Assembly: GCA_025964675.1 (NCBI GenBank)
Contig: JAOPYI010000022.1
Location: 1 to 47,396 of the forward strand
Reading direction: 5' to 3'
Origin: Sphaerisporangium sp.
GTDB lineage: Bacteria > Actinomycetota > Actinomycetes > Streptosporangiales > Streptosporangiaceae
Length of the DNA stretch: 47,396 bases
The translations under genes and the position numbers were made by a program. The notes beneath the pieces were generated by a model. It made no database searches, was not told where the DNA came from, and saw only the letters and a program-made list of their open reading frames with translations. This document shows positions 1-47,396 of the stretch, piece after piece. Positions within the stretch are counted from its first letter, which is position 1, and each line of letters begins with the position of its first letter.

Positions 1-74
1 GGTGGGCGCTACTGGGTTCGAACCAGTGACCCCTCGCTTGTAAGGCGAGTGCTCTACCGCTGAGCTAAGCGCCC
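1..74 (-). tRNA. tRNA-Val (anticodon UAC)
   Basis: The reverse strand folds into a complete cloverleaf. The 7-bp acceptor stem is GGGCGCT/AGCGCCC, the D arm is GCTC/GAGC, the anticodon stem is CTCGC/GCGAG with loop CTTACAA, the variable loop has 5 nt, and the T arm is ACTGG/CCAGT with loop TTCGAAC. Loop positions 34-36 are TAC, so it reads GTA (Val). The mature body is 3-74 (72 nt) with discriminator A. The next bases read CC, so the CCA end seems to be encoded and to run off the window edge. Confidence 0.97.
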
Positions 75-110
75 CGGACGCCCTTCGCGAGAGCGTGGAC
101 GGGCTACACC

Positions 111-1151
111 TTACGGTACCGAAGGCGACGTGAGCACATCGAGTGCCCAAGTGGCGCCCGCGTCGGGGATGCCGGCGGCTTGCCAGCCGAGCAGGGCGGC
201 ACCGAGCATGCCAGCGTTGACGCCCAGGGCTGCGCGACGCAGTGGAGGCGCCGCCCGGAACGTGAGTCTCGTTTGGAGACGTTCGGCCAGCGGTTCGAAC
301 AGCGCTGGGCCCGCTTCGGCGAGTCCTCCGCCGATGACGATCGATGACGGGTCCAGGAGGAGCGTGTATGACGCGAGGGCGATTGACAGCGCCTCCAGGG
401 CCTCGTCCCAGACGGCGGAGGCTTCCGGGTCCCCACGCATCGCCAGGGCCACTACGTCCTCGGCGGAGGTGGTAATGGTGGTGTCGAGAGGCGTCTCAAT
501 GCCGCCAGCGGTGACTGTGCCCCCAGTGGCAGGAGGCGGCAAGGTGCCGCCGCGCAGGGATGCCGTACGGCTGAGTCTCTCCCCGTAGCGGCGGCCGACC
601 GAGGTCGCCGAGGCGTAGACCTCCAGGCACCCGGTCGCGCCGCAGGCGCAGCGTTCGCCGTCCGGGTAGACGGGGATGTGGCCGATCTCGCCACCCCAGC
701 CGGAGGAACCGCCGTACGGCTCACCCGCGATGATGACGGCTCCAGCGATCCCGGTACCGATCGCGAGGAAAAGGAAGTCGGGCTCGGAGCGACCGGCGCC
801 GAGGACGCGCTCCGCCAGGCCCCCTGTACGTACGTCGTGGCCCAGCCGGACCGGCACCTCCAGCGAGGTGAAGTCGGTGGCGGGCACGTCCTTCCAGCCG
901 ATGTTGGACGAGTAGACGGCCGTGTCGGAGGTGACCAGCCCGGGTACGGCGAGGCCGACGCCGGACGGTGCGCCCGGGCCGGCCTCGGCCAGCTCGTCGA
1001 TGAAGGCCCGGATCGCCTCGACCACGCGCAGTGGGCCCTCGGCGCGGGGCGTCGGCCGCCGGTCGGTCAGCAGCACCTCGCCGGAGGAGCTGACGAGGCC
1101 GCCCTTCATCGAGGTGCCGCCTACGTCGAGAGCGATTACGTAGGTGTTCAT
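111..1151 (-). CDS. ROK-family sugar kinase (glucokinase-like)
   Basis: This 346-residue protein is a ROK-family kinase that phosphorylates a hexose or N-acetylhexosamine with ATP; the substrate cannot be told from sequence. The N-terminus carries the ATP-binding motif DVGGTSMKGG. A VGLAVPGLV segment follows, and mid-protein there is the ROK zinc signature GHIPVYP...CACGATGCLE (C-x-C-x4-C). A longer reading to 1349 is possible, but ATG 1151 begins exactly at the conserved domain and has GAGGA upstream. The longer N-terminus resembles no kinase. The protein lacks an N-terminal HTH, so it is an enzyme and not a NagC/XylR-type repressor. It stands alone with a 360-bp upstream gap. Confidence 0.9.
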   Translation of the reverse strand: MNTYVIALDVGGTSMKGGLVSSSGEVLLTDRRPTPRAEGPLRVVEAIRAFIDELAEAGPGAPSGVGLAVPGLVTSDTAVYSSNIGWKDVPATDFTSLEVPVRLGHDVRTGGLAERVLGAGRSEPDFLFLAIGTGIAGAVIIAGEPYGGSSGWGGEIGHIPVYPDGERCACGATGCLEVYASATSVGRRYGERLSRTASLRGGTLPPPATGGTVTAGGIETPLDTTITTSAEDVVALAMRGDPEASAVWDEALEALSIALASYTLLLDPSSIVIGGGLAEAGPALFEPLAERLQTRLTFRAAPPLRRAALGVNAGMLGAALLGWQAAGIPDAGATWALDVLTSPSVP

Positions 1152-1511
1152 CTGCGTGTCCTCGCTACGCGTGGCCGAACTCAAGTGGCCGGACTCGTGC
1201 ACCGAGTTCTTCCCCTCTTCCGCGATCTTCAGGCCGCCGAACTGTAACCCACTTGCCGCGAAGAGCGGTACAGCCCATGAACGTCCTGAGAGACCAAGCT
1301 GCGCATTCTCGCGCAGTTTTGCCCATTTGTGTGCATGAGTCAAAACCACTGGAACGGGACAAATGTAGCAACATGGCCCCCACCAGGCGCACGTCGAAGC
1401 GCGGTACGTTCCGGCTACCGAAGCGGCAGGGACCAGCGGACCTTCCAGATACCGAGACGGCGGGGACCGGCGCGACCGAAGCGGTACGTGCCGAGAATGG
1501 CCCGGAAGGAG
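1152..1511. other. 360-bp gene-free stretch upstream of the ROK kinase
   Basis: No convincing coding region is present. On the minus strand a TTGACT -35-like hexamer lies at 1338-1343, and an inverted repeat sits at 1299-1316 where a start site would fall. The right half (1395-1484) holds three direct copies of CGAAGCG (from 1395, 1419 and 1477), two of them near GGTACGT. Their role is unknown. Confidence 0.5.
1299..1316. promoter_or_regulatory. inverted repeat, candidate operator of the ROK kinase gene
   Basis: CTGCGC, a 6-nt spacer and GCGCAG form a perfect dyad. It lies about 22-39 bp downstream of a TTGACT hexamer on the minus strand and about 150 bp upstream of the kinase start. The symmetry is seen directly; its function as a repressor site is inferred. 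Confidence 0.35.
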
Positions 1512-1868
1512 TCAGGAGCCCGGGTGTCTGCCGAGCACGCGGTTGAGGGCGGCTTCGACCTCCTCCGACAGGCCGGGAGCCCGTTCCGACAGGCCATGCG
1601 CCCCTGCGCTCACCAGTGACGGCCCGGACTCAGCCGATTGCGCCAGCCGTACCGAACCGCACGACCGGCATTCCACCTCGCCCAGCCTGCAGATCAGCAT
1701 GGTGGAGCCACAGGCTCCACAGTGATCGAGATCTAGGTCGTGCTCCCGCTGGCAGGCCGGGCAGATGAGCACCTGTGACTGGCGACGCACCCCGCGCCGC
1801 CATGGGCTGGCTCCACGCACCGGGTCCGTCTGCCGGACCCCGCACCGATAGCAGGGCATCGTCGCCAC
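1512..1868 (-). CDS. zinc-ribbon protein of unknown function
   Basis: This 118-residue protein has four CxxC pairs: CYRC near the N-terminus, then CPAC, CGAC and CRSC by about residue 72. That is enough to bind two zinc ions in rubredoxin or zinc-ribbon knuckles. The C-terminal 40 residues have no cysteine and look helical. It starts at GTG 1868 (GTG GCG ACG ATG); ATG 1859 is an equally good in-frame alternative, since GAAGG precedes both. It sits 39 bp downstream of the peroxiredoxin gene on the same strand and may be cotranscribed. Nucleic-acid binding is possible but not shown. Confidence 0.7.
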   Translation of the reverse strand: MATMPCYRCGVRQTDPVRGASPWRRGVRRQSQVLICPACQREHDLDLDHCGACGSTMLICRLGEVECRSCGSVRLAQSAESGPSLVSAGAHGLSERAPGLSEEVEAALNRVLGRHPGS

Positions 1869-1907
1869 CGCCTTCGTCTTCGCCAGGTCATCGCCCGGCG
1901 CCCATCA

Positions 1908-2366
1908 CTAAGAGATTTCAGCGAGCACCTGGTGGTACTCGGAGATGTCGCGCGCCGAGGAAATAGGGTTCACGGCCTTCCAGCGAACCATTCCCTCGCC
2001 GTCGATGACGAAAGTGCCGCGCAGCGCGAGACCCTTCCTGTCATCGAAGACACCGTACGCCTGGGCTACGTCGCCGTGCGGCCAGAAGTCGGAGAGCAGC
2101 GGAAACGTGAAGCCCTCTTTGTCGGCCCACGCCCGGTGGGTGAACACCGAGTCGACGGACACCGTCAGCACCTGGACGTCGTCGGGGGCCGAGGCCTCGA
2201 ACTCGTCGCGGATCGCGCAGAGCTCGCCGTGGCAGATCCCGCTGAAGGCGAGCGGGTAGAACACGAGCAACACTCGCTTGCCTCGGAGATCGGACAGCCG
2301 CACCGGCGTGCCGTGCTGGTCCTTCAACTCGAAGTCCGGGGCCTTGTCGCCCACCTCGACAGCCAT
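1908..2366 (-). CDS. ahpE: AhpE-type peroxiredoxin
   Basis: This 152-residue thiol peroxidase reduces hydroperoxides in the cytosol. The peroxidatic cysteine is C45 in YPLAFSGIC, fitting the PxxxS/TxxC loop. The LLSDFWPHG stretch and the overall layout match the actinobacterial AhpE group (Rv2238c in M. tuberculosis). A second cysteine, C50, lies five residues on, the spacing of the peroxidatic/resolving pair in BCP/PrxQ proteins. A 2-Cys mechanism is therefore possible. ATG 2366 is chosen because AAAGGA lies 6 nt upstream and the family begins here; the frame is open further upstream. DUF3052 lies upstream on the same strand, separated by a strong hairpin. Confidence 0.92.
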   Translation of the reverse strand: MAVEVGDKAPDFELKDQHGTPVRLSDLRGKRVLLVFYPLAFSGICHGELCAIRDEFEASAPDDVQVLTVSVDSVFTHRAWADKEGFTFPLLSDFWPHGDVAQAYGVFDDRKGLALRGTFVIDGEGMVRWKAVNPISSARDISEYHQVLAEIS

Positions 2367-2428
2367 GCCGGTCCTTTCCCCATAGAAGATATCGAGATGT
2401 TGAACAGATGACCGCGGGCGCACATCAT

Positions 2429-2462
2429 CCTGCCGTACGGCCTGTGTCAGCCGTACGGCAGG
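2429..2462 (-). terminator. hairpin between the DUF3052 gene and ahpE
   Basis: The arms CTGCCGTACGGC and GCCGTACGGCAG are perfect, with an 8-nt loop and one extra C-G pair outside, giving a 13-bp stem. It starts 20 bp past the DUF3052 stop and 63 bp before the ahpE start. There is no T-tract on the minus strand, so it may be a T-less actinobacterial terminator or a processing hairpin. Confidence 0.6.
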
Positions 2463-2481
2463 GGAAGCGAATCGAAGAGCT

Positions 2482-2910
2482 CTAGCGGCGTCCCTTGGGA
2501 GTGACGAGCCGCGTACCCGACCAATCACGGGCCGCGCTGACGCTGCTGGTCTGGGAGAGGCCTGCCGTGGTGGCGTCCTCCCCGATGTCGCTGGGCTCGA
2601 CGTGACCTTCCCGTCCCACCTTGGGAGTCAGCAGCCAGATCTGACCGCCGTCGGCCAGCCCGGCCATCGCATCGCTCAAGGCGTCGAACAGGTCTCCGTC
2701 CCCATCGCGCCACCACAGCAGCACGACGTCGATGACCTCTTCGGAGTCCTCATCGACCAGTTCGTTGCCGGTCAGCTCCTCGATCGACTGGCGAAGCTCC
2801 TCATCGGAGTCCTCGTCCCAGCCGATCTCCTGCACCACCTGACCCGGCTTCAGACCGAGTCGCTCGGCCAGGCCGCGCTCGCCCTGCGCCTGACCCGCGG
2901 TCGCGCTCAC
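2482..2910 (-). CDS. DUF3052 family protein
   Basis: This acidic 142-residue protein is recognised as DUF3052 (Rv2239c-like). Its layout is a short disordered N-terminus, the conserved LGLKPGQVVQEIGWDED segment, a strongly acidic stretch (SDEELRQSIEEL) and a core with WWRDGDGDLFDALSDAM and IWLLTPKVG. No catalytic motif is visible and the function is unknown. GTG 2910 is supported by AGGAGGG 7 nt upstream. In mycobacteria the gene also neighbours ahpE and aceE, so the adjacency is conserved. Confidence 0.88.
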   Translation of the reverse strand: MSATAGQAQGERGLAERLGLKPGQVVQEIGWDEDSDEELRQSIEELTGNELVDEDSEEVIDVVLLWWRDGDGDLFDALSDAMAGLADGGQIWLLTPKVGREGHVEPSDIGEDATTAGLSQTSSVSAARDWSGTRLVTPKGRR

Positions 2911-3044
2911 GTTTATCCCTCCTGCTTGGATGGCCCCGCCCTATGCGGTTTACCGGCCCCTGCGAGGCCGCTTCGGCACAGTCCACACGCTGTGACCCAT
3001 CGTCGTCAACGGTCGCCACGACCGGTGACCCGCACCGTTACCTG

Positions 3045-3452
3045 CTAGTCCGACAAAAACGACAAACGAACACGCCGTTCCAAGTTGTCGACGTTGAGGT
3101 CGACGATAGCGACTGACTGCCATGTCCCCAGCGCCAGCCGACCGTCGATCACCGGAACCGTGGCGTGCGGCGGGATGAATGCCGGCATCACATGTGACCT
3201 GCCATGACCGCGTGAGCCGTGGGCATGCCGCCATCGCTCGTCGGCCGGCAGCAGGTCACTCAGCAGGCTGAGGAGGTCTTCGTCGCTGCCGGCGCCTAGC
3301 TCCAGCAACGCCACCCCCGCCGTCGCGTGTGGGATGAACACATTCAGTAGCCCATCTCCTCCACACGACCGCGCGAACTCCTCGCACTGCCGGGTGATGT
3401 CGTGCACCCGTTCCCTGGTCCCTGTGCTCACCTCGAACGTCTGAGATTTCAC
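3045..3452 (-). CDS. YjbQ family protein (UPF0047)
   Basis: This 135-residue YjbQ-family protein has the conserved core segments NVFIPHATAGVALLE, RWRHAHGSRGHGRSHVMPAF and LGTWQSVAIVDLN. The clustered histidines are the family's likely metal or active-site residues. Some members have weak thiamine-phosphate synthase activity, but the physiological role is unsettled. The start is GTG 3452, only 10 bp after the DUF1918 stop. No Shine-Dalgarno sequence is present. Instead TAAGAT lies 7 nt upstream, so the gene may have its own leaderless transcript or be read through from DUF1918. Confidence 0.88.
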   Translation of the reverse strand: MKSQTFEVSTGTRERVHDITRQCEEFARSCGGDGLLNVFIPHATAGVALLELGAGSDEDLLSLLSDLLPADERWRHAHGSRGHGRSHVMPAFIPPHATVPVIDGRLALGTWQSVAIVDLNVDNLERRVRLSFLSD

Positions 3453-3459
3453 CTAACGG

Positions 3460-3465
3460 ATCTTA
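3460..3465 (-). promoter_or_regulatory. candidate -10 box for a leaderless yjbQ mRNA
   Basis: TAAGAT on the minus strand is followed by 7 nt and then the GTG start of the YjbQ gene. The first three bases are also the TAA stop of the upstream DUF1918 gene. No clear -35 hexamer is seen. Confidence 0.4.
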
Positions 3466-3657
3466 TGATCCCCGCTGAACTGGGACGACAATCGCATCCG
3501 GACCCGGAAAGACCAATCCGGTGTGTCCGTCGTCGAAGTGAACGACGTAGGGCGGGCAACCGTTGGGTCCCCGTACCTCGGTGATCACGCCTGGCCGATC
3601 CCTGTCACCCACCGTCGTTCCGTGGACGAGGAGCCGGTCGCCTATGGTCGCGTACAC
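3463..3657 (-). CDS. DUF1918 domain protein
   Basis: This 64-residue protein is recognised as DUF1918, a small SH3-like domain common in actinomycetes. Seen segments are YATIGDRLLVHG, the basic/acidic GDRDRPGVITEVRG turn and PPYVVHFDDGHTGLVFPG. The frame is open to 3759, but GTG 3657 has a textbook AAGGAGG 8 nt upstream and matches the family start. Binding of a ligand or nucleic acid is only inferred from the fold. It is divergent from the sensor kinase gene and 10 bp upstream of yjbQ. Confidence 0.85.
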   Translation of the reverse strand: MYATIGDRLLVHGTTVGDRDRPGVITEVRGPNGCPPYVVHFDDGHTGLVFPGPDAIVVPVQRGS

Positions 3658-3767
3658 GTCGATGCCTCCTTCTTCAGGGTCCCTTCCAGGGTCGTACGGG
3701 TCGCGCCGGATCGAAAGAGGAGGAGGTCCTCCCCCGGCGGAGGGAGGGGAAAACAACACCGAAACGT

Positions 3768-3773
3768 TACTCT
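3768..3773 (+). promoter_or_regulatory. candidate -10 box for a leaderless sensor kinase mRNA
   Basis: TACTCT is followed by 6 nt and then the ATG of the kinase gene, with no Shine-Dalgarno sequence in between. The G-rich stretch upstream (3720-3750) gives no recognisable -35 hexamer. Confidence 0.35.
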
Positions 3774-3779
3774 GCGAAG

Positions 3780-5501
3780 ATGTGGCGCTTCGGGCTCCGG
3801 ACGCGGACGGCGGCTTCCTACGTACTGGTCACCGTGGCGGCCGTGCTGATCGTCGAAGGGATACTCCTGGGCTTCGTGATCTCCACGGCGAGCGGGTCGG
3901 ATCTCAACGGCCGCCTTCAGAGCCAGGCCGACAAGGACGCGAAGATCATGAGCGCGACCATGACCACCATGTACACGCGCTGGCCGCAGATCGATCAGGC
4001 CACCCTGCTCCTCACGGCGATGAAGGCTTCCTCCAGCGACACCGGCTTCGGAGGATCCGCGCGCGGCGGGGCGCAAGATGTGCCGCTCACGATCACCAAG
4101 AGTGAGGTGGTCGACGTTCCGGTGGAAGTCCTGATCGACTCCAGCGGGCGGATCATCACAAGCACGGCCTACGGTTCCTATCCTCCCGGGTCGCAGCTGA
4201 AGGTCGGTCTGCCCTCGGGGATCCAGGGCACCGGAGGGAAAGGTATGACGCCGGCGGGCTTCGCCGTGTATTGGATCAGCCCGATCCTCGCCCCCACGGC
4301 GTACATCCTCCCGGCCGTCAAGGGCACCCGGTCACGAGTCGATCCGATCGCTCCCAAACAGCATCCACAGGCGACCCAGGGAGTGAAGGGCCTCAAGGAC
4401 TCAAGCATGGAGAAGAGCGGCACCACTTCGCCGGGTGCGGACCTCGGCCAGGGCACTCCTGTGAAGGAGACTCCGCAACCGGCTGGGGAGTCGAGCCCGG
4501 CCGGCAAGGGACTGCAGACGGTCGGATACATCTTCGTCCAAGCGCCGACCGACCTCCAGAGCACCACTTCGTTGAAGGACTCCGTCCTCCCGCTGCTCGC
4601 CCCCGGTGCCCTCGTGCTCGCATTGGTGGTCCCGGTGGGGGTGGTGTTCGGGATGCTGAGCACGCGACGGCTGATCAGCCGCATCAGCCGGCTAGCGGAG
4701 GTCACCACGGCGGTCGCCAAGGGAGACTTCGAGCCCCGGGTGACCGTGTCAGGCGGCGACGAGGTCAGCCGCCTCGAGGACGGCTTCAACCGGATGACCG
4801 AGCAGCTCGGGGCCGCCGTGGAGAAGGATCGGCTGTCCGCTCGGGCCGATGCCCGGCAGGCCGAGCGTTCCCGGATCGCCCGCGAGCTGCACGACTCCAT
4901 CTCGCAGGACCTGTTCTCCCTGAGCCTGCTTGCCGCGGGCATGCGCAGGGCCGCGCCGGAAACGCTCAGGCACGAGGCCGAGACCATGGAACGGACGGCC
5001 GCGCGGACGATGCGGGAGATGCAGGCGCTCCTGCTGGAGCTCCGGCCCGTGGCGCTGGAGAACGCCGGGCTGATCCCGGCGCTGGAGGAGCTGTGCCTGG
5101 CGTACGAGGCCCGTCTCGGCATCACGGTGCGCACCACGCTCGACGACGTGCCGCTGGCGCCCCCGGCCGAGCATGCCGTGCTTCGCCTCACCCAGGAGGC
5201 TCTGGGTAACGCGATCAAGCACGCCCAACCGGAGGTCATCGACGTACGGCTGCGCCGTGTCGGCCAGGAGATCGAGATCCGTATCGCGGACGACGGCCCG
5301 GGTTTCGACCCGTCCTGCGCGCCGCTGAGTCATGGAATGGGGCTCAGGCTCATGCGTGAGCGGGTGGAGGAGCTGGGAGGCCGCTTCTCCCTCGAGAGCG
5401 AGCCCGGCGGCGGCACGATCGTGACCGCGTCGCTCCCCGTGGCGCCGGGGGCCGGCATCCCGGCTCAGGAGGCCTCGTGCTCCTTGGAGGCCGCGACGTG
5501 A
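3780..5501 (+). CDS. NarL-family sensor histidine kinase
   Basis: This 573-residue membrane kinase senses an extracytoplasmic signal and phosphorylates the response regulator encoded next. TM1 is at about 11-33. A roughly 235-residue external sensor region follows, whose last third is rich in Pro, Ser, Thr and Gly. TM2 is at about 270-292, then a HAMP domain to about 348. The HisKA_3 box RSRIARELHDSISQDLF has phospho-acceptor His371. The HATPase domain shows the N-box TQEALGNAIKHA, G1 IADDGPGFD and GMGLRLMRERVEELGG. The stop overlaps the regulator start by 4 bp (GTGA). The two genes converge on a MacAB-like efflux operon, a likely target. Confidence 0.94.
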   Translation: MWRFGLRTRTAASYVLVTVAAVLIVEGILLGFVISTASGSDLNGRLQSQADKDAKIMSATMTTMYTRWPQIDQATLLLTAMKASSSDTGFGGSARGGAQDVPLTITKSEVVDVPVEVLIDSSGRIITSTAYGSYPPGSQLKVGLPSGIQGTGGKGMTPAGFAVYWISPILAPTAYILPAVKGTRSRVDPIAPKQHPQATQGVKGLKDSSMEKSGTTSPGADLGQGTPVKETPQPAGESSPAGKGLQTVGYIFVQAPTDLQSTTSLKDSVLPLLAPGALVLALVVPVGVVFGMLSTRRLISRISRLAEVTTAVAKGDFEPRVTVSGGDEVSRLEDGFNRMTEQLGAAVEKDRLSARADARQAERSRIARELHDSISQDLFSLSLLAAGMRRAAPETLRHEAETMERTAARTMREMQALLLELRPVALENAGLIPALEELCLAYEARLGITVRTTLDDVPLAPPAEHAVLRLTQEALGNAIKHAQPEVIDVRLRRVGQEIEIRIADDGPGFDPSCAPLSHGMGLRLMRERVEELGGRFSLESEPGGGTIVTASLPVAPGAGIPAQEASCSLEAAT

Positions 5502-6166
5502 TCCGCGTCCTCATCGTCGACGACCACGAGGTCGTACGGCAGGGCCTGCGTTTCGTCCTCGACCAGGAGGATGGCATCGAGGTCGTCGGGGAGTGCGCGA
5601 ACGGCGCCCAGGCACTCGCGACCGTACGGGCGGTGCGGCCGGCCGTCATGCTGCTCGACATGGTCATGCCGGGCATGGACGGCCTCGACGTGCTACGAGC
5701 GCTCGGCCCTGACCGGCCCGCCGTGATCGTGCTGACCTCCTTCCAGGAGGACGAGCGGGTCGTCGCGGCCGTGCGCCTCGGCGCGCTGTCCTACCTGCCC
5801 AAGACCACGGCGGTGGACCGGGTGGTCGACGCCGTACGGGCCGCCGCGCGCGGGGGCAGCGTCCTGGAGCCGGGCATCGCGGCGCTGCTGGTGCGCCAGG
5901 TGCGCCACGGCGAGCGGCGCGGCCCGCTGGACTCGCTCACCCCCCGGGAGCGTGAGGTGCTGACCGCGCTGGCGAGGGGCCGTTCCAACGGCGAGATCGC
6001 CCTTTCGCTGTCGCTGGGGAAGGAGACGGTGAAGACCCACGTGTCGAGCATCCTCGCGAAGCTCGGCGTCGTCGACCGCACCCAGGCGGCCATCGTCGGC
6101 CTGCAACAGGGCCTCGTTCCGCTGGGGGAGGCACTGGAGGCCGACGGCGGTCCGCCGGGCCGCTAG
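5498..6166 (+). CDS. NarL/LuxR-family response regulator
   Basis: This 222-residue regulator has a receiver domain with acidic residues VDDHE near the N-terminus and phospho-acceptor Asp54 in LLDMVMPGMDG. The C-terminal LuxR-type HTH runs from about 146 to 210 (LTPREREVLTALARGRSN...VKTHVSSILAKLG). GTG 5498 is chosen because GGAGG lies 7 nt upstream and the receiver starts with IRVLIVDD. The in-frame GTG at 5477 would add seven residues. Its start overlaps the kinase stop, which implies translational coupling. It ends 5 bp from the end of the convergent permease gene. Confidence 0.94.
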   Translation: MIRVLIVDDHEVVRQGLRFVLDQEDGIEVVGECANGAQALATVRAVRPAVMLLDMVMPGMDGLDVLRALGPDRPAVIVLTSFQEDERVVAAVRLGALSYLPKTTAVDRVVDAVRAAARGGSVLEPGIAALLVRQVRHGERRGPLDSLTPREREVLTALARGRSNGEIALSLSLGKETVKTHVSSILAKLGVVDRTQAAIVGLQQGLVPLGEALEADGGPPGR

Positions 6167-6171
6167 GTGGG

Positions 6172-7383
6172 TCAGACCGTGCGGAGGGCTTCGGTGGGGG
6201 GCAGCCGCGCGGCTCGCAGGGCCGGGTAGAGGCCCGCCAGCGCTCCGACGACCACGGCGACCGCGAACCCGCCCCACAGCCCCTCCGGCGGGATCAGCAC
6301 CGTCCAGCCCCTGGCGCGCGCCAGTGCGAGCGTGACCGCGCAGCCGATGAGCACTCCCCCGGCACCGCCGAAGGCCGCCAGCACGAGGGACTCGGTGAGG
6401 AACTGCCCGGCCACGTGCCGCTTGGTCGCCCCGAGCGCACGGCGCAGGCCGATCTCGCCACGGCGCTCGAGCACCGATATGACCATGATGTTCCCGATGC
6501 CGATCCCGCCGACGAGCAGTGCGATGGCCCCGAGGCCGAGGAACAGCGTGGCGGCCGACTCGGCCACCGCCACCCGGGCGGTGAGGGCGTCCGAGGGGCG
6601 GGCCACGCTCACCTGGTCGGGGTGGGCTGGGTTGGTGGTGAGCCCGAGTACGCCCGCCACGGCCTCCACCTGCTCCTGCTGCGCCCGTACGTACAACCGG
6701 CTGGGGTGGCCGTCGTAGCCGAGCAGCTTCCGCGCCACCGGGAAGCCGACCAGCGCCGACCGGTCGATCTCCGGCGCCAGGACCAGGGGGTCCAGGATGC
6801 CGGACACGGTGAACCAGTGACCGCCGATCCAGACGCGTGTAGCCGCGTCGACCCGGGCGATCCCGAGCGTCTGCGCCGCCTGGTAGCCGAGCACGGCCAC
6901 CGGATAGCCCGCCGTGGCGGCGTCGAGGAAACGGCCCTGCCGCACCCTGCCGCCGAGCGTCGGCAGCAGCGCCGAGTCGCAGGCTCGTACGGCCAGGCCC
7001 CCGGTCTGGCCGACGGGCATCAGCTCGTTGCGGTAGACGTTCTGCGCGGTCAGCTGGGTGGTCGGGGCGACACCGGTGATCCCGGCGACTCGGCGGATCA
7101 TCCGCGTCGCGTCGACGGGCAGCGTGGCCTCCGCTCCTCCGAGATCCTTGCCGTTGGCCACCGTGAGCAGGTTGGTGCCGAGCCGGTCGAGCTGCTGGAG
7201 CAGCGAGGCCTGGCTGGAGCGGGTGACGCCGAGAACGGCGACGATGGCCGCGATGCCGATCGCGATGCCGAGGGCCGAGAGCACGGCACGCGGCCTCCGT
7301 GCCCGCAGCCCGAGCGTCCCGACGGGAAGCAGGTCCGCCGCCCGCAGCCGGCTGTACGGGACGCCGCCCGGGCTGTCCTTCAC
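6172..7383 (-). CDS. MacB/FtsX-type ABC transporter permease
   Basis: This 403-residue permease has the MacB architecture. One N-terminal helix ([20 protein letters not shown], about 33-55) precedes a large extracytoplasmic MacB-core domain (about 60-270). Three C-terminal helices form the FtsX domain, with the conserved cytoplasmic turn [19 protein letters not shown] and the ending [21 protein letters not shown] 7383 overlaps the ATPase stop by 4 bp. In this family the ATPase and permease act as mechanotransmitters that move substrates already outside the membrane, such as peptides, lipids or antibiotics. The cargo here is unknown. Confidence 0.93.
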
Positions 7384-8111
7384 CGGCGGGCCTTCTCGGC
7401 GTCGTGCGGCGTGGGGCCGCTAGCGCGGTACTCGCTGACGATCTTGCCGTCGCGGATCTCCACCCGGCGGGGGCAGGCGGCGGCGATCCCGGGATCATGG
7501 GTGACGATCATCAAAGTGGTCCCCTGTTCGTTGAGCTCCCGGAGAAGCGAGATGATCTCCGCCCCGTTGGCCGAGTCGAGGTTGCCCGTGGGCTCGTCGG
7601 CGAAGACGATGGACGGCCGCCCGACCAGGGCACGCGCGATGGCGACCCTCTGCCGCTCGCCGCCCGACAGCTTGGCCGACCGGTGTCCCATCCGGTGCCC
7701 GAGCCCGACCCTGGTCAGCGCGGCGCCGGCGAGGCGGCGGCGCTCGGCGGCGGGCACGCCGCGGTAGAGCAGCCCCGTGGCGACGTTCTCCAGCGCGGTC
7801 AGGCTGTCCAGCAGGAAGAACTGCTGGAAGACCACCCCGACGTGGTGGGCGCGCAATCCTGCCAGCCGCCGGTCGCCGTACCCCTCGACGGCGTGACCGG
7901 CGAGCCGTACGGAGCCGGACGTCGGACGGTCGAGCGCGGCCATGAGGTGGAGCAGGGTCGACTTCCCCGAGCCGGACGGCCCGAGCAGGGCCACCATCTC
8001 CCCGGCCTCCACGGCCAGCGAGACGCCCCGGACGGACTCGACCGGGGGCTCGCCTGGGTAGACCTTCCGTACCTCGCTGAGCTGCAGTACGGGACCGTCT
8101 GGACTCCTCAT
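7380..8111 (-). CDS. MacB/LolD-type ABC transporter ATP-binding protein
   Basis: This 243-residue ATPase has all ABC motifs: Walker [11 protein letters not shown]-loop VVFQQF, signature [15 protein letters not shown], Walker [15 protein letters not shown] and switch His in IVTHD. The EPTGNLDS sequence is typical of the MacB/LolD/FtsE group. ATG 8111 overlaps the adaptor stop by ATGA, and its own stop overlaps the permease start by GTGA. Adaptor, ATPase and permease are therefore made from one transcript. The frame stays open upstream, but that part is a shadow of the adaptor gene. Confidence 0.95.
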
Positions 8112-9157
8112 TCCTTCGGCACCTCCACCTGGGCGCCCTCGCCGACGCCTGTGACCTCGACCACTCCGGCGGTGTCGTCGAACAGGCCGGTCTCGACGGG
8201 GACCGTGGTATGGCGATTTCCCGTGACCGTCACGACGGCGAACCTCCCGCCCGGCTGCGCGAGGAGGGCGACGATCGGCACGGTGAGGACGTTCCTGCGT
8301 TCCTCGACGGTGATCTCCACCTGGACCAGCGCCTGGTCGAGGGCCTTGACCGGCTTGCCCGCGAGCCGGATGGTGATCGGGACGGTGGACTGCGACTGGC
8401 CGCCGTCCTGGGTGGTCGGAGCCGTCACCGCCACCGTGCTGACCTGGGTGACCGTGCCCTTGCGCGTACGGCCGTCGGGGAGCGTGACCACGACCTTGTC
8501 CCCCCGGCGGGTGGAGGGCGCCATCGTGGGGTCGAGCTGCACGGACACGACGGGCACCGCGCTGGTCCCATGCAGGACGCGGCCGGCCGCCGCGCTCCCA
8601 ACGGGCGTGTCGTGGCCGGTCACGCGGAGGGGTCGCGGCAGGAAGACGACCTGGCCGAGGGGTACGGTCCCGGTGACGGGCAGGCCCACGTCGTGCTGCC
8701 ACCGCCGTACGGCGTAGTAGGTGGAGAGGCTGTAGCGGCGGTCCACGGTCAAGCCGGTGTAGCCGAGTGCCCGCAGGTTGCGTTCGAGCTGCTCGACGTC
8801 CGGGCCGGAGGTCATGCCGAGACTGAACGGGCGCCACGCGGGGCGCGAGCCGTACAGCAGGGGCACCTTGCGGCCGTCCACCTCATAGAGCGCGTGCCCC
8901 CGGGTGATCGTCACTCCGATCGCCGGAAGCCGTGTGACGACCCCTCCGCTCCCGTTGACCGCGTACGCGCCGTCGTAGGTAAGGGTGCCGTTCACCTGCT
9001 GGCGCTGGGCCACGTCGCCCGAGGCGACCGGGGCGGTGCCGGTGGCGATGGGCGCCACGGTGACGGCCGGGCCCTCGTCGCGGAGCAGCACCCAGCCGCC
9101 CCCGGCGAGGGCGAGGACGACCACCCCGGCCAGCGAGGTGCTCAGAGCCTTACCCAT
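8108..9157 (-). CDS. efflux adaptor (HlyD-like) with peptidoglycan-binding domain
   Basis: This 349-residue protein has one N-terminal membrane helix (about 7-26) and an extracytoplasmic part. Residues about 118-170 form a PG_binding_1 domain ([18 protein letters not shown]...[15 protein letters not shown]) inserted between the halves of a membrane-fusion-type beta region. This arrangement recurs in Gram-positive MacAB-like systems, where the adaptor may anchor the pump to peptidoglycan instead of an outer-membrane channel. ATG 9157 overlaps the upstream lipoprotein gene by 8 bp. The stop overlaps the ATPase start. Confidence 0.88.
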
Positions 9158-9680
9158 TGGAGCCCGCCGGCTGCTTGATGGAGATGCCGTGGGAGGGAAA
9201 GTACGGCCTGCAGGCGTCGAGCTGAGTCCTGATGCCCTTCTTGCCGAGGTCGACCAACCGCTTCGGCAGCGGGAAGTCCCCCTGGGCGTCGGGGTCGGGC
9301 CAGTCGCGCAGGCCGTTGTCGCGCATGCAGCGGGCGAGCTGACGGAGCTTGACCAGTTCCGCCGCCGTCACGGACCTGTTCTTCTCCGATGGCGGAAGCC
9401 GGTCGATGATCGACTTGCACGCGTTGAGCACGCTCGCGCTCGGTTTGGGCGTGCCCGGCCCGAAGTCCACCTTGCCGGTCTGGGGGTTGACGACCGGGTC
9501 GGGGAAGCCGGGCACTCCGTGTGCCCGGACGCACCGGGCGAGCTGCTTGTACAGGTCCAGCACCTGGCTCGGCCCCGCGCTCGGGGTCGGCGCGGGTGCC
9601 CCGGCGCCCTGCTTGGGGGCGCAGCCGGCCGACAGGACGGCGAGCGCGCACACCGCTATGATCTTCAATCCGCATCGCAT
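9150..9680 (-). CDS. putative lipoprotein with duplicated Cys-containing repeat
   Basis: This 176-residue protein begins with a lipoprotein signal peptide, with lipobox LSAGC about residues 16-20. The mature part has a Pro/Ala/Ser linker and then two related units, ARCVRAHGVPGFPDP and ARCMRDNGLRDWPDPD. Each is followed by a second cysteine (LNACKS and LDACRP), so two disulfides are likely. ATG 9680 has GGAGG 6 nt upstream. It is the first gene of the four-gene export operon. It could be a substrate-binding or sensory subunit; I know no characterised homologue. Confidence 0.82.
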   Translation of the reverse strand: MRCGLKIIAVCALAVLSAGCAPKQGAGAPAPTPSAGPSQVLDLYKQLARCVRAHGVPGFPDPVVNPQTGKVDFGPGTPKPSASVLNACKSIIDRLPPSEKNRSVTAAELVKLRQLARCMRDNGLRDWPDPDAQGDFPLPKRLVDLGKKGIRTQLDACRPYFPSHGISIKQPAGSNG

Positions 9681-9819
9681 GGAGCGCCTCCGAGGTGGAC
9701 GGCCCCGCGGGAGCCGTGGTCCCAAGGCTTACGGGCGGGGCCCGCTCGCGCATCGCGCCGCGGCGGGGTTGGAACTCCCTCTGGCGGGGGAGGCAGTGAG
9801 GGCAGGAACCCTGACAACT

Positions 9820-9853
9820 CCCCTGATCGGGGCAGGGACGAGCCCCGGGTTTT
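9820..9853 (+). promoter_or_regulatory. two mutually exclusive hairpins upstream of aceE
   Basis: CGGGGC (9828-9833), an 8-nt loop and GCCCCG (9842-9847) are followed by GG and TTTT, like a small intrinsic terminator on the plus strand. The same GGGG run (9829-9832) can instead pair with CCCC at 9820-9823 across a 5-nt loop. No plus-strand gene lies upstream, so the role is unclear. Confidence 0.35.
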
Positions 9854-9862
9854 GTATGATTT

Positions 9863-9890
9863 TTGCTTGCTGGGAGAATCGTCCTACCAT
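9863..9890 (+). promoter_or_regulatory. candidate aceE promoter
   Basis: A -35-like TTGCTT (9863-9868) and a -10-like TACCAT (9885-9890) are separated by 16 bp in a locally AT-rich patch. Transcription would start near 9897 and give a leader of about 145 nt before GTG 10044. Confidence 0.45.
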
Positions 9891-10043
9891 CGGTGGTCTA
9901 GGCCACAGTTGCGCCCCTGCCAGCAGGGACATCTTGGTTACCGGACGGTAGAGATGCACTTTCCGGTGTAAGCGGCCAGGATGGAAGACGACCTAGACAT
10001 CGAAGAAGAGGCCTACCAGTCCATCCTCGGAAGGCGAGACCCA

Positions 10044-12800
<2,757 letters not shown>

Positions 12801-12819
12801 TCCGCTTCCCGGACATCGG

Positions 12820-12851
12820 CAGGCTCCCGCGTGAACATGCGCGGGGGCCTG
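12820..12851 (+). terminator. aceE terminator hairpin
   Basis: CAGGCTCCCGCG and CGCGGGGGCCTG pair over 12 bp with one G-T wobble and an 8-nt loop, 20 bp after the aceE stop. It is followed by TTCT. Confidence 0.7.
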
Positions 12852-12938
12852 TTCTGACCTCCGCCTCCGGGGCTCCGTGATCGCGCCGCGACCAGCCGAT
12901 GTGTCAGACGCGCTTGAGGAGCAGGGGCGCTCCGGGCA

Positions 12939-13658
12939 TCAGTCAAGTGCGGGGTCGCGGGCGATGAGGTCGGGGATGTCCGGGGCGTACTCCTCCAGCT
13001 GCCGCCGCGCCCCCGCCTGCTCGCCCGTGAGCGCCGCGCTGATGATGCGGTCGAGCCGGAACACCCGGACATCCTCCCTGAGCCGGCACCACGCCACCAG
13101 GTACCAGAAACCGCCGCGCCCGCCGATGAAGACGCCCGGCTCGACGTCGCGCTCGGTGGACACGCCGGAACGGTCCTCGTACACGAGGCGCAGCACCCGG
13201 CGGCGCCGCAGGGTGTCCTCGATGACGCGGGAGACCGCGGCCCTGGCGTCGTGCTCGGAGTGCTCGCTCTCGGCGGGCGGGGGAACGCGGGACGCCGGCT
13301 CCCTCCCGCGTTGTCCCTCGGGCACCGGCATGGCGGCCACCAGCTTGCGCAGCGCGCTGCGGGCGTCGGCGGCGAAGGGCTGCTCACCGGCCTGGCTGAG
13401 CACGACGGCGATGGCCACCGCCTCGGCGGGGGTGAAGGCGAGCGGGTGGAGCGACGTCGGCTTGGCTAAGGCGTAACCCCCATCACTGCCGATGTCGGCG
13501 TAGATCGGCACGCCTGCCTGCTGGAGAGCCGAGATGTCGCGCTCGATGGTGCGCACGCTGACCTCTAACCGGGCGCTCAGCTCTCGTGCGGACCGGCACC
13601 GGGGGGAGACGGCGCGCAGCTCCTCGACGAGTGCGTAGAGCCGATCGGTACGGTTCAC
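12939..13658 (-). CDS. HTH/WYL-domain transcriptional regulator
   Basis: This 239-residue regulator has an N-terminal winged HTH (ARELSARLEVSVRTIERDIS, about 23-45, then GGYAL) and a C-terminal WYL domain. The WYL domain includes LVYEDRSG, the FWYLVAWCRLREDVRVFRLD strand pair and the RLDRI motif. WYL domains are thought to bind nucleic acid or nucleotide-like ligands. The target is unknown. GTG 13658 has no Shine-Dalgarno sequence, but TAGCTT ends 6 nt upstream, suggesting a leaderless transcript. It is convergent with aceE and about 100 bp downstream of the PHP gene on the same strand. Confidence 0.9.
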   Translation of the reverse strand: MNRTDRLYALVEELRAVSPRCRSARELSARLEVSVRTIERDISALQQAGVPIYADIGSDGGYALAKPTSLHPLAFTPAEAVAIAVVLSQAGEQPFAADARSALRKLVAAMPVPEGQRGREPASRVPPPAESEHSEHDARAAVSRVIEDTLRRRRVLRLVYEDRSGVSTERDVEPGVFIGGRGGFWYLVAWCRLREDVRVFRLDRIISAALTGEQAGARRQLEEYAPDIPDLIARDPALD

Positions 13659-13755
13659 ATCCCGAAGCTACGCCGGGCCACCGACATTTGGCCCGGCTCG
13701 CACACATCCGCCGGCGACCACGCTCACGTGGTACCGCTCCGGGCGAACGCGCCGC

Positions 13756-14778
13756 CTAGGCGGTGGTCCACGCCAGGAGGTCGTCCAGTGCCCAGGTGTC
13801 GATCACGCGGTCGGCCTCGATGCCGCACCGCACGGCTCGCGCACAGCCGAAGTGCTGCCACTCGAGCTGGCCGGGGGCGTGGGCGTCGGAGTCGATCGAG
13901 AACAGGCATCCCGTCTCGTGCGCCTGCCGGAGCAGCCGCTTCGGCGGGTCGAGCCGGTCGGGACGGGAATTGATCTCGACGGCGACTCCGAACCGGCGGC
14001 ACGCCTCGAAGACGATCTCGGCGTCGAACCCAGACTCGGGCCTGAGGCCGCCTCGCCGGCCACCCGCCCTGACGATGCGCCCGGTGCAGTGTCCCAGCAC
14101 GTCCACGTGCCGGTCGGCGACGGCCGTGACCATCCTGCGGGTCATGTCGTCGGCGTCCATCCTCAGCTTGGAATGGACGCTGGCGACCACGATGTCGAGC
14201 CGGTCGAGCAGCTCGGGCTCCTGGTCGAGCGACCCGTCCGCCAGGATGTCCACCTCGATGCCGGTCAGTATCCGGAAGGGCGCGAGCTTCTCGTTCAGCT
14301 TGGCGATCACGTCGAGCTGCTCGCGGAGCCGAGCCGGCGACAGGCCGTTGGCCACGGTAAGGCGCGGCGAGTGGTCGGTCATGGCGAGGTAGTCGTGGCC
14401 GAGCCCGCGAGCGGCGGCGGCCATCTCCTCGATCGGCGAGCCGCCGTCCGACCAGTCGGAGTGGCTGTGCAGGTCACCCTTGAGCGCGGTCCGCAGGGCG
14501 GCGGTGGCCCCGTCCAGGTCGAGGCCCGCCGTGTCCTCCAGGCGCCGCAGGTAGGTGGGGGTCTGGCCGTCCAGGGCCTCGGTGATCGCGAGGGCGGTGA
14601 CCTTGCCGATGCCCTTCAGATCGGACAGGCCTCCCGATCGCGCGAGCCGTACGAGCTCGTCGCGGGGGATGCCCGCGATGGTCGAAGCGGCGCCGCGAAA
14701 GGCGCGCACCCGGTAGGCCGGCTCTCCTGCCCGCTCCAGGAGAAAGGCGATCCTCTTCAGCGCGTCGACCGGTTCCAC
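13756..14778 (-). CDS. PHP-domain protein with PolX-like helix-hairpin-helix N-terminus
   Basis: This 340-residue protein joins an N-terminal helical domain (IAFLLERAGEPAYRVRAFRGA and the HhH segment LSDLKGIGKVTALAITEAL, about 5-75) to a C-terminal PHP phosphoesterase domain. The PHP metal motifs are DLHSHSDWSDGG, AMTDHS, GIEVDIL, ASVHSK, GHCTGR, EINSRPDRLDP and SIDSDAHAP, a complete trinuclear-type set. It resembles the two ends of a bacterial PolX without the polymerase palm. A repair nuclease or phosphoesterase role is plausible. GTG 14778 matches the domain start; the ribosome site is weak and the frame is open to 15135, across the promoter region. Confidence 0.86.
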   Translation of the reverse strand: MEPVDALKRIAFLLERAGEPAYRVRAFRGAASTIAGIPRDELVRLARSGGLSDLKGIGKVTALAITEALDGQTPTYLRRLEDTAGLDLDGATAALRTALKGDLHSHSDWSDGGSPIEEMAAAARGLGHDYLAMTDHSPRLTVANGLSPARLREQLDVIAKLNEKLAPFRILTGIEVDILADGSLDQEPELLDRLDIVVASVHSKLRMDADDMTRRMVTAVADRHVDVLGHCTGRIVRAGGRRGGLRPESGFDAEIVFEACRRFGVAVEINSRPDRLDPPKRLLRQAHETGCLFSIDSDAHAPGQLEWQHFGCARAVRCGIEADRVIDTWALDDLLAWTTA

Positions 14779-14846
14779 ATTCGCACATCTACCCACCGGT
14801 AAGAGGTTCTCCCTCCCTCCGGCGCCGGCGTTCGCTCGTTGTTGGG

Positions 14847-14895
14847 AGCAGCAAATGAAATTACGGATATATCGGGCATAGGAAACTTTGCTGCT
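14847..14895. repeat. inverted repeat flanking an AT-rich core
   Basis: AGCAGCAAA (14847-14855) and TTTGCTGCT (14887-14895) are perfect 9-bp inverted arms around a 31-bp core. The core is unusually AT-rich for this DNA (it contains GATATAT). It lies in the divergent promoter region between the PHP gene and the glutathionylspermidine-synthase-like operon. Paired regulator sites and an RNA hairpin are both possible. Confidence 0.5.
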
Positions 14896-14956
14896 TGTAG
14901 CTCCGTTGATCGGTCCAAACGGTACGCTGTGCACACTTTTCGAGAGATGGAATTTG

Positions 14957-15400
14957 ATGGCGACACCCGGGCCGGAGCCTGCGCTACCACCCCACCCCTT
15001 GGCACAGCGAACCGGTCCTCCTCCAGGCACGCCGCCCGGGGGCAAAGGCAAGGGCTTGTCCTCCGGCGCGGTCACCCTCGGGACGATGGGCCTGCTGTCC
15101 ACCCTGGTACTCGGGTTCTGCGCCGCCCAGGACACCTTCGCGCAACGGGTGACCGCCGACTGCGTCGACCTCCGCGACCACCAGGCCGACGGGTCCTACC
15201 AGGTCGTGAACGACGGCCAGTGCGACGATCACTACCACGGCTCGTACGGCGCCTACGGCTGGTACTACGGGGGCGTACGGCAGGCCGGCCGGGTCCTCAG
15301 GGGAACGACCATCAGGCCGTCCAACGCGCACGTCGACAGCCGGTCGGGCACGGTGCTCCAGCGAGGCGGCTTCGGCGGCCGGGGATCCGGCGGGGGCTGA
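14957..15400 (+). CDS. small membrane-anchored protein, possible YgiB/YjfM (DUF1190) analogue
   Basis: This 147-residue protein has a Pro/Gly-rich N-terminus, one hydrophobic segment (SSGAVTLGTMGLLSTLVLGF, about 40-60) and an external part with two cysteines (VTADCVDL, NDGQCDDHY). Its tail is Tyr/Gly-rich and ends in QRGGFGGRGSGGG. E. coli YgiB and YjfM precede glutathionylspermidine-synthase-like genes and, as I recall, have a similar RGGFG tail. I infer the same role from position and tail only. ATG 14957 follows GAGATGG by 6 nt. It is 1 bp upstream of the next gene. Confidence 0.65.
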   Translation: MATPGPEPALPPHPLAQRTGPPPGTPPGGKGKGLSSGAVTLGTMGLLSTLVLGFCAAQDTFAQRVTADCVDLRDHQADGSYQVVNDGQCDDHYHGSYGAYGWYYGGVRQAGRVLRGTTIRPSNAHVDSRSGTVLQRGGFGGRGSGGG

Positions 15401-15401
15401 G

Positions 15402-16556
15402 GTGCGGCGACAGGCCTCCACACGGCGGGACGGCTGGGAAAAGATCATCGAGTCGCAGGGGCTGGCCTACCACCGTTCCGCGCACCCGGAGTACCTCACA
15501 CGCCCCTACTGGGACGAGGGGGCGCACTACGTCTTCACCCTGGAACAGGTGCTCGACCTGGAGAGCCAGGTCGAGGAGCTGCACGGCATGTGCCTGGAAG
15601 CGGTGGACCACGTGATCGCGCACAACCGCTTCGGCGACTTCGCGATCCCCGAGTGGGCGGTGCCGGAGGTGGAGGCGTCCTGGCGGCGCCGGGACCCGCA
15701 CGTCTACGGCCGCTTCGACCTTCGCTACGACGGAACCGGGCCCGCCAAGCTGCTCGAGTACAACGCCGACACCCCGACCAGCCTCGTCGAGAGCTCGCTG
15801 ATCCAGTGGTTCTGGCTCAAGGACGTCCACCCGGACGACGACCAGTGGAACTCCCTCCACGAACGCCTGATCGACCGCTGGAAGGAGCTCCCGCTGCAGA
15901 GCGGCCCGGCGCACTTCGCATGGACCAACATGGACGAGACCGGCGAAGAGGTGATGACGCTCGGCTACCTGCAGGAGACGGCCGCGCAGGCGGGCCTGAC
16001 CACCGTCGCCATCGCCATGGAGGACATCGGCTGGGACCCCCTCGCCCGCCGCTTCGTCGACATGGACAAGCGGGTGATCCGTACGCTCTGCAAGCTGTAC
16101 CCGTGGGAGTGGGCGGTCGCCGACCCGTTCGGACCGCAGGCGGTCAGGCACCAGATCTCCATGACCTGGATCGAGCCGCTGTGGAAGATGCTGCTGTCGA
16201 ACAAGGCGCTGCTGGCCATCCTTTGGGAGATGTATCCCGGCCACCCGAACCTGCTCCCCGCCTACCTCGACGGCCCACGTGACCTTCCCGCGTACATCGA
16301 GAAGCCGCTGCTCGGCAGGGAGGGCGCCGGCATGCGGATCGTGACCCCCGGGTCCACCGAGACGACCGACGGTGACTACGGCGCCGAGGGCTACGTCTAC
16401 CAGGAGTTCCGCGCGCTGCCCGACTTCGACGGCTGGCGCCCCGTGCTGGGCGCGTGGGTCGTCGGGGACGAGGCGGCCGGGCTCGGCATCCGGGAGACCT
16501 CGGGCCTGATCACGGATGACTCGTCGTCCTTCGTCCCCCACCGCATCGCTCTCTGA
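15402..16556 (+). CDS. glutathionylspermidine synthase-like ATP-grasp ligase (YgiC/YjfC type)
   Basis: This 384-residue protein is of the YgiC/YjfC type, equal to the C-terminal synthetase domain of GspS without the amidase. Seen motifs are GRFDLRYDGTGPAKLLEYNADTPTSL spread over the pre-ATP-grasp region (about 105-130), EKPLLGREGAG, YVYQEFRALP and the closing GLGIRETSGLITDDSSSFVPH. By family it should join a carboxylate to an amine using ATP. The true substrate is unknown, and actinomycetes generally make mycothiol rather than glutathione. GTG 15402 begins 1 bp after the upstream stop. It is followed by DUF350. Confidence 0.88.
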   Translation: MRRQASTRRDGWEKIIESQGLAYHRSAHPEYLTRPYWDEGAHYVFTLEQVLDLESQVEELHGMCLEAVDHVIAHNRFGDFAIPEWAVPEVEASWRRRDPHVYGRFDLRYDGTGPAKLLEYNADTPTSLVESSLIQWFWLKDVHPDDDQWNSLHERLIDRWKELPLQSGPAHFAWTNMDETGEEVMTLGYLQETAAQAGLTTVAIAMEDIGWDPLARRFVDMDKRVIRTLCKLYPWEWAVADPFGPQAVRHQISMTWIEPLWKMLLSNKALLAILWEMYPGHPNLLPAYLDGPRDLPAYIEKPLLGREGAGMRIVTPGSTETTDGDYGAEGYVYQEFRALPDFDGWRPVLGAWVVGDEAAGLGIRETSGLITDDSSSFVPHRIAL

Positions 16557-16580
16557 CCCCGTGACGCGGTGCGCACCCCC

Positions 16581-16610
16581 GTACGTCCAAGCACGTCCAA
16601 GCACGTCCAA
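16581..16610. repeat. three tandem 10-bp repeats before the DUF350 gene
   Basis: GTACGTCCAA, GCACGTCCAA and GCACGTCCAA lie head to tail and run directly into the GGAG of the DUF350 ribosome-binding site. The 10-bp period is one helical turn. They may be slippage-prone filler or binding sites. Confidence 0.7.
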
Positions 16611-16620
16611 GGAGACACAG

Positions 16621-17070
16621 ATGACCATCGCGCTCGCAGGCCCGCTGGGAGAGGCGCTCGGACGAGGGGCTCTCGCCATCCTCGCGTACGCGGTGCTGGG
16701 CGTCCTGCTGCTGGTCGCCGGCTTCTACGTGATCGACATGGCCACCCCAGGCCGGCTCAGCAAGGTCATCCAGGCCGACCGTAACCCCAACGCCGCGCTG
16801 CTCACCGCCTCCGGCCTCGCGGCCATCGGCCTGATCGTCGCCGCCTCCATCTGGTCCTCGGGCGGTGTGCTCCAGGAAGGACTGCTCGCCACGCTGGTGT
16901 TCGGCCTCGTGGGCATCGCCGTGCAGGCCCTCGGAATGCTCCTTTTCGACCGGGTCGCGGGTATCTCGGTCCGCGAGTTGGTGAGAGAGCCGAAGCTCCA
17001 ACCGGCCGCGGTCGTACTCGGCGTGACCCATCTCGCGATCGGGTTGATCACCGCGGTCGCGGTGATATAG
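16621..17070 (+). CDS. DUF350 membrane protein
   Basis: This 149-residue integral membrane protein has four hydrophobic helices: ILAYAVLGVLLLVAGFYVID (about 20-40), LTASGLAAIGLIVAASIW, LLATLVFGLVGIAVQALGML and the C-terminal VVLGVTHLAIGLITAVAVI. It matches DUF350 (YjfL type). ATG 16621 has AAGGAG 6 nt upstream. In enterobacteria DUF350, DUF1190 and GSP-synthase-like genes form one cluster, and this operon has the same makeup. The biochemical role is unknown. Confidence 0.87.
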   Translation: MTIALAGPLGEALGRGALAILAYAVLGVLLLVAGFYVIDMATPGRLSKVIQADRNPNAALLTASGLAAIGLIVAASIWSSGGVLQEGLLATLVFGLVGIAVQALGMLLFDRVAGISVRELVREPKLQPAAVVLGVTHLAIGLITAVAVI

Positions 17071-17127
17071 CGCACCACCGGCCCCCGTACGGCTGTCGCA
17101 CTCGCGTTGACCTGGCACCCTAGGGAT

Positions 17128-18285
17128 GTGAACGACCGGGTACGTGAGGACACCGCGCGGCGGCTCGAGCGCGCGATGGGAAGTCTCGGCACCGCGGCGA
17201 TGACCCGTATGGACGATCGGCTGCCGTGGTACCGCGCGCTGTCGGCCGAGGACCGCTCCTGGGTCGGCCTGGTGGCCCAGGCCGGGATCGCCGCCTTCGT
17301 CGAGTGGTTCCAGCACGCCGACGAGGGCAGGCCGACCCCGAGCATCGAGATCTTCGGCACCGCTCCGCGCGAGCTGAAGCGCTCCGTGTCGTTACAGCAG
17401 ACGGTCGACCTCGTGCGCGTCGTCGTCGAGGTGGTGGAGGCGGAGGTCCAGGACCTCGCCGCGCCCGGCGGCGAGGAGCTGCTGCGGCAGGCGATGCTGC
17501 GCTACACCCGCGACGTGGCGTTCGCCGCCGCGCACGTCTACGCCCGCGAGGCCGAGGTTCGCGGCGCGTGGGACGCCCGGCTCGAGGCGCTCATCGTCGA
17601 CGCGCTGGTCCGCGGCGAGGTGGACGAGGGGCTGCACTCATGGGCGGCGGCGCTCGGCTGGACGTCCTCCCCCGTCGTGGTCCTGGCGGGGTACGCCCCG
17701 GACGCCGACCCGCAGACGGTCATCGACGGCATGCGCGACAAGGGCCGCCGTCTCGGGCAGGACCTGCTGGCGGGAGTGCAGGGCGACCGCCTGATCGTCA
17801 TCGTGGGCGGCGCCGACAGCATCAAGGACGCCGCCCGCCACGTGGTGCCGCGTTTCGGGCCCGGTCCGATCGTCATCGGCCCGGAGGTCCCCGACCTGCA
17901 CGCGGCGGCCAGCTCCGCACGCGCCGCGACGGCGGGCCTGCGTGCGGCGACGGGGTGGCCCGACGCGCCTCGGCCCGTGCTCGCCGAGGATCTGCTGGCC
18001 GAGCGGGCCATCGACGGCGACGACGACGCCCGCGCCGAGCTGATCGAGAACGTCTACAGGCCGCTCCAGGGCACGCCGCTGCTCGATACGCTGGCGACCT
18101 ACCTTGAGCAGGGGACATCTTTGGAAGCCACGGCGCGTCTGTTGTTCGTCCATCCGAACACGGTGCGTTACCGTCTGAAGAAGATCACAGAGCTGACGGG
18201 CTACCTCCCGACCGAGGGCCGGTCCGCCTTCACCTTGCAGGTCGGGCTGATCCTCGGCAGGCTGTCGCGAACAAGCGTGACCTGA
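17128..18285 (+). CDS. fasR: FasR-like PucR-type transcriptional regulator of fatty acid synthesis
   Basis: This 385-residue regulator has an N-terminal region (RRLERAMGSLGTAA...WVGLVAQAGIAAFVEWF), a GGDEF-like central domain of the CdaR/PucR type and a C-terminal HTH_30 (TLATYLEQGTSLEATARLLF, then VHPNTVRYRLKKITELTG). Its position directly before fabD matches S. coelicolor FasR (SCO2386), which activates fabDHPF, and Rv2242. GTG 17128 is my choice; TTG 17107 is in frame upstream and neither has a strong ribosome site. It probably acts on the inverted repeat at 18306-18328. Confidence 0.85.
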   Translation: MNDRVREDTARRLERAMGSLGTAAMTRMDDRLPWYRALSAEDRSWVGLVAQAGIAAFVEWFQHADEGRPTPSIEIFGTAPRELKRSVSLQQTVDLVRVVVEVVEAEVQDLAAPGGEELLRQAMLRYTRDVAFAAAHVYAREAEVRGAWDARLEALIVDALVRGEVDEGLHSWAAALGWTSSPVVVLAGYAPDADPQTVIDGMRDKGRRLGQDLLAGVQGDRLIVIVGGADSIKDAARHVVPRFGPGPIVIGPEVPDLHAAASSARAATAGLRAATGWPDAPRPVLAEDLLAERAIDGDDDARAELIENVYRPLQGTPLLDTLATYLEQGTSLEATARLLFVHPNTVRYRLKKITELTGYLPTEGRSAFTLQVGLILGRLSRTSVT

Positions 18286-18305
18286 CCAGGGTTCGGTAAC
18301 GGGCC

Positions 18306-18328
18306 GGAAACCGCTACTAGAGGTTTCC
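18306..18328. promoter_or_regulatory. inverted repeat between fasR and fabD, candidate FasR operator
   Basis: GGAAACC, nine spacer bases and GGTTTCC form a perfect dyad 75 bp before the fabD start. A possible CCGACA (18341-18346), 17-bp spacer and TAGCAG (18364-18369) would place the dyad centre near -59, a usual activator position. It could also be a weak fasR terminator, although no T-tract follows. Confidence 0.5.
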
Positions 18329-18402
18329 TACAAAGACCCACCGACAAAGTTCGTACGGATCATTAGCAGTGTGGTGAACTCCTACAGGGCATGGTGGATT
18401 TT

Positions 18403-19329
18403 GTGCTCGTCATCGTCGCTCCCGGGCAAGGCGCCCAGACTCCAGGCTTCCTGTCTCCGTGGCTCGAGATCCCCGGTCTGCGTGACCGGCTGTCCGCGTG
18501 GTCGGATGTCGCCGGTCTAGATCTGATCTCCTACGGGACCACGGCCGAGGCCGGCGAGATCCGCGACACCGCCGTCGCGCAGCCACTGTTGGTAGCCGCC
18601 GGTCTCGCCGTCGCGGAGGTGCTGCTCGGCGAGGACTCCCCCGGCGGGCCGGACGCGGTCGCCGGTCACAGCGTCGGGGAGTTCACCGCCGCCGCCCTCG
18701 CCGGTGTCCTCACCCCGGAGCAGGCCGTCGCACTGGTCCGCGAGCGCGGCCAGGCCATGGCGAAGGCCGCCGCGGTGACCGAGACCGGCATGACGGCCGT
18801 GCTCGGCGGCGTCGAGGAGGAGGTCCTCGAGACCATCGAACGTCACGGCCTGACGCCCGCCAACATCAACGGTGCCGGGCAGATCGTCGCGGCCGGCACG
18901 GCCGAGCAGCTCGCGGCCTTCGCCGCCGGCCCCCCGGCGGGTGCCCGGCTGGTCTCGCTGTCGGTCGCCGGGGCGTTCCACACCCACCACATGGCCCCGG
19001 CGGTCCAGCACCTGCGCGCCGAGGCCGCCGGCGTCACCCCCGCGGACCCGGGCGTCACCCTGCTGTCCAACGCCGACGGCACGGCCGTCGCGAGCGGCGC
19101 CGAGTTCGTCGAGCGGCTGATCGACCAGGTCGGCCGCCCGGTCCGGTGGGACCTGTGCATGGCCACGATGGCCGGCCTCGGCGCGACCACCATGATCGAG
19201 CTGCTCCCGGGGGGCACTCTCACAGGCCTCGCCAAGCGGGCGCTCCGTGGCATCGCGACGGTCCCCCTGAAGACCCCCGACGACCTCGCGGCCGCCCGCG
19301 CCGCGATCAGCAAGGAGACCGCCCAGTGA
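18403..19329 (+). CDS. fabD: malonyl-CoA:ACP transacylase
   Basis: This 308-residue enzyme loads malonyl units from CoA onto AcpP. It starts with VAPGQGAQTPGF. The catalytic serine is Ser90 in GHSVGE, and the active-site His is His193 in GAFHTHHMAP. Oxyanion Gln is in the GQGAQ segment, and GRPVRWDLC follows near the C-terminus. GTG 18403 gives the family's usual start and has GGTGGA 4 nt upstream. ATG 18391 is in frame but its AGGG is too close. The stop overlaps the fabH start (GTGA). Confidence 0.95.
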   Translation: MLVIVAPGQGAQTPGFLSPWLEIPGLRDRLSAWSDVAGLDLISYGTTAEAGEIRDTAVAQPLLVAAGLAVAEVLLGEDSPGGPDAVAGHSVGEFTAAALAGVLTPEQAVALVRERGQAMAKAAAVTETGMTAVLGGVEEEVLETIERHGLTPANINGAGQIVAAGTAEQLAAFAAGPPAGARLVSLSVAGAFHTHHMAPAVQHLRAEAAGVTPADPGVTLLSNADGTAVASGAEFVERLIDQVGRPVRWDLCMATMAGLGATTMIELLPGGTLTGLAKRALRGIATVPLKTPDDLAAARAAISKETAQ

Positions 19330-20282
19330 GGATCATGCGGGGCGCCCCGGGCGCCAAGGTGCTCGCGTTCGGCGGTTACCAGCCGGCGGGTGTCGTCACC
19401 AACGACGACCTGGCCAAGACCATCGACACCAACGACGCCTGGATCCAGAGCCGCGTCGGCATCAAGGAGCGCCGGGTCGCCGGTCCCGAGGAGTCAGACG
19501 TCGACCTGGCCGTGCAGGCGGGTGGCAAGGCCCTGGCGGCGAGCGGCCTGTCGGCGGGCGAGATCGACCTGGTCATCGTCGCCACCTGCACCCTGGAGGC
19601 GCAGATCCCCAACGCCGCCGCCCGCGTGGCGCACCGGCTCGGCATCGAGGCCCCCGGCGCGTTCGACGTCAACGCCGCCTGCGCGGGCTTCTGCTACGCC
19701 CTGGCGACCGCCGGTGACGCCGTGCGCTCCGGCTCGGCGACGAACGTCCTGATCGTCGGCACCGAGAAGCTCTCCCAGTGGGTCGACTGGACCGACAGGG
19801 CCACCTGCGTGATCTTCGCCGACGGCGCGGGGGCCGCCGTGGTCGGGCCTTCGGAGACGCCGGGCATCGGGCCCGTGGTCTGGGGCAGCGCGGGCGACAA
19901 GTCCGACGCGATCATCATCAAGGACCGCGACTCCTTCCTGCACCAGGAAGGCCAGACCGTGTTCCGCTGGGCCACGACGGCACTTCACCCGGTGGCCAAG
20001 GAGGCGTGCGACCGTGCGGGCGTGCACCCGTCCGAGCTGGCGGCATTCGTCCCCCACCAGGCCAACCTGCGGATCATCGAGGCCATCGCACGCAAGCTGG
20101 GCGCCGACAAGGCCGTCATCGCCAAGGACATCGTGCTCGCGGGCAACACCTCCGCCGCATCGATCCCGCTGGCGCTCAGCCGCATGATCGAGCGTGGCGA
20201 GGTCCAGTCGGGCGACCTGGCCCTGCTGCTCGGCTTCGGCGCCGGCCTGACCTACGCCGGCCAAGTGGTGGAGATCCCCTGA
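19326..20282 (+). CDS. fabH: beta-ketoacyl-ACP synthase III
   Basis: This 318-residue condensing enzyme starts each fatty acid by joining an acyl-CoA primer to malonyl-ACP. The triad is complete: Cys119 (NAACAGFCYAL), His244 (VPHQAN) and Asn274 (AGNTSAAS). Members from branched-chain-making actinomycetes often prefer isobutyryl- or methylbutyryl-CoA, which cannot be read from sequence here. GTG 19326 overlaps the fabD stop; ATG 19335 is a second possibility. It is followed by acpP after 71 bp. Confidence 0.96.
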   Translation: MRIMRGAPGAKVLAFGGYQPAGVVTNDDLAKTIDTNDAWIQSRVGIKERRVAGPEESDVDLAVQAGGKALAASGLSAGEIDLVIVATCTLEAQIPNAAARVAHRLGIEAPGAFDVNAACAGFCYALATAGDAVRSGSATNVLIVGTEKLSQWVDWTDRATCVIFADGAGAAVVGPSETPGIGPVVWGSAGDKSDAIIIKDRDSFLHQEGQTVFRWATTALHPVAKEACDRAGVHPSELAAFVPHQANLRIIEAIARKLGADKAVIAKDIVLAGNTSAASIPLALSRMIERGEVQSGDLALLLGFGAGLTYAGQVVEIP

Positions 20283-20353
20283 ACCTGTACGGAGGCCCGC
20301 ACGGCTCGCCGTACACACCAAGAGAAGAACCCAATCCAAGGAGAAATCGCGAC

Positions 20354-20593
20354 ATGGCAGTGACCGAGCAGGAAATCCTCGCGGGCCTCGGCAAGATCAT
20401 CAACGAGATCACCGGCATCCCGGCCCCCGAGGTCACCCCGGAGAAGAACTTCGTGGACGACCTCGACATCGACTCGCTGTCCATGGTCGAGATCGCCGTC
20501 GCCGCCCAGGACGAGTTCGGCGTCGAGATCCCCGACGACCAGCTCAAGCACCTGAAGACCGTCAAGGACGTCGTCAACTTCATCCAGAACTAA
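20354..20593 (+). CDS. acpP: acyl carrier protein
   Basis: This acidic 79-residue carrier has the phosphopantetheine attachment site Ser41 in DLDIDSLSMVE. The four-helix ACP layout is complete, with the usual recognition helix after DSL. ATG 20354 has AAGGAG about 11 nt upstream, a somewhat long spacing. Lying between fabH and fabF, it is the fatty acid ACP and not a polyketide one. Its own Shine-Dalgarno sequence and 70-bp flanks could allow higher expression than its neighbours. Confidence 0.97.
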   Translation: MAVTEQEILAGLGKIINEITGIPAPEVTPEKNFVDDLDIDSLSMVEIAVAAQDEFGVEIPDDQLKHLKTVKDVVNFIQN

Positions 20594-20664
20594 CCCGTCT
20601 CAGACGTCCGGCCCGCTGGGCGTCTGAGCACCCGAGCTTCGCGACGAGACAAGGAGCGCATCAA

Positions 20665-21897
20665 GTGAGTAGAGACCGGGTACGTGTCGTTGTCACCGGG
20701 CTTGGCGTGACCACGCCCCTCGGTGGAGACGTCGCCTCGACCTGGTCGGCGCTCCTTGCCGGGCAGTCGGGCATCCACACTCTCACCGAGGACTGGATCG
20801 ACCTTCTGCCCGTGAAGTTCGGGGCAAGGGCGGCCGTCGACCCCACCACGGTGCTGCCGAGGCCCGAGTCGCGCCGCCTCGACCGTGCCGAGCAGTTCGC
20901 CCTCATCGCCGCCCGCGAGGCATGGCGGGACGCCGGCACGCCGAAGGTCGCGCCCGACCGGCTCGGCGTGGTGGTCGGCAGCGGCATCGGCGGCATCACC
21001 ACGATCCTCGCGGCCTACGACGTGTTCAAGGAGAAGGGCTGGCAGCGGCTCTCTCCCTTCACCGTCCCGATGCTGATGCCCAACGGCTCGGCCGGGTGGA
21101 TCGGCATCGAACTCGGCGCGACGGCGGGCGTCCACGCCACCGTGAGCGCCTGCGCCACCGGCGCCGAGTCCATCGGCTACGCGATGGAGATGATCAGGTC
21201 CGGGCGCGCGGACGTCGTCGTGGCGGGCGGCACCGAGGCTGCCATCCACCCGCTCAATATCGGCTCCTTCGCTGCGATGCGGGCGATGTCGACGCGCAAC
21301 GACGAGCCCGAGCGAGCCTCCCGTCCCTGGGACAAGGATCGCGACGGGTTCGTGCTGGGTGAGGGTGCGGGCATCGTCGTCCTCGAGTCCGAAGAGCACG
21401 CCCGGGCGCGTGGCGCCCGCGTCTACGCCGAGGCGTCCGGGGTCGGCTACTCCGGCGACGCCCACCACATCGCCCAGCCCGAGCCCACGGGCGCGGGTCT
21501 CAGGAGCGCGGCCCGAAGGGTCCTCGAGGACTCCGGGCTGACCGGCCAGGACATCTGGCACGTCAACGCCCACGCCACCTCCACGCCCGCTGGGGACGTC
21601 CTGGAGGCCGTGGCGATCCACGAGATCATCGGCGATCACCCGCTCGTGACGTCGACCAAGTCGATGACCGGTCACCTGCTGGGCGGCGCCGGCGGCATCG
21701 AGTCCGTCTTCACGATCAAGGCGCTGTACGACCGCATCGTGCCGGCCACCGTCAATCTCGACAACCTCGACGACGGCGTCGAGGTGGACATCGTGCGCGG
21801 CGAGCCGCGCAAGCTCCCGGGGGGCCAGATCGCCGCGATCAACAACTCGTTCGGGTTCGGCGGACACAACGTCGCCGTCGCCTTCGCCAGCATCTGA
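20665..21897 (+). CDS. fabF: beta-ketoacyl-ACP synthase II
   Basis: This 410-residue elongating condensing enzyme has the Cys-His-His triad: Cys163 (SACATGAES), His303 (NAHATSTPAGD) and His337 (MTGHLLGGAGG). The C-terminal NNSFGFGGHNVAVAF segment is typical. GTG 20665 follows AAGGAG by about 8 nt. No chain-length-factor substitution (Cys to Gln) is present, so it is an active KAS. In mycobacteria the same place holds kasA and kasB; only one copy is here. Confidence 0.96.
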   Translation: MSRDRVRVVVTGLGVTTPLGGDVASTWSALLAGQSGIHTLTEDWIDLLPVKFGARAAVDPTTVLPRPESRRLDRAEQFALIAAREAWRDAGTPKVAPDRLGVVVGSGIGGITTILAAYDVFKEKGWQRLSPFTVPMLMPNGSAGWIGIELGATAGVHATVSACATGAESIGYAMEMIRSGRADVVVAGGTEAAIHPLNIGSFAAMRAMSTRNDEPERASRPWDKDRDGFVLGEGAGIVVLESEEHARARGARVYAEASGVGYSGDAHHIAQPEPTGAGLRSAARRVLEDSGLTGQDIWHVNAHATSTPAGDVLEAVAIHEIIGDHPLVTSTKSMTGHLLGGAGGIESVFTIKALYDRIVPATVNLDNLDDGVEVDIVRGEPRKLPGGQIAAINNSFGFGGHNVAVAFASI

Positions 21898-21909
21898 TTT
21901 GGAGCGCCA

Positions 21910-23334
21910 GTGACCGTGCTCGACAACGGGGTGGTGACCGCGACCTCCGAACAGGAGGGTCCTGATCCCCGTGACCCGCGAATCCGCCTGTCCGCCCTGT
22001 TCGACGAGGGCTCCATCCACCTGATCTCCCCCGAGGACCGCAGCGGCGTGCTCGCCGCCATGGGCCGTGTGGAAGGGGTGCCGGTGGTCGCCTTCTCCAG
22101 CGACGCCCGCATTCAGGGCGGCGCGATGGGCGGCGAGGGCTGCGAGCACATCGTGCACGCCTATGACGTGGCCGTCCGCGAGCGGGTCCCGATCGTCGGA
22201 CTTTGGCACTCCGGAGGCGCCCGCCTCGCCGAGGGCGTCGAGTCCCTGCACGCCGTCGGCCGAGTCTTCGCCGCGATGACCAGGGCCTCGGGCGTCGTCC
22301 CGCAGATCTCCGTGGTCCTCGGCCCGGCGGCGGGCGGAGCCGCGTACGGCCCGGCCCTCACCGACCTCGTGATCCTTTCCGACCAGGGCCGCATCTTCGT
22401 CACCGGCCCCGACGTCGTCCGCAGCGTCACCGGCGAGAAGATCGACATGGCCGCCCTCGGCGGTCCCGAGCCCCACAGCAAGCGCAGCGGCGTGGTCCAC
22501 GTGGTCACCAAGACCGACACCGAGGCGCTGCTGAACGCCCGCCGCCTCGCCGTGCTGCTCGGCCACCAGGGCCGCGTGCGCCTCGACTCGGTGGAGGACG
22601 TCGACTTCTCCGGCCTGCTGCCCGAGGAGGTCCGCCGGGCGTACTCCGTGCAGCCGCTGGTCAACGGCCTGCTCGACGAGCCCGGTGTCGAGCTCCACCC
22701 CAAGTGGGCGCCCAACATCGTCACCACGCTCGGCCGCCTCGGCGGTCGCACGGTCGGCATCATCGCCAACAACCCGATGCGCCTGGCCGGCTGCCTCGAC
22801 TCGCTCTCCGCCGAGAAGGCCGCCCGGTTCGTACGGATGTGCGATGCCTTCGGGGTGCCGCTGGTGGTCCTGGTGGACGTCCCCGGCTACCTCCCGGGCG
22901 TGGGGCAGGAGCACGACGGCGTCGTACGACGCGGCGCCAAGCTCCTGCACGCCTTCGCCGAGGCCTCGGTGCCGCGCGTGACCGTGGTGACCCGCAAGGC
23001 GTACGGCGGCGCGTACATCGCGATGAACTCCCGGTCCCTGGGCGCCACCAAGGTGTTCGCCTGGCCCACCGCCGAGGTCGCCGTGATGGGCGCGGTCGCG
23101 GCCGTGCGGGTGCTGAAGCGCCGCGAGATCGCCGCCGCCCCCGAGGAGGAGCGCTCCGCCCTGGAGGCCCGGCTCGCCGAGGAGCACGAGAAGGTCGCAG
23201 GGGGCCTCGACCGCGCCATCCTGCTCGGCGTCATCGACGAGGTCATCAAGCCCGCTGAGACCCGCACCGCCATAGCCAAGGTCCTCGCCCAGGCCACCCC
23301 GGCCCGAGGCGCCCACGGCAACATCCCGCTGTAG
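21910..23334 (+). CDS. accD: acyl-CoA carboxylase carboxyltransferase beta subunit
   Basis: This 474-residue carboxyltransferase makes malonyl- (or methylmalonyl-) CoA from carboxybiotin and acyl-CoA. It has both crotonase-like halves on one chain. Typical segments are LFDEGSIHLI, GGAMGGEGCEHIVHAYD, GLWHSGGARLAEGVESL, VLGPAAGGAAYGPALTD, VDVPGYLPGVGQEHDG and TRKAYGGAYIAMNSR. It corresponds by position to M. tuberculosis AccD6. No alpha (biotin) subunit is in the window, so it must pair with one encoded elsewhere. GTG 21910 has GGAG upstream and lies 12 bp after fabF. Confidence 0.95.
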   Translation: MTVLDNGVVTATSEQEGPDPRDPRIRLSALFDEGSIHLISPEDRSGVLAAMGRVEGVPVVAFSSDARIQGGAMGGEGCEHIVHAYDVAVRERVPIVGLWHSGGARLAEGVESLHAVGRVFAAMTRASGVVPQISVVLGPAAGGAAYGPALTDLVILSDQGRIFVTGPDVVRSVTGEKIDMAALGGPEPHSKRSGVVHVVTKTDTEALLNARRLAVLLGHQGRVRLDSVEDVDFSGLLPEEVRRAYSVQPLVNGLLDEPGVELHPKWAPNIVTTLGRLGGRTVGIIANNPMRLAGCLDSLSAEKAARFVRMCDAFGVPLVVLVDVPGYLPGVGQEHDGVVRRGAKLLHAFAEASVPRVTVVTRKAYGGAYIAMNSRSLGATKVFAWPTAEVAVMGAVAAVRVLKRREIAAAPEEERSALEARLAEEHEKVAGGLDRAILLGVIDEVIKPAETRTAIAKVLAQATPARGAHGNIPL

Positions 23335-23345
23335 TCCGTTCGTCC

Positions 23346-23382
23346 GTGAGGCCCCGCACCAGGTATCGGTGCGGGGCCTCAC
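23346..23382. terminator. strong hairpin between accD and the DUF3145 gene
   Basis: GTGAGGCCCCGCACC and its exact complement form a 15-bp stem with a 7-nt loop, 11 bp after the accD stop. The flanking genes converge, so it can serve both strands. No long T-tract follows on either side. Confidence 0.85.
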
Positions 23383-23469
23383 GCATGTCAGGGCCTCGGG
23401 CTGCGAGGGCTCGGATGGTACAGATCGTGGTTCTCACGCCGGGAAGGATCGCGGCCGTACGGGTGGAGG

Positions 23470-23964
23470 TCAGACGGCGGCGTGCAGCCAGCGGACGGGG
23501 GCCCCGTCGCCGGCGTAGCGGAACGGCTCGAGCTCTTCGTCCCACTGCTTGCCGAGCAGCTTGTCGAGCTCTTCCTCGAGGACGACCCGGCCCTGCGCCG
23601 CCATGAGCATGACGTTGCGGAGCCTGTCCTCGGGGATCAGGATGTCGCCGGACACCCCGACCACGGCCGTGAAGGCACCGAGGGTCGGCGTGTAGGCGTG
23701 CCGCGAGCCGTCCACCCCCGAGGACGCGTCCTCGGTGATCTCGAACCGGATGCGCTGCCAGCCCATGAGTGATGACGTGATCGCCGAGGCGGTGCCGGGG
23801 CGACCCTCCCACTCAGCCTGGGTTCGCACGGTGCCGGGCTGCGCCGGCTGCGGAGTCCAGGACAGGTCGACGGGTATGCCAAGAACACCCGCGACCGCCC
23901 ATTCGATGTGCGGGCACAGCGCGGGCTGAGCCGAGTGGACGTACAGCACGCCACGAGCAGACAC
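23470..23964 (-). CDS. DUF3145 family protein
   Basis: This 164-residue protein is recognised as DUF3145, an actinobacterial family of unknown function. Segments are RGVLYVHSAQPALCPHIEWAV near the N-terminus, VDLSWTPQPAQPGTVRTQ, GWQRIRFEITEDASSGVDG and ILIPEDRLRNVM. The C-terminus EELDKLLGKQWDEELEPFR looks helical and acidic. No catalytic motif is clear. GTG 23964 has GGGAGG 5 nt upstream. The family often lies near fatty acid genes in actinomycetes, as here. Confidence 0.87.
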   Translation of the reverse strand: MSARGVLYVHSAQPALCPHIEWAVAGVLGIPVDLSWTPQPAQPGTVRTQAEWEGRPGTASAITSSLMGWQRIRFEITEDASSGVDGSRHAYTPTLGAFTAVVGVSGDILIPEDRLRNVMLMAAQGRVVLEEELDKLLGKQWDEELEPFRYAGDGAPVRWLHAAV

Positions 23965-24092
23965 CGGACCTCCCGTTTCGTACGAGGTGCGCCTTCCCCA
24001 ACGTCCTCATACTGGGATGATCACAAGTGACTGAGGGAGAGACTACCGTCCGTCGTGGCGGGGCACCAGAGCCGGGTCATACCTAATCACGC

Positions 24093-24124
24093 TTGGCAAC
24101 TCTCCGCATGGGGAAAGATACATT
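24093..24124 (+). promoter_or_regulatory. possible promoter of the subtilase-sigma-CHAT cassette
   Basis: A -35-like TTGGCA (24093-24098) is followed after 18-20 bp by an AT-rich GATACATT (24117-24124). The fit to a -10 box is only partial. It would give a leader of roughly 25-30 nt before GTG 24156. An ECF-type promoter cannot be excluded. Confidence 0.3.
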
Positions 24125-24155
24125 CCGTGTTTACCTCCCCCATAAGGAGCCGCCG

Positions 24156-25187
24156 GTGAACGTGCAGGTAGTCGAGCACACTCCCGGGCGGAGCGCCCTC
24201 ATACGGCCGGGCGTCCTCCTCTCCCGGTCCCCAAGCGCCGCCGGGCGGTGGACCCAGACGGTCGAGAGCCTCGACGGGCTCTACGTCGTACGACTGTCAC
24301 CGGGAGCCGACCCCTGCGAGATCGCCGCCACGCTCTCGGAGGCGGGGCACGAGGTGTCGCCCAACCACGTCGTGATCGGCCAGCCGCTGTTCTTCGGCGG
24401 CCCCACCGGAGCGCCGCTTCCCGCCGCCGCCCCGGCGTACGATCCGGGAGAGCCGTCGCGGGTGACGGTAGGGCTGCTTGACACCGGCGTGGCCCCGCAT
24501 CCGTGGTTCAGCGGCACCGAGTGGTTCCAAGACCAGCCCGGCGAGGTCCTCGACGCCGACGGCGACGGGCTCCTCGACCTCCAGGCCGGGCACGGCACCT
24601 TCATCGCGGGCCTGGTGCTCCGCCAGGCTCCCGGCGTGCGGCTGCGTGTGCTGAGGGTGCTGGACAGCCACGGGGTGGGCGACGAGATCGGCGTGCTCCG
24701 CGCCCTGAGCCACCTGCGCGACACCCGCGTCGACGTGCTGGTGCTGTCGTTCGGCTGCTTCACCTACGACGACAGGCCGTCGCCTTTGCTGGAGCGCGCG
24801 CTCGCCGCGTTCCCCGACACGGTGATCGTGGCCTGCGCGGGGAACACCGCCTCCCCACGGCCCTTCTGGCCCGCCGCGCTGCCTCGTGTGATCGCCGTGG
24901 GTGCCCTCGATTCCGGAGAAAGCGGGCGCGCGAGGTTCTCCGCGTACGGCCCCTGGGTGGACGCCTGCGCTCGTGGTGAAGCGTTGACCAGCAGTTTCGT
25001 GGACTTTGATCATTTCAGGAGCTACGCCGTCTGGAGCGGCACGTCCTTCTCGGCCGCCGTGGTGGCCGGGGCCATCGCCGCCGCCGCCCGGCACATGTCC
25101 CCAGGTGAGGCCGCGAGCCACGTGCTCGATCCGGGACATGGCAGGCGATTCCCTGATCTCGGGGTCTCCGTCCCCGCGCCCCGCTAG
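24156..25187 (+). CDS. intracellular subtilase (S8 serine protease)
   Basis: This 343-residue subtilisin-fold protease has all catalytic residues: Asp109 (GLLDTGVAPH), His146 (GHGTFIAG), oxyanion Asn230 (ACAGNTA) and Ser297 (SGTSFSAAVVAG). A DADGDGLLD loop before His146 resembles a calcium site. No signal peptide or membrane segment is present, so it should act in the cytoplasm. The first 80 or so residues (GLYVVRLSPGADP...SPNHVVIG) may form a small inhibitor-like domain. GTG 24156 has AAGGAG exactly 6 nt upstream; TTG 24093 and ATG 24108 are in frame but unsupported. It is followed by sigma, unknown and CHAT genes on the same strand, and probably works with them. Confidence 0.87.
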   Translation: MNVQVVEHTPGRSALIRPGVLLSRSPSAAGRWTQTVESLDGLYVVRLSPGADPCEIAATLSEAGHEVSPNHVVIGQPLFFGGPTGAPLPAAAPAYDPGEPSRVTVGLLDTGVAPHPWFSGTEWFQDQPGEVLDADGDGLLDLQAGHGTFIAGLVLRQAPGVRLRVLRVLDSHGVGDEIGVLRALSHLRDTRVDVLVLSFGCFTYDDRPSPLLERALAAFPDTVIVACAGNTASPRPFWPAALPRVIAVGALDSGESGRARFSAYGPWVDACARGEALTSSFVDFDHFRSYAVWSGTSFSAAVVAGAIAAAARHMSPGEAASHVLDPGHGRRFPDLGVSVPAPR

Positions 25188-25230
25188 GGTGATCACAGCA
25201 AGCATCTCCCCCACCACGCAGAGTCATGAA

Positions 25231-25749
25231 ATGCCCTATGATCTCGACCTCCTCGATGAGACGGCCTGGCGCGATCTGGTCGACCGCTTCGGATACCGCA
25301 TGTGGGCCGTCGCCCGGGCGTTCGGCCTCAACTCCACCGACGCCGCTGACGCGGTGCAGGCCGCGTGGCTCCGGCTGGTCGAGAGCGCTCACACGATCCG
25401 CGACCCCGAGCGGGTCGGCGCCTGGCTGGTCACGACGACGCGCCACGAGGCGGCGCGGATCCTCCGGGGCCGTGCGGGTGACGCGCCGACCGGCCTGCCC
25501 GACGAGATCCCGGCGCCGGACGGCGACCCCGTGGCGGTGATGCTCACCGAGGAGCACGGGCGGCGGCTCTGGGCGGCCGTCGACACGCTGCCCATGCCTT
25601 GCCGCTCGCTGCTCCGGCTGATCGTGGCCGCCCCCGAGGCCGGCTACGCCCAGCTCGCCAGGCGCCTCGACATGCCCATCGGCAGCATCGGACCGACCCG
25701 CATCCGCTGTCTCAAGCGCCTGCGGTCCCTCATGGAGGACGAGCGGTGA
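25231..25749 (+). CDS. ECF-type RNA polymerase sigma factor
   Basis: This 172-residue sigma-70-family factor has only regions 2 and 4. Region 2 spans about 10-70 (FGYRMWAVARAFGL...DAVQAAWLRLVES...VGAWLVTTTRHEA). Region 4 spans about 115-165 (LPMPCRSLLRLIVAA...YAQLARRLDMPIGSIGPTR). A linker rich in Asp, Pro and Gly joins them. No typical zinc-binding anti-sigma gene follows; the next gene overlaps by GTGA and is unlike known anti-sigmas. ATG 25231 begins at the conserved domain but its ribosome site is weak. TAGGGT at 25185-25190 may be a -10 box within the subtilase stop. Confidence 0.85.
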   Translation: MPYDLDLLDETAWRDLVDRFGYRMWAVARAFGLNSTDAADAVQAAWLRLVESAHTIRDPERVGAWLVTTTRHEAARILRGRAGDAPTGLPDEIPAPDGDPVAVMLTEEHGRRLWAAVDTLPMPCRSLLRLIVAAPEAGYAQLARRLDMPIGSIGPTRIRCLKRLRSLMEDER

Positions 25750-26237
25750 ACGACGAGGAATACCTTCTGGCGGCTCTGCGGATCGCCTCGGGCGCCGATC
25801 CGGTGCCCGCACGCGTATCGGTGGAGGCCCGCGCGGTTTACGGGCTGCGCCTGCCTGGAGCCGTGACGGCGGGCCCCGTTGAGCTTCCCACCGACGGGGG
25901 CGCCTGGCCGCTGTCCGGCGTCCGCTCCGCCATCCGTTCCGACGGTTGCTCGGCCGAGGGTGAGCCGCGGCTGCTCCGCTTCGCCGCCGACGGGCTGACC
26001 ATCGACGTCGAGATCACGGTCTGCGACTCCCACCTCGACCTCGCCGGGCAGATGCATCCCGCCCCAGCCAAGGGTGCCCGCGTCGAGATCAGGACACCCC
26101 ACGTCAGCAAGATCCGCTTCCCGTCCGAGACGGGTGAGTTCGCCACCACCGGCCTGCCACACGGCTGGTTGAGCGTGGTCTGCCACCGTCCAGGCGACCC
26201 CCCGGTGGCGACCCGCTGGCACCGCATCCGCCGGTGA
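25746..26237 (+). CDS. unknown protein between sigma factor and CHAT protein
   Basis: I do not recognise a named family for this 163-residue protein. A short helical N-terminus (EEYLLAALRIASGADPVPARV, residues about 4-24) is followed by a beta-rich part that looks like two small sandwiches. The C-terminal one (GARVEIRTPHV...FPSETGEFATTGLPHGWLSV) recalls carboxypeptidase-regulatory or transthyretin-like domains. There is no signal peptide, membrane helix or metal motif. It overlaps the sigma gene at its start and the CHAT gene at its end by GTGA, so the three proteins are made together. It could be an anti-sigma protein, a cleavage substrate or a scaffold. Confidence 0.8.
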   Translation: MNDEEYLLAALRIASGADPVPARVSVEARAVYGLRLPGAVTAGPVELPTDGGAWPLSGVRSAIRSDGCSAEGEPRLLRFAADGLTIDVEITVCDSHLDLAGQMHPAPAKGARVEIRTPHVSKIRFPSETGEFATTGLPHGWLSVVCHRPGDPPVATRWHRIRR

Positions 26238-28846
26238 CCCACCCGAACGACCTCCCCAGACCAGGCGAACCACTGGCAGAGCATCTGAGCCCCGCGGACG
26301 TCCAGGCAGCGTATGGATCTTTCACGGAGCTGGTCGCCGCGGCCGAGGGGGCGGTGCTGATGTCGGGCGCCGATCCGGGCCGGGCTCGTGACCGCGCGGG
26401 AGCCGTGCTGGCCGAGGCGGAGGCACGCGGCTGCGCGGAGGCCATCTCGGTCTCGCACCGGGCGCTGGCGCTCACCGCCCGCGAGTTCGGCCACCTGACG
26501 CTGGCCGCCGAGCACCTCGACCAGGCGGTCGCCGCCGCCCGCGACCTGCCGGAACGCGCCGCCCAGGCCCGGCTCTCGCTGGTGACGGTCCGCGCCCACC
26601 TCGGCGATCCCGTGGGCGCGCTTCGCGTGGCCGACCTCGCGGAAGGGCATCTGACCGGCCTCGACCCGGCGAGGCTCGGCGTGCAGCGCGCCGTCGCGCT
26701 GGTCCAGCTCGGCAGGTCCGATGAGGCGGTGGCCCACTGCGACAGGGCCGTCTCGCTGCTCACGGGGGCAGAGGACCCGCGCTTCCTGGCCGGAGCCCTG
26801 CTCAACCGGGGCATCGCCCACACCTACCTGGAGCGGTACGACGCCGCCTCGCGTGACCTGTCGAGCTGCGTGACCATCGCCAGGGAGGCGGGGCTGGACC
26901 ACCTCGTGACCCTGGCCGAGGCCAACCTGCCGTTCGTCGCGACCCGGCGCGGCGACATCCCTGCCGCCTTCGCGGGCTACCACGCCGCGCAGGCGACGCT
27001 GACGGGCTACCCCGAGCGGCTCGCCGCGATGCGGGCCGACTTCGCGGGCGCACTGCTCGCCGCCTACCTGCCCGGGGAGGCCCGCGCGCTGCTCTCCCAG
27101 GCGGTCCCCGAGCTCGCCGCCGCGGGCGCGCGGGTCGCGCTCGCGGAGTCCCGCCTGCTCCTTGCCCAGGTCGAGCTGCTGGCCGGCGATCCGCACGAGG
27201 CCGGGATCAACGCCGAGCTGGCGGCCGGCGAGCTGACCGGCCAGGGACGCCACGCCTTGGTGCCGCTGGCCGTGGAGGTGGCGCTGCGGGCCCGCCTCGC
27301 CACCGAGTGCCCGACGCCCGAGCTGCTCGCGGAGGCACGGGCGCTGGCCGGGCGCCTCGCCGCGGAAGGGTGGACGGGGCCGGCCGCGGCGCTACGGCTC
27401 ACCGCCGCCGAGCTGGCGGTGACGCTGGGCGACCAGCCCGCCACGGAGGCCGAGCTCCGCCTCGTCGCCGGCGAGCCCGCCACTGGGCGCACGCATCGCG
27501 TCGTACGCCACCACGCCGTGGCCCTCGGGCTGAGCCTTCGAGGTGACCGGCCGGGCGCCTTCGCCGCGCTGCGGGCGGGCCTCGCGGAGGCCACCGAAGG
27601 CGGCGAGCGTCTCGGCGACCCGGGGGTACGCGCCCACGCCATACGGGCGGGCGAGCGGCTCGCGGACTTCGGCCTCTCGCTCGCGCTGAGCGACGGGCAG
27701 CCCGAGACCGTGCTCGGCTGGGCGGAGCACTGGCGCGCGGTGCGACGCGGACGGGCCGGAGAGCCACTGGCGGTCGAACTGCTGCGTGCCGCGCTCGGCG
27801 ACGCCGTACTGATCGAGACGGTCAGGCACGGTGACCGGCTCGCCGCCGTGGTCCTCACCGCCGACCTCTGCGTGCTGCGACCGCTCGGCTCCTACACGGC
27901 CGCCGCCGAGGCGACGATCCGGCTCAGGTACGGCCTGCGGCGCGCGGGCCTGCGTGACACGGGCACTCGCAACGGGGTGACGAGGGAGGCAGAGCAGCTC
28001 GCGGAACGGCTGCTCGCACCGCTGGCCGGCGACATCCGGGACCGGCCGGTCGTGATCGTACCGACCGGCGCGCTGCACACCCTGCCGTGGCCGGTCCTCC
28101 CTCCCTTCCGGGGGCGGCCGACCTGCGTGGCCTCCAGCGCGGACGCCTGGCGGCACGCGTCCGGCCCCGGCCTGACCACGGAAACGGATCCACGGCCTGC
28201 AGGCCATGCCGATCTCCGTGGTCGCGCCGAGTCGGGGCAGGCCGGCAGGAGCGATTCTTCACAGCTGTGGCCTATGTCTTCGCGGGCCGACTCGCCGCGG
28301 GTGGCCGCTGTGGCGGGGCCGGGGCTCGATCATGCCGAGGAGGAGGCGGCGATGGTCGTCCGCACCTACGACAAGGCCGGGGCCGTACAGGTCGGGGCCA
28401 AGATCACCGATGTCCTCGAAGTGCTTCAGCGGGCCGAGATCGCGCACATCGCCGCCCATGGATACTTCTGCGCCCCGAGCCCACTGCTGTCGAGCCTTTC
28501 CCTGGACGACGGCCCGCTGATGGCCTACGACCTGCTCCGGCTGAGCCGGGTGCCGGGGCTGGTGGTGCTGTCGGCCTGCGACTCAGGCATGGCCCACGCC
28601 CCGGTCGACGGAGCCCCTTTGGGCCTCGCCGGCGCGTTCCTCGATCGGGGCACCACCTGCGTGGTCGCCGGCCTCGTCCCCGTGCGTGACGACGAGGCCC
28701 TGACGCTCATGACGCTCTTCCACGCTCTGCTGGTCTCAGGGCACACCCCGGCGGAGGCGCTCGCCATGGCGAGCGAGAAGACAGGCGTCGCCGGATTCGC
28801 CTGTTTCGGCTCCCTCGGGCGCCCGATCAACCTCCCCAGGGGATAG
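26234..28846 (+). CDS. TPR-CHAT protein (caspase-like protease)
   Basis: This 870-residue protein has a long helical-repeat N-terminus (about 40-550, TPR-like, e.g. LAAEHLDQAVAAARDLPERA and LLNRGIAHTYLERYDAASRD) and a C-terminal CHAT domain (about 580-870). The CHAT dyad is intact: His742 in IAHIAAHGYF and Cys782 in VLSACDSGM. Family members cleave protein partners, for instance Csx29 in type III-E CRISPR and separase-related proteins. A low-complexity insert (about 655-690) interrupts the CHAT domain. There is no signal peptide, so it is cytoplasmic. GTG 26234 overlaps the preceding stop. The neighbouring sigma factor and subtilase suggest proteolytic control of transcription. Confidence 0.88.
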   Translation: MTHPNDLPRPGEPLAEHLSPADVQAAYGSFTELVAAAEGAVLMSGADPGRARDRAGAVLAEAEARGCAEAISVSHRALALTAREFGHLTLAAEHLDQAVAAARDLPERAAQARLSLVTVRAHLGDPVGALRVADLAEGHLTGLDPARLGVQRAVALVQLGRSDEAVAHCDRAVSLLTGAEDPRFLAGALLNRGIAHTYLERYDAASRDLSSCVTIAREAGLDHLVTLAEANLPFVATRRGDIPAAFAGYHAAQATLTGYPERLAAMRADFAGALLAAYLPGEARALLSQAVPELAAAGARVALAESRLLLAQVELLAGDPHEAGINAELAAGELTGQGRHALVPLAVEVALRARLATECPTPELLAEARALAGRLAAEGWTGPAAALRLTAAELAVTLGDQPATEAELRLVAGEPATGRTHRVVRHHAVALGLSLRGDRPGAFAALRAGLAEATEGGERLGDPGVRAHAIRAGERLADFGLSLALSDGQPETVLGWAEHWRAVRRGRAGEPLAVELLRAALGDAVLIETVRHGDRLAAVVLTADLCVLRPLGSYTAAAEATIRLRYGLRRAGLRDTGTRNGVTREAEQLAERLLAPLAGDIRDRPVVIVPTGALHTLPWPVLPPFRGRPTCVASSADAWRHASGPGLTTETDPRPAGHADLRGRAESGQAGRSDSSQLWPMSSRADSPRVAAVAGPGLDHAEEEAAMVVRTYDKAGAVQVGAKITDVLEVLQRAEIAHIAAHGYFCAPSPLLSSLSLDDGPLMAYDLLRLSRVPGLVVLSACDSGMAHAPVDGAPLGLAGAFLDRGTTCVVAGLVPVRDDEALTLMTLFHALLVSGHTPAEALAMASEKTGVAGFACFGSLGRPINLPRG

Positions 28847-28934
28847 GGCGTGTCCACATTCACCCGGCCGGGCACCGCATGACGGCGCCGGCGGCACTAC
28901 GCCGGGTCAGGCACGATGGCGGGAACTCGTGGCG

Positions 28935-29738
28935 CTAACCCTTGGCGACCGGTCGTGAGGGGTCGGTCACCCAGTTGGACCAGGAGCCGACGTACAGGGC
29001 AGCGGGGACGCCTGCCAGATCCAGGGCCAGCACCTCGTGGGCGGCGGTGACGCCCGAGCCGCAGTAGGCCCCCACGGGGACCTCCGGCAGCACGCCGTAG
29101 GAGATGAACCGCTCTCTGAGGAACTCGGCCGGATGGAAGCGCCCGGACGGGTCGACGTTCTCCGACGTCGGCGCGCTGACCGCGCCCGGGATGTGGCCGG
29201 CGACCGGATCGACGGGCTCCACGTCGCCCCGGTGGCGCTCGGCCGCACGCGCGTCCAGCAACACGCCGTCCTCCGCGAGAGCGCCCGCCTGCTCGGCGTC
29301 CAGCACCGGCATCCCGCCCGGACGCGCCGTGAAGTCGCCCTGCTCGGTAACCGGCTCCTCCTTGGTCACCGGGTGGCCCTCGTCCACCCACCTGCGGTAG
29401 CCACCGTCGAGCACGCGGACCTCCGGATGCCCGAAGTAGCGCAGCGTCCACCAGGCCCGGGCGGCGGCGGTGGAGTCGGCGTCGTCGTACACCACCACCG
29501 GCCGCGACCCGGACACGCCGAGCCGCCGCATCGCCTCCTGGAAGTCGTCGGCGTCCGGCAGCGGGTGGCGGCCGCCCGCCCCCGGCGGCGCGGCCAAGTC
29601 GCCGTTCAGGTCGCAGAACACGGCACCCGGGAGGTGTCCCTCCCGGTAGGACTCGATGCCGGGCGCCCCCGCCAGCCGCCACCGCACATCGAGGATCGTC
29701 GCCTCGCCGACCTCATCTGGACTGATCAATGGGTTCAT
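28935..29738 (-). CDS. sulfurtransferase with tandem rhodanese domains (SseA-like)
   Basis: This 267-residue protein has two rhodanese domains. The first (about 8-130) is inactive, with YDDADS at the cysteine position. The second carries catalytic Cys226 in the loop CGSGVTAAHE. The family moves sulfane sulfur from thiosulfate or 3-mercaptopyruvate to an acceptor. CGSGVT is typical of mercaptopyruvate-type enzymes. ATG 29738 starts the domain; GTG 29747 would add three residues, and neither has a good ribosome site. It stands alone, with 168 bp to the upstream DUF5998 gene. Confidence 0.9.
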   Translation of the reverse strand: MNPLISPDEVGEATILDVRWRLAGAPGIESYREGHLPGAVFCDLNGDLAAPPGAGGRHPLPDADDFQEAMRRLGVSGSRPVVVYDDADSTAAARAWWTLRYFGHPEVRVLDGGYRRWVDEGHPVTKEEPVTEQGDFTARPGGMPVLDAEQAGALAEDGVLLDARAAERHRGDVEPVDPVAGHIPGAVSAPTSENVDPSGRFHPAEFLRERFISYGVLPEVPVGAYCGSGVTAAHEVLALDLAGVPAALYVGSWSNWVTDPSRPVAKG

Positions 29739-29906
29739 CGGGATCACGGGGCGGATGCCCCCGCGCTTTCAGGCATGGGAGGAAGCCCCTTCCCTCCTTC
29801 TTCAGGGAGTAACGGGCAGTGTCTTGTGCCGCCGGACGACCACGCTCGGCGTCGTACGCGTGTCCTGCACGGCGCGACCGTGCCTCCCATCGGCACCGCC
29901 CCGAGG

Positions 29907-30497
29907 TCAGCCCGCCGCGCGGGCGGTCGCCTCGGAGAGGGCCTTGGCGAAGGCCAGGACGTTTCCTACGGCTTCCGGCCCGTCCGCCGCCTCGCTGACC
30001 CGCAGCGACAGGTCGTCGGCGGTGATCGCACCGGTGTAGCCGTGGTCGGCCTCGCAGTTCTCGTCCCCGCAGGTGGCGGGCTCCAGGTCGACGTGGGAGA
30101 TCGCGCCCCAGCCGATCGTGAGCGTCACCTCGGTCGGGGGCACGCCGGGCACGTACGTGGCGGGGTCGGGGACCACCCGGGTGACCGCCACGGACTGGAC
30201 GCGGCTGAGGCGCACGGCCTCCGTGGTCGTGGACGCATGTGAGGTGGGCACGCCGTCGGCGGGCGGGTGCTCGTCGGTGTGGCACACGAGAAGCCGTGTG
30301 GGCGAGAGGACCACCACGGTGACGTGCCTGCGCACCTCCATCGCCGGATCGAAGGTGGCCTCATGGTGCACGACGTACGCCGTGACCTGCTCCTTGCCCA
30401 GCGCGGACTCCGCCGCGTCGGCCACGAGATCGGGGTAGTAGCCGCTGCGTTCGATAGCCTCGCGCAAACCAGCGGCCGAGACTCGGGTTTCCCTCAT
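29907..30497 (-). CDS. DUF5998 family protein
   Basis: I recognise this 196-residue protein as DUF5998, an actinobacterial family of unknown function. An N-terminal helical segment (LREAIERSGYYPDLVADAAE) precedes a beta-rich core with AYVVHHEATFDPAMEVRRHV, TRLLVCHTDEHP and LTIGWGAISHVDLEP. A CGDENCEADHGY motif about residue 145 could bind metal. ATG 30497 has AGGATGG just upstream. It follows the large acyltransferase gene on the same strand after 151 bp. Confidence 0.75.
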   Translation of the reverse strand: MRETRVSAAGLREAIERSGYYPDLVADAAESALGKEQVTAYVVHHEATFDPAMEVRRHVTVVVLSPTRLLVCHTDEHPPADGVPTSHASTTTEAVRLSRVQSVAVTRVVPDPATYVPGVPPTEVTLTIGWGAISHVDLEPATCGDENCEADHGYTGAITADDLSLRVSEAADGPEAVGNVLAFAKALSEATARAAG

Positions 30498-30648
30498 GGG
30501 TCCATCCTGCCCTGTCTCGCCATGGTGTTTCACCTCACAGCCACCTGCCTCGACAGCCTTCGGCGGAGAACGGACCGGCGGGGCCGGAGCGTCTCCGTTC
30601 CGCGGTCCCTGGACGTGTACATGGTCACGCGAGCCCCTTTCGTCCCTT

Positions 30649-33345
30649 TCATCGCAGGCGCCTCGGTCCCCTGTCGGGACGGGGGCCGACGGCGTCGCGG
30701 AGCACGGCCCTGGCTCCGAGCAGGTTCACGCCGGACTCCCCGACCAGGATGGGGTCGAGGTCCAGCCGTGCCACCTCGGGAAGCTCGTCGGCCAGCCTCC
30801 CGACCCGTACCAGCAGATCCTCCAGCGCGTCCACCGCCACCGGCGGGTAGCCGTGCTCCCCGAACAGCAGCGGAGCGGCCCGTATGGACCTCACCAGCCC
30901 GGCCGCGTCCTCCAAGGTCAGGGGGGCCATGCGGAAGGCCTCGTCCCCGAGGAGCCGCGCCGTCACCTCCCCGAGCCCGAACGACACCACCGCCCCGAAG
31001 TCCAGGTCGTCGACCATCCTCACCACCGTGGGCACGGCCGGTTGCGGGGCCATGCGCTGGACCGACAGGGTCACGTCGGGGCCGAGCCGCGCCGCCAGGT
31101 CCTCGTACGCGCGTCGCACGCCGCCGCGGTCGGACAGGCCCAGCCGCACGGTGCCCGCCCGGTGGGAGACCTCGGGGTCGGCCGACCTGACGACCACCGG
31201 CCAGCCGAGCCGTTCGGCCGCCGCGACCGCCTCTTCTGGCGTGGCGACCACTTCGGCCGGCCACACCTCAAGGCCGTACCTGGCGAGCAGCTCCGTGGCG
31301 TCGACCTCGACGGCCGTCCCGCCGGAACCGTGCGCCTGATCGTCGCCGGCACCACCGGGACTCGCCTTGTTCCCGCCGGAGCCAGCGGCCGCGAGGAGTT
31401 CCTCCACGACCGTCTTGGCGCCGGCTGTGTCCACGTCTTGGAGTTCGGGGGACGTTCCCTGCGGCGTCTCCCGCCAGCAGGCGTACCGCACCACGTGGGC
31501 GAGAGCCCGTACGGCCTCCTCGGCGGCGGGGTAGGACGGGATGGACCCCTTGCCAGGATCGCCGCCCTCACCTGGGACGCGCAGCTCGGGCGGCATGCCC
31601 ATACGCCCCTCGAACGTGGCGAGGACGGGCTTGCCCCTGTCCCGCGCCACCCGTACGAGCTCGGCCGCGACCTCGGCGGCGTTGCCTGGCACGGGGGGCA
31701 TGTAGATCGCGACGATGGCGTCCACCTCGCAGTCCATTTCCGCCAGCGCCCTGCGGTACTCGCCCGCACCGGCCCGGGCCCCGAGGTTGGCCGGCGGGCA
31801 GGGCTCCAGCCCGGCAGCCACGCAGGCGTCCACGGCGAGCAGCGCCAGCGCGTCGGAGTTGCTGACGACGCCCACCCTGGGTCCGGCGGGCAGCGGCTGG
31901 TACGCGAGCAGCTGGGCGACGTCGAACAGCTGGGTGAGGTCGTCCACGCGGATCACCCCCGCCTGCTCGAACAGCGCGCTGAGCGCGGTGTCCGGCAGCC
32001 CCAGCACGGGCGCGGCGTGCCCAAGGGGCACTCCCTGGGTGGTGCCGCCGCTCTTGACGACGACGATCGGCTTCTTCCGCGACGTGCGCCGGGCCAGCCG
32101 GGCGAACTTGCGTGGGTTTCCGAGCGACTCCAGGTAGAGAAGGACCACATCGGTGGCCGGGTCCTCCTCCCAGTACTGCAGGAGGTCGTTGCCCGAGACG
32201 TCGGCCCTGTTCCCCGCGGACACGAAAGTCGAGATGCCCATGCCGCGCTGGGCGACCCGCTGGAGCAGCGCGGTGCCGAGCGCGCCCGACTGGCTGAAGA
32301 AGCCCACGCGGCCCCTGCCGGGCAGCCGGGCCGCCAGGGTGGCGTTCAGGCGGACGGACGGGTCGGTATTGGCGATGCCGAGGCAGTTGGGGCCCACCAC
32401 GCGCAAGCCGTACGCGCGGGCGATGCGCACCAGATCGTCCTGGCGGGCCCTCCCCTCGGCGCCCGTCTCCCCGAAACCGGACGAGACGACCACAAGGCCC
32501 TTCACCCCCTTCTCCGCGCACTCCTTGACGACGTCCAGCACCGCGTCGGCGGGCACGGCGACCACCGCGAGGTCCACGTCCCCGTCGATGGCCGAGACGC
32601 TCTTGTACGCGCGGACACCGGCCACCGCCCTCACCTCGCGGTGAACGGGGTACACCGGGCCGTTGAAGTCGGCTCCGAGCAGGTTCCGCAGCACGGTCTG
32701 GCCGATGCCGCCGGCCTCCCGCCCGGCGCCGACGACCACCACCGAGGTGGGCGTGAGGAGCCGCTCGATCGATCGCGCCTCGGCGCGGTGCTCGCGCGCC
32801 GTCGTGACCTCGCGGGAGGTCTCCGTCGTCGCCAGGTCCAAGGTCATCCGTACGACCCCGTCCTCGAACTGGCTCTGCGCCGTGTATCCCACCTGGCGGA
32901 AGAACGCCATCATCCGGGCGTTGGACGGCAGGACGTCGGCGATGAAGCGTTTGATCCCGCGTTCCCTCGCGGCCGCGCGCATGTGCTCCATGAGCACCGA
33001 GGCGACTCCCCTGCCCTGGTGGGCGTCCTCCACGAGGAACGCCACCTCCGCGCTGTCCTGCTGCTCCATGCGGTCGAACCGGACTACCGCCACCATCTCC
33101 GTGCCGAGGGTCGCGATCAACGCCACCCGGTTCACGTAGTCGACGGTCGTGAACCAGGCCACCTCGCGATCCGACAGGCGGGGACGCGGGCCGAAGAAAC
33201 GGAAGTAGATGGACTGGTCGGAGAGCCGGGAGTAGAAGGCGCGGAGGATGTCGGCGTCCTCAGGCCGGATGGGCCGCAGATGGGCGGTACCCCCGTCTGC
33301 CAGGACGACGTCGGCCTCCCAGTGAGCGGGATAGTGAGGTTCCAC
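30649..33345 (-). CDS. GNAT acetyltransferase fused to NDP-forming acyl-CoA synthetase-like domains (Pat-like)
   Basis: This 898-residue protein has an N-terminal GNAT domain (about 10-165; VAFLVEDAHQGRGVASVLMEH is the acetyl-CoA site), then a CoA-binding domain, succinyl-CoA-ligase-like domains (VVGPNCLGIANTDPSV, GFFSQSGALGTALL) and a C-terminal ATP-grasp part. The GNAT-first order matches the S. lividans PatA type, the reverse of enterobacterial Pat. Such proteins acetylate lysines of acyl-CoA synthetases and other enzymes. GTG 33345 is chosen because TACCCT lies 7 nt upstream and homologues begin near here. TTG 33387 is the longest option. Confidence 0.9.
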   Translation of the reverse strand: MEPHYPAHWEADVVLADGGTAHLRPIRPEDADILRAFYSRLSDQSIYFRFFGPRPRLSDREVAWFTTVDYVNRVALIATLGTEMVAVVRFDRMEQQDSAEVAFLVEDAHQGRGVASVLMEHMRAAARERGIKRFIADVLPSNARMMAFFRQVGYTAQSQFEDGVVRMTLDLATTETSREVTTAREHRAEARSIERLLTPTSVVVVGAGREAGGIGQTVLRNLLGADFNGPVYPVHREVRAVAGVRAYKSVSAIDGDVDLAVVAVPADAVLDVVKECAEKGVKGLVVVSSGFGETGAEGRARQDDLVRIARAYGLRVVGPNCLGIANTDPSVRLNATLAARLPGRGRVGFFSQSGALGTALLQRVAQRGMGISTFVSAGNRADVSGNDLLQYWEEDPATDVVLLYLESLGNPRKFARLARRTSRKKPIVVVKSGGTTQGVPLGHAAPVLGLPDTALSALFEQAGVIRVDDLTQLFDVAQLLAYQPLPAGPRVGVVSNSDALALLAVDACVAAGLEPCPPANLGARAGAGEYRRALAEMDCEVDAIVAIYMPPVPGNAAEVAAELVRVARDRGKPVLATFEGRMGMPPELRVPGEGGDPGKGSIPSYPAAEEAVRALAHVVRYACWRETPQGTSPELQDVDTAGAKTVVEELLAAAGSGGNKASPGGAGDDQAHGSGGTAVEVDATELLARYGLEVWPAEVVATPEEAVAAAERLGWPVVVRSADPEVSHRAGTVRLGLSDRGGVRRAYEDLAARLGPDVTLSVQRMAPQPAVPTVVRMVDDLDFGAVVSFGLGEVTARLLGDEAFRMAPLTLEDAAGLVRSIRAAPLLFGEHGYPPVAVDALEDLLVRVGRLADELPEVARLDLDPILVGESGVNLLGARAVLRDAVGPRPDRGPRRLR

Positions 33346-33352
33346 ATTGATG

Positions 33353-33358
33353 AGGGTA
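33353..33358 (-). promoter_or_regulatory. candidate -10 box for a leaderless Pat-like mRNA
   Basis: TACCCT on the minus strand is followed by 7 nt and GTG 33345, with no ribosome-binding site. No good -35 hexamer is seen 16-18 bp upstream. Confidence 0.35.
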
Positions 33359-33498
33359 AGCGCCCTGGTGTCTGGATTGTTGGGCAACGCTTGTGCATCG
33401 ACTGTGCACGGGTGTCCGCTCTATGCCCCACGCCCCGGCTTGAAGCTGTTAGGTTTTCTGTCAGCAGCCTCCTGTAGTGCCAACAAGGTGGTGACATC

Positions 33499-34392
33499 AT
33501 GACGCGGGTTGTCGTGGTGGGCGATCTGATGACCGATGCGGTCGCACGCGCCCGCTACCCTCTCGCCAGGGCAAGCGACACTCCGGCCGTCGTCACCATG
33601 CATGGTGGCGGCTCCGGGGCAAACGTCGCCTCCTGGCTCGCAGTCGAGGGTGCGGAGGTGGCCTTCGTCGGCCGCCGAGGCGCCGACATCACGGGTCGTA
33701 ACCGTGACATGGAGCTCATGGGTTACGGCGTGGACGCCCGCCTGGTGATGGACCCCGAGCGACCAACCGGCACGTGCGTCGTGCTGGTCACGCACAAGGG
33801 TGAGCGCACCTTGCTCTCCGACCCGGGCGCCAACGCCGCCCTGTCTCCCGAAGACCTGCCCCGCGACCTGTTCGCGCAGGGTGGCCACCTGCACGTCTCC
33901 GGATACACCCTTCTGAACGACGGGTCCCGCGACGCCGGTCTGGCCGCGCTCGACCACGCGCGCCGGGCGGGCATGTCGATCTCCATCGACTGCGCCTCCG
34001 CCGCGCCGCTGGAGCGCACCGGCGCCGAGCCGTTCCTCGAGTGGACCCACAGCGCGAAGGTCCTCTTCGCCAACGACTCGCAGGCCAAGGTGCTCACGGG
34101 CCGTGACGATCCCTCCTCCGCCGCCAAGGTGCTCACCGCCTGGTTCCCCCAGGTCGTGATCAAGCTGGGTGCCGAAGGCTCCCTGTGGTACACCAACAAC
34201 CGGGCGGAGCCCGTCCGGGCGCCGGCCGACCACATCGAGCGGGTGGTCGACGGCACGGGTGCCGGTGACGCCTTCACCGCGGGCTTCCTGCAGCCGTGGC
34301 TGGAGGGCAAGCAACCGGCCGACGCGCTCGCCGCGGGCAACGCCCTGGCCGCCAAGGCCATCGGCAACCTCGGCGCCCGCCCCCGCCTCTAA
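33499..34392 (+). CDS. PfkB-family carbohydrate kinase
   Basis: This 297-residue ribokinase-fold kinase has the first PfkB signature around GGGSGANVASWLAVEGAEV (about 36-55) and the second as DGTGAGDAFTAGFL (about 252-265), with the catalytic Asp in GAGD. The ATP-site segment VVIKLGAEGSLWY is also present. The substrate (sugar or nucleoside) is not determinable. ATG 33499 follows AAGGTGG by 7 nt. It diverges from the Pat-like gene and converges on the RecQ gene across a strong dyad. Confidence 0.91.
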   Translation: MTRVVVVGDLMTDAVARARYPLARASDTPAVVTMHGGGSGANVASWLAVEGAEVAFVGRRGADITGRNRDMELMGYGVDARLVMDPERPTGTCVVLVTHKGERTLLSDPGANAALSPEDLPRDLFAQGGHLHVSGYTLLNDGSRDAGLAALDHARRAGMSISIDCASAAPLERTGAEPFLEWTHSAKVLFANDSQAKVLTGRDDPSSAAKVLTAWFPQVVIKLGAEGSLWYTNNRAEPVRAPADHIERVVDGTGAGDAFTAGFLQPWLEGKQPADALAAGNALAAKAIGNLGARPRL

Positions 34393-34400
34393 CCCCCGCC

Positions 34401-34442
34401 CACCGATCTGGGAGTGCGGGTCCCCGCGGTTCATGATCGGTG
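34401..34442. terminator. bidirectional hairpin between the PfkB and RecQ genes
   Basis: Outer arms CACCGATC (34401-34408) and GATCGGTG (34435-34442) are perfect and enclose a smaller GCGGG/CCCGC stem. It lies between convergent stops, 9 bp after the PfkB gene and 22 bp after the helicase gene. Confidence 0.6.
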
Positions 34443-34463
34443 AGGACTCGCCGGGCCCGGGGG

Positions 34464-36563
34464 TCAATTCGTGGTGGCCAGTGCCAGTGGGAGGACGGCG
34501 GGCGCGCCGGCCTGGCGCAGGACGGCCGCGCCCATGGTCATGGTCCAGCCGGTGTCTACGCGGTCGTCGACCAGGAGCACAGGGCCGCCGGAGACGTCGG
34601 CGACGGGCGGTGCCAGGGTCGCCCGGAGGGCGCGCACCCGCTGGGCGCTGTTGTGCTGGCGCCCTGGCGGGCCCTGCCGGTAGGTCAGGGAGCCGAGGTA
34701 GCTCAGCCGCCCGACGGCGGCCAGCCGTTCACCCAGACTGGTGACCAGCGCCGGCCGGGTCACGGACGGCACGGTGACGACCGAGATCGGGCGCTCCTCC
34801 CACTGCCACGAACTCAGCACCTTGACGACGGCGTCGAAGACCTCGTCGGGCACCGGGCCGTCGGAGGCGCCCTCGGCCAGTAGCCGCCTCAGCGCGTTCC
34901 CCCAGCCGATGTCGGTGAGCCGTCCGAGCGCCCGCCCCGGCTCCGCCGCCACGTCGGAGCGGATCCGCCCGGAGAGGCCGATCTCCTTCAGGCCCGTGGG
35001 CCACTGGCGCCGGGGCTCGACGTCGACGCCCGGCCGGTGAAGGCGCTCACGGGCGCTTCGGACGGCGCCCGCCTGGATCTCCACCGAGCGATGGGCTCCC
35101 GTGCAGTTGTCGCAGCGACCGCAGGGCCGCGCGGTGTCGTCGTCGAGGTGGCGCCTGAGGAACTCCTCACGGCACTCGGAGGTGGCGATATAGCCGAGCA
35201 TGGCCCGCTGCTCGGCGGCGCGCTCGGCGGCGACCCGCGTGTATCTCTCGGTGTCGTACGCCCAGGGCCGCCCGGTGGACTGCCAGCCGCCCTTGACCCG
35301 CTTGGCCGCGCCGTCGACGTCGAGGACCTTGAGCATCGTCTCCAGCCGGTTGCGGCTGAGGTCGACCCGGGTCTCCAGCGCGGCCGTGGACATCGTGCCC
35401 TCCTCGGCGAGCGTCTGGAGCGTGGCCCGCACCACAGGCTCCGGGGGAAAGGCCAGCGAGGCGAAATAAGCCCAGATATCCCGGTCTTCTGGCCCGGGAA
35501 GCAGGATCACCTCTGCGCGCTCGACCCCGCGCCCGGCCCGGCCGACCTGCTGGTAGTAGGCGACGGGTGACGCGGGAGCGCCGACGTGCATGACGAACCC
35601 CAGGTCCGGCTTGTCGAACCCCATGCCGAGGGCGGAGGTGGCGACGAGCGCCTTCAGCCGGTTGCCGAGCAGGGCCTGCTCGGCGGCGAGCCGGTCGGCG
35701 GGATCTGTCTGACCGGAATAGGCGGCCACCTCGTGGCCCTGATCGCGCAGGTAGGCGGCGATCTCCTGGGTGGCGGCCACGGTGAGCGTGTAGATGATGC
35801 CGGAGCCCTTCAGCTCGCGGAGCGTCTCGGCCAGCCAGGCCAGGCGCTGCTCGGCGGTGGTCAGCCGCACGACGCTGAGGTGAAGGCTGTCGCGCTCGAG
35901 CGGCCCCCGCAACACCAGCGTGTCACCGATCTGATCGCTGGAGGCCCCGGTGCCGAGTTGCTCGGCGACGTCTCTGGTGACCCGGGCGTTGGCCGTGGCG
36001 GTGGTGGCGAGCACGGGGACGCCCGGTGGCAGGTCGGCCAGCAGGGTGCGCAGCCGGCGGTAGTCGGGACGGAAATCATGGCCCCAGTCAGAGATGCAGT
36101 GGGCCTCGTCGACGACCACCAGGCCGGCGCTCGCCGCGAGCTTCGGCAGCACGAGGTCGCGGAAGTCGGGGTTGTTCAGCCGCTCGGGGCTGACCAGCAG
36201 CACGTCGACCTCGCCACGCTCGACCTCGGCGTGGATGAGATCCCACTCATCGACGTTTGCGGAGTTGATCGTGGCGGCGTGGACCCCGGCGCGCTCGGCG
36301 GCGGCGATCTGGTTGCGCATCAGGGCCAGCAGCGGCGAGACGATCACGGTGGGACCGGCGCCCCGCGCCCGCAGGAGCGCGGTGGCGATGAAGTAGACAG
36401 CCGACTTGCCCCAGCCGGTGCGCTGCACGACCAGGGCGCGCCGCCGCTCCACGACAAGCGCCCGGATGGCCGACCATTGGTCGTCCCGGAGCCTGGCCTG
36501 CTCCCCCGCGAGGGATCGCAGCCTCTGCTCCGCCTCGGCCCGCAGGCCGGTCTCGTCAACCAT
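34464..36563 (-). CDS. RecQ-family DNA helicase with C-terminal phosphoribosyltransferase-like domain
   Basis: This 699-residue 3'-5' helicase has Walker A in [16 protein letters not shown] box [18 protein letters not shown], motif III ATTATA, motif [11 protein letters not shown] and the RecQ zinc module ([10 protein letters not shown]...CGRCDNC). The last 110 or so residues form a type I phosphoribosyltransferase-like domain: [10 protein letters not shown], then QHNSAQR and [15 protein letters not shown], as in ComFC-like proteins. No HRDC domain is seen. ATG 36563 has AAGGAG only 2 nt away, so the exact start is uncertain. The gene diverges from parC. Confidence 0.9.
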
Positions 36564-36839
36564 GGCTCCTTGGTACCAGGTCCCGGCGACGTTTTCGGCC
36601 GTCAGCCCTCCTCCCGTGGACATCGAGTGCCCGATTCGAGGTTCATCCACAGCCCAGCGCGACACTCGTGTCTCCGGAATCCCTCCCTGACCGTCCAGAC
36701 CAAGCAAGCAACCGTTTGGTAAAGCACAGACCATCTCACGCGCGGATCGCGATGGTGACGTAGGCCGCCGTGCCTGCCGTACGGGCGCAAAAGCCCTTCG
36801 AGTCGCGGAACACCTTGCACCTTCGGCACAATGTTCGAT

Positions 36840-39383
36840 ATGGCCCGACGGACTACCACACCCCCGCAAGACGAGGACTTCGAGGAGCGGATCGTCGACA
36901 TCGACGTTTCGACCGAGATGCGCACCAGTTTCCTGGAGTACGCCTACTCCGTGATCTATCAGCGCGCGCTCCCCGACGCACGCGACGGACTGAAGCCGGT
37001 CCAGCGCCGCATCCTCTACTCGATGAGCGAGATGGGCCTGCGGCCCGACCGGGGGCACGTCAAGTCCTCACGCGTCGTCGGGGACGTGATGGGCAAGCTC
37101 CACCCGCACGGCGACACCGCGATCTACGACGCGCTGGTGCGCATGGCGCAGCCGTTCTCGATGCGGCTTCCGCTGGTCGACGGCCACGGCAACTTCGGGT
37201 CACCCGACGACATGCCCGCCGCGATGCGCTACACCGAGGCGCGTCTCGCGCCCGCGGCCATGCTGATGGTGCAGTCGATCGACGAGGACACCGTCGACTT
37301 CAAGCCCAACTACGACGGCCAGGAGACCGAGCCCACGGTCCTGCCTAGCGCCTTCCCGAACCTTCTGGTGAACGGCGCCACCGGCATCGCCGTCGGCATG
37401 GCCACCAACATGGCGCCCCACAACCTGGTCGAGGTCATCTCCGCGGCCCGCCACCTCATCAAGAACCCGCACGCCTCGCTGGACGAGCTGATGCGGTTCG
37501 TCCCCGGGCCCGACCTGCCGACCGGCGGCTCGATCAGCGGCCTCGCCGGCGTGAGGGACGCGTACGAGACCGGCCGAGGCACGTTCCGCATGCGAGCCAA
37601 GGCGACCATCGACCAGGTCACCCCGCGCCGCAAGGGCATCGTCGTCACCGAGCTGCCCTTCAACGTCGGCCCGGAGCGGGTCATCACCAAGATCAAGGAG
37701 CTGGTGACCTCCAAAAGGCTCTCCGGCATCTCCGACCTGAAGGATCTCACCGACCGGCACAAGGGCCTGCGCCTGGTCATCGAGATCAAGAACGGCTTCC
37801 ACCCGGAGGCCGTGCTGGCCGAGCTCTACCGCATGACCCCGATGGAGGAGACCTTCGGGATCAACAACGTGGCGCTGGTCGACGGCCAGCCCCGCACCCT
37901 CGGCCTGAAGGCCCTGCTCCAGGTCTACGTCGACCACCGCATCGAAGTGGTCCGCCGCCGGTCCAGCTTCCGGCGGCGCAAGCGCGAGGACCGCCTTCAC
38001 CTGGTCGACGGCCTCATCGTCGCGCTTCTCAGCATCGACGAGGTCATCCAGGTCATCCGCTCCTCCGACGACTCCACCGAGGCCCGTACCCGGCTGATGG
38101 AGATCTTCGAGCTGTCGGAGATTCAGGCCAACTACATCCTCGACACGCCGCTGCGCCGCCTCACCAAGTACGACAAGATCGAGCTCGAACGCGAGCGGCA
38201 GACCCTCCAGGAGGAGATCGCCGAGCTCACCGCGATCCTGTCCTCGGAGGACCGGCTGCGCCGGGTGGTCTCCGCCGAGCTCGCCGAGGTCTCCAAGACG
38301 TACGGCACGCCGCGCCGCACCGTCCTGCTGGAGGCCGGGGCGGTCACCACGCCGGGCGCCATCCCGCTGGAGGTGGCCGACGACCCATGTCTGGTGCTGC
38401 TGTCCTCGACGGGCCTGCTCGCCCGCACGGGCGACGCCTCGCCGCTGGGCTCCGGGGAGGAGCGCTCGGCCCATGACGTGCTGGTCTCGGTCGTGCGGTC
38501 GACGGTGAGGGGCGAGGCCGGCGTGGTGACGTCGGCCGGGCGCCTGATCAGGGTCTCGGTCGTCGACCTGCCGACCCTGCCGCCGTCAGCCAGCCCACCT
38601 TCCCTGTCGGGCGGCCACCCGGTCAGCGAGTACGTCACGCTGAACCCCGGCGAGCTCGTCGTCGGCCTCGGATCCCTCGACCCCGAGGGTCCCGGCCTGG
38701 CGCTCGGCACCGCGCACGGCATGGTCAAGCGGGTCGTGCCCGAATACCCGGTGAACCGCAACGACTTCGAGGTCATCGGCCTCAAGCCGGGCGACAGGGT
38801 GGTCGGGGCCGTGGAGCTGTCGTCCGAAGACCACGACATGGTCTTCATCGCCTCCGACGCGCAGCTCCTGCGCTTCTCCGCCTCGTCCGTACGGCCGCAG
38901 GGGCGCCCGGCCGGCGGCATGGCGGGCATCCGGCTCGACGGCGACGCCAAGGTGGTCTGGTTCGGCGTCGTGGACCCCTCCCGCGAGGCCCGCGTCGTCA
39001 CCGTGGCCGGCTCCGCCACCGCGCTTCCCGGCACGGAGACGGGGGGCGGCAAGGTGTCCGACTACACGGAGTTCCCGCCGAAGGGCCGTGCGACGGGCGG
39101 CGTCCGGGCGCAGCGCTTCCTCAAGGGTGAGGACCTGCTCATCCTCGCCTGGGCGGGCCCGGCACCCATCAAGGCCGTCTCCTCGACAGGCAAGCCGGTC
39201 GAGATGCCCACCGAGCTGGGCCGCCGCGACGGCTCAGGGCTCCAGCTCAGCGCCGCCGTCGCGGCGATCGGTGGAGCGCTCGGCAGCGGCCGGGCTGACG
39301 GCTCCGGCGGCTCGTACGTCGACGGCGACGGCATGGAAGATCAGGAAGGCGCCCCGGCCCAGCCCGGCGTACAGCTCTTCTGA
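36840..39383 (+). CDS. parC: DNA topoisomerase IV subunit A
   Basis: This 847-residue type IIA topoisomerase breakage subunit has the quinolone region [17 protein letters not shown] and catalytic Tyr131 in [10 protein letters not shown]. The beta-propeller C-terminus lacks a clear GyrA box (QRRGGKG); the nearest match is [10 protein letters not shown]. With the parE gene close by and the principal sigma gene beyond, this fits ParC of streptomycetes rather than GyrA. The enzyme decatenates chromosomes. ATG 36840 is chosen; ATG 36831 would add three residues. CACAAT 7 nt upstream could drive a leaderless mRNA. Confidence 0.92.
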
Positions 39384-39428
39384 TCTTTCCCGGGCCCGTT
39401 GTGGCCACGCGGGCCCGGGAAGGGATCA
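39381..39428 (+). terminator. parC terminator hairpin
   Basis: TTCCCGGGCCCG (39387-39398) and CGGGCCCGGGAA (39410-39421) form a perfect 12-bp stem with an 11-nt loop. The outer TGATC/GATCA can extend it over the parC stop codon. It lies between convergent genes. Confidence 0.8.
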
Positions 39429-39443
39429 GAGGCGCACAGTGGC

Positions 39444-39818
39444 CTAATCGGCGTCGCAGAGGCAGAACGGGTGACCCGCCGGGTCGAGGAAGACCGTGAA
39501 GCCGTGGTCCACCTCGCCGGGCTGGTAGGGATGCTTGACGGCGCCCAGGGCCAGCACCTCGGCCTCGGCCTTCTTACGGTCGTCCACCGTCAGGTCCAGG
39601 TGGAACTGCTGAGGATGGTCGGAGGTGGGCCAGTTCGGCGGCTGGTAGCCGTCCGCCAGCTGGAACGACAGCCTGATCTCCCCGCCGTCGCCCAGGCTCA
39701 CCCAGTCGTGGTCCTCGTACACGACCTTCCAGCCGACCACGGCGGAGTAGAACTCGGCCAGGGCTCTCGGATCCGGACAGTCGAGTACGACAGCACGCAT
39801 GCGCGCGATCTCGCTCAT
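39444..39818 (-). CDS. VOC-family protein (glyoxalase/bleomycin-resistance fold)
   Basis: This 124-residue protein has two beta-alpha-beta-beta-beta units: RMRAVVLDCPDPRALAEFYS...WVSLGDGG and FHLDLTVDDRKKAEAEVLALG...FTVFLDPAGHPFCLCDAD. The DPAGHPFCL ending is typical of the VOC superfamily. The substrate is unknown, and metal binding is not certain because the first-half histidine is lacking. ATG 39818 has AAGGA about 9 nt upstream. The open frame continues to 40178 but without a domain match. Confidence 0.88.
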   Translation of the reverse strand: MSEIARMRAVVLDCPDPRALAEFYSAVVGWKVVYEDHDWVSLGDGGEIRLSFQLADGYQPPNWPTSDHPQQFHLDLTVDDRKKAEAEVLALGAVKHPYQPGEVDHGFTVFLDPAGHPFCLCDAD

Positions 39819-40011
39819 CACCACTTCCTTTCCCGACACCGGTAAGACACGAACAACAGTGTCACAGATGGCGGACCGGCGGGTTGGTGAAAGGTCTGGT
39901 ATCCCGAGGGGGCCCCAAACCGCCACGCGGCGCGACACACGGCCGCGGCGTCGAGGGGAAGCCCGGGAGCGACCAGAACGCCCTTCGGAGGCCGCGGAGG
40001 TGAACGGGGGA

Positions 40012-40040
40012 CCCTTGCGGCCGCCCCGGCGCGGCAAGGG
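40012..40040 (-). terminator. possible terminator after the 107-residue unknown gene
   Basis: CCCTTGC (40012-40018) and GCAAGGG (40034-40040) pair across a 15-nt GC-rich loop that can pair further. It lies 32 bp past the stop of the unknown gene at 40072. The remaining 39819-40011 stretch holds no gene. Confidence 0.4.
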
Positions 40041-40071
40041 CCCGCTCAGGGCTTCCCAGGCCATGCCTACG

Positions 40072-40395
40072 CTAGGGACGCGAGGGGACGGCGTCGCCTC
40101 TGGCGACCGGAGGCATCGCGGTGAGCAGCTCCCATGGCTCCCCCTCCTGCCAGAAGTCGATGAGCCTGGCCACCGCATCCCCCGGCTCGAAGTCTCCGAA
40201 CCCGTAGGGACCGAAGCATCCGGCCTCCTCCAAGGCGATGATCAGCGGATCGTCGTCGGGAAGGGCCTGGACGTAGGCGGCGGCGTCCAGCAACGCCAGC
40301 GCGCAGCGGGCGTTCCAGCCGCCGTCTCTGCGCTGGACACGGTCGAGCCGCCACCTCGCCCGTGCGCGTAGATAGCCGGCGAGCGAATCGGTCAT
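40072..40395 (-). CDS. conserved hypothetical protein
   Basis: I do not recognise a family for this 107-residue protein. It looks mostly helical and soluble: LAGYLRARARWRLDRVQRRD, then WNARCALALLDAAAYVQAL, an acidic stretch (DDDPLIIALEEAG) and FDPG-like FGDFEPGDAVARLIDFWQEG. ATG 40395 has GGTGGGG immediately upstream. The frame is open to 40605 but would overlap the carbonic anhydrase gene head-on. It diverges from that gene. Confidence 0.6.
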   Translation of the reverse strand: MTDSLAGYLRARARWRLDRVQRRDGGWNARCALALLDAAAYVQALPDDDPLIIALEEAGCFGPYGFGDFEPGDAVARLIDFWQEGEPWELLTAMPPVARGDAVPSRP

Positions 40396-40542
40396 CCCCA
40401 CCGCGAACCCTCTCGACGATCTTGCACATTGAGTGAGTTCATCATCACCCAAAGTGACTGATGATCGTGGGATCTTTGCGAGGCCGGTACCGGACAGGGC
40501 CCGCTGTATTGCCATTTCCGGCATCAGGGAATATTGACAACT

Positions 40543-41043
40543 ATGACGGGATCCTTCGACGATCTGCTGGCCGCCAATGAGCGCTTCGCTGAAGCCTTCA
40601 CCCACTCCAGGCTGACCGGCCGAGCGCTACGCGGCCTTGCCGTGGTCACCTGCATGGACTCACGAATCGACCCCCTCAACCTGCTCGGCCTCAGGGCGGG
40701 TGACGCCAAGATCCTCCGCAACGCGGGAGCGCGGGTCACCCCCGACGTGCTGCGCACTCTCGTGCTCGCGGTCTACCTCCTCGGCGTCGACCGCGTCCTT
40801 GTGATGCCGCACACCGACTGCCGGATGGCCAAGTCGACCGACGAGGACGTCCACGAGCTGATCAGCCAGGACTACGGCGTGGACACGCGCAGCCTGGAGT
40901 TCCACACCGTGCCCGATCAGGACGCGGCGCTCCGGCGCGACCTGATCCGGATCCGGACCTATCCGTACCTGCCGGAACGCCTGGTCGTCGGCGGAGCGGT
41001 CTACGACGTCCACACAGGCAAGCTGATGCCCGTGGAGCTCTGA
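40543..41043 (+). CDS. beta-class carbonic anhydrase
   Basis: This 166-residue enzyme interconverts CO2 and bicarbonate. Zinc ligands are Cys37 (VTCMDSRID), His90 and Cys93 (MPHTDCRM), and the Asp39-Arg41 pair is present. It is a short actinobacterial beta-CA. The bicarbonate could supply acyl-CoA carboxylase, a family-level inference. ATG 40543 is used; TTG 40534 is in frame. No Shine-Dalgarno sequence is seen, but AATATT lies 7 nt upstream, so a leaderless mRNA is possible. It ends 15 bp before the convergent parE stop. Confidence 0.93.
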   Translation: MTGSFDDLLAANERFAEAFTHSRLTGRALRGLAVVTCMDSRIDPLNLLGLRAGDAKILRNAGARVTPDVLRTLVLAVYLLGVDRVLVMPHTDCRMAKSTDEDVHELISQDYGVDTRSLEFHTVPDQDAALRRDLIRIRTYPYLPERLVVGGAVYDVHTGKLMPVEL

Positions 41044-41058
41044 CCCATACGGCCGGGC

Positions 41059-43131
41059 TCAGGCGTCGATGTGGTCGCGGTCGACCTCGGCGGCGCTTCC
41101 GACGATGAACTCGCGGCGCGGTGCCACGTCGCTGCCCATGAGCAACGCGAAGATCTGCTCGGCGGCCTCGACGTCCTCGATGCGGACCCGGCGGAGCGTG
41201 CGGTGACGCGGCTCCATGGTGGTCTCCGCGAGCTGGTCGGCGTCCATCTCGCCGAGGCCCTTGTAGCGCTGGATCGGGTCCTTCCAGCGCTTGCCCCGGC
41301 GCTCGAGGTCGCGCAGCACCTTGTGCAACTCGGCGTCGGAGTAGGTGTAGACGTACTTCTCCTTGCCCCTGCCCGGATTGGTGATCTCGATCCGGTGCAG
41401 GGGAGGCACGGCGGCGAACACGCGCCCGGCCTCGACCATGGGCCTCATGTAGCGGTGGAACAGGGTCAGTAGCAGGCAGCGGATGTGGGCGCCGTCGACG
41501 TCGGCGTCGGCCATCAGGATGACCTTGCCGTACCGCGCGGCGTCGATGTCGAACCCTCTGCCGGAGCCGGCGCCGATCACCTGGATGATCGCGGCGCACT
41601 CGGCGTTCTTCAGCATGTCGGCCACGGAGGCCTTCTGCACGTTCAGGATCTTGCCACGGATCGGTAGCAGGGCCTGGAACTCCGAGTCGCGGGCCGCGCG
41701 GGCGGTGCCGAGGGCGGAGTCGCCCTCGACGATGAACAGCTCGCTGCGGTCGACCGCGTCGCTGCGGCAGTCGACCAGCTTGGCGGGGAGCGCGGAGTTC
41801 TCAAGGGCGCTCTTGCGGCGCTGGTTGTCGCGGTGCTCCCGGGCCGCGATGCGGGCCTTGGCCGCCGCGACGATCTTCTCGAGCATGGCGCGGAGCTGCA
41901 GCTTGTGGGCACGCCTGGTGCTGGCGAAGAGCTCCTTCAGCTCGCGCGTGACCACGTGGGACACGATGCGGGCCGCCGCCGAGGTGCCGAGGACCTCCTT
42001 GGTCTGCCCCTCGAACTGCGGCTCCGGCACCCGGACCGTGACCACCGCGGTGAGGCCCTCCAGGATGTCTTCCTTGCTGACCGGGTCGTCGCCGTTCTTG
42101 AGCAGGCGGGTCTCCCTGAGCTGCTCGTTGATCGTGCGGACCAGGGCGCGCTCGAAGCCGCTGACGTGGGTGCCGCCCTTGGGGGTGGCGATCACGTTGA
42201 CGAACGAGCGCACTGTCGTGTCGTACCCCTTGCCCCAGCGGACGGCGACGTCCACGGTGAGCTCGCGCTCCACGTCGGTGGAGGTCATGTGGCCCTGCTC
42301 GTCGAGCACGGGCACGGTCTCGTGGAAGTGGCCGACGCCCTGCAGGCGCATGACGTCGCAGACGGACTCGTCACGGGCCAGGAACTCGGTGAACTCGGAG
42401 ATGCCGCCGTCGAAGCGGAACTCGTCCTCCAAGGGCTCCTCGCCGCGGCTGTCGCGCACCGCGATCGTGAGCCCGGGGACGAGGAAAGCGGTCTGCCGCG
42501 CGCGCACGTGGATCTCGTCGAGCGAGACCTCGGCCTCGGGCAGGAAGATCTGCTGGTCGACCCACCAGCGCACGCGTGTGCCGGTGGCCCTGGCCTTGAG
42601 GGCGCCGCCGTCGCGCAGGCCGGACTTCTTCTTGAACTTGGCGCCGGGACCGTCGCCGTCGAACACGCCGGGCACGCCGCGGCGGAAGCTGATCTCGTGG
42701 ACGCGCCCGCCTCGGTCGACCTCGACGTCGAGCCGAACGGACAGGGCGTTGACCACGGAGGCGCCGACGCCGTGCAGGCCGCCGGAGGCGCCGTAGGAGC
42801 CGCCGCCGAACTTGCCGCCGGCGTGGAGCTTGGTGTAGACGAGCTCGACGCCCGCCAGGCCGCTCTTGGGCTCGACGTCGACGGGGATGCCCCGGCCGTC
42901 GTCGCGGACCTCGATGGACCCGTCGGGGAACAGCTCGACCTCGATGCGCTTGCAGAAGCCGGCGAGAGCCTCGTCGACGGCGTTGTCCACGATCTCCCAG
43001 AGGCAGTGCATGAGACCGCGGCTGTCAGTGGACCCGATGTACATTCCGGGGCGCTTACGGACGGCCTCAAGGCCCTCCAGCACCGACAGATGACGGGCCG
43101 TGTAACCCGCCTCCGTGCTGACTGCGGTCAC
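41059..43131 (-). CDS. parE: DNA topoisomerase IV subunit B
   Basis: This 690-residue ATPase subunit has the GHKL site (EIVDNAVDEALAG, DDGRGIPVD, GGLHGVGASVVNALS), the transducer lysine region TPKGGTHVSGFE, and the TOPRIM motifs EGDSALG and DADVDGAHIRCLLLT. EGDSALG instead of EGDSAGG is what I recall for streptomycete ParE. It pairs with ParC encoded 1.7 kb away on the other strand. Three GTG codons (43131, 43137, 43143) stand in a row of GTGGGA repeats. I chose 43131, preceded by GGGAGTGGGA, but any may be used. Confidence 0.93.
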   Translation of the reverse strand: MTAVSTEAGYTARHLSVLEGLEAVRKRPGMYIGSTDSRGLMHCLWEIVDNAVDEALAGFCKRIEVELFPDGSIEVRDDGRGIPVDVEPKSGLAGVELVYTKLHAGGKFGGGSYGASGGLHGVGASVVNALSVRLDVEVDRGGRVHEISFRRGVPGVFDGDGPGAKFKKKSGLRDGGALKARATGTRVRWWVDQQIFLPEAEVSLDEIHVRARQTAFLVPGLTIAVRDSRGEEPLEDEFRFDGGISEFTEFLARDESVCDVMRLQGVGHFHETVPVLDEQGHMTSTDVERELTVDVAVRWGKGYDTTVRSFVNVIATPKGGTHVSGFERALVRTINEQLRETRLLKNGDDPVSKEDILEGLTAVVTVRVPEPQFEGQTKEVLGTSAAARIVSHVVTRELKELFASTRRAHKLQLRAMLEKIVAAAKARIAAREHRDNQRRKSALENSALPAKLVDCRSDAVDRSELFIVEGDSALGTARAARDSEFQALLPIRGKILNVQKASVADMLKNAECAAIIQVIGAGSGRGFDIDAARYGKVILMADADVDGAHIRCLLLTLFHRYMRPMVEAGRVFAAVPPLHRIEITNPGRGKEKYVYTYSDAELHKVLRDLERRGKRWKDPIQRYKGLGEMDADQLAETTMEPRHRTLRRVRIEDVEAAEQIFALLMGSDVAPRREFIVGSAAEVDRDHIDA

Positions 43132-43143
43132 TCCCACTCCCAC

Positions 43144-43374
43144 TGAGCATCGAACATGTGTGCGTAGCCTACCGTTTCTTGATGTTCCGGCGCGCCTAAG
43201 CGTCCCACCAACAAGGAGTTCTGCGTCAGTCGGCAATCGATTCACGTCACTTAACGACACATTCTGCTCTCGGCGTATCCGCATGGCGATTGGGAACGTC
43301 TGCATCGGGTTAGATGTTGAGCCAAGTGACTGACGCCAATCCCCACGTCAGTGGGGTGACCCGAAAGGCGATAC
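43144..43374. other. 231-bp divergent region between parE and the DUF7455 gene
   Basis: No gene is supported. It should contain promoters for both flanking genes. On the plus strand TTGGGA followed by GTTAGATG is the only promoter-like pair, with a poor spacing. A 6-bp hairpin (CCCCAC/GTGGGG) lies at 43341-43356. Confidence 0.4.
43341..43356 (+). promoter_or_regulatory. small hairpin in the DUF7455 leader
   Basis: CCCCAC, GTCA and GTGGGG form a perfect tetraloop hairpin ending 18 nt before GTG 43375 and just ahead of the AAAGGCG ribosome site. It could affect translation or message stability. Confidence 0.4.
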
Positions 43375-43602
43375 GTGACTGGAGCTCTCGCCCCCACCAA
43401 GCCGCTTACCGCCGTGGACCGTTGCGACCGGTGCGGCGCCCAGGCGTACATCCGCGCATCCCTCCCCGTGGGCGGGGAGCTGCTGTTCTGCGCCCACCAC
43501 GGGCGTCGGCACATCGCGGCACTGCGCGATAAGGGTGCCGACATCCAGGACGAGTCGGCGCGCCTGAGCGAAACCCCTACGACGAACACCAGCGAACGGT
43601 GA
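43375..43602 (+). CDS. DUF7455 small zinc-binding protein
   Basis: This 75-residue protein has a compact zinc knuckle: CDRCG (about 17-21) and FCAHHGRRH (about 38-46), that is C-x2-C and C-x2-H. The flanks are hydrophilic. It matches the family often annotated DUF7455 that lies beside parE and the principal sigma gene in actinomycetes. GTG 43375 follows AAAGGCG by about 6 nt. The function is unknown. Confidence 0.83.
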   Translation: MTGALAPTKPLTAVDRCDRCGAQAYIRASLPVGGELLFCAHHGRRHIAALRDKGADIQDESARLSETPTTNTSER

Positions 43603-43772
43603 GCATGCGCCCGCCGTTCTGACCCAGATAATCGAGCACAACCTCATAATGCGAACGCGGCGATCTCGGTTGGCGTCCCCCCGGACACCACCTCGGGACT
43701 CGCCGCGTCGCTCGCTCCGGGCCCGGCCGCACGGCAGGCCCCGGGCCGCCATCGCGTGCGGCGCCAGAGGCG

Positions 43773-44504
43773 TCACCGCACGCGGTAGTGGTAGGCGCCC
43801 GCCATGGTGAAGCCCTCCTGGGCGTACATCGCCGTGGCCGCGACGTTGGACGCCAGCACGGTCAGGTACGCGTCCTCGGCCGCCCGAGCCCGGCCGTGCG
43901 CGAGCAGGGCGCGCAGCACTCCGCGCCCGAGCCCGCGCCTCCGCGCGCCGGGGAGCGTGGCCATGCAGTAGATCCCGAGTGTGCCGCCCTGGAGCACCCC
44001 ACGTCCGACGGCGACCGGCGTCCCGTCCTCCTCGATCGCGGCGTAGCTCGCGGGCACCCCCCGCAGGATCCGCTCGGCGGCGGTCAGGCCGTCCTGCCCG
44101 AAGCGCCCATCCACCGCCCACCAGGTGGCGAGCCAGGCCTCGGACGGGTGGTCGAGGATCTTGACCGCGTGTACGGCGGGCGCGGTCTCATCGGTCATCG
44201 CGGCCACCATGTACGCCGTCTCGTCGACCAGGCGGTACCCGCGCCCTGCCAGCAGCCCGTCGAGGCCGGGCATGGCGCGCGGGCCCATGGAGAAGACGCA
44301 CGGCAGCCCTCGCTCGGCGTAGAACTTCTCGGCGGCCTCGACTGCCCTGGGCGGGTCCTCCGGCTCGGCCCAGGGAAGCACGGAGTTGGCCCGCTTCGTC
44401 ACACCGTCGGCATGGCGCAGGACCCAGCCGCCTAGCCTTTCCTGGTACGGAGCCGGCCAGGCCCGGTGCACAAGATCATCAAAGTCGCGGCTTACCCCAT
44501 TCAC
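43773..44504 (-). CDS. GNAT-family N-acetyltransferase
   Basis: This 243-residue protein has a degenerate N-terminal GNAT-like half and a C-terminal active GNAT domain. The acetyl-CoA site is GIYCMATLPGARRRGLGRGVL (V/I-x-x-x-x-RxxG/A) and the end is LTVLASNVAATAMYAQEGF. The acceptor substrate is unknown. GTG 44504 has no ribosome site; TAGTCT ends 6 nt upstream and points to a leaderless transcript. The gene diverges from yaaA; a 170-bp GC-rich gap separates it from the DUF7455 gene. Confidence 0.88.
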   Translation of the reverse strand: MNGVSRDFDDLVHRAWPAPYQERLGGWVLRHADGVTKRANSVLPWAEPEDPPRAVEAAEKFYAERGLPCVFSMGPRAMPGLDGLLAGRGYRLVDETAYMVAAMTDETAPAVHAVKILDHPSEAWLATWWAVDGRFGQDGLTAAERILRGVPASYAAIEEDGTPVAVGRGVLQGGTLGIYCMATLPGARRRGLGRGVLRALLAHGRARAAEDAYLTVLASNVAATAMYAQEGFTMAGAYHYRVR

Positions 44505-44510
44505 CGGCGC

Positions 44511-44516
44511 AGACTA
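44511..44516 (-). promoter_or_regulatory. candidate -10 box for a leaderless GNAT mRNA
   Basis: TAGTCT on the minus strand is followed by 6 nt and GTG 44504, with no ribosome-binding site between them. Confidence 0.35.
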
Positions 44517-44652
44517 GCCGATCTCCCCCGATCCGGGACCGGCAGGGCTTGGCCCGGCTCTCCCGCGGCGACGGCGAGCTGCCGCGTCGCCCGCGTAGGA
44601 CCGGGCTGTCGTTCGGGAGGCTTGGTAGATACCCCGCTGACCTGCGAGCCGC

Positions 44653-44658
44653 TAGGAT
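44653..44658 (+). promoter_or_regulatory. candidate -10 box for a leaderless yaaA mRNA
   Basis: TAGGAT is followed by 8 nt and GTG 44667. No Shine-Dalgarno sequence is visible. Confidence 0.35.
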
Positions 44659-44666
44659 CGGGGTCC

Positions 44667-45431
44667 GTGCTGATCCTGCTGCCGCCGTCCGAGGGCAAGG
44701 CCGCCCAGGGTGACGGGCCTGCTCTCGAGCTCGACGCCCTGAGCTTCCCCGCCCTGACCTCCTCGCGCGAGAAGGCCCTTGACGCCCTCACCGCCCTGGT
44801 CCAGGGGCCGGACGACGAGGCGCTGGCCGTGCTGGGCCTCTCCCCCGGCCAGGTGGGCGAGCTGGGCGGGAACCGCCGGCTGCGCACCGCCCCGACCCTC
44901 CCCGCGGCACGGCTCTACACCGGCGTGCTGTACGACAATCTCGGGCTGGCCTCGCTGGAGGCCGACGCGCGCGCCCGGGCGGAGAGGGCGGTGATCGTGT
45001 TCTCGGGGCTGTGGGGCGCGCTGCGTCTCTCGGACGGCGTGCCGCCCTATCGGCTGTCCATGGGGGTGAGGCTGCCGCCGCTGGGGGGCCTGGCCGCCCA
45101 CTGGCGCCCCTGCCTGGCGGAGGTCCTCGACGCCGAGGCCGGGCTGGTCGTCGATCTCCGGTCCTCGACCTACGCCCAGGCGTGGCGTCCCGGACCGCGT
45201 GCCACGACGGTGCGCGTGCTACGGGAGGCAGAAGGCGCCCGTTCGGTCGTCAGCCACATGGCCAAGGCCACGCGCGGTGCCGTAGCGCGTTCTCTCGTGG
45301 AGTCCGGCGCCGAGCTCTCGAGTCCTCAGGAGCTGGCCGAGCTCCTCGGCTGTCTCGGCCATGTGACCGAGCTCGGCGCTCCGCCCCGGAAGGGCAAGCC
45401 GTGGACCCTGGACGTCGTTATCCGTTCGTGA
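44667..45431 (+). CDS. yaaA: peroxide stress protein YaaA (UPF0246)
   Basis: This 254-residue protein matches YaaA: LILLPPSEGKA at the N-terminus, LYTGVLYDNLG and VFSGLWGALRLSDGVPPYRLSMGV in the middle, and VVDLRSSTYAQAW and SHMAKATRGAVAR near the end. In E. coli YaaA limits free iron and oxidative DNA damage under peroxide. GTG 44667 begins exactly at the family start, although the frame is open to 44466. Its last 14 bp overlap the end of the convergent downstream gene. Confidence 0.92.
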   Translation: MLILLPPSEGKAAQGDGPALELDALSFPALTSSREKALDALTALVQGPDDEALAVLGLSPGQVGELGGNRRLRTAPTLPAARLYTGVLYDNLGLASLEADARARAERAVIVFSGLWGALRLSDGVPPYRLSMGVRLPPLGGLAAHWRPCLAEVLDAEAGLVVDLRSSTYAQAWRPGPRATTVRVLREAEGARSVVSHMAKATRGAVARSLVESGAELSSPQELAELLGCLGHVTELGAPPRKGKPWTLDVVIRS

Positions 45432-46392
45432 TCACATTCAGCCGTGAGCACGCCTTGTGGAACTCCTTCTGCGGATCTCCCAGGTGCGACCACGGCAGGC
45501 TGCTGAACCTGCCCCCGGTACGCGACAGGTGGCCCCTGGCGGGCCGCCGCATGTCCGCGAGGTAGAAGGCCGCGCCGAAGGCGTTGTGCGCCTCCACGGC
45601 CCTCGGATGGGGCCGGACGCCCCGGCTCTCGTGCCAACGGCCGGCCGCCGAGCTGATCTCCCGCTGCACGTCGTACGAGAACCAGGCCCGCGACCGCCCG
45701 GAACGCTCGCCGGCCACGTGCTCGAAGTACGCGAGCGGCAGCAAGGCGGACAGGGGATCACCGTCGGAAGCCTGCGAGCCCATGTCGCGGGCGAAGTCGA
45801 ACATCTCCTGGCTCGTGCCGCCCCAGCCGGGTGACAAGGTGATCAGCCGGGCGACGTTCGCGGCGTACAGCGTGCGGTGGCGGCGCGAGACCTCAGCCCA
45901 GATGGAGTCCTTGTCCTCCCTCGGCCGCTCAAGGCCCAGCGCGAGCCAGAGCAGGGAGGCCCAGGGCGCCGGATCGGCCGGCATGAGCTGGGCCGCCGCT
46001 AGCAGCGGGGCCCTCGCGCCGTCCATCGCCTGGTGGAACACGCGCATGCGATCGGCCTGAACGGCTCGCGCCCGCACGTCGGGCTTGATCTCCCAGGCCT
46101 CCTCGATGCGGGTGCGGCCGAGCCACAGCCACAGATCGGGATTGACCTGATCGCGCGCGAGAAGGGCTTCGATGCCTTTCGTCAGGCCCACGGCGGCCTT
46201 GGCCAGCGCTTCTACCCGCAACGCGCGCACCTCGGGATCACCCCGGGTCGCGACCAGCGCGGGTATGGCGGGTTCGAGATAACCACGTTCCAGCGCGTTG
46301 ACCGCTTCGTCGAGCACGGCATCCGCCCATGGACGGCTTGCGATCAGTCGTGGCCCCCGAGCACGCGCCCGATCCACTTCGATCACACCCAT
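45418..46392 (-). CDS. helical-repeat hypothetical protein
   Basis: No family is recognised with certainty for this 324-residue protein. It looks wholly helical: LDEAVNALERGYLEPAIPAL, then a WLWLGRTRIEEAWE segment and PAPWASLLWLALGLERP, like TPR-type repeats. Its C-terminus contains HNAFGAAFYLADMRRPARGH and W/H-rich SLPWSHLGDP. There is no signal peptide or membrane helix. ATG 46392 has no good ribosome site, but TAGGCT lies 8 nt upstream. The 3' end overlaps yaaA by 14 bp tail to tail. Confidence 0.72.
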   Translation of the reverse strand: MGVIEVDRARARGPRLIASRPWADAVLDEAVNALERGYLEPAIPALVATRGDPEVRALRVEALAKAAVGLTKGIEALLARDQVNPDLWLWLGRTRIEEAWEIKPDVRARAVQADRMRVFHQAMDGARAPLLAAAQLMPADPAPWASLLWLALGLERPREDKDSIWAEVSRRHRTLYAANVARLITLSPGWGGTSQEMFDFARDMGSQASDGDPLSALLPLAYFEHVAGERSGRSRAWFSYDVQREISSAAGRWHESRGVRPHPRAVEAHNAFGAAFYLADMRRPARGHLSRTGGRFSSLPWSHLGDPQKEFHKACSRLNVITNG

Positions 46393-46400
46393 GGCGCGTG

Positions 46401-46406
46401 AGCCTA
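46401..46406 (-). promoter_or_regulatory. candidate -10 box for the helical-repeat gene
   Basis: TAGGCT on the minus strand is followed by 8 nt and ATG 46392, without a ribosome-binding site. Confidence 0.3.
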
Positions 46407-46486
46407 GAAGCCGTCAAGACTTCTGGGGCTACCACGATGTTACGGGTGGGTTAAACGGCGATTATCCATGCAGATGAGAACGCAAA

Positions 46487-46516
46487 CGGCTCCCGCCCTT
46501 GCGTGGGCGGGAGCCG
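46487..46516 (-). terminator. rpoD terminator
   Basis: CGGCTCCCGCCC and GGGCGGGAGCCG form a perfect 12-bp stem with a 6-nt loop, 8 bp beyond the rpoD stop. On the minus strand it is followed by TTTGCGTT, a fair intrinsic terminator. Confidence 0.9.
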
Positions 46517-46524
46517 TGCGGTCA

Positions 46525-47396
46525 TCAGTCGAGATAGTCGCGCAGGACCTGGGAGCGCGACGGGTGACGGAGCTTCGACATGGTCTTGGACTCGATCTGG
46601 CGGATGCGCTCGCGCGTCACGCCGTAGACCTTGCCGATCTCGTCGAGCGTCTTCGGCTGGCCGTCGGTGAGGCCGAACCGCATGGACACCACGCCCGCCT
46701 CGCGCTCCGACAACGTGTCGAGCACGGAGTGGAGCTGCTCCTGGAGCAGGGTGAAGCTGACCGCGTCGGCCGGGACGATGGCCTCGGAGTCCTCGATGAG
46801 GTCACCGAACTCGCTGTCACCCTCCTCGCCGAGCGGGGTGTGCAGGGAGATGGGCTCCCGGCCGTACTTCTGGACCTCGACGACCTTCTCAGGGGTCATG
46901 TCGAGCTCGCGCGCCAGCTCCTCGGGAGTCGGCTCGCGACCGAGATCCTGCAGCATCTGCCGCTGAACCCGGGCCAGCTTGTTGATGACCTCGACCATGT
47001 GGACGGGGATGCGGATCGTGCGCGCCTGGTCCGCCATGGCACGGGTGTTGGCCTGGCGGATCCACCACGTGGCGTAGGTGGAGAACTTGTAACCCTTGGT
47101 GTAGTCGAACTTCTCGACCGCACGGATCAGTCCCAGGTTGCCCTCCTGGATCAGGTCCAGGAAGAGCATGCCCCGGCCGGTGTAGCGCTTGGCCAGCGAG
47201 ACCACGAGGCGGAGGTTGGCCTCCAGCAGGTGGTTCTTGGCGCGGCGGCCGTCCTCGGCGATCCACTCGAGCTCGGCGCGGACGTCGACGGGTAGCCTCT
47301 CGCCGTCGTTCGCGAGCTGCTCCTCGGCGAAGAGACCGGCCTCGATGCGCTTGGCCAGCTCGACCTCCTGCTCGGCGTTGAGGAGGGGGACCTTGC
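46525..47396 (-). CDS. rpoD: principal RNA polymerase sigma factor, partial (RpoD/HrdB)
   Basis: Only the C-terminal 290 or so codons are in the window; the gene runs off the right edge and is not broken. Visible are region 1.2/2.1 ([38 protein letters not shown]), regions 2.2-2.4 ([32 protein letters not shown]), region 3 ([17 protein letters not shown]) and region 4.2 ([20 protein letters not shown]). The ending SQVLRDYLD is typical. It is the housekeeping factor, probably recognising the TTGACA/TANNNT-type promoters listed here. Confidence 0.97.

Follow-up and report, generated by a model that had tools for sequence, protein, structure and literature searches.

In print, ECF54 denotes an ECF sigma factor whose gene has a subtilase, a CHAT and a 'carboxypeptidase' gene as neighbours. 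The part of a review that deals with this actinobacterial example lists ECF54 among the proteolysis-controlled sigma factors and proposes, from gene context, that the proteases degrade the sigma factor and that there is no anti-sigma factor (PMC8999054, citing Casas-Pastor 2021 and Huang 2015). In the type III-E CASP system (Craspase), Csx29 cuts Csx30, which frees CASP-sigma, according to the excerpt cited (PMC10028731). The ECF sigma factor DdvS becomes active once DdvA is inactivated, as given in an extract of the respective study (PMC4374960); DdvA is a Myxococcus xanthus anti-sigma factor of solved structure, transmembrane by its PDB title (PDB 8rot, 8rw5). EACC2-caspase systems comprise a caspase-like protease, an ECF sigma factor and a DUF1822 protein, which the cited section proposes to form one signalling system (PMC8195603). 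Separase, the eukaryotic cohesin protease, has no sigma factor.

We analysed a window of 47,396 nucleotides from Sphaerisporangium sp. (contig JAOPYI010000022.1). Positions 24156-28846 hold four genes on the forward strand, for an S8 subtilase, an ECF sigma factor, a 163-residue protein (UNK) and a TPR-CHAT protease (Table 1). Because the same set of neighbours has been published as the ECF54 context, the locus is an additional case of it and not new in kind; the initial annotation, made from the letters alone, had suggested that sigma and CHAT genes recur as neighbours in actinomycetes and that the gene order may be known, which is right (PMC8999054, ECF54 passage). The locus shares with ECF54 an actinobacterial ECF sigma factor gene with CHAT and subtilase neighbours and the lack of a classical anti-sigma factor, and the class is assigned by this context. 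However, the review passage has the sigma factor controlled by the proteases themselves (PMC8999054), whereas here the small gene is CarboxypepD_reg-like and goes with sigma, and the system splits into two units.

Table 1. Positions of the genes and sites discussed, in window coordinates unless residues are stated.
Feature	Position	Strand	Remarks
Promoter-like element, TTGGCA (24093-24098)-N18-GATACA (24117-24122)	24093..24122	+	Upstream of S8; alignment of 12 upstream regions
S8 subtilase	24156..25187	+	343 aa from GTG 24156; Peptidase_S8 profile, triad alignment
S8 catalytic codons	Asp 24480-24482, His 24591-24593, Ser 25044-25046	+	Triad alignment
ECF sigma factor (sigma2 + sigma4)	25231..25749	+	172 aa; ATG 25231; ECF54-like by gene context
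UNK	25746..26237	+	163 aa; start inside GTGA overlap with sigma stop
UNK Arg60 codon (GVR|S)	25923..25925	+	Linker; candidate cleavage or sigma-contact site
TPR-CHAT cysteine protease	26234..28846	+	870 aa; GTGA overlap with UNK stop
CHAT domains	TPR solenoid about 20-504, CHAT 525-865 (residues)	+	Profile and model
CHAT dyad codons	His742 28457-28459, Cys782 28577-28579	+	Alignment

All four genes named in the initial annotation are present on one strand, with S8, sigma and CHAT identified by profile matches, and the GTGA overlaps it described between the last three are real (25746-25749 and 26234-26237). A 4-nt overlap joins sigma and UNK in 56 of 77 named relatives, and UNK and CHAT in just 11 of 77. 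The S8 protein matches Peptidase_S8 (PF00082) with E 5e-23 (82.3 bits, cut-off 21.8). The gene stands but not the start proposed for it, TTG 24093, which is the first triplet of the promoter-like element; translation probably starts at GTG 24156, since AAGGAG lies at 24144-24149 and the residue numbers in the annotation themselves imply this codon. The sigma protein matches Sigma70_r2 (E 4.2e-11) and TIGR02937 (51.5 bits, cut-off 42.9), and the TPR-CHAT protein, with its TPR repeats, matches PF12770 (E 1.6e-31, 110.2 bits, cut-off 24). The catalytic residues assigned to both proteases are confirmed: the S8 Asp/His/Ser triad is invariant in two alignments (15/15 and 74/74), and CHAT His742/Cys782 is kept in 18/18, 43/43 and 74/78 aligned rows, the remaining four rows having a gap there. 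By hydropathy, neither membrane helices nor signal peptides were detected in the encoded proteins, including a signal peptide in S8 and a transmembrane segment in the CHAT chain (highest 19-residue hydropathy 1.43).

Searches of Pfam and NCBIfam up to E 1, of PADLOC up to E 0.01 and of phages at E 0.01 gave no match to UNK, nor does it match a known anti-sigma family. Its predicted architecture comprises a hairpin of helices 3-15 and 22-32, a low-confidence linker at about 45-73 and a CarboxypepD_reg-like beta-sandwich at about 73-162. At E up to 1, PF13620 (CarboxypepD_reg) was matched by 6 of 19 relatives in one set (best 0.013) and 29 of 55 in another (best 1.6e-7), while the window UNK itself was unmatched. 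If it is equated with UNK, the published ECF54 'carboxypeptidase' is probably a sigma partner without catalytic function. Within the linker, where residues 51-70 have pLDDT 51-57, Arg60 is near-invariant: it is present in 68/69 rows of alignment A7, in 54/55 rows of A9, which has the row of the window and a small number of loci in common with A7, and in 76/77 named loci. Most linker columns around it vary more (V59 33/69 and G58 58/69 in A7; L47 51/55 in A9).

The initial annotation had drawn a parallel to Csx29, Csx30 and CASP-sigma, which is reasonable, and its interpretation as a whole is supported in part. Both systems have a TPR-CHAT protease with a His/Cys dyad, an ECF sigma factor and one further protein; sigma and UNK form a close pair, and the TPR-CHAT model resembles Csx29 structures, with the DdvA fold matched too. 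In contrast to CASP, CHAT is far from the Csx29 family (NF041237, 22 bits, cut-off 300), an S8 protease is added, and the locus lies in core chromosomal synteny. No relation of UNK to Csx30 is detectable, with no NCBIfam match and no Csx30 among the fold matches listed. With DdvS/DdvA the locus shares an ECF sigma factor and a protein of TPR-CHAT-like fold, but DdvA is transmembrane, whereas CHAT has no membrane helix by hydropathy and is separate from UNK. The EACC2-caspase systems, which likewise combine a caspase-like protease with an ECF sigma factor and one more protein in the cited section (PMC8195603), differ in protease architecture, and none of the four window proteins matches DUF1822.

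A type III-E CRISPR system was considered and rejected. The genome, 99.49% complete, has no match to the RAMP protein profile (PF03787, Cas7-11/gRAMP), which 4 of 14 control genomes do match, and the window has no CRISPR-like repeat at 15000-38000. A defence island was likewise rejected as the main reading, because the left flank is conserved beside the locus in 70 of 78 loci and the right flank in 66 of 78, PADLOC gave weak matches alone (to subtilase, IetS and BovA profiles), and UNK was not found in phages. In the window the flanking genes are FabF (named from sequence), AccD and DUF3145, and rhodanese, DUF5998 and CoA ligase. Such core synteny speaks against a mobile defence island.

The neighbourhood search suggested with the initial annotation shows decisively that the four genes recur together in other genomes, contrary to the refuting outcome named there. 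We sampled 100 CHAT loci from actinobacteria: at least 148 outside genome G000 were shuffled with a seed and capped at two per genome, and of the 105 left the first 100 were taken. S8 and/or sigma-UNK lies within 6 kb in 50 of the 54 loci that belong to this CHAT clade, vs 0 of 46 other CHATs. The clade line of 300 bits was chosen after a gap between 316 and 101 bits was visible, and the four misses above it (L151, L172, L192 and L194) all lie at contig ends. On plasmids, taken as an outside comparison, 7 of 12 matched CHAT records were opened; in the five annotated stretches no sigma factor is named within 8 kb, the other two lack annotation, and the PLSDB gene tables are incomplete.

The quartet occurs in about ten gene orders and tends to split into sigma+UNK and CHAT+S8; Streptosporangium and Nonomuraea species are among its carriers. 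UNK lacks such a sigma directly upstream in 6 of 160 places; some places are counted twice in both this number and the gene orders, and locus L246, with two CHAT genes in tandem, creates one false extra order (it is included in a reduced gene-order set, in which those L053-L130 rows that show the common order were thinned to 1/6). Many loci carry CHAT-S8 as a unit by itself. When 15 genomes were tested (13 from the 15 'S8 only' CHAT loci, plus relatives G093 and G185), sigma+UNK was found elsewhere in 12 of the 13, 'elsewhere' meaning outside 19 kb around CHAT and several assemblies being fragmented; in G149 and G158, whose genomes are single contigs, more than 1 million bases lie between. Genome searches for CHAT/UNK co-occurrence, which scored at most 4 and at most 15 candidates per genome, left 15 genomes with CHAT but no UNK, in part a sensitivity limit: of nine such CHAT regions inspected, local search found UNK near CHAT in seven, G212 had sigma alone and G196 neither. 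Comparison of these sequences shows sigma and UNK as one almost inseparable unit and CHAT and S8 as a second, with genomes nearly always keeping both. The partnership of sigma with UNK thus has good support, although the loci scanned contain no natural fusion of sigma with UNK or of UNK with CHAT.

Distance co-variation, a heuristic whose correlations are no proof of contact, placed CHAT between S8 on one side and sigma/UNK on the other. There is co-variation of CHAT with sigma (partial r 0.36) and with UNK, and S8 does not co-vary with sigma (-0.05 in a first analysis that kept 1/8 of the L053-L130 rows; 0.09 and 0.06 in a second; L246 excluded from both). The strongest pair was CHAT-S8 in the first analysis and sigma-UNK in the second; in the rearranged subset S8 and CHAT correlated at 0.38, the 5-95% range reaching as low as 0.04.

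As the four genes stay together in many Actinomycetota even where their order differs, they very probably form one protease-controlled gene switch. Our preferred reading, held tentatively and at somewhat less than an even chance, is a cytoplasmic ECF54-type proteolytic switch in which UNK holds sigma, CHAT cuts UNK and sigma is freed. By the indirect evidence of pairing and co-variation, UNK would be an anti-sigma factor, its N-terminal helical hairpin binding sigma and holding it inactive. The TPR solenoid would sense a ligand or partner, whereupon the His742/Cys782 protease would cut the flexible linker of UNK, most likely after Arg60, parting the hairpin from the beta-sandwich; Arg60 could instead be a binding residue. 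Sigma would then be released, perhaps once the hairpin has been degraded further, and turn on its regulon. Cleavage and release would resemble the action of Csx29 on Csx30, here without CRISPR; both inhibition by UNK and cleavage by CHAT are inferred. S8 would go with CHAT rather than with sigma, activating CHAT or being activated by it, or providing a second cut or an effector in a cascade; it may be dispensable, since 12 sigma-UNK-CHAT places have no S8 within 6 kb of CHAT. That the quartet is a CRISPR-free Craspase counterpart across Actinomycetota, with CHAT cutting a two-domain sigma inhibitor after Arg60 to free an ECF sigma factor and with a dedicated cytoplasmic subtilase acting as the cascade's other protease, is possible though doubtful. 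If true, type III-E CASP would represent a single RNA-triggered branch of a broader CHAT/ECF scheme, to which DdvA also belongs. What is new here is the changed parts list, the two units kept together even when unlinked, the position of CHAT between S8 and sigma/UNK, and one named residue; transcription triggered by a caspase-like protease can thereby be tested directly without a CRISPR system, both in ordinary actinomycetes and with E. coli reporters.

Proteolytic control of ECF54 was itself proposed from the same set of neighbouring genes (PMC8999054, ECF54 passage), with a sign opposite to ours, and the co-variation of CHAT with sigma as well as with UNK would suit a model without anti-sigma factor, in which CHAT and S8 degrade sigma until a signal blocks them and UNK is the adaptor that delivers sigma. 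We consider this unlikely: S8 and sigma do not co-vary, sigma commonly overlaps UNK, and that passage treats the 'carboxypeptidase' as enzymatic, whereas the small gene conserved here, presumed to be the same, has a regulatory-like domain only. The invariance of His742/Cys782 wherever aligned argues against pure binding by CHAT, which needs no dyad. It thereby weakens a DdvA-like reading, in which TPR-CHAT itself is the anti-sigma factor or the scaffold for sigma-UNK, acting mainly by binding and using its protease for its own release or on S8. The fold of DdvA, the activation of DdvS upon DdvA inactivation (PMC4374960, as excerpted) and the place of CHAT between the two pairs are in line with it, but CHAT has no membrane helix by hydropathy and its gene is often unlinked from sigma, which leaves this reading quite improbable.

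The separate CHAT-S8 units, and the top rank of this pair in the first co-variation analysis but not in the second, would fit a two-protease death or stress cascade, CHAT activating an S8 zymogen or the reverse, with sigma-UNK merely tuning or reporting. Retention of sigma-UNK elsewhere in nearly all CHAT-S8-only genomes and the places with sigma-UNK-CHAT but no S8 nearby make such a cascade distinctly improbable. The pairing data do not give the sign of the UNK effect, so that UNK might be a co-activator or chaperone of sigma and not an inhibitor. A partner that is translated together with an ECF sigma factor and encoded downstream of it is usually an anti-sigma factor; a single conserved Arg in a flexible linker next to a protease gene would also fit release by cleavage better, and a co-activator is very improbable. 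The chance that the four genes are mere neighbours with no common function, for which nothing was found to speak, is practically negligible, given the co-occurrence counts, the shuffled orders and the retention of sigma+UNK elsewhere when unlinked.

In the aligned upstream regions no ECF-type motif could be told apart from the conservation that runs through them, and we therefore claim no regulon. TTGNCA-N18-GATACA recurs in 4 of 12 upstream regions (the window, L130, L100 and L067); other loci have variants of the second box, and L057 and L064 have no recognisable copy. This pattern lends weak support to a promoter function. We speculate that a housekeeping-like promoter before S8 would let the parts be made before the signal, as this weak evidence suggests. 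The single Rfam match in the window is a tRNA at 3-74.

The four genes lie on the forward strand, as the initial annotation had described, between genes for DUF3145 and rhodanese proteins. The GTGA overlaps that it reported are also present, joining the ECF sigma factor gene to that of UNK, the 163-residue protein, and the UNK gene to the CHAT gene. Its span, however, had begun at TTG 24093; the S8 subtilase very likely starts at GTG 24156 behind AAGGAG, and TTG 24093 is part of a promoter-like TTGGCA-N18-GATACA, whose spacing is kept exactly in 4 of the 12 upstream regions aligned. Wherever alignment is possible, neither the S8 triad nor the CHAT His/Cys pair varies, and hydropathy indicated no membrane segment in any of the four proteins. 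Judged by the nearest loci, the host is an actinomycete close to Sphaerisporangium.

Genes of the quartet
Feature	Position	Strand
S8 subtilase	24156-25187	+
ECF sigma factor	25231-25749	+
UNK, 163 aa	25746-26237	+
TPR-CHAT protease	26234-28846	+

The gap between the DUF3145 and S8 genes (23960-24080) is nearly identical in sequence among several genera, with blocks around GAGGTGCGCCTTCCCCAACG and GGATGATCACAAGT in the upstream alignment, a degree of conservation beyond what a simple promoter requires. A DUF5998 protein (29907-30533), beside a CoA ligase, accompanies the quartet at most of the 78 named loci described below.

Scanning named genomes with a CHAT alignment as query, blind to neighbouring genes, yielded these 78 loci, 74 of which carry S8-sigma-UNK-CHAT on one strand; three lack S8 alone (L056, L111, L119) and one (L055) is truncated by a contig end. 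Because the named loci are mostly Streptosporangiales, judged by titles, and synteny alone could account for co-occurrence within that order, sampling was widened to 100 CHAT places from 148 actinobacterial genomes, at least 83 of which encode a CHAT domain. The CHAT clade of the window (above 300 bits, a line set after seeing the gap between 316 and 101 bits) comprises 54 of these places. Within 6 kb, 29 have all three partners, 15 S8 only, five sigma and UNK, and one S8 and UNK; the four without a partner are all at contig ends. The quartet recurs in other genomes, with one or more partners beside 50 of 54 clade CHATs versus none within 6 kb of the 46 others. Across the phylum (246 genomes), 38 have a CHAT match (E 1e-20) and 24 an UNK match (E 1e-6), and 23 of the latter are among the former (Fisher p 2.6e-21); only G403, whose assembly is fragmented into 590 contigs, has UNK without such a CHAT match.

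Gene order varies. About 10 orders contain all four genes among 168 CHAT places, and a FastTree tree of 105 CHATs, of which 65 have the full quartet, implies a minimum of 13 order changes. In 154 of 160 places sigma immediately precedes UNK in the same orientation, and in 56 of 77 named loci the two genes overlap by 4 nt. Split clusters tend to separate into sigma plus UNK and CHAT plus S8, cleanly in G293, G329 and G264; in G383 CHAT is present and S8 was not found, G343 is indistinct, and G214 combines a complete cluster with additional CHAT-S8 pairs and with UNK genes lacking a clear sigma. Where only S8 accompanies CHAT, sigma lies next to UNK elsewhere in 12 of 13 genomes (G113, a fragmented assembly, has the sigma factor only), and likewise in two further relatives. 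Since the unlinked units are nonetheless retained together, this is strong evidence for a common function.

UNK stands without an ECF54-like sigma directly upstream in L150, L230, L235, L241 and L244. A deep-branching family (f49; L257-L260, L264, L265) has the order sigma-UNK-CHAT-S8 and a much diverged UNK, which was not detected in L264. Upstream of the unlinked sigma-UNK pair in L273-L278, from closely related genomes, a conserved block with two ACGTCTG repeats may be its promoter.

Rank correlation between the pairwise distances of two proteins, with the remaining two partialled out, is a heuristic for co-variation. Over 61 loci the partial correlations were 0.59 for S8-CHAT, 0.48 for sigma-UNK, 0.39 for UNK-CHAT and 0.36 for sigma-CHAT, values reached by none of 999 permutations; S8-sigma gave -0.05 and S8-UNK -0.14. 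The same pattern was seen in two subsets. The 38 loci of the wider sets (L131-L265) gave 0.58 for sigma-UNK, 0.43 for S8-CHAT, 0.09 for S8-sigma and -0.20 for S8-UNK, and the 27 rearranged ones among them 0.67, 0.38, 0.06 and -0.04, respectively; the subset range of S8-CHAT falls to 0.18 (38 loci) and 0.04 (27 loci). On this heuristic, CHAT sits between S8 on one side and sigma with UNK on the other. S8 belongs with CHAT, and may act above, below or beside it.

The AlphaFold2 model of UNK (mean pLDDT 86.8, 69 sequences) has helices at 3-15 and 22-32, a low-confidence linker (pLDDT 51-57 across residues 51-70) and a beta-sandwich. The window UNK matched no Pfam family, and CarboxypepD_reg (PF13620), a transthyretin-like, non-catalytic domain, was matched at E up to 1 by 6 of 19 relatives (best 0.013) and, in a more diverse set, by 29 of 55 (best 1.6e-7). 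In Sinosporangium album (L043/L101) UNK has an insertion of ~240 residues inside the beta-sandwich half.

Partnership of sigma and UNK, and membership of all four proteins in one system, are supported by these sequence comparisons. The mechanism we favour is an inhibitor-cleavage switch: we infer that UNK would hold sigma until a signal reaches the TPR part of CHAT, which would then cut UNK within the linker and release sigma. Within the linker one residue stands out: two alignments retain Arg60 in 68 of 69 and 54 of 55 rows, as do 76 of the 77 named loci, and most of its neighbours are less conserved. Because separase, metacaspases and similar caspase-like enzymes often cut after Arg, we predict Arg60 as the candidate scissile residue, at GVR|S/G; alternatively, it may serve binding. 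That CHAT itself holds sigma is a real possibility, because DdvA, anti-sigma partner of the Myxococcus xanthus ECF factor DdvS, shares its fold, and passages of PMC4374960 mention the pair, with DdvS active once DdvA is inactivated.

No experimental paper on the quartet was found in the open-licence literature. Its gene company is already of a known kind, as initially suspected for the gene order, since the ECF54 context in passages of PMC8999054 names subtilase, CHAT and carboxypeptidase domains; the 'carboxypeptidase' would be UNK, a non-catalytic sigma partner. Excerpts of PMC10028731 describe the type III-E CRISPR system Csx29/Csx30/CASP-sigma, and those of PMC8195603 describe EACC2-caspase neighbourhoods that contain ECF sigma factors and DUF1822; passages of PMC7159879 contain neither 'chat' nor 'sigma factor'. 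Searches of open-licence papers also did not turn up the two-unit structure, the non-catalytic reading of the 'carboxypeptidase', the conserved Arg of the linker or the resemblance in fold to DdvA.

The same genome carries a second full quartet on another contig (C163:14000-32000; L033), in which CHAT is oriented divergently from S8-sigma-UNK. Identity between the two sets is ~33% in CHAT and 36% in sigma. Their sigma factors score 255.7 and 223.4 bits (next best in the genome 61.2), and their S8 proteins 524.9 and 335.9 bits (next best 68.4).
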